Under the pieces are notes generated by a model, which searched no databases, was not told the origin of the DNA, and saw only the letters and a list, made by a program, of their open reading frames with translations. From Candidatus Solibacter sp. (GTDB taxonomy: Bacteria > Acidobacteriota > Terriglobia > Bryobacterales > Bryobacteraceae), in contig JANYAH010000056.1 of assembly GCA_025361425.1 (NCBI GenBank), positions 1-36,830 on the forward strand: DNA of 36,830 bases, in the 5' to 3' direction. Positions 1 through 36,830 of the stretch are shown one piece after another. Numbering within the stretch: position 1 is the stretch's first letter; every line of letters starts with the position of its first letter. Position numbers and translations under genes: made by a program.

Positions 1-1
1 C

Positions 2-720
2 GAGTACTCCACCGGCCTGGCGGCGAGAAACCGCCCCGTGGGGATCACGACGGGAGCGGACGGCGCCCTGTGGTTCACCGAATTTGCCGGCAACCGGATC
101 GGGCGTATTACGACCGCCGGCGTGATCACCGAGTACTCCACCGGCCTGACGGCGGGAAGCGGCCCCGTGATGATTACAGCGGGAGCGGACGGCGCCCTGT
201 GGTTCACCGAATTGGAAGGCAACCGGATCGGGCGTATCACGACCGCCGGCGTGATCACCGAGTACTCCACCGGCCTGACGGCGAACAGCGGCCCCTTCAT
301 GATCACATCGGGAGCGGACGGCGCCCTGTGGTTCACTGAAACTGGCGGCCAGATCGGGCGTATCACGACCGCCGGGGTCATCACCGAGTACTCCACCGGC
401 CTGACGGCGGGAAGCGTCCCCTTAGGGATCGCGAAAGGAGCGGACGGCGCCCTGTGGTTCACCGAATTCGATGGCAACCGGATCGGGCGTATCACGACCG
501 CCGGGGTCATCACCGAGTACTCCACCGGCCTGACGGCGAACAGCGGCCCCTTCATGATCGCGACAGGACCGGACGGCGCCCTATGGTTCACTGAAACTGG
601 CGGCAGGATCGGGCGTATCACCACCGCCGGCGAGATCACCGAGTACTCCACCGGCCTGACGGCGGAAAGCGGCCCGATGGCGATTGCAGCGGGAGCGGAC
701 GGCGCCCTGTGGTTCACGGA
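2..720 (+). repeat. In-gene tandem repeat, period 126/129 bp
   Basis: The string GAGTACTCCACCGGCCTG recurs at 2, 131, 260, 386, 515 and 641, giving spacings of 129, 129, 126, 129 and 126 bases. Each unit encodes one propeller blade of 43 or 42 residues; the 3-base difference is a one-codon indel. The units are nearly identical at DNA level including silent positions, which indicates recent duplication or gene conversion rather than old divergence under protein-level selection. Confidence 0.95.
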
Positions 721-895
721 AACTAGGCCCAGCCGGATCGGGCGCATCACCGCACCCGCTCAATCCGCAGCCCAAGGTGTACCCGCGCTGTCCCCGTGGG
801 GCATGCTGTGGCTTGCCGCACTGTTGGCCACCTTGGGATGGGTCGAACTGCAGCGCAGATCCCGGCGGGCAGGTGCCTCCACGCCCCGGTCGTAG
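2..895 (+). CDS. Vgb-like beta-propeller protein with IPTL-CTERM tail (5' end outside window)
   Basis: The frame is open from the first bases of the window, so the start lies upstream; 297 residues are visible. The protein consists of repeats of about 42-43 residues, each with a core of the type GADGALWFTE followed by GRITTAGVITEYSTGL. This is the blade pattern of the virginiamycin B lyase (streptogramin lyase) propeller family. The end reads VPALSPWGMLWLAALLATLG followed by a basic stretch, which matches the IPTL-CTERM type of C-terminal sorting signal: short motif, one membrane helix, positive tail. I infer a secreted or surface-exported propeller. Lyase activity cannot be claimed, because propellers of this family are often non-enzymatic and the catalytic blade may lie outside the window. 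Confidence 0.85.
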   Translation, partial: EYSTGLAARNRPVGITTGADGALWFTEFAGNRIGRITTAGVITEYSTGLTAGSGPVMITAGADGALWFTELEGNRIGRITTAGVITEYSTGLTANSGPFMITSGADGALWFTETGGQIGRITTAGVITEYSTGLTAGSVPLGIAKGADGALWFTEFDGNRIGRITTAGVITEYSTGLTANSGPFMIATGPDGALWFTETGGRIGRITTAGEITEYSTGLTAESGPMAIAAGADGALWFTETRPSRIGRITAPAQSAAQGVPALSPWGMLWLAALLATLGWVELQRRSRRAGASTPRS

Positions 896-898
896 CGC

Positions 899-921
899 CT
901 TCGTCCAGGGCGAAGTTGTTT
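899..921 (+). terminator. Possible weak terminator after the propeller gene
   Basis: Four bases after the stop codon, CTTCG (899-903) and CGAAG (911-915) can pair around a 7-base loop, followed by TTGTTT. The stem is only 5 bp, so this is tentative. Confidence 0.3.
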
Positions 922-959
922 GGTACCATCACCAAGGGCGGCGGTTTCCGGGACGCGCC

Positions 960-989
960 TTGACTTTGGCATCTCCGGTAATTTATTCT
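960..989 (+). promoter_or_regulatory. Candidate sigma-70 promoter for the anti-sigma pair
   Basis: TTGACT (960-965) and TATTCT (984-989) are separated by 18 bases and lie about 40 bases before the ATG at 1029. The hexamers match consensus at 5 and 4-5 positions. No experimental support. Confidence 0.4.
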
Positions 990-1028
990 GTCGATTCGCT
1001 TTGGCGTTGCGTCAAGGCAGTTGTACGT

Positions 1029-1469
1029 ATGCAGGAAAACGCCAGCCATACACCGGAAACTATCGAGCGGTTTTTGGACTCGACGCTGGAAAGTGTCGAC
1101 TCTGCCGAAGAACTGGCGGTCGGCATGGCTCAGCGCGCCGGTATGGACGAAGACGGCCTCATGCAGATCGGCATGGCGATTCGCGAGTCCGTCGTGAATG
1201 CCGTGGTCCACGGCAACCGCTACAGCGCCCACAAAAAGGTCCATTTCGCGGTGACCTCCGATGGGCGGCGGTTCACGGTCCGAATCGGCGATGAGGGCGA
1301 GGGCTTCGATTTCAATGCGATCCCCGACCCTCTGGCCCCGGAAAACCTGCTACGCACTTCAGGACGGGGTATTTTCCTGATCCGGTCTTTCATGGACGAT
1401 TTCCAGATGCGGCGACTGGAGTCCGGGGGGACCGAAGTAACTTTGGTCAAGAATTTGGTGTCTACATAG
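1029..1469 (+). CDS. Anti-sigma factor serine kinase, RsbW/SpoIIAB type
   Basis: This 146-residue cytoplasmic protein is a single GHKL-type ATPase domain. The N box is visible around E53-N57 (IRESVVNAVVHGN), the G1 box at D88 (GDEGEGF) and the G2 box at 112-115 (SGRGIFLIRSF). The length fits stand-alone RsbW/SpoIIAB proteins, which bind a sigma factor and phosphorylate an STAS antagonist. I chose the ATG at 1029 because the domain begins just after it and AAGG lies 11 bases upstream; the frame is open further upstream over sequence overlapping the propeller gene. The STAS partner follows 31 bases downstream. No sigma factor or PP2C phosphatase is present nearby, so the target is unknown. Confidence 0.85.
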   Translation: MQENASHTPETIERFLDSTLESVDSAEELAVGMAQRAGMDEDGLMQIGMAIRESVVNAVVHGNRYSAHKKVHFAVTSDGRRFTVRIGDEGEGFDFNAIPDPLAPENLLRTSGRGIFLIRSFMDDFQMRRLESGGTEVTLVKNLVST

Positions 1470-1500
1470 ATTCTGTGGTTTCAGCCAGGAGGCATATTCA

Positions 1501-1845
1501 GTGAGCGTAAAATTAACTACTCGGCAGGTGGGTGACGTAACGGTGATAGACGTAGCGGGGCGAATCACGCTGGGTGAAGGCTCCAGCGTCCTCCGCGACG
1601 CGATGCGCGATATGGTGAGCAAGAACCAGAAGAAGATTTTGCTCAACCTGGGCGACGTGTCCTATATCGATAGCTCCGGAATCGGCGAACTCGTATCCGG
1701 ATTCACCACAGTAACCAACAGCGGCGGTGCGTTGAAGTTGCTCAACCTCAACAAGCGGGTCAAGGACCTGCTACAGATCACGAAACTCTACACCGTCTTC
1801 GATGTTCACGAAGACGAGGCGGGCGCCATCCGCAGCTTCGCGTAG
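1501..1845 (+). CDS. STAS-domain anti-sigma factor antagonist, RsbV/SpoIIAA type
   Basis: This is a 114-residue STAS domain. The motif YIDSSGIGEL at 55-64 contains the serine (S58 or S59) that is phosphorylated by the partner kinase in this family. The start is GTG at 1501, with a strong AGGAGG (1487-1492) 8 bases upstream. In characterised systems the unphosphorylated form binds the RsbW-type kinase and frees a sigma factor. Adjacency to the kinase gene supports a partner-switching pair, here in the order kinase then antagonist, opposite to the classic rsbV-rsbW order. Confidence 0.88.
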   Translation: MSVKLTTRQVGDVTVIDVAGRITLGEGSSVLRDAMRDMVSKNQKKILLNLGDVSYIDSSGIGELVSGFTTVTNSGGALKLLNLNKRVKDLLQITKLYTVFDVHEDEAGAIRSFA

Positions 1846-1853
1846 GGCCAGAG

Positions 1854-1913
1854 AAGGGGACAGACGCTCGCTGGTTGACAGACGACAAAAGGCGATCGCC
1901 TGTCCCCCTTTTT
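1854..1913 (+). terminator. Hairpin plus T-run after the STAS gene, containing a GACAGAC repeat (copy A)
   Basis: GGGGACAG (1856-1863) can pair with CTGTCCCC (1900-1907), followed by C and TTTTT (1909-1913), as in a Rho-independent terminator for the plus-strand gene. Inside lies one copy of a repeated 28-bp element: arms GACAGACGA (1877-1885) and TCGCCTGTC (1896-1904) with one mismatch, and a 12-bp perfect palindrome AGGCGATCGCCT (1890-1901). It abuts the stop codon of the convergent thiS gene. Confidence 0.55.
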
Positions 1914-2115
1914 ATCCTCCACCGACGAACTGCACGATTTCGAGCTGCGCACCCGTGCGCAAAACCGTCTTCGGCCAGAACGGTTGCTTGACAATCCGGC
2001 GGTCCAACTCCACTGCCACGCGTGCCGGGTCCAGCTCCATCTGCCGTAATAAACCCAGAATTGTCTGCCCTTGAGGGGCAGTTTGCGGCTCCCCGTTGAC
2101 GGTGATCTCAATCAT
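1912..2115 (-). CDS. thiS: Sulfur carrier protein ThiS
   Basis: This is a 67-residue beta-grasp protein that begins MIEITVNGEP and ends EIVQFVGGG. The C-terminal glycines are the site that is adenylated and thiocarboxylated to deliver sulfur to the thiazole ring of thiamine. The length and the LRQMELDPARVAVELD pattern fit ThiS rather than MoaD, which is longer and has a different core. No thiG, thiF or thiO is adjacent, so it is an orphan here. It starts 70 bases from nuoA on the opposite strand and probably shares the divergent spacer for its own promoter. Confidence 0.85.
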   Translation of the reverse strand: MIEITVNGEPQTAPQGQTILGLLRQMELDPARVAVELDRRIVKQPFWPKTVLRTGAQLEIVQFVGGG

Positions 2116-2121
2116 GTTTGG

Positions 2122-2151
2122 TTGACACCCCTGTTTTCAAACCATTATAGT
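2122..2151 (+). promoter_or_regulatory. Sigma-70-type promoter of the nuo operon
   Basis: A consensus -35 TTGACA (2122-2127) and a -10 TATAGT (2146-2151) are separated by 18 bases in the 69-base gap between thiS and nuoA. Transcription would begin near 2158, leaving a leader of roughly 27 bases before the nuoA ATG. Confidence 0.7.
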
Positions 2152-2184
2152 CAGATTTGATCCCTCTCCCAACGCGGAACACGC

Positions 2185-2577
2185 ATGCCTAAGTCCTACA
2201 CTGAGCTGTATTTCCCTGTCCTGCTCCAAGCTCTCATCGCGATGGGGTTGGCCGCCGGGCTGTTGACGGTTTCGTACCTCCTGGGCAAGAAGGTGCGCAA
2301 TCGCATCAAGGACATGCCCTACGAATCCGGCATCGTGCCTACGGGCGATGCGCGGCACCGCTTCAGCGTGAAGTTCTACCTGGTGGGCATGCTTTTCATT
2401 TTGTTCGATATTGAAGCCATTTTCCTGTATCCCTGGGTGGTGGTTTATCGCGATCTCAAAATGTTCGGCTTTTACGAGATGCTGGTCTTTGTAATCTTGA
2501 TCCTTTCGGGATTCTTCTACATCTGGAAGAAAGGGGCTCTCGATTGGGCCGAAACCGGACACTCCGGGCGGAAGTAG
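2185..2577 (+). CDS. nuoA: NADH-quinone oxidoreductase subunit A
   Basis: This 130-residue membrane subunit of complex I has three hydrophobic segments at about 10-34, 62-88 and 95-114. The family signature is present: YESGI at 46-50, then FSVKFYLVGMLFILFD with D75 and E77 in the following segment. It sits at the junction of the peripheral and membrane arms near the quinone site. It is the first gene after the TTGACA promoter. The next gene starts 10 bases later and is nuoC, so the usual nuoB is missing from its expected place. Confidence 0.95.
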   Translation: MPKSYTELYFPVLLQALIAMGLAAGLLTVSYLLGKKVRNRIKDMPYESGIVPTGDARHRFSVKFYLVGMLFILFDIEAIFLYPWVVVYRDLKMFGFYEMLVFVILILSGFFYIWKKGALDWAETGHSGRK

Positions 2578-2587
2578 AACAAGCACG

Positions 2588-3061
2588 ATGCTACCCGATC
2601 ATTTGAAAGAGCACTCGGCAGCTGTGGCTGTGGACGCATTTGATGCCGACGCCGTTAAGGCCGGCAAGTTCCAACACGGCGAGTTGACCCTGGAGATCGC
2701 TCCGGGCAAAATCGCCAGCGTTTGCGGATTTCTCAAATACGATCAGAAATTCATCCGCATCAGCACGGTTACCGCCGTCGACCGCCACCCGGCCGAACCG
2801 CGCTTCGAAATTGTCTATCACCTGCACTGCATCGAACGCAATCAGCGGCTGCGCCTGAAGTGCCGCCTCGCTGGCGCCGAACCCGCGATCGATTCCGTCA
2901 CCGGAGTTTGGCGCGGCGCCAACTGGTACGAGCGCGAAGTGTTCGACCTCTTCGGTGTCCGCTTCCTCAACCATCCGGATTTGCGCCGCATCCTGATGCC
3001 GGACGATTGGGAAGGGCATCCGCTGCGCAAGGACTATCCCATAACGGGGCAGAGGGTTTAG
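2588..3061 (+). CDS. nuoC: NADH-quinone oxidoreductase subunit C (30 kDa)
   Basis: This 157-residue peripheral-arm subunit carries the family signature near its C terminus: WYEREVFDLFGVRFLNHPDL followed by RRILMPDDWEGHPLRKDYP. It has no cofactor and helps hold the connecting module together. It is separate from NuoD, not fused as in Escherichia coli. The stop is followed two bases later by the nuoD ATG, so translation is probably coupled. Confidence 0.95.
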   Translation: MLPDHLKEHSAAVAVDAFDADAVKAGKFQHGELTLEIAPGKIASVCGFLKYDQKFIRISTVTAVDRHPAEPRFEIVYHLHCIERNQRLRLKCRLAGAEPAIDSVTGVWRGANWYEREVFDLFGVRFLNHPDLRRILMPDDWEGHPLRKDYPITGQRV

Positions 3062-3063
3062 CC

Positions 3064-4293
3064 ATGAGCGAATCGGGCGTTCCGGAGTTGGTCGGTGCCG
3101 GGGTGGAGGAGGAGCGATCGCAAAGCGGCGGCCGCCGCATGGTCCTCAACATGGGGCCGCAGCACCCTTCCACCCACGGCGTTCTGCGCCTGGTGCTGGA
3201 ACTGGACGGCGAAACAATTGTTTCCTGCCAGCCGGAGATCGGCTATCTACACACCGGCATTGAGAAGGAATTCGAGGTTAAGAACTACCAGCAGGCGGTC
3301 ACCCTGACCGACCGTGTGGACTACCTGGCGCCGCTCTCCATGAACCTGGGCTATTGCCTGGCGGTGGAAAAACTGCTGCAACTGGAGATCCCGCCGCAGG
3401 CCCAATGGATGCGCGTGATGCTGACCGAACTCACGCGCCTCAACAGCCATCTGGTGTGGCTGGGCACGCACGCGCTCGATATCGGCGCCATGACGGTGTT
3501 CCTCTACTGCTTCCGCGAGCGCGAGGAGATTCTCAAGATCTTCGAACAGTTCAGCGGCCAGCGCATGATGACTAGTTACTTCCGCATCGGCGGGCTGGCG
3601 CTGGAACCGCCGCGCGGGTGGCACGAGCGCGTCAAGACGTTCATCGACGCCTTCCCCAGCCGCATCGACGAGTACGAAAACCTGCTCACCAACAACCGTA
3701 TCTGGATTGGCCGCACCAAGGGCGTCGGCGTAATTTCGCTCGAGGACATGCTGGACCTGGGAGTCACCGGGCCTATGCTCCGCGCTGCCGGCTTGAAGAT
3801 GGATGCCCGCAAGGACGCGCCCTACTCCAGCTACGAGAAGTTCGATTTCGAAGTCCCCACGCGCACCGAAAACGATGTCTACGCGCGGTACCTGCTGCGC
3901 CTGGAGGAAATGCGGCAGAGCCTGCGCATTATCCGGCAGGCCATGGACGGTATGCCGCCGGGCCCCTGGAAGGCGGACGCGCCCCACGTGGTGTTGCCCG
4001 ACCGCGAAAAAATGAAGACCCAGATGGAGGCCCTCATTTTCCATTTCAAGATTGTCACCGAGGGCTTCCGCGTTCCCGAAGGCGAAGTCTTCCAGGTGAT
4101 TGAATCGCCGCGCGGAGAACTTGGATATTACGTGGTCTCTGACGGCACCACCATGCCTTACCGCGTGCATATGCGCACGCCCAGTTTCGGCAATCTGCAG
4201 GCCGTGCCTAAAATGGTGGAAGGTGTTTTGATCGCGGATGTGATTGCTTCCATCGGCAGCATGGATTTCGTTCTGGGGGACACAGACAGGTGA
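3064..4293 (+). CDS. nuoD: NADH-quinone oxidoreductase subunit D (49 kDa)
   Basis: This 409-residue peripheral-arm subunit forms the quinone-binding site together with NuoB. The signature MGPQHPSTHGVLRLVLELDG begins at residue 30 (H34 and H39). The RVDYLAP segment carries the tyrosine near the quinone head group. The C terminus is canonical (SMDFVLGDTDR). I chose ATG 3064, right after the nuoC stop; the frame is open further upstream but that sequence is the shadow of nuoC. The N-terminal 25 residues are a charged, low-conservation extension. Confidence 0.96.
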   Translation: MSESGVPELVGAGVEEERSQSGGRRMVLNMGPQHPSTHGVLRLVLELDGETIVSCQPEIGYLHTGIEKEFEVKNYQQAVTLTDRVDYLAPLSMNLGYCLAVEKLLQLEIPPQAQWMRVMLTELTRLNSHLVWLGTHALDIGAMTVFLYCFREREEILKIFEQFSGQRMMTSYFRIGGLALEPPRGWHERVKTFIDAFPSRIDEYENLLTNNRIWIGRTKGVGVISLEDMLDLGVTGPMLRAAGLKMDARKDAPYSSYEKFDFEVPTRTENDVYARYLLRLEEMRQSLRIIRQAMDGMPPGPWKADAPHVVLPDREKMKTQMEALIFHFKIVTEGFRVPEGEVFQVIESPRGELGYYVVSDGTTMPYRVHMRTPSFGNLQAVPKMVEGVLIADVIASIGSMDFVLGDTDR

Positions 4294-4305
4294 CACGGAC
4301 AGGTA

Positions 4306-4788
4306 ATGACATTTTCTCCCCAACTCGAAGCTAGGTTCGACAAACTTCTGAAGAGCTATCCACCGGGACGCCAGCGCTCTGCGATGGTCCCGATGCTGCT
4401 CTACGCGCAAGATGAAATCGGCCGCATTACCGACGAACTGGTGAATGAAGTGGCTACCCGCACCGGATGCACCCCGTTGCAGGTCAACGAAGTGCTGTCA
4501 TACTACTCCATGCTGCACACCAAGCCGCTGGGGAAATACCACATACAGGTCTGCACCAACATCAGTTGCCTGCTGCGCGATGGCGACAAGCTCTACGAAC
4601 ACACCTGCAAGAAGCTGGGCATCGGCCACAAGGAAGTCACCGCCGATGGCCAGTTCTCCGTGGAGGAAGTGGAGTGCATCGGCGCCTGTTCCTGGGCCCC
4701 CGCCATCCAGGTGAACTACGATTTCCACCACCACGTCACGCCCGAAAAACTGGACCAGCTTCTGGATGGCCTGGGGAAGAAGCAATAA
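4306..4788 (+). CDS. nuoE: NADH-quinone oxidoreductase subunit E (24 kDa, 2Fe-2S)
   Basis: This is a 160-residue thioredoxin-fold ferredoxin of the NADH dehydrogenase module. The four ligands of cluster N1a are visible: C83 and C88 (CTNISC) and C124 and C128 (CIGAC). The N-terminal helical segment (AMVPMLLYAQDEIG) is typical. It lies 12 bases after nuoD and 3 bases before nuoF, which encodes its direct partner. Confidence 0.96.
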   Translation: MTFSPQLEARFDKLLKSYPPGRQRSAMVPMLLYAQDEIGRITDELVNEVATRTGCTPLQVNEVLSYYSMLHTKPLGKYHIQVCTNISCLLRDGDKLYEHTCKKLGIGHKEVTADGQFSVEEVECIGACSWAPAIQVNYDFHHHVTPEKLDQLLDGLGKKQ

Positions 4789-4791
4789 CCG

Positions 4792-6105
4792 ATGCTTTTC
4801 AACCAACCTAGTCCGCTTGAGACCAAGGTGCTGACACGGCGCTTTGGTTTGCCGAATTCGGCATCCATCGATACCTATCTGGCCACGGAAGGCTATCAGG
4901 CCTTTCTGAAGGCCGCCAAGATGACGCCCGAGCAGATCATCGAAGAGGTAAAGGTTTCCAATCTCCGCGGGCGCGGCGGCGCGGGTTTCCCCACCGGTAT
5001 GAAGTGGGGCTTCGTGCCGCGCACCTCGCCTAAGCCCAAGTACATCGTGGTCAACGGCGATGAGAGCGAGCCGGGCACCTGCAAAGATCGCGTGCTGATC
5101 GAAAACGATCCCCACCAGCTGATTGAGGGCGTGCTGATCGCCGGCCTCTCGGTGGATGCGCACGCCGGCTACATCTATATCCGCGGCGAGTATCGCTACC
5201 TCATTGAGGTGGTGGAGAAGGCCCTTGCCGAAGCCTACGAAAAGGGCTGGCTGGGCAAGAACATCCAGGGCACGGGTTTCGATTTCGATCTGTACGCGCA
5301 CACCGGCGCGGGCGCCTATGAGTGCGGCGAGGAATCGGCGCTCTTGGAATCGCTCGAAGGCAAGCGCGGCATCCCGCGCATCCGCCCGCCGTTCCCCGCC
5401 GTGGCGGGCGCGTTCCAGTGCCCCACCATCCTGAATAACGTGGAGACTTTCTGCGCGGTGCCGGCCATTCTACGCGATGGCGGCGCGGCATTCGCGGCGC
5501 TCGGTATTCCCAAATCCGGCGGCACCAAGATGACCTGCCTCACCGGGCACATTAACAAGCCCGGCGTGTACGAACTCAAGCTCGGCTTCCCAGTGAAGCA
5601 GATGATCGAGGAAGTGGGCGGCGGCATCCGCAACGGGAAAAAGCTGAAGGCGTTCATTCCGGGCGGGTCGAGTTGCCCGGTGCTGACCGCCGCGGAAGTC
5701 GAAGGCGCCACCATGGACTACGATTCCATGGCCTCGCGCAAAACCATGCTGGGCTCGGGCGGCGTCATCATCATGGACGAAGACACTTGCATGGTGAAAG
5801 CCGCGCTGCGCATCATGCGCTTCTACGCCCATGAAAGCTGCGGCTGGTGCATCCCCTGCCGGGAAGGCACCACCTGGCTGAAGAAAATTCTCACGCGCTT
5901 CCACGAGGGGCAGGGTACGCGCACCGATATCGACCTGATCGGCGATATCGCCAAAAACATGCTGGGCCGCACGTTCTGCCCGCTGGGCGATGCCGCCGCC
6001 ATGCCGACCATCTCCATTGTGGAGAAGTTCCGCCATGAATTCGAAGATCACCTGAACGGCAAACCGTGCCCCTACGAGAACACGGGAAGCATGGTGACGG
6101 TGTAA
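4792..6105 (+). CDS. nuoF: NADH-quinone oxidoreductase subunit F (51 kDa, FMN, NADH-binding)
   Basis: This 437-residue subunit oxidises NADH. The FMN/NADH glycine-rich motif GRGGAGFPTG is at 60-69, NGDESEPGT at 88-96, and GAGAYECGEESALLESLEG forms the next nucleotide-binding segment. Cluster N3 ligands are C350, C353, C356 (ESCGWCIPCREGT) and C396 (TFCPLGD). Length and motifs are complete. About 200 bases separate it from nuoG, unlike the tight spacing elsewhere, because a palindromic repeat is inserted there. Confidence 0.97.
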   Translation: MLFNQPSPLETKVLTRRFGLPNSASIDTYLATEGYQAFLKAAKMTPEQIIEEVKVSNLRGRGGAGFPTGMKWGFVPRTSPKPKYIVVNGDESEPGTCKDRVLIENDPHQLIEGVLIAGLSVDAHAGYIYIRGEYRYLIEVVEKALAEAYEKGWLGKNIQGTGFDFDLYAHTGAGAYECGEESALLESLEGKRGIPRIRPPFPAVAGAFQCPTILNNVETFCAVPAILRDGGAAFAALGIPKSGGTKMTCLTGHINKPGVYELKLGFPVKQMIEEVGGGIRNGKKLKAFIPGGSSCPVLTAAEVEGATMDYDSMASRKTMLGSGGVIIMDEDTCMVKAALRIMRFYAHESCGWCIPCREGTTWLKKILTRFHEGQGTRTDIDLIGDIAKNMLGRTFCPLGDAAAMPTISIVEKFRHEFEDHLNGKPCPYENTGSMVTV

Positions 6106-6148
6106 TGGGTCGCGGGATCTCGATGTGGGGCAGGTTGACAACCCAATC

Positions 6149-6274
6149 GTGGGGCGGACCCCCGGGTTTGCGGCCGACGCCCCCGTCGGCCTACCGGCAC
6201 CGTGCAAGATGCCGACCCCATTGTTGCGGCTGCGGGACGAGGGCGTCCCGCGCGGACCAGGGGGTCCACCCCAC
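6149..6274 (+). repeat. MITE-like palindromic element inside the nuo operon (copy 1)
   Basis: The ends are GTGGGGCGGACCCCC (6149-6163) and GGGGGTCCACCCCAC (6260-6274), a 15-bp terminal inverted repeat with one mismatch. Inside are two perfect hairpins: GCCGACG/CGTCGGC with a CCCC loop near the left end and GCGGGACG/CGTCCCGC with an AGGG loop near the right. No protein is encoded. The element fills most of the nuoF-nuoG gap. A partial duplicate of the left end (GTGGGGCAGG) begins at 6125. Two relatives are at 20701-20822 and 26554-26680. Confidence 0.85.
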
Positions 6275-6304
6275 AATAGTGCCAGGGTCGAAAGAAGGGT
6301 TTTC

Positions 6305-8371
6305 ATGGCTGCCTTAATCAATCTGACAATCGACGGCCGCGCGGTCAAGGTTCCGCCGCAGACTTTGGTGATCGATGCCGCCAAGACCGTGGGCATTGAG
6401 ATCCCGGCGTTCTGCTACTACGAGGGACTCTCGCTGGCCGCCGCCTGCCGCATGTGCCTGGTGGAAGTGGAGAAGATGCCGAAGATGATGACGGCATGTA
6501 CTCTGCCGGTATCGGAAGGCATGGTGGTGCGCACCGAAACCGAACAGGTCAAACAGGCGCGCAAATATACCCTGGAGTTCCTGCTCACCAATCACCCCTT
6601 GGATTGCCCCGTCTGCGATAAGGGCGGCGAGTGCGAATTGCAGGACATGGCGTTCCGTTACGGCGCTGGCGAAAGCCGCTACACGGAAGAAAAAGTTCAT
6701 ACTCCGGAAAAGCAGTTCTCCCCGGTGGTCTTCTTCGATGCCCCGCGCTGCATCCTGTGTTTCCGCTGCGTGCGCGTCTGCAATGAGGGCCTGGGCGTGG
6801 GCGCTCTCGGCGTCATCAACCGCGGCGTGGCAAGCGAGATCGCCCCCAATGTGGGAGACCACCTGGAGTGCGACGAGTGCGGCGCCTGCATCGATATCTG
6901 CCCCGTCGGCGCGCTCACCAGCGGCGCCTACCGATACCACACCCGCCCCTGGGAGATGACTCACACGGGCACCATCTGCACCCACTGCGGCGATGGCTGC
7001 AAGACCACGCTCGGCACGCGCAATGACCAGATCATCCGCGGCAACAACCGCGACCGCTCTGGCATCAATGGCGAGTTCCTGTGCATTAAGGGACGCTACG
7101 CCTTCGATTTCTACGATCACCCGGAGCGCCTGCAATCCCCCCTGCTGCGCGTCAACGGCAAACTGGAAGAAGTGTCCTGGGCCAAGGCGCTGCAAGTGGT
7201 CGCTCAAAAGTTCACCCAGACCCTGGCCGATGGCGGCAGCTTTGGCGTAATCGGCTCCAACCACACCACGAATGAAGAGAACTTCTACCTGCAGAAGTTC
7301 GCGCGCCAGGTGCTCCGGACCAACCACATCGACCACCACCGCACGGGTGACGTGGTGACCTTGCTGGACGCGCTCAGCGGCAAGACAACGCAACTGGCCA
7401 CGGTCCAAGATCTCTATGAGCGCAAGGCTGTACTGGTCCTCGGCGCCGATCTGGCGCTGGAGCACCCCCTGCTGAGCTACCAGGTGCGCGCCAACTACCG
7501 GCATCATCAGGCGCACGTCTACGTGGTCACGCCGCAAGAGGTGCGCGAGGATAAATACGCCGCCGCCACGGTCCGCGGGCGCGATTACGAATCGCTCCGC
7601 GACAAGCTGAAAGCCGAGCCCGAACTGGTAATTCTGTTCGACGATTCCTACAAGGGCGAGGATCTCCGCAAGCTGGTGGATTTCGCCGAATCGCTCGCCA
7701 TCCCGGTCAAGTTCATCTGCCTGCTGGATTACGCCAACTCGCGCGGCGCGGTGGATATGGGCCTCACGCCGGAACTGCTGCCCGGCTATCAGCCGAGCGG
7801 CCAACCGGGCATGCACGTGGACGAAATGATCACGGCCGAATTAAGCGCGCTCTGGGTGGTCGGCGCCAATCCGCTCAAGGGTGCCGTGCAACGCAAGGCG
7901 GGTTTCCTTGTGGTGCAGGACATGTTCCTCACGGAGACGGCGCAGCAGGCCGATGTCGTCCTGCCGGCGGCTTCCGCTTACGAAAAGAACGGCACGGTCA
8001 CCAATACCTCGGGCGAAGTGCAGCGCCTCACGCGCGCCGTAAACACCATGGGCGCCAAGCCAGACCTGGAGATTATGGGCTTCCTGGCGCGCGACATGGG
8101 TGCGGCCGCGACGTTGGGTCCGTGGGTGCCCGAAACGGTTTTTGCGGAAATTCGCCAGACGGTGCGCGGATACGAAATTCCCATGCCGGTGATGGCTACC
8201 GGCGGGGCGGCGCAGACCGTACCGGTCAAGGGGCGCATCGTGGTTGACTCAGGGGTTGAATTCCGGCCAGATCTGATACACTCCGACCACAACGGCCTGT
8301 TCGCGTCCGGCACGCTTGGGCGGTATTCTAAGGTTCTGAACTCCGTTTTGGAAAATCGCTTGAACCGCTAA
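6305..8371 (+). CDS. nuoG: NADH-quinone oxidoreductase subunit G (75 kDa, Fe-S)
   Basis: This is a 688-residue iron-sulfur subunit. Ligands visible from the N terminus are C37, C48, C51, C65 for 2Fe-2S N1b; H97, C101, C104, C110 for N5; C149, C152, C155 with C199 and C189, C192, C195 with C159 for two further 4Fe-4S sites in a ferredoxin-like arrangement; and C225, C228, C232, C260, the pattern of the off-pathway N7 cluster. A molybdopterin-oxidoreductase-like domain without cofactor follows. I start at ATG 6305, with AGAAGG at 6293-6298; the open frame upstream runs only through the repeat element. Confidence 0.95.
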   Translation: MAALINLTIDGRAVKVPPQTLVIDAAKTVGIEIPAFCYYEGLSLAAACRMCLVEVEKMPKMMTACTLPVSEGMVVRTETEQVKQARKYTLEFLLTNHPLDCPVCDKGGECELQDMAFRYGAGESRYTEEKVHTPEKQFSPVVFFDAPRCILCFRCVRVCNEGLGVGALGVINRGVASEIAPNVGDHLECDECGACIDICPVGALTSGAYRYHTRPWEMTHTGTICTHCGDGCKTTLGTRNDQIIRGNNRDRSGINGEFLCIKGRYAFDFYDHPERLQSPLLRVNGKLEEVSWAKALQVVAQKFTQTLADGGSFGVIGSNHTTNEENFYLQKFARQVLRTNHIDHHRTGDVVTLLDALSGKTTQLATVQDLYERKAVLVLGADLALEHPLLSYQVRANYRHHQAHVYVVTPQEVREDKYAAATVRGRDYESLRDKLKAEPELVILFDDSYKGEDLRKLVDFAESLAIPVKFICLLDYANSRGAVDMGLTPELLPGYQPSGQPGMHVDEMITAELSALWVVGANPLKGAVQRKAGFLVVQDMFLTETAQQADVVLPAASAYEKNGTVTNTSGEVQRLTRAVNTMGAKPDLEIMGFLARDMGAAATLGPWVPETVFAEIRQTVRGYEIPMPVMATGGAAQTVPVKGRIVVDSGVEFRPDLIHSDHNGLFASGTLGRYSKVLNSVLENRLNR

Positions 8372-9565
8372 ATGCAGCTACTCGACTCGTTCATTTTCAT
8401 CACCCTGCTCAAGGCCGCGGTGGTTTTCGGGGTCCTGATGACTACGCTCGCTTACCTGCAATGGGTGGAGCGCAAAGTGATCGCGCACGTACAGGTACGC
8501 CCCGGCCCCTACCGCGTGGGGCCGCATGGCCTCTTGCAGCCGGTGGCCGACATCATCAAACTCCTCACCAAAGAAGACCTGCTACCGCCCTACGTCAACA
8601 AGCCGCTGTATCTGCTGGCGCCGTTCCTGGCCATCAGCATGGCGCTGCTTTCTATCTCGGTGATTCCCTTCGGCCCCACCATTCAGGTGGGCCCAGTCAC
8701 CACCTGGATGCAACTCACGGATCTCAATATCGGCGTGCTCTTCATCCTGGCCGTGTCCTCCATGAGCGTCTACGGCATCGCGCTCGCCGGGTGGGCGTCG
8801 AACAATAAGTACGCGCTGATCGGGGGCTTGCGCAGTTCGGCGCAGATGATCAGCTATGAACTGCCGATGTCGCTAGCCATCGCCGCGCCGCTGTTGATCT
8901 CTAACACGCTCAGCCTGCGCCAACTGGTGGAGGCTCAATCGGGCGGCATCTTCAACTGGAATATTCTGCACGGCCCGTTCCCGCAGGTGATTAGTTTTAT
9001 CATTTTCACGATTGCGGCCTTCGCCGAAACCAACCGCGTGCCGTTCGATCTGCCCGAGGCGGAGAACGAACTGGTCGCCGGCTTCCATACCGAATACAGC
9101 AGCATGAAATTCGCCAGTTTCTTCATGGCCGAATACGCCAACATGATTACGGTCAGCGCCATGGCCACGCTGCTCTTCCTGGGCGGCTGGATGGCCCCGT
9201 GGCCCGCGGCGTGGGGATCCAGTTTGGTGCCCACAGCCATCTTCGCCATCGCCGGCGCCACAGCCCTCTATCACGGCGCCAACGCCGCGCGCAAACGCGA
9301 TAAGCTCACTCTCCCGGTCTTCGGGATTATTTTCCTCATCATCGCCGGCGTTTTCCTGCTGCCCATGGTGCAAAGCTGGCTCCTGCCGCTGTTCTGGTTC
9401 GCGGGGAAGACGGGCGCCATTCTCTTCCTGTTTATTTGGGTGCGCGCCACGCTTCCCCGCTTTCGTTACGACCAACTAATGGGCTTCACGTGGAAGTTCC
9501 TCTTTCCAGTGGCCATGCTCAATTTGCTGGTGACCGCCTTCCTGGTTGCCTGGACGACGAAGTAA
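8372..9565 (+). CDS. nuoH: NADH-quinone oxidoreductase subunit H
   Basis: This is a 397-residue polytopic membrane subunit that forms the quinone access channel and the link to the proton path. Signatures include RVGPHGLLQPVADIIKLLTK, GWASNNKYALIGGLRSSAQM and AETNRVPFDLPEAENELVAG. It is somewhat longer than the 325 residues of the E. coli protein. Its ATG follows the nuoG TAA with no spacer. The next gene is nuoJ, again with no spacer, so nuoI is absent from its usual position. Confidence 0.96.
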   Translation: MQLLDSFIFITLLKAAVVFGVLMTTLAYLQWVERKVIAHVQVRPGPYRVGPHGLLQPVADIIKLLTKEDLLPPYVNKPLYLLAPFLAISMALLSISVIPFGPTIQVGPVTTWMQLTDLNIGVLFILAVSSMSVYGIALAGWASNNKYALIGGLRSSAQMISYELPMSLAIAAPLLISNTLSLRQLVEAQSGGIFNWNILHGPFPQVISFIIFTIAAFAETNRVPFDLPEAENELVAGFHTEYSSMKFASFFMAEYANMITVSAMATLLFLGGWMAPWPAAWGSSLVPTAIFAIAGATALYHGANAARKRDKLTLPVFGIIFLIIAGVFLLPMVQSWLLPLFWFAGKTGAILFLFIWVRATLPRFRYDQLMGFTWKFLFPVAMLNLLVTAFLVAWTTK

Positions 9566-10060
9566 ATGGACGTCATTCTTTTTCTCATTTTCGCGTTGAT
9601 CGCGGTGGCATGCGCCATCAATGTAGTGGTGCAGACGCACCCGATTTCGAGCGCGCTGTCGCTGGTCGGCGTGATGGGCTCTCTCGCGATCCTCTACCTG
9701 CTGCTGGGCGCGGAGTTCATCGCCGCCGCGCAGGTCATCGTCTATGCCGGCGCCATCATGGTGCTCTTCGTCTTTGTCATCATGCTGCTCAACGCCGGCG
9801 CCGAAACCAGGAAGGGCCGCTCTTATCTGATTCCCGGCGCGCCCCTGCTCATCGTGTTTCTCGGCTTGGTGGCGTACTACGTGCAGCGCATGTTCCCCAG
9901 TAGCACCATGGTCCGCTTCGGCGGCTTTACCGGCGGCGGGCCGAAGGATATCGGCCACGCGCTCTTCACCACCTACCTGCTTCCCTTTGAAGTGACCTCC
10001 ATCCTGATTCTGGTCGCCATTATCGGCGCCATCGTCCTGGCGCGAAAGGAAATCGAATAA
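9566..10060 (+). CDS. nuoJ: NADH-quinone oxidoreductase subunit J
   Basis: This 164-residue membrane subunit has five hydrophobic segments. The conserved region [20 protein letters not shown] and the following [13 protein letters not shown] identify it. It starts directly after the nuoH stop codon, and its own stop overlaps the nuoK start by one base (TAATG), indicating coupled translation. Confidence 0.95.
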
Positions 10061-10371
10061 TGATGAACGCGGTGCCGATTTCCTGGTTCCTCACCCTAAG
10101 CGCCATTCTGTTCGCGCTCGGCGTGGCCGGCTTCCTCTTCCGGCGCAATATCATCACGGTGTTCATGTCCATCGAACTGATGCTGAACGCCGTCAACCTA
10201 AGTTTTGTGACATTCTCCTACCAGCACAAGGAGGTCAGCGGCCATCTCTTCACGTTCTTCGTGATGGTGGTGGCGGCGGCCGAGGCGGCGGTAGGCCTGG
10301 CCATCATCCTGACGGTATTCAAGGGCCGTTCCACCCTGAATATCGACGATGTGAATTCGATGAAAAACTAG
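10060..10371 (+). CDS. nuoK: NADH-quinone oxidoreductase subunit K
   Basis: This 103-residue subunit has three membrane helices and resembles an MrpC antiporter protein. The conserved acidic residues are seen in [12 protein letters not shown] and in [13 protein letters not shown]. The start may be ATG 10060 or the next codon, ATG 10063; the difference is one methionine. Confidence 0.95.
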
Positions 10372-10382
10372 CGACCGAACCG

Positions 10383-12220
<1,838 letters not shown>

Positions 12221-12224
<4 letters not shown>

Positions 12225-13774
12225 ACCTGCTCACCCTGGTCCTCTTCCTGCCGCTGGCCGCGTTCTTCATCACTCTCTCGATTCCGCGCTCGTCTTCCGT
12301 GCAGGGCAGTCGCTTGTGGGCGCTCGTCAGCTCGCTCGCCATCTTCATCGCCTCGCTCGGCCTGCTTCACTGGTTCGACCGCAATTCCGCGGGCGAGCAG
12401 TTCCTGGTCGATGTGCCGTGGATCGGCACGCCCAACATTCACTTTGCGATCTCGGTGAACGGCGTCAGTCTGTGGCTGATCCTGCTCTCCACTTTCCTTA
12501 CCCCGCTCTGCGTGCTGATTTCCTGGAATTCCATCAAGGACCGCTGCAAGGAATTTTACGCCTTCCTCCTGCTGCTGGAATTCGGCCTGGTCGGCGTCTT
12601 CCTGGCGCAGGATCTCTTCCTCTTCTACGTCTTCTGGGAAGTCTGCCTGGTGCCGATGTATTTCCTGATCGGCATCTGGGGCCACGACCGCCGCATCTAC
12701 GCCGCCGTCAAGTTCTTCCTCTATACCATGGCGGGTTCCGTGCTGATGCTGGCGGCCATCATCTACATCTACAACAAGACCCTGACTTTCAGTTATCCGG
12801 CGATTCTGGAAATGCTGGCCAACGGCAAGTTGACTTTCCCCGCCGGCGAGCAAATGCTGCTCTTCCTCGCCTTCTTCTTCGCTTTCGCCATCAAGGTGCC
12901 GCTCTTCCCGCTGCATACGTGGCTGCCCGACGCCCACGTGGAAGCGCCCGCCGCAGGCTCCATCATGCTAGCCGGCGTCATGCTGAAAATGGGCACCTAC
13001 GGTATCCTGCACTTCTGCCTGCCGCTCTTCCCCAGCGCTGCGCGCGCCTGCGCCCCCTGGATCGGCGCGCTGGCCATCATCGGCATAGTCTACGGTTCGC
13101 TGGTCGCTCTGGTCCAGCCCAATTTGAAGAAACTGGTGGCCTACACGTCGGTGGCCCACCTTGGCTTCGTCGTCCTTGGCATCTTCAGCTTCACCCAGCC
13201 CGGCTTGGATGGCGCGGTCTACCAGATGCTGAATCACGGCGTCTCCACCGGCGCGCTCTTCCTCTTCGTCGGCATTCTGTATGAGCGGCGTCACTCGCTC
13301 GAGATCGCCGATTACGGCGGTGTCGCCACTGTCGCGCCCTGGCTCTCCGCCGCCTTCCTGGTCACTACGCTGGCGAGTATCGGCCTGCCGATGTTGAACA
13401 ATTTCGTCGGCGAATTCCTGGTGCTTCAGGGAACCGCCATCGCCAACTTCACCTGGGCCGTCTGGGCCTCCCTCGGCGTGATCCTCTCCGCCTGCTACAT
13501 GCTCTGGATGTATCAGCGCGTGTTCTACGGCGTGGCCGGTCCCGAGGTTCGTTCCCACATCCCAGACCTCAATCTCCGCGAATGGGCGGCCATCCTCCCG
13601 CTCATTGTCATGATGGTGTGGATGGGCGTCTACTCGCAAAGCTTCCTACCGCCCGTCGGCAAGAACACCGCACGCATATTGGAACAGACCAACGTGAACG
13701 TCCCCTACCGGGTGTCATTACCAATAACGCCACCGGCAGAGCCGCAAGCCACGGAGGTCGCCCATGCCCGTTAA
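12221..13774 (+). CDS. nuoM: NADH-quinone oxidoreductase subunit M
   Basis: This is a 517-residue antiporter-like membrane subunit. The key segments are FYVFWEVCLVPMYFLIGIWG with its conserved glutamate, FAIKVPLFPLHTWLPDAHVE, APAAGSIMLAGVMLKMGTYG and VAYTSVAHLGFVVLGIF. It overlaps nuoL by 4 bases and nuoN by 11 bases, indicating translational coupling. Confidence 0.96.
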
Positions 13775-15230
13775 TCCGGTCTTTGTCTTCAACCCACAGG
13801 ACGCGCTGCGCTTCCTGCCCGAAATCGTCCTCACCGTCATGGGCACCCTGCTCATGGTGCTGGATCCGGTGATTCACAAGCGCGGGTCGAACGTCCCCGG
13901 GCATCTCAGCCTGCTGGCGCTAGCGGCCGCGCTCGGCGCCAGCGTCTACGCCTTCACCATCGGCGGACCGGCATTCGGCGGCATGTTGATGGTGGATGGC
14001 TTCGCCACCTTCTTCCGCGTGCTGGTGATCGTGGTCGGCATCCTGACCGTCCTCCCGTCCTACCGCTTCCTGGCGCGCCAGAACGCCGAGACCAGCGAAT
14101 ACCACGCGCTATTGCTGTTCTCTATCGCCGGGCAGTGCCTTATGGCCGCCTCCAACGACCTGATCATGGTCTTCATCGGCCTGGAGATCTCCTCCATCGC
14201 GAGCTATATCCTGGCCGGCTATCTGCGCGACGATAAGCGCTGCAATGAAGCGGCGCTCAAGTATTTCCTGCTCGGCAGTTTCGCCACCGGCTTCTTCCTG
14301 TACGGCGTAGCGCTGATCTACGGCGCCACCGGCAGCGTGAACCTGTTGATTGTGCGCAGCGCCGTTCTGCACCAGGCCGCCGACCCCGTTTTCCTGGCCG
14401 TGGCCGCCGCCCTGATGTTCGTCGGCCTCGCCTTCAAAGTCTCCGCTGCGCCCTTTCAAATCTGGGCGCCAGACGTCTACCAGGGCGCGCCCACGCCCGT
14501 CTCCGCGTTCCTCTCCGCCGGACCGAAAGCCGCCGCCTTCGCCATCTTCCTGCGCATTTTCGTCACCGCCTTCGAGCCCATCGGCAATCGCTGGGAACCG
14601 CTGGTGTGGACCTGCGCGCTGGCTTCCATGTGCATCGGCAATTTCGCCGCGCTGCTGCAAACCAATATCAAGCGCATGCTGGCCTACAGTTCCATTGCGC
14701 ACGCCGGCTACGTCCTGGTGGCGCTCACCGCGCGCAGTGAAACCGGCACCGCCGCCGCCATGTTCTACCTGGCGTCCTACGCCTTCATGAATGTGGGCGC
14801 CTTCTCCGCCGTCAGCGTGCTCACCGGCAAGGGCGAGCGTTTCCAAAGCATCGAAGATTTCAAGGGCCTGGGCCGCAAGCAACCGCTCACCGCCGCCCTG
14901 TTCTCCATCTTCCTGCTCTCGTTGATCGGCGTCCCGCTTACCGGCGGCTTCTTCGGCAAGTTCTACATCTTCAAGGCCGCGCTGGATAGCCACCTGTATT
15001 GGCTCACCATCCTCGGCCTGCTGAATAGCGCTGTCGCGGCTTACTATTACCTGCGCATCCTGGTGGTGATGTACATGCACGAACCTGGGGAAGCCACCGA
15101 GTCCGCGGAACCCCTTTCCCCCGGCCTGCGCATCGCGCTGCTGCTGCCCGCGCTCGGCACCCTCTTCCTGGGTATCTTCCCCACATGGGTGCTGGAGTTC
15201 GCCGGCAAATCCTCCGCGATTGTGAAGTAG
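13764..15230 (+). CDS. nuoN: NADH-quinone oxidoreductase subunit N
   Basis: This 488-residue antiporter-like membrane subunit is the last gene of the operon. Signatures include FIGLEISSIASYILAGYLR, FKVSAAPFQIWAPDVYQGAP, TPVSAFLSAGPKAAAF and LAYSSIAHAGYVLVAL. It overlaps nuoM by 11 bases. It converges with the minus-strand gene ending at 15254, only 23 bases away, and no clear terminator hairpin is visible in that spacer. Confidence 0.96.
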   Translation: MPVNPVFVFNPQDALRFLPEIVLTVMGTLLMVLDPVIHKRGSNVPGHLSLLALAAALGASVYAFTIGGPAFGGMLMVDGFATFFRVLVIVVGILTVLPSYRFLARQNAETSEYHALLLFSIAGQCLMAASNDLIMVFIGLEISSIASYILAGYLRDDKRCNEAALKYFLLGSFATGFFLYGVALIYGATGSVNLLIVRSAVLHQAADPVFLAVAAALMFVGLAFKVSAAPFQIWAPDVYQGAPTPVSAFLSAGPKAAAFAIFLRIFVTAFEPIGNRWEPLVWTCALASMCIGNFAALLQTNIKRMLAYSSIAHAGYVLVALTARSETGTAAAMFYLASYAFMNVGAFSAVSVLTGKGERFQSIEDFKGLGRKQPLTAALFSIFLLSLIGVPLTGGFFGKFYIFKAALDSHLYWLTILGLLNSAVAAYYYLRILVVMYMHEPGEATESAEPLSPGLRIALLLPALGTLFLGIFPTWVLEFAGKSSAIVK

Positions 15231-15253
15231 CATGGCATAAGGCGCGGAATCGG

Positions 15254-15937
15254 CTATTCATCGAAACTCAGCAAATCGTGCTCAATTGCCGTTCTCATCT
15301 GGCATTCCCGTGGCGTCGCGCGCGCTATCACCACCCGGGCGAACGAAGCGAAAATCCGCCATCCGACCAAAGACAGCGATGCTATGCGGTTCGCCAGAAT
15401 CAGATTGCAGGATTGAATTTGGCAGATTCCATCGAATTCGATGACATTGCAGAGAACATCCTCATGGTCTATTGGGAGTGCTGGAAGGTACATACAGTCA
15501 CTCCGCTTGAATCGGAGGAGTAGACTCATTTTTGCCCTTGCTTCTGGGTCTTGCCGTCGAATCTCTCGTATTCGCAGGAGTGCGGCGTAGGACCGTCTAT
15601 TCGGCACAAGGTCGCAGGATGAGCTTAGAACCGCGTACTTCGGTGAATTCGTAACCCGCTCACCTAGAAAATATGCTGATTCTGTGCCGACGATGTCGCC
15701 CTGCAAAAGCCTGAAATCGTCATCAGGGCGATCAAAACCTAGTACTCTTGTCTCGTCGGAAGAAATTGGGGAGCGTACGATAGCGCCATCAGCGTTAAAA
15801 ATACCGATTCGTTCAGTGCTATCCCTGAGGCCATCCGAAAACTGCTTGATTGCGTCAAGCGCAGCCTCGCTATGGGATAAGGAACCGATTTGTTTTTCAA
15901 GTTCCTTTAATGTACGAATCGAGGGTTCTTCAGTCAC
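15254..15937 (-). CDS. Protein of unknown function, second gene of a low-GC two-gene cassette
   Basis: I do not recognise this 227-residue protein. It is soluble, with no signal peptide or membrane segment. An N-terminal helical part (about 1-42) precedes a beta-rich part. The most distinctive stretch is GDIVGTESAYFL followed by KYAVLSSSCDLVPNRRSYAA, a 'hydrophobic-SxxCD' motif. The C-terminal part contains SLSLVGWRIFASFARVVIAR. Its ATG overlaps the stop of the upstream gene (ATGA, 15934-15937), so the two are translated together. Base composition is lower in GC than the flanks: two hand-counted 60-base rows (15661-15720 and 15901-15960) are 48% GC. Acquisition by transfer is likely. Confidence 0.65.
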   Translation of the reverse strand: MTEEPSIRTLKELEKQIGSLSHSEAALDAIKQFSDGLRDSTERIGIFNADGAIVRSPISSDETRVLGFDRPDDDFRLLQGDIVGTESAYFLGERVTNSPKYAVLSSSCDLVPNRRSYAALLRIREIRRQDPEARAKMSLLLRFKRSDCMYLPALPIDHEDVLCNVIEFDGICQIQSCNLILANRIASLSLVGWRIFASFARVVIARATPRECQMRTAIEHDLLSFDE

Positions 15938-16395
15938 AGCCTTGGACGTGGAATGCCAGAAGCAGGTATTTCAAAATCATCTCTTCCGTATTCCTCTGCT
16001 TCTTGCTCGGTAAGTTCGAATTTGTCATGTCCGTGCCGTTCAGGGAGCAGATTCGACTCACTTAATAATGACGCTGATTGCCACAGAAGTTTAAATCCAT
16101 CACGGTCATCCGGATGCTTGGCGACGATCTTGGCGGCTTGCACGACAATCGTGATACCTTGCCTCAACCGATGCACCTCAGATGCAAGGCCGACGAGCTT
16201 CTGAAAGTCGTCATCGCGCAGCAGACGGAATGTTTTCGATTTCACTTGTAACGTTGCGACGCATCCGCTTGCGATCGATTCAAGTGCGGTGCTACCCGCA
16301 ACGCGGAATTGCTCAAAGGATCGCCATTCTGGTCCCGCTACCAGAGCTGGGGACCAATTGGAGTTGGCGGTGGTACTCGAATGAATTTGTGCCAT
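15934..16395 (-). CDS. Protein of unknown function, first gene of a low-GC two-gene cassette
   Basis: This 153-residue soluble protein is unrecognised. It has no signal peptide. The central region (LVGLASEVHRLRQGITIVVQ, then AAKIVAKHPDDRDGF) looks alpha-helical; the C-terminal third is acidic (ELTEQEAEEYGRDDFEI). Translation of the next gene is coupled through an ATGA overlap. A small helical, partly acidic protein preceding a larger coupled partner resembles the layout of toxin-antitoxin or immunity pairs, but that is analogy only; no motif supports a function. Confidence 0.6.
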   Translation of the reverse strand: MAQIHSSTTANSNWSPALVAGPEWRSFEQFRVAGSTALESIASGCVATLQVKSKTFRLLRDDDFQKLVGLASEVHRLRQGITIVVQAAKIVAKHPDDRDGFKLLWQSASLLSESNLLPERHGHDKFELTEQEAEEYGRDDFEIPASGIPRPRL

Positions 16396-16428
16396 TTGGT
16401 AGTAAACCTACAAATAGCATACGGCATA

Positions 16429-16458
16429 CCCAACGGAAACACAACGATAAACGTTGGG
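16429..16458. promoter_or_regulatory. Inverted repeat upstream of the low-GC cassette
   Basis: CCCAACG (16429-16435) and CGTTGGG (16452-16458) form a 7-bp inverted repeat with a 16-base spacer, 34 bases upstream of the ATG at 16395. On the minus strand a weak TTGTGT, 17 bases, TATGCT promoter-like pair overlaps it. It could be an operator for an autoregulated cassette. Evidence is limited to symmetry and position. Confidence 0.35.
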
Positions 16459-16538
16459 AATAGGTACTAAACTCAGTGAGGCTCCCCCTTCTTTGCTCGC
16501 CGGCGGTGACGACCTAAATCCAGATCGCTGTTGCAGCC

Positions 16539-18236
16539 CTACTTCGCCGCTGTCTTCAGCAGGTCCCGCGCCTTTGCCTGGTCGGCCTCCGCGCCCGCCT
16601 TGTCCCCCGCCGCGCGCTTCGCCGAACTCCGATTGGTGTAAGCATTGCCGTACACTGGATTCAGCTTGATAGCCTGGTTGAAATCCGCGATCGCTTCCGC
16701 GTATTTCTTCAGCCGGAAGTAGGCGTACCCGCGCGCATTGAAGGTCGTCGCCAGGAACGGATCCAGCGTTAAGCCGCGCGTCAGCGGTTCGATGGCTTCC
16801 GCGAAGTGCTCCTCCTGGATCAGTTTGCGCCCTTGTTGCTGATACTGGGCCGCGGTGGTTGCGGCCTTGGCGGCCGGCGGCGCCGACGGAAGCGTGGCGG
16901 CCGGCTCAGGCGGTGCGGCAACCTTCGCTTCCTTCGCTTCCTTCGCTTCCTTCGGCTCCGCGGCGTCCGGCGTCACAGGCGTGGCCGGTGTCTCCACCGG
17001 AACCGGCAACTTGACACTACCTGTCTCCGGCGCCAGCTCCTTGGCGCGCGCCAGCTTGATCTTCTCCTCCACGTGGGATTGCGCCAAATCACGTAGCTGC
17101 CTGGTTTCGGCGTTCCGCGGATCCAGCTTCACCGCCTGGTCCAAATCCGAAAGCGCCTCGTCCCACCGTCCCAGCAGGAAATACGCGTCGCCGCGCGCCG
17201 TCCACGCAAGCGGCGAGGCGGGCGAAAGGCCGATCGCCCGGGTACGGTCCTCCATTCCCTTATCGTGCTGCCCCAGCAGATGATAGGAACCGCCGCGCGC
17301 CACGTACACTTCCGGGTTCTTGGGGTTGAGTTGCACCGCCTGCTGCCGGTCTTCCAGCGATTCGGCGTACCTCTTCATTCGCACGTAGACCGCGGAGCGT
17401 GCCATATAGATACGCACGTCCTTCGGGTCGCGCTGCAGAGCTTCGGTATAATCTGCCACCGCCCCCTTGTCGTCACTCAGCCGCTCGCGCACCGCGCCGC
17501 GCACGCGCCACGCGCGCGGATCTTCGGGGTTCAACTTAAGCACGTCGTTGAGATCGGTAAGCGCGTGGGTGAAGTCGCCGATGCCGGTGAAGGCCAGTGC
17601 CCGCTCCACCCGGCACTCCACGTGATCCGGCTTGCGCGCGATGCAGGAATCGAAATCTTCCACCGCGTCGCGATACTTGCGTTGTTCGGCGCGCGCAATG
17701 CCGCGCCCCAGGTACGGTTCGGCATTGTCCAGGCGCAGCTTGATGGCCTGCGTGAAGTCTTCCTCCGCCTTCTCGAACTGCCGGACTTCGGTGTAAGCCT
17801 TGCCGCGTGCTGCATATACTTCGGTGCGCTCCAGCTTCAGGTTGATCGCCAGGGTGTAATCGTGGATGGCGCGCTCCGCCTGTCCCGTTGCCGCAAAAAA
17901 CTCGCCGCGCGCCAGGTAGTTCTCCGCGCCGCCCGGCTGCGTCTCGGTCGCCTTGTCGAAATCGGCCTGCGCCTTCTGGCGGTCCCCCGCAGACTGGTAA
18001 TCGCGGCCGCGCGCCCGCCACGCCTCCACGTTAGATCCGTCCGCCTGGATGGCCTCGGTATAGGCCGCGATCGCCTCGTTGCGCTGCCCCGCATCGTCCG
18101 CCTTCTTACCGCGTTGCACGGCCGCTTGCGATTTTTTCTTGTCGGGCTTGGCGTCTGCCGCGCCGGCGGGAAGAAGCCAGCCCGCCACGGCCACAAGCAA
18201 GGCCAGCCGCACAAGTTGGGAAGCTGAAGTCCGCAT
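16539..18236 (-). CDS. Large secreted TPR-repeat protein
   Basis: This is a 565-residue protein with a signal peptide at about 1-26 (LVRLALLVAVAGWLLPAGAA). About ten consecutive tetratricopeptide repeats of about 34 residues follow; recurring elements are YTEAIQ, ARGxAY and LxPxxxxxW. A proline/alanine/glutamate-rich linker with a KEA triplet repeat precedes two or three further TPRs at the C terminus. TPRs are protein-binding scaffolds, and the location should be periplasmic. I start at ATG 18236, which places the signal peptide at the N terminus with AGAAGG 5 bases upstream; the open frame beyond runs into the riboswitch. It is divergent from the B12 locus. Confidence 0.85.
   Translation of the reverse strand: MRTSASQLVRLALLVAVAGWLLPAGAADAKPDKKKSQAAVQRGKKADDAGQRNEAIAAYTEAIQADGSNVEAWRARGRDYQSAGDRQKAQADFDKATETQPGGAENYLARGEFFAATGQAERAIHDYTLAINLKLERTEVYAARGKAYTEVRQFEKAEEDFTQAIKLRLDNAEPYLGRGIARAEQRKYRDAVEDFDSCIARKPDHVECRVERALAFTGIGDFTHALTDLNDVLKLNPEDPRAWRVRGAVRERLSDDKGAVADYTEALQRDPKDVRIYMARSAVYVRMKRYAESLEDRQQAVQLNPKNPEVYVARGGSYHLLGQHDKGMEDRTRAIGLSPASPLAWTARGDAYFLLGRWDEALSDLDQAVKLDPRNAETRQLRDLAQSHVEEKIKLARAKELAPETGSVKLPVPVETPATPVTPDAAEPKEAKEAKEAKVAAPPEPAATLPSAPPAAKAATTAAQYQQQGRKLIQEEHFAEAIEPLTRGLTLDPFLATTFNARGYAYFRLKKYAEAIADFNQAIKLNPVYGNAYTNRSSAKRAAGDKAGAEADQAKARDLLKTAAK
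16922..16955. repeat. 9-bp tandem repeat in the linker of the TPR gene
   Basis: The unit CCTTCGCTT (plus strand) is repeated three times with a partial fourth and encodes the KEA/EAK stretch of the linker. The 9-bp unit keeps the frame, so slippage would only change linker length. Confidence 0.8.
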
Positions 18237-18252
18237 TGAACCTTCTGAAAAT

Positions 18253-18262
18253 AGTGTACACT
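18253..18262. promoter_or_regulatory. 10-bp perfect palindrome between the TPR gene and the riboswitch
   Basis: AGTGTACACT is a perfect palindrome in the divergent spacer, 17 bases from the TPR start codon and 18 bases before the riboswitch. It could be an operator or part of overlapping -10 regions (TACACT). Tentative. Confidence 0.3.
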
Positions 18263-18279
18263 CGGAAGCGTAGTCGAAG

Positions 18280-18428
18280 TTTTCGTTGGTGCACGGGAAG
18301 CTGGTGAGAATCCAGCACAGCCCCGCTACTGTAAGCGCGGAGAATCGGCCGAACAAGCCACTGTTCCGGTAACGGAATGGGAAGGCCGGCAGATTTGATG
18401 AGGCGCAAGTCAGGAGACCGGCCGGCGA
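18280..18428 (+). ncRNA. Cobalamin (adenosylcobalamin) riboswitch
   Basis: The conserved landmarks occur in the family order: GGTGCACGGGAAGCTGGTG at 18288-18306, then AATCCAGCACAGCCCCGCTA and CTGTAAGCGCGG, a variable stem around 18340-18378 (CTGTTCCGGTAACGGAATGG), a GAAGGCCGGC arm, GATGAGGCGCAAGTCAGGAG and the closing ACCGGCC. The GAAGGCCGGC and GACCGGCC arms pair. It lies 36 bases upstream of the TonB-dependent receptor ATG and should lower its expression when cobalamin is plentiful. GGGAGGAG (18451-18458), just before the start, is the likely ribosome-binding site and could be sequestered, suggesting translational control. Confidence 0.95.
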
Positions 18429-18464
18429 TTCGCTACAGCACGGCTCTCGAGGGAGGAGCCAAAA

Positions 18465-20642
18465 ATGCTACGAAACGTTGCGGGCCTGCTGGCCTGTTGC
18501 CTGACTTTTTCCGCCTGCCTCTCGGCCTCCGAGATCAAAGGCAAAATTATCGACCCATCCGGAGCCCCGGTTTCCGGTGCACAAATCGCCGCCGTCAACC
18601 GCGTCGGCGTAGTCGCGCGGACCACCGCCGCCACCAACGGTAGTTTCCAGTTGGACGCTCCTCAAACCTCGGACACGCGGCTTGTCGTCGCCGCGCCCGG
18701 CTTCAGCACACGCACCCTGGCGCTCGATCAAGCAGCCAGCGTGCAGCTCGAAATCGCCCCGCGGACGGATTCCGTGCAGGTAGTGGGCTCCACCATCGAA
18801 CTCCCCGTCACCCTGCAAGCATCCAGCGTGGACGTAATTCCCAGCAGCCGCGTGCGGTCAAGCAATCAACCCTTTGCGATGGATCTGCTGCGCTACGTTC
18901 CAGGTGTGGCGTTCAATCAATCCGGCGCGGCCGGCGGCGTGACCAGCCTCTTCCTGCGCGGCGGCAATGCCAACCTGAACCTGGTGGAAATCGACGGCGT
19001 TCCGGTGATTGGATTCGGTGGCGGCCTGGGTTTTGATTTCGCTCACATCCCAAGCGAAGCGGTGGACCACATCGATGTCATCCGTGGCGCGCAATCCGCC
19101 GTCTATGGCTCCTACGCCAACTCCGGCGTCATCGATTTCGTCACTCGCCGTCCGGAAGCCGCCCCCCAACTCGACCTCCTCGCCGAAGGCGGCAGCCACA
19201 ACGAACGCCGCTTCGCCATCACCGGCACGGGGAGCGTGGCCGGCTTCGGCCTGCTGGTCTCCGCGTCGCGCTACGATACCGATGGCCAGGTGACCAATGA
19301 CGACTACCGCAACGAAAGCGTGCTACTCAACCTGACCCGCAGGTTCGGCCGGCAGAGCCTCTCCATGCACGGTTATTTCGATTCGAACGAAGTCGGCCAA
19401 CCCGGCCCTTGGGGTTCCGATCCCAAGCACACCTTCAGCGGAATCGACACCGTCAGCCGCGGCAAGAATAACTTCTCCGAGTACGGCGCGCATTACCAGG
19501 CCGACCTCTCGCCCCGCGTGCGCCAGGAATTGTTCGGCAGCTTCTTCCTCAACAACAGCGGCTTCCAGAGCCAATACGGCTTTAGCTTCAACAAGGATCT
19601 CCGCGTTCAGGGCGAGGCCCGCACCATCGTCAGCGTCTCGCGGCACGATACGGCATCGTTCGGCGTCACCGGCGGGCACGAAGAAGTGAAGAATAGCTTC
19701 ATCACCGACGCCGGCTTCTCCACCTTTCCGATGGAGCGCAACGAAATCGCCGTCTACGCCGAGGACCGCTATGAGGTGGCAGGCCGCCTGTTCCTCAGTG
19801 GCGGCGTGCGCGCCGAATTCTTCCGCACGCCCTCAATTCCCACCGACGGTTACTCCCGCCCGCCCTTTCCGGAAAGCCATATCTCGCGCGTCAATCCTAA
19901 GCTTTCGGCGGCGTATGTGGCCGGCGGCGCGCGCCTCCACACCTCGTTCGGCATGGGCCTGCGTCCGCCCTCCGGCTTCGAGCTGGCATTCACCAACAAC
20001 CCCGCACTCAAACCCGAGCGGACGCGCAGCTTCGATGCCGGCGTGGAGCGGAAGTTCGGCAATCTGCTGACGCTCGACGCCACTTACTTCTATAACCGCT
20101 ACTATGACCTCATCGTCACCCTGGGCGGCTCGTTGACTACGTTGAGTCACTATAAATCCGGCAACCTGGCCAACTCCCAGGCGCAGGGCGGGGAGTTCTC
20201 GGCGCGTTTGCGACCGGCCCGGTGGGTGTTCGTCACCGCCTCCTACACGCTGCTGGAAACCCGCATCCTATCGCTCGAGGGCTCCAGCAATCAGGCGCCG
20301 CTGCCGTTTGCCGTGGGACAACAGTTGACGCGCCGTCCCGAACACTCCGCGAATGTGGTTGCCACCTTTACCCGCGGACGGCTCGCGGCCGATCTCTCCG
20401 GCTACTTCCGCGGCCGTACGCTCTACGAGGAGCCGAGCTACGGCGCGAGCAACGGGCTGTTCTGGAATTCCGGCTTCGCCAATGCCGGCGTCAACCTGAA
20501 TTACAATATCGGCCGCGGCGTGACTGCTTACGGCAACTTGCGCAATGCCCTCAACCGCCAGTATGAGGAAGTGTTCGGATTCCCCTCGCCGAAACTGAAC
20601 TTCGTGGCTGGGCTAAAATGGACCATTGCGAGGACGCAATGA
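18465..20642 (+). CDS. TonB-dependent outer-membrane receptor, probable cobalamin transporter (BtuB role)
   Basis: This 725-residue protein has a signal peptide (about 1-22, GLLACCLTFSACLSA). A carboxypeptidase-regulatory-like domain follows at about 23-100 (IKGKIIDPSGAPVSGAQI). The plug domain comes next, with SSNQPFAMDLLRYVPGV, LFLRGGNANLNLVEIDGVPV and VIRGAQSAVYGSYANSGVID, and the rest is a beta barrel ending in FVAGLKWTIARTQ. The cobalamin riboswitch directly upstream is the evidence for a corrinoid substrate; the family as a whole also carries siderophores and other ligands. The start is ATG 18465, after a strong GGAGG. Confidence 0.9.
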   Translation: MLRNVAGLLACCLTFSACLSASEIKGKIIDPSGAPVSGAQIAAVNRVGVVARTTAATNGSFQLDAPQTSDTRLVVAAPGFSTRTLALDQAASVQLEIAPRTDSVQVVGSTIELPVTLQASSVDVIPSSRVRSSNQPFAMDLLRYVPGVAFNQSGAAGGVTSLFLRGGNANLNLVEIDGVPVIGFGGGLGFDFAHIPSEAVDHIDVIRGAQSAVYGSYANSGVIDFVTRRPEAAPQLDLLAEGGSHNERRFAITGTGSVAGFGLLVSASRYDTDGQVTNDDYRNESVLLNLTRRFGRQSLSMHGYFDSNEVGQPGPWGSDPKHTFSGIDTVSRGKNNFSEYGAHYQADLSPRVRQELFGSFFLNNSGFQSQYGFSFNKDLRVQGEARTIVSVSRHDTASFGVTGGHEEVKNSFITDAGFSTFPMERNEIAVYAEDRYEVAGRLFLSGGVRAEFFRTPSIPTDGYSRPPFPESHISRVNPKLSAAYVAGGARLHTSFGMGLRPPSGFELAFTNNPALKPERTRSFDAGVERKFGNLLTLDATYFYNRYYDLIVTLGGSLTTLSHYKSGNLANSQAQGGEFSARLRPARWVFVTASYTLLETRILSLEGSSNQAPLPFAVGQQLTRRPEHSANVVATFTRGRLAADLSGYFRGRTLYEEPSYGASNGLFWNSGFANAGVNLNYNIGRGVTAYGNLRNALNRQYEEVFGFPSPKLNFVAGLKWTIARTQ

Positions 20643-20700
20643 AGCGGGCCAGTCTCCAATGCCACTGAGTTTTCCCAAAGCTGCCAGTCCTGCGGAAAGT

Positions 20701-20822
20701 GTGGGGAGGACCCCCTGGTCCGCAGCCGACGCCCCCGTCGGCTTGTGCCGTAGGGGTAACCTTGATTTCACTGGCGAGAAGCGGATCCACGGGGGCCCGC
20801 GCAGACCAGGGGACCACCCCAC
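20701..20822 (+). repeat. MITE-like palindromic element in the B12 locus (copy 2)
   Basis: The ends are GTGGGGAGGACCCCC (20701-20715) and GGGGACCACCCCAC (20809-20822), imperfect inverted copies. The left internal hairpin GCCGACG/CGTCGGC is intact (20725-20742). The right hairpin is decayed relative to copy 1. The orientation is as copy 1. It fills the gap between the receptor gene and the adenosyltransferase gene, and the GGAGGG ribosome-binding site of the latter begins just at its right edge. Confidence 0.8.
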
Positions 20823-20833
20823 CGGAGGGACCC

Positions 20834-21472
20834 ATGACTAAAGAACCTTTCGACCAACCCCGCCTCGCCATCAATCGCGTCTATACCCGCCAGGGTGATA
20901 GCGGCGAGACCGGGCTGGTCGGCGGACAGCGCGTGCCCAAGGACGGGACGCGCCTCGAAGCTTACGGAACGGTCGACGAACTGAACAGTTTTCTGGGAGC
21001 CGCGCGCGCCTCCGTCAACCAGCTCGCCGTTGAAGAGCCGCGGGTCGCTCTGCTGGCCGCCATCCTCCTGCGCGTGCAGCATGAGCTCTTCAATCTCGGC
21101 TCGATTCTCGCCACCCTGCCCGAGGACGTCCATCCCCGCCAGCCGCGCGTCACGGATGCCGAAGTTCTGCAGCTCGAAACCGAAATGGACGTGATGAATG
21201 CGGACGTGCCGCCGCTGCGCTCCTTCATCCTGCCCGGCGGCAGCCGCCTCGATGCCGAGCTCCACATCGGCCGCACCGTCTGCCGCCGCGCCGAACGCAT
21301 CGTGGTCACGCTGAGCCGCGCCGAAAGCGTGCCGCCGGAAGCCATCCGCTACCTGAACCGTTTGAGTGACGCCCTGTTTGTCTGGAGCCGTTGGGCCGGC
21401 CACATTTCCGGCGCCCCCGAAACTTTGTGGGAGCCAAACCAGTCCGCTTCCGGGCAACCGGATGATAGATAA
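20834..21472 (+). CDS. Cob(I)alamin adenosyltransferase, PduO type
   Basis: This 212-residue ATP:corrinoid adenosyltransferase makes adenosylcobalamin from cob(I)alamin or cob(I)inamide. The ATP-binding N-terminal motif YTRQGDSGETGL is at 17-28. A conserved AYGTVDELNSFLG segment is at 43-55, FILPGGS at 131-137, the signature TVCRRAERIVV around 148-158 and YLNRLSDALFVWSR at 173-186. These identify the PduO rather than the CobA/EutT types. I start at ATG 20834, 3-4 bases after GGAGGGA; upstream frame belongs to the repeat. The membrane protein gene follows 21 bases later. Placement behind the riboswitch and receptor gives a B12-salvage context. Confidence 0.92.
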   Translation: MTKEPFDQPRLAINRVYTRQGDSGETGLVGGQRVPKDGTRLEAYGTVDELNSFLGAARASVNQLAVEEPRVALLAAILLRVQHELFNLGSILATLPEDVHPRQPRVTDAEVLQLETEMDVMNADVPPLRSFILPGGSRLDAELHIGRTVCRRAERIVVTLSRAESVPPEAIRYLNRLSDALFVWSRWAGHISGAPETLWEPNQSASGQPDDR

Positions 21473-21493
21473 TTGAAAGACAAGGAGAAATCG

Positions 21494-22027
21494 ATGCAGA
21501 ATGATACGGCGAGGCCTCTGGCCTCTGGTTTGACCGTCCTGGGAGCCGTGGCGCGGGTGCTACCGCACTTGCCCAACTTCGCGCCCGTGGGCAGCATCAG
21601 CCTGTTTGCCGGAGCCCGCATGAGGGGATGGCAGGCCTACGCGCTGCCGTTGGTCCTGATGGCCGTGACGGATCCGTTGGTCGGCGGCTACTCGGCCGCC
21701 ACTCCGTTGATCTATGCCGCCTTCCTGATCAACGTGTGGATTGGGACTCGCCTGCGCGGCACCGAGAACCCGTTGCGGATCGGCGCCGGCGTCCTGGCTG
21801 GCAGTCTGGTGTTTTTCCTGCTCACCAACTTCGCGTGGCTGGCCGGCAGCAGCATGTATCCGCACACGCTCGCTGGCGTCATGCAGTGTTACCTGGCGGC
21901 GATCCCGTTCTATGGCCGCACCCTGGCGAGCGACCTGCTCTATTCGGGTGCGCTGTTCGGCCTGCACGCCTGGCTCAGCCGCATGGTGGCGCGCGCCGAG
22001 CGTGTCACTGCATTGCAGACGGCATAA
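21494..22027 (+). CDS. Small polytopic membrane protein (DUF6580-like), candidate B12-locus transporter component
   Basis: This is a 177-residue protein with about five hydrophobic segments. The N-terminal ARVLPHLPNFAPVGSISLFA region and PLVLMAVTDPLVGG resemble the small membrane proteins annotated as DUF6580, which look like substrate-binding (S) components of ECF transporters. That family assignment is from memory of the pattern and is moderate. I start at ATG 21494, preceded by AAGGAG (21482-21487). Its place between an adenosyltransferase and a DUF71 gene behind a cobalamin riboswitch suggests inner-membrane uptake of a corrinoid, cobalt or DMB; this is inference. Confidence 0.6.
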   Translation: MQNDTARPLASGLTVLGAVARVLPHLPNFAPVGSISLFAGARMRGWQAYALPLVLMAVTDPLVGGYSAATPLIYAAFLINVWIGTRLRGTENPLRIGAGVLAGSLVFFLLTNFAWLAGSSMYPHTLAGVMQCYLAAIPFYGRTLASDLLYSGALFGLHAWLSRMVARAERVTALQTA

Positions 22028-22065
22028 CAGGGAGGGGCGGGCGCTGCCGCCTGCCAATTCCGCTT

Positions 22066-22731
22066 GTGAAAAAAGTTCTGCTTGCCTGGAGTTCCGGCAA
22101 AGACAGCGCGTGGACCCTCCACGCGCTGCGCTGTCAGAATATTGAAGTTTCGGCGCTCCTCACCACGCTCAATGAGGCGGCCGGTCGCGTGGCCATGCAC
22201 GGTGTCCGCAACTCCCTGCTCCAACAGCAGGCGGATGCCATCGGCCTGCCGGTGTGGCAGATTCCGCTCCCCTTCCCCTGCACCAATGAGGATTACGAAA
22301 CCCGCATGGCCGATGCCTGCCGCCGCGCGGTCGCCGAGGGCTTCGGCACCATCGCTTTCGGCGACCTCTTCCTCCGGGACGTCCGCGCCTACCGCGAACG
22401 CCAGTTGGCGGGCTCGGGACTGACACCCGTTTTCCCGCTCTGGGAACTCCCCACCGCGCTCCTCGCCCGCGACATGATCGATGCCGGCCTGCGCGCGAGG
22501 CTCAGTTGCATCGATTCCCGCGTGCTCGATGCCACGTTCGCCGGCCGCGAATTCGACCGCGCCCTGCTCTCCGGCCTGCCGGAATCCGCCGACCCCTGCG
22601 GCGAAAACGGCGAGTTCCACACCTTCGTCTACGATGGCCCCATGTTCCGCCAGCCCCTCGCCATAGAGTCCGGAGAAGTGCGCAACGTCGATGGCTTCAT
22701 CTACACGGATCTGCTGTGCCGCGCGCTATGA
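22066..22731 (+). CDS. DUF71/COG2102 ATP-pyrophosphatase (Dph6-like), probable B12-salvage enzyme
   Basis: This 221-residue protein belongs to the adenine-nucleotide alpha hydrolase superfamily. The PP-loop SSGKDS is at 9-14, FGDLFLRDVRAYRER lies centrally, and the family hallmark GENGEFHT is near the C terminus. The eukaryotic/archaeal branch is diphthine-ammonia ligase, but bacteria lack diphthamide. Published comparative genomics of this family linked a bacterial branch to B12 salvage, and the riboswitch-headed neighbourhood here agrees. The best start is GTG 22066, giving VKKVLLAWSSGKDSA; there is no strong ribosome-binding site close to it, so the start is less certain. Confidence 0.8.
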   Translation: MKKVLLAWSSGKDSAWTLHALRCQNIEVSALLTTLNEAAGRVAMHGVRNSLLQQQADAIGLPVWQIPLPFPCTNEDYETRMADACRRAVAEGFGTIAFGDLFLRDVRAYRERQLAGSGLTPVFPLWELPTALLARDMIDAGLRARLSCIDSRVLDATFAGREFDRALLSGLPESADPCGENGEFHTFVYDGPMFRQPLAIESGEVRNVDGFIYTDLLCRAL

Positions 22732-22743
22732 TGAGCTTGTGAC

Positions 22744-23697
22744 ATGGCGCTGATCGCGGTTTCGGGTCATCCTGGGTGCCGTTTTGAAGAGGTGGCGCGG
22801 TTTAGCGCCCAGCGGCTCGGCTTCGAGTTGCTGACGCAATCCCGCATCGTCTCGCTCGCCAGCGAAGAGTTCGGCGAGGATGCCAAGATTCCCGACAAGG
22901 CATATCCCAGTCTGGTAACCTCGATTCTGGCCCGCCTTGCCACCCAGCACCACCTCGTCTTCTGCGCCGTCGGCGGCGAACTCCAGGGCCGCCACTTTCC
23001 CGGCATGCTGCGCGTCCATGTGGTCGCCCCCGAGAATATCCGCATCGGCAACCTGATGCTCGATCGCCGCCTGGAGCGCCCCGCTGCCCGCCAGTTGCTG
23101 CTCGATCTCGAAGCCGCCGACCGCGCCGACCGCAAGGCCAAGTTCGGCAAAACCAAAGCCACCGCCGAACTCTTCGATATCGTCCTCAACGCCGAAACCC
23201 TCACCACTGAGCAGATGGCCGATTTCACCGAAGCCGCCGTCGCCGCCACCGGCCTCAAGGAACGCGGGCTTCTTTCGCCCGCCGCCGAACAGCAACTCCA
23301 GTTCCAGATGCGCCTCAAACTGGCCCGCTTCGGCATTGTGCCGCACGGCAGCGTCACCCTGCGCAATAAAATGTTCGCCCACCCCAGCGAAGAGATGTTC
23401 GCCAACCTGCTGGATTTCTACCGCATCGCCTGGGAGTACGAGCCGCGCAGTTTCCCCGTGAGTTACGCTCAGGACGGCGGCGTGCTCGAAGCCTTCACTC
23501 CCGATTTTTATCTACAGGAGTTCGATCTCTACGTGGAACTCACCACCATGAAGCAATCCCTGGTGACCAGGAAGAACCGCAAAGTGCGGCTACTGCGCGA
23601 GCTGTATCCTCACCTCAATATCCAGGTCTTTTACCAGAAGGATTTCGAAAATCTGATCTTCAAGTACGGCCTCGCCGCCCGGCCGGTGCCCGCATGA
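22744..23697 (+). CDS. Cytidylate-kinase-like protein fused to a nuclease-like C-terminal domain
   Basis: This is a 317-residue protein. Residues 1 to about 190 resemble the cytidylate-kinase-like P-loop family (LIAVSGHPGCRFEEVARFSA, then RLGFELL), but the phosphate-binding loop reads GHPGCRFEE, without the canonical GKS/GKT, so nucleotide phosphorylation is doubtful. Residues about 230-317 contain FTPDFYLQEFDLYVELTTMK, then KNRKVRLLRELYPHLNIQVF, a pattern like PD-(D/E)XK or DUF559-type nuclease folds. It starts 12 bases after the DUF71 gene and overlaps hpt by 4 bases (ATGA). Function is unknown; tight coupling to hpt suggests a nucleotide-metabolism link. Confidence 0.7.
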   Translation: MALIAVSGHPGCRFEEVARFSAQRLGFELLTQSRIVSLASEEFGEDAKIPDKAYPSLVTSILARLATQHHLVFCAVGGELQGRHFPGMLRVHVVAPENIRIGNLMLDRRLERPAARQLLLDLEAADRADRKAKFGKTKATAELFDIVLNAETLTTEQMADFTEAAVAATGLKERGLLSPAAEQQLQFQMRLKLARFGIVPHGSVTLRNKMFAHPSEEMFANLLDFYRIAWEYEPRSFPVSYAQDGGVLEAFTPDFYLQEFDLYVELTTMKQSLVTRKNRKVRLLRELYPHLNIQVFYQKDFENLIFKYGLAARPVPA

Positions 23698-24239
23698 GTA
23701 GCGAACCCATCCCCGGCATCGAGCGAATCCTCTTCACGGAGGAGCAGATAGATGCCCGCATCCGCGAAGTGGCGGCGGAGATCTCACTACGCTATGCAGG
23801 CCGCTGTCTCACCCTGATCGGCGTTCTGAAGGGCTCCGTATTTTTCCTCACCGCCTTGGCGCGCCACATCGAAGTTCCCGTCAAAATCGATTTCCTTGCG
23901 ATCTCCAGTTTCTCCAACAAAAGCGGATCCCCCGGCGTGGTGCGCATCGCCAAAGACCTGGATGAGAGCATTGAGGGCGAGGACGTTCTTCTGGTCGAGG
24001 ATATTGTCGATACCGGCTTCACCTTGCGCTACCTGCTGCAAACCCTTGCCGGCCGCGCGCCGAATTCGCTGTCTGTCTGCACCTTCCTGGACCGCAACTC
24101 GCGCCGCATCGTGCAGGTCCCGGTGGATTTTCGCTGCTTCGAAATCCCGGACCGCTTCGTGGTGGGCTTCGGCCTGGATTCCAACCAACTCTACCGCAAT
24201 CTTCACTACGTGGCTGTCATGAAGCACGAAAAGGCTTGA
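23694..24239 (+). CDS. hpt: Hypoxanthine phosphoribosyltransferase
   Basis: This 181-residue type I phosphoribosyltransferase converts hypoxanthine or guanine plus PRPP to IMP or GMP. The PRPP-binding loop LLVEDIVDTGFTL is clear. An N-terminal GVLKGSVFFLTALARHI segment and a C-terminal FVVGFGLDSNQLYRNL are characteristic of Hpt. The start overlaps the stop of the kinase-like gene, giving coupled translation. It is the last gene of this plus-strand run. Confidence 0.95.
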   Translation: MSSEPIPGIERILFTEEQIDARIREVAAEISLRYAGRCLTLIGVLKGSVFFLTALARHIEVPVKIDFLAISSFSNKSGSPGVVRIAKDLDESIEGEDVLLVEDIVDTGFTLRYLLQTLAGRAPNSLSVCTFLDRNSRRIVQVPVDFRCFEIPDRFVVGFGLDSNQLYRNLHYVAVMKHEKA

Positions 24240-24278
24240 GCCCCGCCAAGTCTCTCCCGCGTCACCATGGTGCCGGGT

Positions 24279-24300
24279 TCACCTCTGACAAGGTGATTTG
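24279..24300 (+). terminator. Possible terminator after hpt
   Basis: TCACCT (24279-24284) and AGGTGA (24291-24296) form a 6-bp stem with a 6-base loop followed by TTTG, 39 bases after the hpt stop. It is weak in GC and T-run. Confidence 0.3.
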
Positions 24301-24344
24301 GGAGTATGCCGGGGCCCGGGGGTTTACCAAGTTCTCGACCCAAG

Positions 24345-25265
24345 TTAAGGCTTCGGCTGTTTGTGCGCGGCGAGTGGCCGGCTCCAGGGGTGCCCGAAGA
24401 TGATACCGAATTCCGTGTAATCCTGCATCTCGAATTCGATCTGCTGGAAGCCGGCAGCACGCAGGCTGTCTTCAATTCCACCCTTGGTGAACAGGCGCAT
24501 TTCGAGGGCGAGCCCCGGCCCCTCGTGAAACACCAGATTGCAGAAGGTCTCCACGGTTCCGTCAGGGCGCGTGTTCAGCAAGCACGGCTCTCCGCTGGTG
24601 TCTGACAAGCGCCAATCGTAAAGCTGGGGGAAGTGCTCGCGAGTACGCCCGAACGATGGCCCCGGTGAACCGTCGAAAGCCATATTCCAGAATCGCTCCA
24701 CTTGTCCGTCAAGTCTGCGATTGACGATGACGTAACGGTTCTCCTCGCGGCCAAGCCGCCAGTCATAGAGCTCCGGGATCGCCGTGCGCGGGTCGCCATC
24801 CCACACCCAAGGTACGGTCAGCAGCAACACACCCGATGGCTTGAGAAGCCGAGCCGCGTTCGCGAATGCCCGCGCCACGGGCATCTCGACGTGCTCGAAC
24901 ACCTCGCTGGCAATCAGGAAATCTAGCTCGCCGAGCGGCGATGGATCACAACGGATGTCGAGCCGCGGCGCGGTGGTCAAGTATGTGTTGCAGTACGTGA
25001 AGCGCTCGGCTAGGACGGCGCCGATGGGCTGAGGGTCAGTCAGGCCGATGCCTTTGATGGATTTCCGGGAAGGGAACTCGGGCAGAGGTATGCTGCGGTC
25101 GAACAGCTTGAGCGAGAGCCGATGAACCAGCCAGCGAAAGCGCACGTTTGACCGGCACGCGTTGCACGATGGCAGTTCGGGGTTATCGTAGTGAGCTTGC
25201 TGAAAGACGCTGGGCTGCCCGCACACATTGCAGACGAATGCCACATCGGCAAAGGCTGGAGTCAT
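24345..25265 (-). CDS. SAM-dependent methyltransferase-like protein with zinc-ribbon N terminus
   Basis: This is a 306-residue protein. The N terminus has CNVC (C12, C15) and CNAC (C34, C37), a probable zinc knuckle. The class I methyltransferase core is seen as LDFLIASEVFEHVEMPVARA at 114-133 and LLKPSGVLLLTVPW at 140-153, with GGIEDSLRAAGFQQIEFEM towards the end. The glycine-rich motif I is poor (KGIGLTDPQ). Two copies of a segment of about 38 residues (ELYDWRL…DGxVExFxN…PG) lie at about 165-202 and 214-251. I start at ATG 25265, just before the zinc motif. The target substrate is unknown. Confidence 0.7.
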   Translation of the reverse strand: MTPAFADVAFVCNVCGQPSVFQQAHYDNPELPSCNACRSNVRFRWLVHRLSLKLFDRSIPLPEFPSRKSIKGIGLTDPQPIGAVLAERFTYCNTYLTTAPRLDIRCDPSPLGELDFLIASEVFEHVEMPVARAFANAARLLKPSGVLLLTVPWVWDGDPRTAIPELYDWRLGREENRYVIVNRRLDGQVERFWNMAFDGSPGPSFGRTREHFPQLYDWRLSDTSGEPCLLNTRPDGTVETFCNLVFHEGPGLALEMRLFTKGGIEDSLRAAGFQQIEFEMQDYTEFGIIFGHPWSRPLAAHKQPKP

Positions 25266-25425
25266 TTGGCATCGGTGTAGGCTGCACTGAAGAACGCACA
25301 CAGTGCGTTGACGGGGGCTAAGCGGTGGTAGAGCCGCTCGATCATGAGATACGCATGCACGTTCCCAGATTACTAAATTCGCTTCGGCCGTGCCCAATAG
25401 GTCCTGAGCGCTAGCGGATTCCCGG

Positions 25426-26397
25426 TTACTTCGCAGGCGCTTTTGCCGGAGCCGCGCGCCCACCACTTCCGCCCGGCGAGGTCCAACCGGACGGCGGATT
25501 GTACTCCGGACGGGTGCGCGGCTTGTCCGCGGCCGGGAAGTCGGCTGGAACCTTCTGCGTGACCTTGCCGGTGGCCGCCCATTCCGTCCCGCGCTGGTAG
25601 GTCGCGATGAAGCCGACGCAGTTGAGCGCGGCCAGATCGTGCCCCATCACCGTATGAAAGATCCGCCCCTTGCCGTACGACAGCACCATGAGAATCGGCT
25701 CTTCATGGTTGGTGCCGCGGTTGGCCGGATCAGACCACGCCGTAGAGAGGACGGTCATGTTCTCGCCCGGCCCGCGCATGTCGGCGTAAAGCTCGTCGGG
25801 CACGTGCATCCATTCCTTGGGGAGTCCGCTGGTGATGGGGTGGTTGGTCACCTGGTTGACCATCTTGTATGCCAGGCGCGCGCCGTGGCTTCCAGCGCCT
25901 CCCGGAGCGGTATCGGCAACCAGCTTCCCATCCTTGTAATAGAAGTGCGGACCAGACTTCTCGTTGCGGCCGCGCCAACCGCCGACGCCGATCATCAGGT
26001 TGTACTGCTTCCAGTTGGGGAATGCATTATCGGCGGCGTGGACCGAGACCAGCCCGCCTCCGTTCCGGATGTACTGCTCGAAAGACGCCTTCAGATTTTC
26101 GGACCAGCGTTCGTCCGGCACGTCGTAGTTCGCGACCACCACCTGGTACTTGCCCCAGTCCGGCTTGAACCTGGTAAAATCGCCGTCGCGGGGCGGCGCG
26201 GTCATCACGTCCACCTCGAAGATGCCGGCGTCACCCAGCATTTTTTTCAGGTACGGCGAGGTCTCCTCCCAGGCATGGTAGGGTCCCCCCTGCTCTCCGT
26301 CGAGCAGCATGACCCGGATGGGGGCGGCGGCCCGCACCGGGACCGCGCAAGCCAGGAAGGCGCCAAGCAACGCGCCGATCATACCGTTTTTCATCAT
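25426..26397 (-). CDS. Secreted ThuA-domain protein
   Basis: This is a 323-residue protein with a signal peptide (about 1-24, MIGALLGAFLACAVPVRAAA). A ThuA-like (trehalose-utilisation, class I glutamine amidotransferase-like fold) domain runs from about 27 to 250: IRVMLLDGEQGGPYHAWEET, YQVVVANYD, GGGLVSVHAADNAFPNW, and the late GKGRIFHTVMGHDLAALN with a conserved HxxxGHD-like segment. The C-terminal about 40 residues are a Pro/Gly/Ala-rich tail. ThuA proteins often accompany sugar oxidoreductases, but none is adjacent here. The start is ATG 26397 or the second ATG at 26394; AAGGA lies 5-6 bases upstream. Confidence 0.85.
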   Translation of the reverse strand: MMKNGMIGALLGAFLACAVPVRAAAPIRVMLLDGEQGGPYHAWEETSPYLKKMLGDAGIFEVDVMTAPPRDGDFTRFKPDWGKYQVVVANYDVPDERWSENLKASFEQYIRNGGGLVSVHAADNAFPNWKQYNLMIGVGGWRGRNEKSGPHFYYKDGKLVADTAPGGAGSHGARLAYKMVNQVTNHPITSGLPKEWMHVPDELYADMRGPGENMTVLSTAWSDPANRGTNHEEPILMVLSYGKGRIFHTVMGHDLAALNCVGFIATYQRGTEWAATGKVTQKVPADFPAADKPRTRPEYNPPSGWTSPGGSGGRAAPAKAPAK

Positions 26398-26729
26398 AGT
26401 GTTCCTTCAGGGCGGCCACCGGGAAATCCGGCGCTGCGCGCGCCCGGCAACGGAGCGCTTTTTATCGAACCGTTCCAAAGATGTAGCACGCTTCAATGGC
26501 CGTCGTCTAGCGTGGTGTCCACGAAATAGATGGGCACATGCGGGGCAGCCAAGCTTGGGGCAGACTTCCTGGTGTGCGCGGGACGCCCGCGTCCCGCTGC
26601 CGGCACAATGGGGTCAGTTACGTGCAACGCGCGGGCAGGCCGACGGGGGCGTCGGCCGCGGACCAGGGGGTCCGCCCCACAATAAATGCAGCCGTTGCTC
26701 GTGTGCCCCACTCCACGCGCCAAGTGAAC
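26398..26729. other. 332-base intergenic region
   Basis: This gap between two minus-strand genes holds the third copy of the MITE-like repeat (26554-26680). The left part (26398-26553) should contain the promoter of the ThuA gene on the minus strand, but I see no convincing hexamer pair. I find no coding potential beyond repeat-derived frames. Confidence 0.7.
26554..26680 (-). repeat. MITE-like palindromic element (copy 3, inverted)
   Basis: The right end GGGGGTCCGCCCCAC (26666-26680) is the exact reverse complement of the left end of copy 1, so this copy lies in the opposite orientation. The other end is CTTGGGGCAGACTTCC (26554-26569), a more divergent terminus. Both internal hairpins are intact: GCGGGACG/CGTCCCGC with a CCCG loop and GCCGACG/CGTCGGC with a GGGG loop. 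The loops are complementary to or shuffled relative to copy 1, while stem sequences are preserved. Confidence 0.85.
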
Positions 26730-28298
26730 TTATTTCGGCGTCGCGTGGATCGCCACCGGGCGGAATAGCAGATCCTGGAAATCGTAGCTGAAATCCGTCA
26801 GCGGCGAAACCGCCGCCATGCGCACCTCATGGATCGTGCCATCGGGCTTCAGCGTGAAGGTCACGTAGGCGTCGGCATCCAACGTGCGATTCTTCCAGCG
26901 CGCCACGAAAGTGTCGTATTGCCAGTGCTCCAGATCGCCCGCCAGGTCCGGAGTATGCGTGAAGTGGAGGGAGAGCTTGCCGGCATGCTCCTCAATACGC
27001 ATATCGCCATACCAGGCGTCGCGGTAGCGGCCGGCATAGCTGGCCAGCGGCAGCGCCGGCTTTGTGTTGAGGTTGCGTTGCCCGGCCGCCTTTTTGACGG
27101 CTTCTTCGCCCTCGGCCCGCTGCTTCTTCAGGCGCGTGGAATAGACCGCCACCCAATCGGCGTCAGGCACGCCCAGGTAGTGATCGATCACGGTATTGGC
27201 GATGGCGGCATGGGCGGCGGTGACCTCCTGGTTAGTGAGAATCACGATGCCGAGCTTCAGTTCCGGGACCAGCGCGGTGCGGGAAACGTAGCCCGAGAGC
27301 ATTCCGGTGTGGCCCACCAGGCGCTTGCCGCGATAGTCGCGGAGATCCCAGCCAAGGCCGTACGCACGGAAATTCGGCTGCGTGTCGGCAAAGGCGGCGG
27401 GCGAACTCTGAGCTAGTTCCTCGATCGGCAGGATGGTCTGCGCGGACCACATTTCCCTGGACTGCGCCGCACTGAACAGGCGCGTCTTGCCGAATGTGCC
27501 GCCGTTGAGTTGCACGGTCATCCACTTCGCCAGATCCGCCACGCAGGTGATGATGGCTCCGGCGGGCGCGCTGGTGTCCATGTCCTCCTGGGGCAGCGCT
27601 TCCAGCTTGCCCGAAAGCGTGTTGTGCGGGGTCGCCACGTCCTTGCCCTGGGTCAGCGCCGCGACCTCGGTGAATGTGTTGGTCATGCCGAGAGGGGTGA
27701 AGATGCGGTCCTTGACAAAAGCGTCCCAGCTCTTGCCCGTGACCGCCGGAATCAGTTGCCCGGCCACGATGTAGAGCAGGTTGTCGTAGGCATAGGCGCT
27801 GCGGAAACTGGTGGTCGGTTTGATGAAGCGCAGACGCTTGACAATCTCCTCGCGGCCCAGGTCTCCGGGCGGGAAGAACATCAGGTCTCCGGCGCCAAGA
27901 CCCAGGCCGCTGCGGTGTGTCAGCAGGTCGCGGATGGTCATCTCGCGTGTGACGTAGGCGTCGTACAACTGGAAGGCGGGCAGGTGCTGGACTACGGGGT
28001 CGTCCCAGTGGATCTTGCCTTCATCCACCAGCATGGCCAGCGCGGCGGTGGTGAACGCCTTGGTGTTGGACGCGATCCGGAACCGCGATTGCGCGGTGAC
28101 CGGCGCCGCCTCGCCCTGCTTGCGCACGCCGTATCCTTTGGCCAGCACGAGGTTGCCGTCCTTGACGATTGCCACCGCGATGCCGGGAACATCGAATTCC
28201 TTGCGGGCGCGCTCCACTACCCCATCGATATATTCCTGTGCCGGGCACAGCGCCGCCGCAAGCAACACAGCGGCCGGCAGGCGAAAGCGATTCAGCAT
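26730..28298 (-). CDS. Serine hydrolase, beta-lactamase/D-aminopeptidase family (class C) with DUF3471-like tail
   Basis: This is a 522-residue exported protein with a signal peptide (about 1-20). The penicillin-binding-type catalytic motifs are S77-N-T-K80 (the SxxK nucleophile), Y171-D-N173 (YxN) and H330-T-G332 (KTG equivalent). The C-terminal 100 residues (LPLASYAGRYRDAWYGDMRI onward) match the DUF3471-like domain common in acidobacterial family members. It probably hydrolyses a D-amino-acid peptide or ester; true beta-lactamase activity is not implied. I start at ATG 28298, which gives the signal peptide and has GGAGAG 7 bases upstream. It lies 13 bases downstream of rsmI. Confidence 0.88.
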   Translation of the reverse strand: MLNRFRLPAAVLLAAALCPAQEYIDGVVERARKEFDVPGIAVAIVKDGNLVLAKGYGVRKQGEAAPVTAQSRFRIASNTKAFTTAALAMLVDEGKIHWDDPVVQHLPAFQLYDAYVTREMTIRDLLTHRSGLGLGAGDLMFFPPGDLGREEIVKRLRFIKPTTSFRSAYAYDNLLYIVAGQLIPAVTGKSWDAFVKDRIFTPLGMTNTFTEVAALTQGKDVATPHNTLSGKLEALPQEDMDTSAPAGAIITCVADLAKWMTVQLNGGTFGKTRLFSAAQSREMWSAQTILPIEELAQSSPAAFADTQPNFRAYGLGWDLRDYRGKRLVGHTGMLSGYVSRTALVPELKLGIVILTNQEVTAAHAAIANTVIDHYLGVPDADWVAVYSTRLKKQRAEGEEAVKKAAGQRNLNTKPALPLASYAGRYRDAWYGDMRIEEHAGKLSLHFTHTPDLAGDLEHWQYDTFVARWKNRTLDADAYVTFTLKPDGTIHEVRMAAVSPLTDFSYDFQDLLFRPVAIHATPK

Positions 28299-28311
28299 GG
28301 CATGCTCTCCG

Positions 28312-29136
28312 TTACTTCTCCCGCAGCATTTGATCGTACACTTCCCGTTTGGACAGTCCGCGGCGGCGCGCCACCAACTTGATCGCGTCCATCCGCGCCA
28401 TGCCATCGCCGATCAGTGTGTTCACCGCGTCCACCACGGGTGTATCGTCCACCGGCGGCTCCGCGGCCTTACCGATGAGTAGGGTAATCTCGCCCCTGAC
28501 GGTGTCGCGCGAGGCCAGTTGCGCGCGGATTTCGGCGGCGGTGCCGCGCAGGTACTCCTCATGAATTTTGGTCAGTTCGCGCGCCACCACCACGGGCCGC
28601 GGACCGAGGACGGTTTCGATGGCCTCCAGCGATTCCAGGATGCGGTGCGGCGCCTCGTAGAAGATCAGGGTGGCCTGTTCTTCGGCCAGCGCCTCCAGCA
28701 GGTGGGCCCGCTGCCCCTGCTTGGCAGGCAGGAATCCGCCAAAGTAGAAAGCGTCGGTGGGCAGCCCGGAACCGGCCAGCGCGGTGAGCGAAGCCGAGGG
28801 ACCGGGCACGGCTTCGACCGCGATGCCGGCATCGATGGCAGCACGCACCAGGCGGTATCCAGGGTCGGAAACCAGCGGCGTGCCGGCATCGGAAACCAGC
28901 GCGATCACGGCGCCAGAGACCAGCCGCGCGGTGAGTTCTTCCGTGCGCTCCGCCTCATTGTGGTCGTGATAGCTGACCGTGGGCTTATGGATATTGTAGT
29001 GATCCAGCAGTTTGCGCGATTGCCGCGTGTCTTCGCACGCGATCAGATCGGCTTCGCCCAGCACGCGCACCGCGCGATAAGTGATGTCCTCCAGGTTCCC
29101 GATGGGCGTAGCCACCAGGTAAAGCAGACCGGCCAT
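28312..29136 (-). CDS. rsmI: 16S rRNA (cytidine1402-2'-O)-methyltransferase RsmI
   Basis: This 274-residue tetrapyrrole-methylase-fold enzyme methylates the 2'-O of C1402 in the ribosomal decoding centre. Diagnostic segments are LVATPIGNLEDITYRAV at the N terminus, ACEDTRQSRKLLDHY, ALVSDAGTPLVSDPGYRLV, VPGPSASLTALAGSGLPTD, and FYEAPHRILESLE. Length is typical. An extended -10 (TATACT) lies only 6 bases upstream of the ATG. The serine hydrolase follows in the same direction. Confidence 0.96.
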   Translation of the reverse strand: MAGLLYLVATPIGNLEDITYRAVRVLGEADLIACEDTRQSRKLLDHYNIHKPTVSYHDHNEAERTEELTARLVSGAVIALVSDAGTPLVSDPGYRLVRAAIDAGIAVEAVPGPSASLTALAGSGLPTDAFYFGGFLPAKQGQRAHLLEALAEEQATLIFYEAPHRILESLEAIETVLGPRPVVVARELTKIHEEYLRGTAAEIRAQLASRDTVRGEITLLIGKAAEPPVDDTPVVDAVNTLIGDGMARMDAIKLVARRRGLSKREVYDQMLREK

Positions 29137-29142
29137 GTACTG

Positions 29143-29148
29143 AGTATA
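29143..29148 (-). promoter_or_regulatory. -10 element placed for a leaderless rsmI transcript
   Basis: On the minus strand TATACT is followed by six bases and then the rsmI ATG, so transcription would begin at or next to the A of the start codon. No ribosome-binding site precedes the ATG. The -35 region has no good match. The architecture fits leaderless promoters, but rests on one hexamer. Confidence 0.4.
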
Positions 29149-29224
29149 AAGAAGAAGCGTCCGAACTTGCGCTCTGATTGACAGGCTCCGGGCGCGACAG
29201 GGCGCTACTCTTCAGGAACAGTGG

Positions 29225-29252
29225 GACAGACCATCGCCTTTTGTGGTCTGTC
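29225..29252 (-). repeat. GACAGAC hairpin repeat, copy B (inverted)
   Basis: The perfect 9-bp arms GACAGACCA (29225-29233) and TGGTCTGTC (29244-29252) flank a 10-base loop. Read on the minus strand the loop is CAAAAGGCGA, identical to copy A. The outer bases GTGG also nearly pair. Confidence 0.8.
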
Positions 29253-29327
29253 ATGCCTCGCTAAACCAATAGAGGCCGAGCTAGTCAAAAACAAAAAGCA
29301 ATGGCGATGGTCAAGCGCGGGCTGGGT

Positions 29328-29355
29328 GACAGACGACAAAAGACGATCGTCTGTC
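29328..29355 (+). repeat. GACAGAC hairpin repeat, copy C
   Basis: The perfect 9-bp arms GACAGACGA (29328-29336) and TCGTCTGTC (29347-29355) flank the loop CAAAAGACGA. The central AGACGATCGTCT (29341-29352 region) is a 12-bp palindrome. It faces copy B 75 bases away, and it ends 15 bases before the hydrolase start codon. Confidence 0.8.
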
Positions 29356-29370
29356 TCACCATGGGAAAAT

Positions 29371-30273
29371 ATGAAGGTGAATAGAACCCCGGAGTTGAAG
29401 TTCGTTGGTGAGCGCGGAGAAGAATTGGCAGTGTGGGAGTGGCCCGGGGAGGATCCGCCGCTTCTGTTCGCGCACGCCACCGGATTTCACGGCAGGTGCT
29501 GGGACCGCATCGTCCGCATGTTTCCGGAGCGTCACTGCCTGGCGTTGGATGCGCGCGGACACGGGCGTAGCAGCCAGCCCGACCTGCCGTACCACTGGCG
29601 AATCTTCGGGCGCGACATGGCGGCGGTGGCGGAGCACTGGGACATTCGCGATGCCATCGGTATCGGCCATTCCAGCGGCGGGCACACCACCGTGCAGGCC
29701 GCGGCGCTGCGCCCACACACCTATCGCGCGCTGCTGCTGGTGGACCCCACCATTTTTCCGCTGGAATACTACGGCACGGAACCGCCGGACGCCTCCTTCA
29801 CGCTGCGGCGGCGCAATATCTGGGCATCGCCGGATGAGATGTTCGAGCGCTTCAAAGCGCGTCCCCCCTTCGCCCGTTGGCTACCGGAGATTCTGCGGGA
29901 TTACTGCGATTACGGCGTACTGCCGCGCGATGGAGAGTTTGTGCTGGCCTGCCCGCCCGCGGTAGAGGCGTCGATTTATCTGAACTCCAAAGAGCCGGGC
30001 TCGAACATTTATGCGGAGGTCGCGCAGTTGCAGCATCCCGTAGTGGTGATGCGCGCCGGCAGGGAACGGCAGCCTGGGATTTTCGATTTGGCCGCGTCGC
30101 CCACGGCGGCGGATCTGGCGTCGCGATTTGCCCATGGGCGCGAAATCCTGCTGCCCGAAGCCTCGCACTTTATCGCCATGGAACAGCCCGAAATGGTGGT
30201 GGATGAGATTCGCCAGTTGCTGGCCGCTACTTCTGTTCGAACAGCGAGGCCCGGCGAATCCGTTCGCCCTTGA
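29371..30273 (+). CDS. Alpha/beta hydrolase
   Basis: This is a 300-residue cytoplasmic alpha/beta-hydrolase-fold protein. The nucleophile elbow GHSSGG puts S101 as the nucleophile. The oxyanion segment HATGFHG is at 35-41, ALDARGHGRS follows at 58-67, and the catalytic histidine is H266 in PEASHFIAMEQPE. The substrate is unknown; the architecture is that of small-molecule esterase, lactonase or C-C hydrolases. I start at ATG 29371; the frame is open further upstream only across the two hairpin repeats. Its last 47 bases overlap the end of the convergent fusion gene. Confidence 0.85.
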   Translation: MKVNRTPELKFVGERGEELAVWEWPGEDPPLLFAHATGFHGRCWDRIVRMFPERHCLALDARGHGRSSQPDLPYHWRIFGRDMAAVAEHWDIRDAIGIGHSSGGHTTVQAAALRPHTYRALLLVDPTIFPLEYYGTEPPDASFTLRRRNIWASPDEMFERFKARPPFARWLPEILRDYCDYGVLPRDGEFVLACPPAVEASIYLNSKEPGSNIYAEVAQLQHPVVVMRAGRERQPGIFDLAASPTAADLASRFAHGREILLPEASHFIAMEQPEMVVDEIRQLLAATSVRTARPGESVRP

Positions 30274-32425
30274 ACACCACCAGGGAGATGCGCTCCGTGG
30301 CCGCAATTTCCTGAAGCGGGTTGCCGTCCACCAGCAGCAGGTCGGCGTCCATGCCCGGGCGGATGGCTCCGATGCGCTGGGCCGCGCCTAGCAGTTTCGC
30401 GGCGTTGGCCGTGGCCGCTTGCAGGGCCACCGTCACCGGAATTCCAGCCTCCACCCAGAGCTGCAACTCGTGGTGCATCGAGGGTCCGTGGAAGACCATC
30501 GGATTGCCCGAATCGCTACCCATCACCAGGGGGACGCCCGCCTTCCAGGCGCGCAGCAAGTTGGCGCGCGCGGTGTCGAGCGCGTGCTGGAACAACTCCG
30601 CCTTGACAACGTCGGCGCCCTTTCCGGAGCCGACGAACTCCCGGGTCTCCTTCAGCAAACGCGCGGGCACCACCTGCTGCACCAGCGAACGGTTCAGAAC
30701 GTCCGGTTTGCCGCCGAAGTAAAGTGCGTAGGCCTCGGCGACGGCGAGCGTCGGGTCGAGATAGACGCCCTCCCTGGCCATGCGTTCCAGCAAGCGGTCT
30801 GGGATCTCGTCGCGCCAGGATCCGTGTTCCACGCTGGCGCTGCCAATCTCCACCGCGTCGGCCACGTCGCGGGCGTCGCCGGTGTGGGTGGCCAGCGGCA
30901 GGTGCTGCGCGTGCGCCTCCTCGGACACGGCGCGCACCAGAAGCAGATCCAGCCGGTCGTAGCGCATCCCCGGGCCCCATCCCGCTTCCAGGATCGCCTT
31001 GATGCCATCGACCCCTCTGGCTTTGAGTTCGCGGACCTGTTTGCGGGCTTCCTCGGGCGTCTTGGGAGTGCGCACCAACTGCGCCTTCACGGTGTCTCTG
31101 ATGGCAACCGGCAGGTGCTCGACGAACTCGGCGCCGTGCCCGCCCTCGGCGGTGAACATGGGTCCGCAAACAAACAGTTGCGCGCCGAGTTTACCGCCAT
31201 CGCCGATTGATTTACGCAGCTTGAAGGAAGCCTCCAGACCGTCGCCCACGCTGCGCACCACCGTGACGCCGCTGTAGAGCAGTGCGGCAGCGGAGTGCGC
31301 CATGGTCTTGTCGACATCGTAGTCCCGAGTGTCCGCTGAGATGCCGCCAGAGGCCGCCAGATGGACATGGGTATCGATCAGGCCGGGCAGCAGCGTTTTG
31401 CCGGCGCCCTCCACGGTCTCGGCCTTCAGTTGATCGGGGTCCGGCGCCGTACCTTGGTAAATCGCGGCGATCTTGCCGTCGCGAACCAGCACCGCTCCGT
31501 TTTCGATGACCTTGCCATCGCCCGTGAAGATCCGCGTGTTGCGGATCAGGAACACGCCGGAGCGCTGCAACTCGCGATAGAGCGCGGCGTTGTTGCCCAG
31601 GTGTTCCTTGCTGTAGGCTTGCCACGCGCCCATCGCCACGAATGGCGCCAGCACGGCCACCACCCAAAGCTTGTTGCGTGGGCGAATCTTTTCTTCCTTC
31701 TCCCAGCGGAATAGCTGCACGGCCAGGAACAAGCCGAGCACCGTGGTCAGCAGCAGCGCGGCGACGGCCAGTGCGTTGTCCCGGAGATTCTGATTGCGGA
31801 AGAAGATGCCCTGGAAACCGCTAACCAGGTAGGAGGCCGGCATGAATTGCGCGAGGGTCTGCGCCCACTTGGGCAGCATCGCTGCCGGAATCGTGGCGCC
31901 GCTGAGGAACAGCATTGGCATGTAGACGCTCTGTATGGCGATGGTGGCTTCGGCCATCGTGTTGGTGACCGCCGCCAGAATCAAGCCGATGGCGCGCATT
32001 GAGCAGACACCGAGCGAAGCCATCAGAAACAGCGAGAACCAATTCTGCGGCAGCGGCATAGCGTAGAGGAAATGGGCCAGCCCCACCAGCAGGAAGAGCA
32101 CCGGAAGAAACAACAGCCAGCCGCTGAACATGGCCGCCACCAGGATGGGGAGCGGCGAGATGGGGGTCACCTTGAAGCGGCGCAGAATATTGGCTTCGCG
32201 CTCCTGCACGCTGCGCATCCCGGCGCCCCACAGTCCGTTGCCCAGAATACCCATCACCAGCACCGTGCTCACGAAATAAGCGATGCCCGCGCCCACCCCG
32301 GCGTGAAACAGTTCGGCGAAAGCGAAGAAGAAGATCAGGGGGAACAGGTAATTGAAGAACAACACGCCGCGGTCGCGCAGCGTCAGCCGCATATTGCTCT
32401 TGAACAGCGCCAGGTAGATTCTCAT
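30227..32425 (-). CDS. ABC-2 permease fused in frame to an amidohydrolase
   Basis: This is a 732-residue protein. Residues 1 to about 243 form an ABC-2-type exporter permease with six hydrophobic segments (near 22-40, 49-66, 94-121, 131-153, 163-181, 217-240) and the EREANILRRFKVTPISPLPI coupling region. A seventh hydrophobic helix is at about 252-270. Residues about 292-732 form an imidazolonepropionase-like amidohydrolase with every metal/catalytic ligand present: H353-V-H355, K476, H514, H534 and D638. With a cytoplasmic C terminus after six helices, the seventh would place the hydrolase outside the inner membrane. The start overlaps the ATPase stop (ATGA). Confidence 0.88.
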   Translation of the reverse strand: MRIYLALFKSNMRLTLRDRGVLFFNYLFPLIFFFAFAELFHAGVGAGIAYFVSTVLVMGILGNGLWGAGMRSVQEREANILRRFKVTPISPLPILVAAMFSGWLLFLPVLFLLVGLAHFLYAMPLPQNWFSLFLMASLGVCSMRAIGLILAAVTNTMAEATIAIQSVYMPMLFLSGATIPAAMLPKWAQTLAQFMPASYLVSGFQGIFFRNQNLRDNALAVAALLLTTVLGLFLAVQLFRWEKEEKIRPRNKLWVVAVLAPFVAMGAWQAYSKEHLGNNAALYRELQRSGVFLIRNTRIFTGDGKVIENGAVLVRDGKIAAIYQGTAPDPDQLKAETVEGAGKTLLPGLIDTHVHLAASGGISADTRDYDVDKTMAHSAAALLYSGVTVVRSVGDGLEASFKLRKSIGDGGKLGAQLFVCGPMFTAEGGHGAEFVEHLPVAIRDTVKAQLVRTPKTPEEARKQVRELKARGVDGIKAILEAGWGPGMRYDRLDLLLVRAVSEEAHAQHLPLATHTGDARDVADAVEIGSASVEHGSWRDEIPDRLLERMAREGVYLDPTLAVAEAYALYFGGKPDVLNRSLVQQVVPARLLKETREFVGSGKGADVVKAELFQHALDTARANLLRAWKAGVPLVMGSDSGNPMVFHGPSMHHELQLWVEAGIPVTVALQAATANAAKLLGAAQRIGAIRPGMDADLLLVDGNPLQEIAATERISLVVFKGERIRRASLFEQK

Positions 32426-33345
32426 TCCCGCAGACTCTTTCCAGTAAGTTCGATGAAGGCGTCCTCCAGCGACGGCCGTTTGATGCGGATGTCGGCCAGT
32501 TCCACGCCCTTTTCGTCGAGCCACTTGACCATCTCGACTACAATGCGGGCGGGGCGGCCGGTGGTCACCGCAATTTTCATACGCGTCTGGTCCGCGGTGA
32601 CTTGGTCGGCTTCGGGCCATTGCGGCAGCGCCATATCGCCCAGCGGGGCGGTGAGCTCGATCTCGATGGTGGAATGGGCCACTGCCTTTTGCTGAATCTC
32701 GCGGGGCGTGCCCATGGCGACGATGCGGCCTTCATCGACAATGGCCACGCGGTCGCAGAGCTTCTCCGCCTCTTCGATGTAGTGGGTAGTCAGCAGGATG
32801 GTGCGCTGCTCGCGGCGCAGATCCAGCACCAATTCGTGGATTTCGAGGCGCGCTTGCGGGTCCAGCCCGGCGGAGGGCTCATCGAGAAAAAGCACTTGCG
32901 GGTCGTTGAGCAGGGCCAGCGCCAGGGCGAGCCGCTGCTTCTGTCCGCCGGAGAGTTTGCCGTATTGCGTGTCGCGCTTCTCCCAGAGTTGCAGGCGCTT
33001 CAAGAGCTGGTCGCCATCCACGGTGCGCGTGTAGAAGGCGGCGAACAGTTCCATGGCCTCGCAGACCTTGAGTTTCTCTTGGAGGTTGGTGGATTGCAGG
33101 CAGACGCCGACGCGGTCCTTAAGCTGGCGGGTTTGCACGTCGGGGTCGCAGCCGAGAACGCTGACGCGTCCGCCCGTGCGGGTGCGCAGCCCTTCGAGGA
33201 TTTCGACGGTGGTGGTCTTCCCGGCGCCATTGGGGCCGAGCAGGCCGAAGACTTCGCCGGCGCGCACTTCGAAATCGATACCCTTGACGGCCGGGAGACT
33301 GCCGTAGCTCTTGCGGAGGGCTTCCACCTGGATGGGATTGTCCAC
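32422..33345 (-). CDS. ABC exporter ATP-binding protein (DrrA-like)
   Basis: This is a 307-residue ATPase. Walker A GPNGAGKT is at 37-44, the signature LSGGQKQR at 131-138, Walker B VLFLDEP at 151-157 with the D-loop SAGLDP, and the H-loop histidine at 188. A C-terminal extension of about 90 residues is typical of DrrA/CcmA-like exporters. It pairs with the downstream permease-amidohydrolase, whose start overlaps its stop by 4 bases, so the two form one transporter. The cargo is unknown. Confidence 0.93.
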   Translation of the reverse strand: MDNPIQVEALRKSYGSLPAVKGIDFEVRAGEVFGLLGPNGAGKTTTVEILEGLRTRTGGRVSVLGCDPDVQTRQLKDRVGVCLQSTNLQEKLKVCEAMELFAAFYTRTVDGDQLLKRLQLWEKRDTQYGKLSGGQKQRLALALALLNDPQVLFLDEPSAGLDPQARLEIHELVLDLRREQRTILLTTHYIEEAEKLCDRVAIVDEGRIVAMGTPREIQQKAVAHSTIEIELTAPLGDMALPQWPEADQVTADQTRMKIAVTTGRPARIVVEMVKWLDEKGVELADIRIKRPSLEDAFIELTGKSLRE

Positions 33346-33401
33346 GAATTCTCCAGTCTCTCACAGGCTGGCTTGCTATAGCATGGTAAGGAGAGTGATC
33401 G

Positions 33402-33670
33402 GTGAACGCACAGCTATTTCAGTTCGAATGGGACGAGGTCAAGGCGGATGCAAATGCACGTAAGCATGGTGTCACTTTCGAACTGGCCTCCACGGTATTC
33501 CACGATCCGCACCTGCTCACCGTCGCCGATCTGGAGCACAGCGACACCGAGGAGCGCTGTCCGTCGTCTACCTTTGCTCCGCCGCCGACCCCGCCGCGCT
33601 CGACATCAGGCTGATATCGGCCCGCAAATCGACGCTGGCTGAGAGCCGGCAGTATCAGGAGGGTTTATGA
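33402..33670 (+). pseudogene. brnT: BrnT-family toxin, frameshifted
   Basis: The GTG at 33402 has AAGGAG (33388-33393) 8 bases upstream. The first 52 residues match BrnT: FEWDEVKADANARKHGVTFE, STVFHDPHLL, HSDTEER. That frame then runs into an unrelated proline-rich tail and stops at 33614. The missing BrnT C terminus is found in another frame of the same strand, from about 33560: LSVVYL, then DIRLISARKSTLAESRQYQE, ending at TGA 33668-33670, which overlaps the antitoxin start. Around the junction roughly a dozen family residues (the region between EER and LSVVY) are missing, so a small deletion, not just one base, appears to have broken the frame. Confidence 0.85.
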
Positions 33671-33900
33671 GCAATCAATCAATCGAAGACAACGACATGC
33701 CGGCCGAGATCGACTTCAGCAAAGGGGTTCGCGGTCTCCACCATATCCCTCCCGGCGCCAGGGTGCTGATGCCCGCCTCCATCGAGAAGAGCGTGTGGGC
33801 GTACTTCTCCGGCAAAGCCGAGGAGCGGGGCATCCAACTGTCGGAACTGCTGACCGAAGTGCTGAAGCGCGATATCGAGATCAGTGAAGCGCTGAAGTAG
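33667..33900 (+). CDS. brnA: BrnA-family antitoxin
   Basis: This is a 77-residue protein. The N-terminal part (DMPAEIDFSKGVRGLHHIP) matches the toxin-binding region of BrnA antitoxins. The C-terminal part (ARVLMPASIEKSVWAYFSGK, then AEERGIQLSELLTEVLKRDI) is a ribbon-helix-helix DNA-binding domain. BrnA neutralises the BrnT ribonuclease-like toxin and represses its own operon. The ATG overlaps the stop of the original toxin frame (ATGA), the normal coupled arrangement. It is intact although its toxin is broken. Confidence 0.85.
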   Translation: MSNQSIEDNDMPAEIDFSKGVRGLHHIPPGARVLMPASIEKSVWAYFSGKAEERGIQLSELLTEVLKRDIEISEALK

Positions 33901-33928
33901 GCAACTGCCGGACGTCGTCGTCAGTCCT

Positions 33929-34762
33929 CTAATTCGCGTTGATGCCGAGCTTGGTGTTGACCTTGGCCAGTTCCTTGCGGAAGAGGCGGTTTTGGGGATA
34001 GTCGCGGGCCAACTCGGTCAACCACTGCTGGGCCTCCTGGGGACGCTTCTCGCGCAGCCCGATGATGCTCAACATGATCTTGGAGAAGGGTTTGAAGTAG
34101 TGCCCCTCGCGGGCCACCAGCCTGAGGCGCTCCACGCCACGGTCCTTGCTGCCATCCACGTTATCGAAGTGTACGAACCATTTGATGAAGAATGGAAGGC
34201 TGCCGATCATGTACTCGGAGATACCCGCGGTCAGGTAGGCATCGTAGAATTTCGGATCCACCTTGAGCAGGCGTTGGGCGTAGCTGTTGGAGCGTTTGGC
34301 TATTGAGAGGCTGGAGAACTGCTTTTTCTCCACAAATGCCATGTAATCCGTGGCCACACCTTGAGCCACGCTCATGGCGAACAAGGCTTGCGGGTCATCC
34401 GGGTTGATCTTGAGCGCAGCGTCGGCGCGGGTTTCGACATCATGGACAGCGCGCACGAACTTCTCGCGGGTGACGGGATCGGGGTCCAGCTTTTTCTTTT
34501 TCTCGGCAATCTGCTTGTCGTCGGTGAGGAATTCGCTTTCCAGAATGCCGAGCCGGTCGAGTTCATAGAACAAATAGGCGGAGGCGCGAAACGCGTAGGG
34601 CAGTGGGACCTGTGGGGAAGTGGCAATGGTGCGGTCGAGGATCTCGTGGGCAGCCACATAGTCCTGGTTGTACATGCGCTGCAGCGCCGTGTCGATACCG
34701 TTGGGTTCGGCGGCGTGGAGTGCGGAAACGCACAGAAATAAAGCAAGAGGCTGGATTCGCAA
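33929..34762 (-). CDS. Secreted TPR-like protein of unknown function
   Basis: This is a 277-residue protein with a short signal peptide (RIQPLALFLCVSALHAA). The rest is helical with TPR-like pairs: DTALQRMYNQDYVAAHEILD near the N terminus, ADAALKINPDDPQALFAMSV in the middle and RPQEAQQWLTELARDYPQNR near the end. The start is TTG at 34762; no ATG precedes the signal peptide, and an in-frame TAG lies four codons upstream. It lies 27 bases after the KdpD-like gene and may be cotranscribed with it. Function is not recognised. Confidence 0.7.
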   Translation of the reverse strand: MRIQPLALFLCVSALHAAEPNGIDTALQRMYNQDYVAAHEILDRTIATSPQVPLPYAFRASAYLFYELDRLGILESEFLTDDKQIAEKKKKLDPDPVTREKFVRAVHDVETRADAALKINPDDPQALFAMSVAQGVATDYMAFVEKKQFSSLSIAKRSNSYAQRLLKVDPKFYDAYLTAGISEYMIGSLPFFIKWFVHFDNVDGSKDRGVERLRLVAREGHYFKPFSKIMLSIIGLREKRPQEAQQWLTELARDYPQNRLFRKELAKVNTKLGINAN

Positions 34763-34789
34763 AATGAATGCCTACGCTAATGTTACCGT

Positions 34790-35827
34790 TTATCGACGAC
34801 GCTCCGCCACCACGGTGATCTGGATATCGCGCGCTTGGCGCACCACCTGCTGCACAATGGTTTCCCCGAACCTTTTCCACCAGGGGCGGGCCGGACTTCG
34901 CCCCACGAAAATCTGGGTGACGCGGTGGGCGCGGGCGAACTCAGCGATGCTGCGCGGCACGTCCTCACCTTCTACCACGTGCGTTTGGATGCGCAGGTTA
35001 CGCGCGAAGCTCATGTGGCGCTCCACGGTTTCGCCGACGCTTTGGGACGGGGCTACGTGAACCGCCAGGCAATCGGCGCGGAGATAGTCCGCCATGCGCT
35101 TGCCGCGGCGGATCAGGTTAGCCGACGAGGGGCGCCCGGTGAGGCAGATGAGGATGCGCTCATCGCGCCGCGGCGCCAACAGTTTCTCTTCCACCTCGTG
35201 GGCCGTGTGGCGGATGGCGAGCTCGCGGAGCGCGGTGAGGTTGGCTTCGGCGAAGAAGTTATCAAGCGCGCGGCGCGCCTTCCCGGAGGCGTAGACCACG
35301 CCGCGCTCGATGCGGTTGCGCAGGGCTTGCGGCGTGAGATCGACCAGCACGCACTCGTCGGCTTCATCCACCACCCAATCCGGAACGGTTTCGCGGACGC
35401 GGACTCCGGTAACGTGCCAGACCTGGTCGTTGAGGCTTTCCAGGTGCTGCACATTCATGGTAGTGAGCACGCCGATTCCGGCGTCGAGCAGTTGGTGCAC
35501 GTCTTGCCAGCGCTTGGCGTTCTTGCTGCCGGGGACGTTGCTGTGGGCGAACTCGTCGACCACGGCCACGGCGGGCTTGCGGCGCAGCACCGCCTCGGTA
35601 TCCATCTCCTCGAATTGGGAACCGGCGTAGGCAATGACGCGGCGCGGCACCAACTCCAGGCCCTCAATCTTGGCAATGGTCTCACTGCGGCCGTGGGGTT
35701 CGAAATAGCCGATGGCGACATCGACGCCCTGTTTGCGGAGGGCCTGGGCCTCATCGAGCATGCGGAAGGTTTTGCCGACCCCCGCGGCATATCCCAGGTA
35801 AACCTTGAGATGGGCGGGGCGCTTCAT
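34790..35827 (-). CDS. KdpD N-terminal sensor domain plus universal stress domain, no histidine kinase
   Basis: This is a 345-residue cytoplasmic protein. It starts KRPAHLKVYLGYAAGVGKT with the Walker A loop at 12-20, and Walker B VVDEFAHSNVPGSKN has D91 and E92; these mark the KdpD N-terminal domain (residues 1 to about 215). A universal-stress (Usp) domain follows at about 223-345. The membrane helices and histidine kinase of full-length KdpD (about 900 residues) are absent, and the gene ends normally. Stand-alone versions occur in other bacteria near kdpABC, so the potassium pump genes may lie beyond the right edge. It probably senses K+ or ATP-linked signals and modulates a Kdp system. 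Confidence 0.85.
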   Translation of the reverse strand: MKRPAHLKVYLGYAAGVGKTFRMLDEAQALRKQGVDVAIGYFEPHGRSETIAKIEGLELVPRRVIAYAGSQFEEMDTEAVLRRKPAVAVVDEFAHSNVPGSKNAKRWQDVHQLLDAGIGVLTTMNVQHLESLNDQVWHVTGVRVRETVPDWVVDEADECVLVDLTPQALRNRIERGVVYASGKARRALDNFFAEANLTALRELAIRHTAHEVEEKLLAPRRDERILICLTGRPSSANLIRRGKRMADYLRADCLAVHVAPSQSVGETVERHMSFARNLRIQTHVVEGEDVPRSIAEFARAHRVTQIFVGRSPARPWWKRFGETIVQQVVRQARDIQITVVAERRR

Positions 35828-35855
35828 ACGGAGATCCGTTCGATTCGCAGATGTC

Positions 35856-36052
35856 GATTCACCGCAGAGACGCAGAGAGCGCAGAGGAAAGCGCAGAGAA
35901 AACCAAGAATAGGCTCAGCGAAAGGGGCGGGCTTCGTGCCTCCCTTGGTGGCACTCGCTGCCCGCGCCGAGGCGTGAATCTTGGCCTTTCGGCCGCCCTG
36001 CTTTGTCTTCTCTGCGCTTATCTCTGCGATCTCTGCGTCTCTGCGTTGAATC
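35856..36052. repeat. CGCAGAGA-type inverted repeat element
   Basis: The two ends are inverted copies of about 49 bases: the left begins GATTCACCGCAGAGACGCAG (35856) and the right ends with the complement, CTCTGCGTTGAATC (36052). By eye about 43 of 49 positions match. The middle about 100 bases are unique. It separates the two KdpD-like genes. Frames read through it give low-complexity peptides (RRDAEIAE-like) that are often annotated as proteins but should not be. Confidence 0.85.
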
Positions 36053-36071
36053 GATTTCCGCATGAGCAGCC

Positions 36072-36830
36072 TCATTTCGCCTCCGCATGGGGAAACAGGC
36101 GGACGTCGAAATCCTCGGCGGCGTCGATCAATTTCTCGACCGGACTGCGGTCGCGCTGCGAGTGGCCGAGGAAGAGTTGCGTGATACGCTGCTCGTGAGC
36201 GAACTGGAGCAGCGTATCGGCGAAATCGCCGCCTTTCAGGCAATGCACCTGGGCGTCCATTTCGCGCGCCAGCGCGAGGTACCCATCCAGGCGAGCGCGG
36301 TCGGCGTCGTCCAGGGCGGGTTGTTCCACGTAGGCCACCAGCAGCGCTCCATGGAACCGCCGGGCGTTGCGCTGGCCGCTCTCCAGCATGGGGCGCGCGT
36401 TGCTGCGCGGCGTCAGGCACACCAGGATGCGCTCCTGTGCGCCCCAGGACGCCGAAACGCCGTGCGAGTCAAGGTAGTCCTGCAACTGGCGTTCCACCAC
36501 GTCGGCGGCCAGCAGCAGGGCCAACTCACGCAGTTCGGCGAGCACGCGCGGGTCTCCCATGGCGACATCGGGCGGCGCATCGACCACTTCGATGTCATCG
36601 GCTTCGTGCAGGAACTTCTCGGGGATGCCGGTGGTGGCGCGCTTTCCGGTGAAGCGCTCGACGGCCGCCTGCTGCTCCCGGATGAACTGCACGTTGACGG
36701 CGGTGATCACGGCGATCCCCTGGTGCAGAATCTCCTCCACATCCTGCCAGCGTTCCGGGTTGCGGCTGCCCGGCGGATTGTTGAATGCCAGTTGATCGAT
36801 CAGGCAGACCTCGGGATGGCGGCGGAAGAT
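36072..36830 (-). CDS. Second KdpD N-terminal-domain/Usp protein (5' end outside window)
   Basis: The frame is open to the window edge, giving 252 visible residues that align with the neighbouring KdpD-like protein from about its residue 81. Matching landmarks are IDQLAFNNPPGSRNPERWQD against VVDEFAHSNVPGSKNAKRWQ, then GIAVITAVNVQFI, a middle domain, and a C-terminal Usp domain (ERILVCLTPRSNARPM…). The Walker B glutamate of the neighbour is Q here and the following FAH is LAF, so ATP hydrolysis may be impaired. No kinase domain follows. The Walker A loop lies outside the window and cannot be judged. Confidence 0.8.
   Translation of the reverse strand: MFRRHPEVCLIDQLAFNNPPGSRNPERWQDVEEILHQGIAVITAVNVQFIREQQAAVERFTGKRATTGIPEKFLHEADDIEVVDAPPDVAMGDPRVLAELRELALLLAADVVERQLQDYLDSHGVSASWGAQERILVCLTPRSNARPMLESGQRNARRFHGALLVAYVEQPALDDADRARLDGYLALAREMDAQVHCLKGGDFADTLLQFAHEQRITQLFLGHSQRDRSPVEKLIDAAEDFDVRLFPHAEAK

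Follow-up and report, generated by a model that had tools for sequence, protein, structure and literature searches.

A predicted ABC-2 exporter with a fused amidohydrolase-derived outer domain in Bryobacteraceae, probably an enzyme at the present locus and a pseudoenzyme in many relatives

The fusion gene and its ATPase partner

The window, i.e., the whole 36,830-nucleotide stretch of Candidatus Solibacter sp. DNA analysed here, carries on its minus strand an open reading frame of 732 amino acids plus stop (30227–32425) that, by ORF translation, Pfam and AlphaFold, joins an ABC-2 permease, a seventh transmembrane helix (TM7) and an amidohydrolase. The first-pass annotation had placed this single frame correctly but left its strand unstated. 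The frame stays open upstream as far as 32620, within the ATPase gene, so the natural start is the ATG at 32425. The ATPase (P0002; 32422–33345, minus strand; 307 aa, GTG start), assigned as DrrA-like from its ORF, a profile search and its motifs, has intact Walker A, Walker B, LSGGQ, Q-loop and H-loop sequences, and its gene overlaps the fusion gene by the 4 bases ATGA, the overlap noted before.

The permease part (residues 1–240; 31706–32425, minus strand) matches Pfam ABC2_membrane at residues 5–209 with 74.9 bits against a cut-off of 26.9. The AlphaFold2 model of the fusion protein, built with 57 sequences (mean pLDDT 90.4, pTM 0.84), predicts an N-terminal helix (2–17), six membrane helices forming an ABC-2 core with a coupling helix, and two short outer helices (186–192 and 196–210) after TM5. 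TM7 follows at residues 249–272 (31610–31681, minus strand) in two pieces, 249–258 and 260–272, preceded by the R/K-rich stretch RWEKEEKIRPRNK; a linker helix (residues 273–289; 31559–31609, minus strand; AlphaFold and alignment) then leads into the hydrolase. A Kyte–Doolittle scan likewise yields seven windows, the last at 253–271, while missing helix 157–174 and splitting other helices. Unfused permease homologues already possess TM7 and a tail, all 20 standalone hydrolase relatives that we fetched carry signal-like or lipoprotein-like N-terminal leaders, and in other lineages (L197, L198 and L202) the hydrolase is encoded separately beside ABC-2 genes with its own N-terminal anchor or signal. 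Together with the AlphaFold helices, these observations make a strong case, from four predicted lines, for TM7 and for a hydrolase outside the cytoplasmic membrane, as had been proposed from counting helices.

The DrrAB-type ABC-2 exporters (PF01061) likewise have an ATPase gene followed by a permease gene, a six-helix ABC-2 fold and the same nucleotide-binding motifs; the window protein adds the seventh helix and an outer domain of 443 residues. It does not belong to the DrrAB type in the narrow sense, since the NCBIfam scores lie below the curated cut-offs for both drrA (TIGR01188, 266.9 versus 312.45) and drrB (TIGR01247, 42.1 versus 223.05). No ABC-2 structure is found among the fold-search matches listed, which were occupied by the hydrolase domain, and the outward direction of transport is predicted from homology. 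The ABC-2 type is common among export pumps; to our knowledge, little is known about how outer domains shape their export.

The hydrolase domain (residues 290–732; 30230–31558, minus strand) matches Pfam Amidohydro_1 at residues 344–722 with 109.1 bits against a cut-off of 25. By alignment, all six metal ligands are present exactly as first reported: H353 and H355 of the HxH motif (31361–31369), K476 as the expected bridging lysine (30998–31000), H514 (30884–30886), H534 (30824–30826) and D638, the expected metal ligand and catalytic aspartate (30512–30514), all on the minus strand. We take this set (HxH, bridging K, H, H, D) to be that of the binuclear, lysine-bridged type, and domain, ligands and fold all place the protein in the amidohydrolase superfamily with such a site. 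Fold matches include 9kov (Z 45.2), 2qs8 (Z 44.4) and 3mtw (Z 44.3), over 370–395 residues, and the ochratoxin hydrolases 8ihq (Z 42.3) and 4c5y (Z 37.5); 2qs8, 3mtw, 8ihq and 4c5y are 25–28% identical to the window hydrolase over 386–395 aligned residues. The Xaa-Pro dipeptidase 2qs8, Cc2672 (3mtw) and the ochratoxin hydrolase ADH3 all score Z 42–44, and matches to PDB sequences also point to the Xaa-Pro dipeptidase/L-Lys,L-Arg carboxypeptidase group, whose fold the window domain shares. However, the solved chains of this group are free-standing (399–433 residues), whereas the window hydrolase is fused to a permease, and its score against the Xaa-Pro dipeptidase equivalog NF051886 (XaaProDiPepCaul) is 183.6 with a cut-off of 500. 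The window domain is likely to be active as an enzyme.

Recurrence of the fusion

The first-pass annotation had proposed a working exporter rather than a chance readthrough, subject to the fusion occurring in related genomes with the same ATPase. The fusion indeed recurs in scores of assemblies across Bryobacteraceae, and in 136 of 143 scored fusions the same ATPase lies at most 21 bases away; one of the scored fusions (L051) has no ATPase within 1,494 bases upstream. Recurrence of the same uninterrupted architecture excludes chance or assembly error. A contig scan returned 17 loci, all in the same group of Acidobacteriota, and two more distant fusions (L195 and L196) occur elsewhere in the phylum. 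The number of fusions in the phylum sample is a lower bound because only two candidates were scored per genome. Among 72,556 plasmid records, 21 match the fusion, all with coverage of the query below 80%.

After dropping 17 duplicate loci (L028–L044), the permease ORF set comprised 168 sequences, of which 158 were aligned; left out were the duplicates L182 and L193, the two frame-shifted pieces of L014, the outgroups L071–L075 and a different permease (L192). The tree also omits L188 (in two pieces) and the frame-shifted, disturbed or cut L018, L049, L189 and L190, and with L071–L075, L195, L196 and L199 added has 160 rows. Six of these were not scored (L057, L120, L179, L180 and L187, cut by contig ends, and the frame-shifted L153), and from the remainder 143 fusions were scored, with L054, L070 and L184 put apart as unfused. 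In two scored fusions, L135 (active) and L151 (inactive, on a gapped contig), the start of the permease is disturbed; each counts as one row. Against the 143 fusions stand three unfused relatives (L070, L184 and L199), of which L184 and L199 are placed within the fused clade on a quick tree.

Full-text literature searches, with most subscription journals outside their coverage, returned no characterised exporter of the permease–amidohydrolase design, so the earlier statement to this effect stands uncontradicted within that coverage. Proteins that NCBI names "ABC transporter permease/M1 family aminopeptidase" would be ABC-2 permeases fused to a metallohydrolase, though one of a different enzyme family. 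Four long M1 frames selected from 121 genomes within the class contain no ABC-2 domain, and the stretches fetched around them contain no P0002-like ATPase.

The surroundings of the fusion gene gave no pathway hint. A PfpI/DJ-1-like gene lies upstream in 49 of the 99 loci with at least 750 bases of upstream sequence, more often beside inactive (33/47) than active (16/52) fusions, but an independent-pairs test of this link with the state of the metal site is not significant (8 pairs, median p 0.625). Since the window also lacks this gene, we dropped the neighbour as a key to function. The window's own genome has 10 ABC2_membrane places, including this fusion and a 669-aa frame at C243; another long frame of this kind (L222) looks by eye like a polysaccharide-export-type permease.

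Repeated loss of the metal site under purifying selection

The full six-ligand site is present in 83 of the 143 scored fusions, and at least one ligand is lost in the other 60. The first-pass reading is supported for the exporter context, the complete ligands, TM7 and the external hydrolase, but it overlooked this loss. The ATPase motifs are intact beside fusions of both groups. On the permease plus ATPase tree, the state of the site changes 22 times, or 23 times if losses are irreversible, with a strict count of 19 (each one lower without L151), and 16 times when the tree is built from the hydrolase remnant. The two trees, each from a quick search with LG+G4, together suggest that ligands were lost about 16–23 times. 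In 39 of the 60 damaged-site fusions, part of the barrel is deleted in frame, corresponding to 9 changes on the hydrolase-remnant tree versus 13 events on the transporter tree. The deletion ends vary by lineage (428–534, 434–535, 423–554 and 420–528), which favours several deletion events, although a single recombinational spread of the deleted form may account for some lineages. For a model of one deleted form (L170), the top fold matches are still the same kind of amidohydrolases, if weakly (best E 5.5e-13; target TM-scores of 0.39–0.54 and rmsd of 8–15 among the best 50 matches). Where a single ligand is changed, the inactive form might still work as a mononuclear enzyme.

Despite ligand loss, the retained domain is under purifying selection. 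In 15 inactive pairs, the dN/dS of the hydrolase part is 0.05–0.23, with a median of about 0.16 versus about 0.11 in active pairs, and the permease part has the lower value in 14 of the 15 inactive pairs and in 10 of 14 active ones. The values are Nei–Gojobori estimates from hand-picked close pairs (15 inactive and 16 active, some sharing a member, with two saturated active pairs giving no value) and so show constraint rather than its exact strength; the somewhat higher values in inactive pairs indicate some relaxation. R284, R288, D351, G647, G720 and R725 are conserved in all 60 damaged-site members, R284 and R288 lying on the linker helix, and H430, D520, E533 and N641 in all 83 full-site members. 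Since many members have lost the metal site but remain fused, delivery of an enzyme to the exit cannot be the sole reason for the fusion; equally, with the full site kept in 83 of 143 fusions, catalysis clearly matters in many lineages.

A proposed role for the outer domain

We favour, with somewhat better than even confidence, a DrrAB-like exporter whose outer domain has both catalytic and structural roles, i.e., a hydrolase-derived domain, probably catalytic in the window's protein and a pseudoenzyme in many of its relatives. The pump would consist of the products of one ATPase gene and one permease gene, presumably two copies of each. An ancestral seven-helix permease may have gained a secreted amidohydrolase of the Xaa-Pro dipeptidase/carboxypeptidase group on its extracytoplasmic C-terminal tail, whereby the job of the signal peptide would have passed to TM7. 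With its metal site full, the window domain probably cuts an amide or peptide bond adjoining a carboxy-terminal amino acid, and its substrate would most likely be the compound that leaves via the pump, making cargo processing plausible. Apart from catalysis, the domain likely has a structural role as a portion of the exporter's outer face (a lid, docking or assembly surface), which would keep it fused and selected in lineages without the metal site. More tentatively, and short of an even chance, the pump exterior may have acquired a peptidase-like domain that then became an obligate gate or exit chamber; catalysis would have been dropped from it many times independently, giving catalytic, substituted and half-barrel versions.

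An ABC-2 pump with a fused enzyme domain, whose relatives drop the metal site many times while the domain stays, is useful in two ways. Comparison of intact- and damaged-site members separates cargo processing from the building of an exit, and there is a route to the cargo, since whatever the active domain hydrolyses should be similar to the exported compound.

The hydrolase might instead be merely tethered to the membrane, cleaving external peptides or amides for scavenging or detoxification with no mechanistic tie to the pump. We consider this unlikely, although the standalone relatives resemble ordinary secreted hydrolases: a mere tether would not be expected to stay under selection once the metal site is gone, and beyond Bryobacteraceae related hydrolases are also linked to ABC-2 genes, fused in L195 and L196 and adjoining in L197, L198 and L202.

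It is similarly improbable that the domain is purely structural or sensory in every member, with the intact site of the window protein binding a ligand without processing it. The retention of the domain through at least 16 site changes and the invariance of scaffold residues while active-site residues decay would fit such a role. A precedent is found in Pseudomonas aeruginosa, where the pseudo-dihydroorotase is a separate subunit, part of a soluble enzyme and a member of another subfamily; the window protein, by comparison, retains its metal site and, having lost no ligand, is not a pDHO-like pseudo-amidohydrolase. This inactive dihydroorotase-like chain of amidohydrolase fold is reported to be required for ATCase activity (PMC7053772), making it an analogue for the inactive fusion members. 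However, the presence of every ligand in 83 of 143 fusions, and the complete conservation there of H430, D520, E533 and N641, are as expected if catalysis is selected.

That the fused domain is a relic heading to loss, and the fusion a neutral accident, we regard as very improbable. Recurrent ligand loss and deletion, the unfused L184 and L199 inside the fused clade and the slightly higher dN/dS of inactive pairs are in its favour, but the reading frames are still open, unfused relatives are vastly outnumbered and the low dN/dS of the inactive hydrolase parts disfavours neutral decay. Finally, an assembly error or read-through uniting two genes has a negligible probability: one locus (L054, in assembly G269) does have an in-frame TAG separating permease from hydrolase, but the recurrence of the fusion refutes an artefact, the same uninterrupted frame also being present in the few-contig assemblies G141 and G165 (4 contigs each) and G016 (2 contigs).

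The fusion protein, its predicted topology and its likely target

The fusion gene occupies a single frame on the minus strand (30227-32425), and its 732-residue product carries Pfam ABC2_membrane (residues 5-209) and Amidohydro_1 (344-722), both well over their cut-offs. All six metal ligands named in the first-pass annotation (H353, H355, K476, H514, H534, and D638) were found at those positions, and the upstream gene, an ABC ATPase with all motifs (32422-33345, minus strand), indeed overlaps the fusion gene by 4 bases, as had been claimed. The whole query matches one frame at a single place in the window's own genome, namely the fusion gene.

An AlphaFold2 model of the fusion based on 57 sequences (mean pLDDT 90.4, pTM 0.84) has membrane helices at residues 19-39, 47-77, 91-121, 129-153, 157-174, and 215-237, short helices at 186-192 and 196-210, and the previously proposed seventh helix (TM7) at 249-272, which is preceded by a segment rich in arginine and lysine and followed by a linker helix (274-288) and the hydrolase. 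Since the six-helix core of ABC-2 proteins has both ends in the cytoplasm, TM7 is predicted to place the hydrolase outside the cytoplasmic membrane. Three independent observations agree with this location, which the first-pass annotation had also put forward and which is supported by the predicted TM7, by unfused permeases, by leaders on standalone relatives and by separately encoded hydrolases. The unfused permeases have the same segment after TM6 (scored by a hydrophobicity scan in L070, L071, L072, and L075; in L073 and L074 it does not reach the scan's threshold of 1.5, with the motif still readable), so TM7 is older than the fusion. A hydrophobic leader lies just ahead of the hydrolase in all 20 standalone hydrolase relatives fetched (L230-L249, a selection among the better matches of the homologue searches), several with lipoprotein-like cysteines; L005 and L006, more distant partial matches from the window's own genome, have no such leader. 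In other lineages (L197, L198, and L202), the hydrolase has its own gene next to ABC-2 transporter genes, and the protein bears a signal or an anchor at its N-terminus plus a CIA30 domain.

Sequence comparison puts the L-arginine carboxypeptidase Cc2672 (3mtw), ochratoxin-type amide hydrolases, and the Xaa-Pro dipeptidase 2qs8 closest among solved proteins. The best fold matches are 9kov, 2qs8, 3mtw, 2p9b, and 3be7 (Z 44-45), with ADH3 at Z 42. Judging from these solved relatives, the likely target is an amide or peptide bond adjoining a carboxy-terminal amino acid. The score against the NCBIfam Xaa-Pro dipeptidase equivalog is 183.6, far below its cut-off of 500.

Distribution and origin of the fusion

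Matches at E<=1e-40 are present in 164 of 237 Bryobacteraceae genomes, a count that includes non-fusions (G127, G188, G204, and G266 have no permease match at 1e-15); named relatives in genome_contigs belong to Candidatus Solibacter and other Bryobacterales. The first-pass annotation had asked whether the architecture recurs with the same ATPase, and it does: of the 143 scored fusions, i.e., those that could be scored on the tree, 136 have an ATPase frame whose end is no more than 21 bases from the permease start. In the other 7 the ATPase is 44-220 bases away (4 cases), the contig ends first (2 cases) or no ATPase is found (L051). In this last locus (from G220), positions 1-1494 upstream of the fusion gene hold no ATPase gene, the one such case among the scored fusions. 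In one relative, at L054:1462-3675 (+), the permease and hydrolase halves are split by a single in-frame TAG.

Beyond Bryobacteraceae, 2 fusions from a phylum sample of 396 genomes were confirmed after fetching, i.e., L195 (906 aa, CIA30 domain at the C-terminus) and L196 (735 aa). The former (L195:2252-4969, minus strand), from another family of the phylum, is a three-part protein of ABC-2 permease, amidohydrolase and CIA30, with an ATPase alongside. L198:2741-6713 (+) presents an unfused counterpart: genes for an ABC ATPase and an ABC-2-like permease come immediately after that of an amidohydrolase, which has an anchor-like helix at its N-terminus and a CIA30 domain. No hydrolase lies within the frame of the 5 order- and class-level permeases fetched (L071-L075), a search of 72,556 plasmid records gave no fusion, and full-text searches of open-licence papers brought up no account of the ABC-2 permease plus amidohydrolase architecture among the entries listed.

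In a carefully built tree of 44 hydrolase domains, all 16 fused domains sampled from Bryobacteraceae group in one clade (support 100/100); L195, L198, and L196, the last on a long branch, stand beside it with lower support (80/96). L197 and L202, both of the operon type, pair up separately and with good support. On this tree, then, the hydrolase probably became associated with ABC-2 transporters on two or more occasions. On a quick permease and ATPase tree, L199:3900-4757 (minus strand), an unfused permease that comes from a different family of the class, is nested within the fused clade; transfer followed by domain loss is a possible explanation.

Repeated loss of the metal site and retention of the domain

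The six ligand columns read HHKHHD in 86 of 158 aligned ORFs. All six ligands are kept in 83 of the 143 scored fusions and not in the remaining 60; at least 3 are lost in 49, and 39 lack at least 40 positions between residues 420 and 559. Some losses fall near the lineage of the window: L019, which shares 69% overall identity with the window protein, has DRARRG in these columns, and L045 and L046 have QRKHHE and QRKHHD. On a permease and ATPase tree, built without hydrolase sequence, the site-state history requires 22 changes or 23 irreversible losses, 19 losses under a strict criterion, and 13 deletion events. Collapsing branches with support below 80 leaves the counts of 23, 19, and 13 unaffected; L151, which lies on a gapped contig, contributes a single loss to each of the counts 23 and 19. 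The tree of retained hydrolase parts gives 16 site-state changes and 9 deletion changes. The deletions are not an artefact of fragmented sequence, since a number of the members that carry them belong to assemblies with only one to three contigs (G212, G213, G258, and G264).

The damaged domain remains under constraint. Hydrolase-part dN/dS is 0.05-0.23 in 15 inactive pairs (median about 0.16) versus 0.06-0.23 in active pairs (median about 0.11; 14 of the 16 pairs gave a value), so constraint on the inactive hydrolase part is strong, if a little relaxed; permease-part values are 0.01-0.16 and 0.03-0.20, respectively. H430 of the GGH motif is present in 83/83 active members, 3/11 partly substituted, 1/10 strictly dead full-length and 0/39 deleted ones, while R284, R288, G342, T344, P347, D351, G647, T672, A676, G686, G720, and R725 are invariant in all 60 non-active members. 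Together with the low dN/dS, this decay of H430 beside kept residues shows that the scaffold, linker and C-terminal part are under selection, and the chemistry not always. Among the ATPases in the tree, LSGGQ is found in 80/81 active rows (one is gapped) and 57/57 inactive rows, and GPNGAGKT in 78/81 and 55/57, the remainder being gapped save for one GPNGAGKS. The half-barrel protein L170 is predicted confidently (pLDDT 89.8, pTM 0.86), and its model is a weak match to solved amidohydrolases.

The likeliest mechanism is a DrrAB-like pump bearing a hydrolase-derived domain on its outer face. In the window protein this domain most likely acts as a functional metallohydrolase at the exit; many relatives probably retain only a second, non-catalytic contribution. 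The closest documented working analogue of the inactive members is an inactive dihydroorotase-like chain that the aspartate transcarbamoylase of Pseudomonas aeruginosa is reported to need for its activity (PMC7053772).

Downstream of the fusion at L211:6793-6921 (+), from G045, a 43-aa frame copies the last 24 hydrolase residues with 92% identity.

Gene neighbourhood and other window features

No cargo gene was recognised in the gene context of the fused loci. A gene that we named PfpI/DJ-1-like by eye from its sequence lies upstream of the ATPase, on the same strand and 5-159 bases away, in 49 of the 99 fused loci whose upstream sequence spans 750 bases or more, including L170; it is absent from the window, and after correction for kinship it shows no significant association with the inactive state. 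A second ABC-2 permease with its own adjoining ATPase is present at L208:2603-4102 (+), from G115; its membrane part is followed by a different tail, about 230 residues long, in which Pfam finds no domain.

Elsewhere in the window, a cobalamin riboswitch (18270-18440, plus strand; Rfam RF00174, 106.5 bits) lies just upstream of a 725-aa ORF (18465-20642). On the minus strand, a beta-lactamase-fold serine hydrolase with DUF3471 (26733-28406) adjoins a 16S rRNA methyltransferase gene, and 34793-35827 encodes a KdpD-like protein with the sensor part only, for which the best NCBIfam match is a KdpD-like non-kinase family, under the cut-off.
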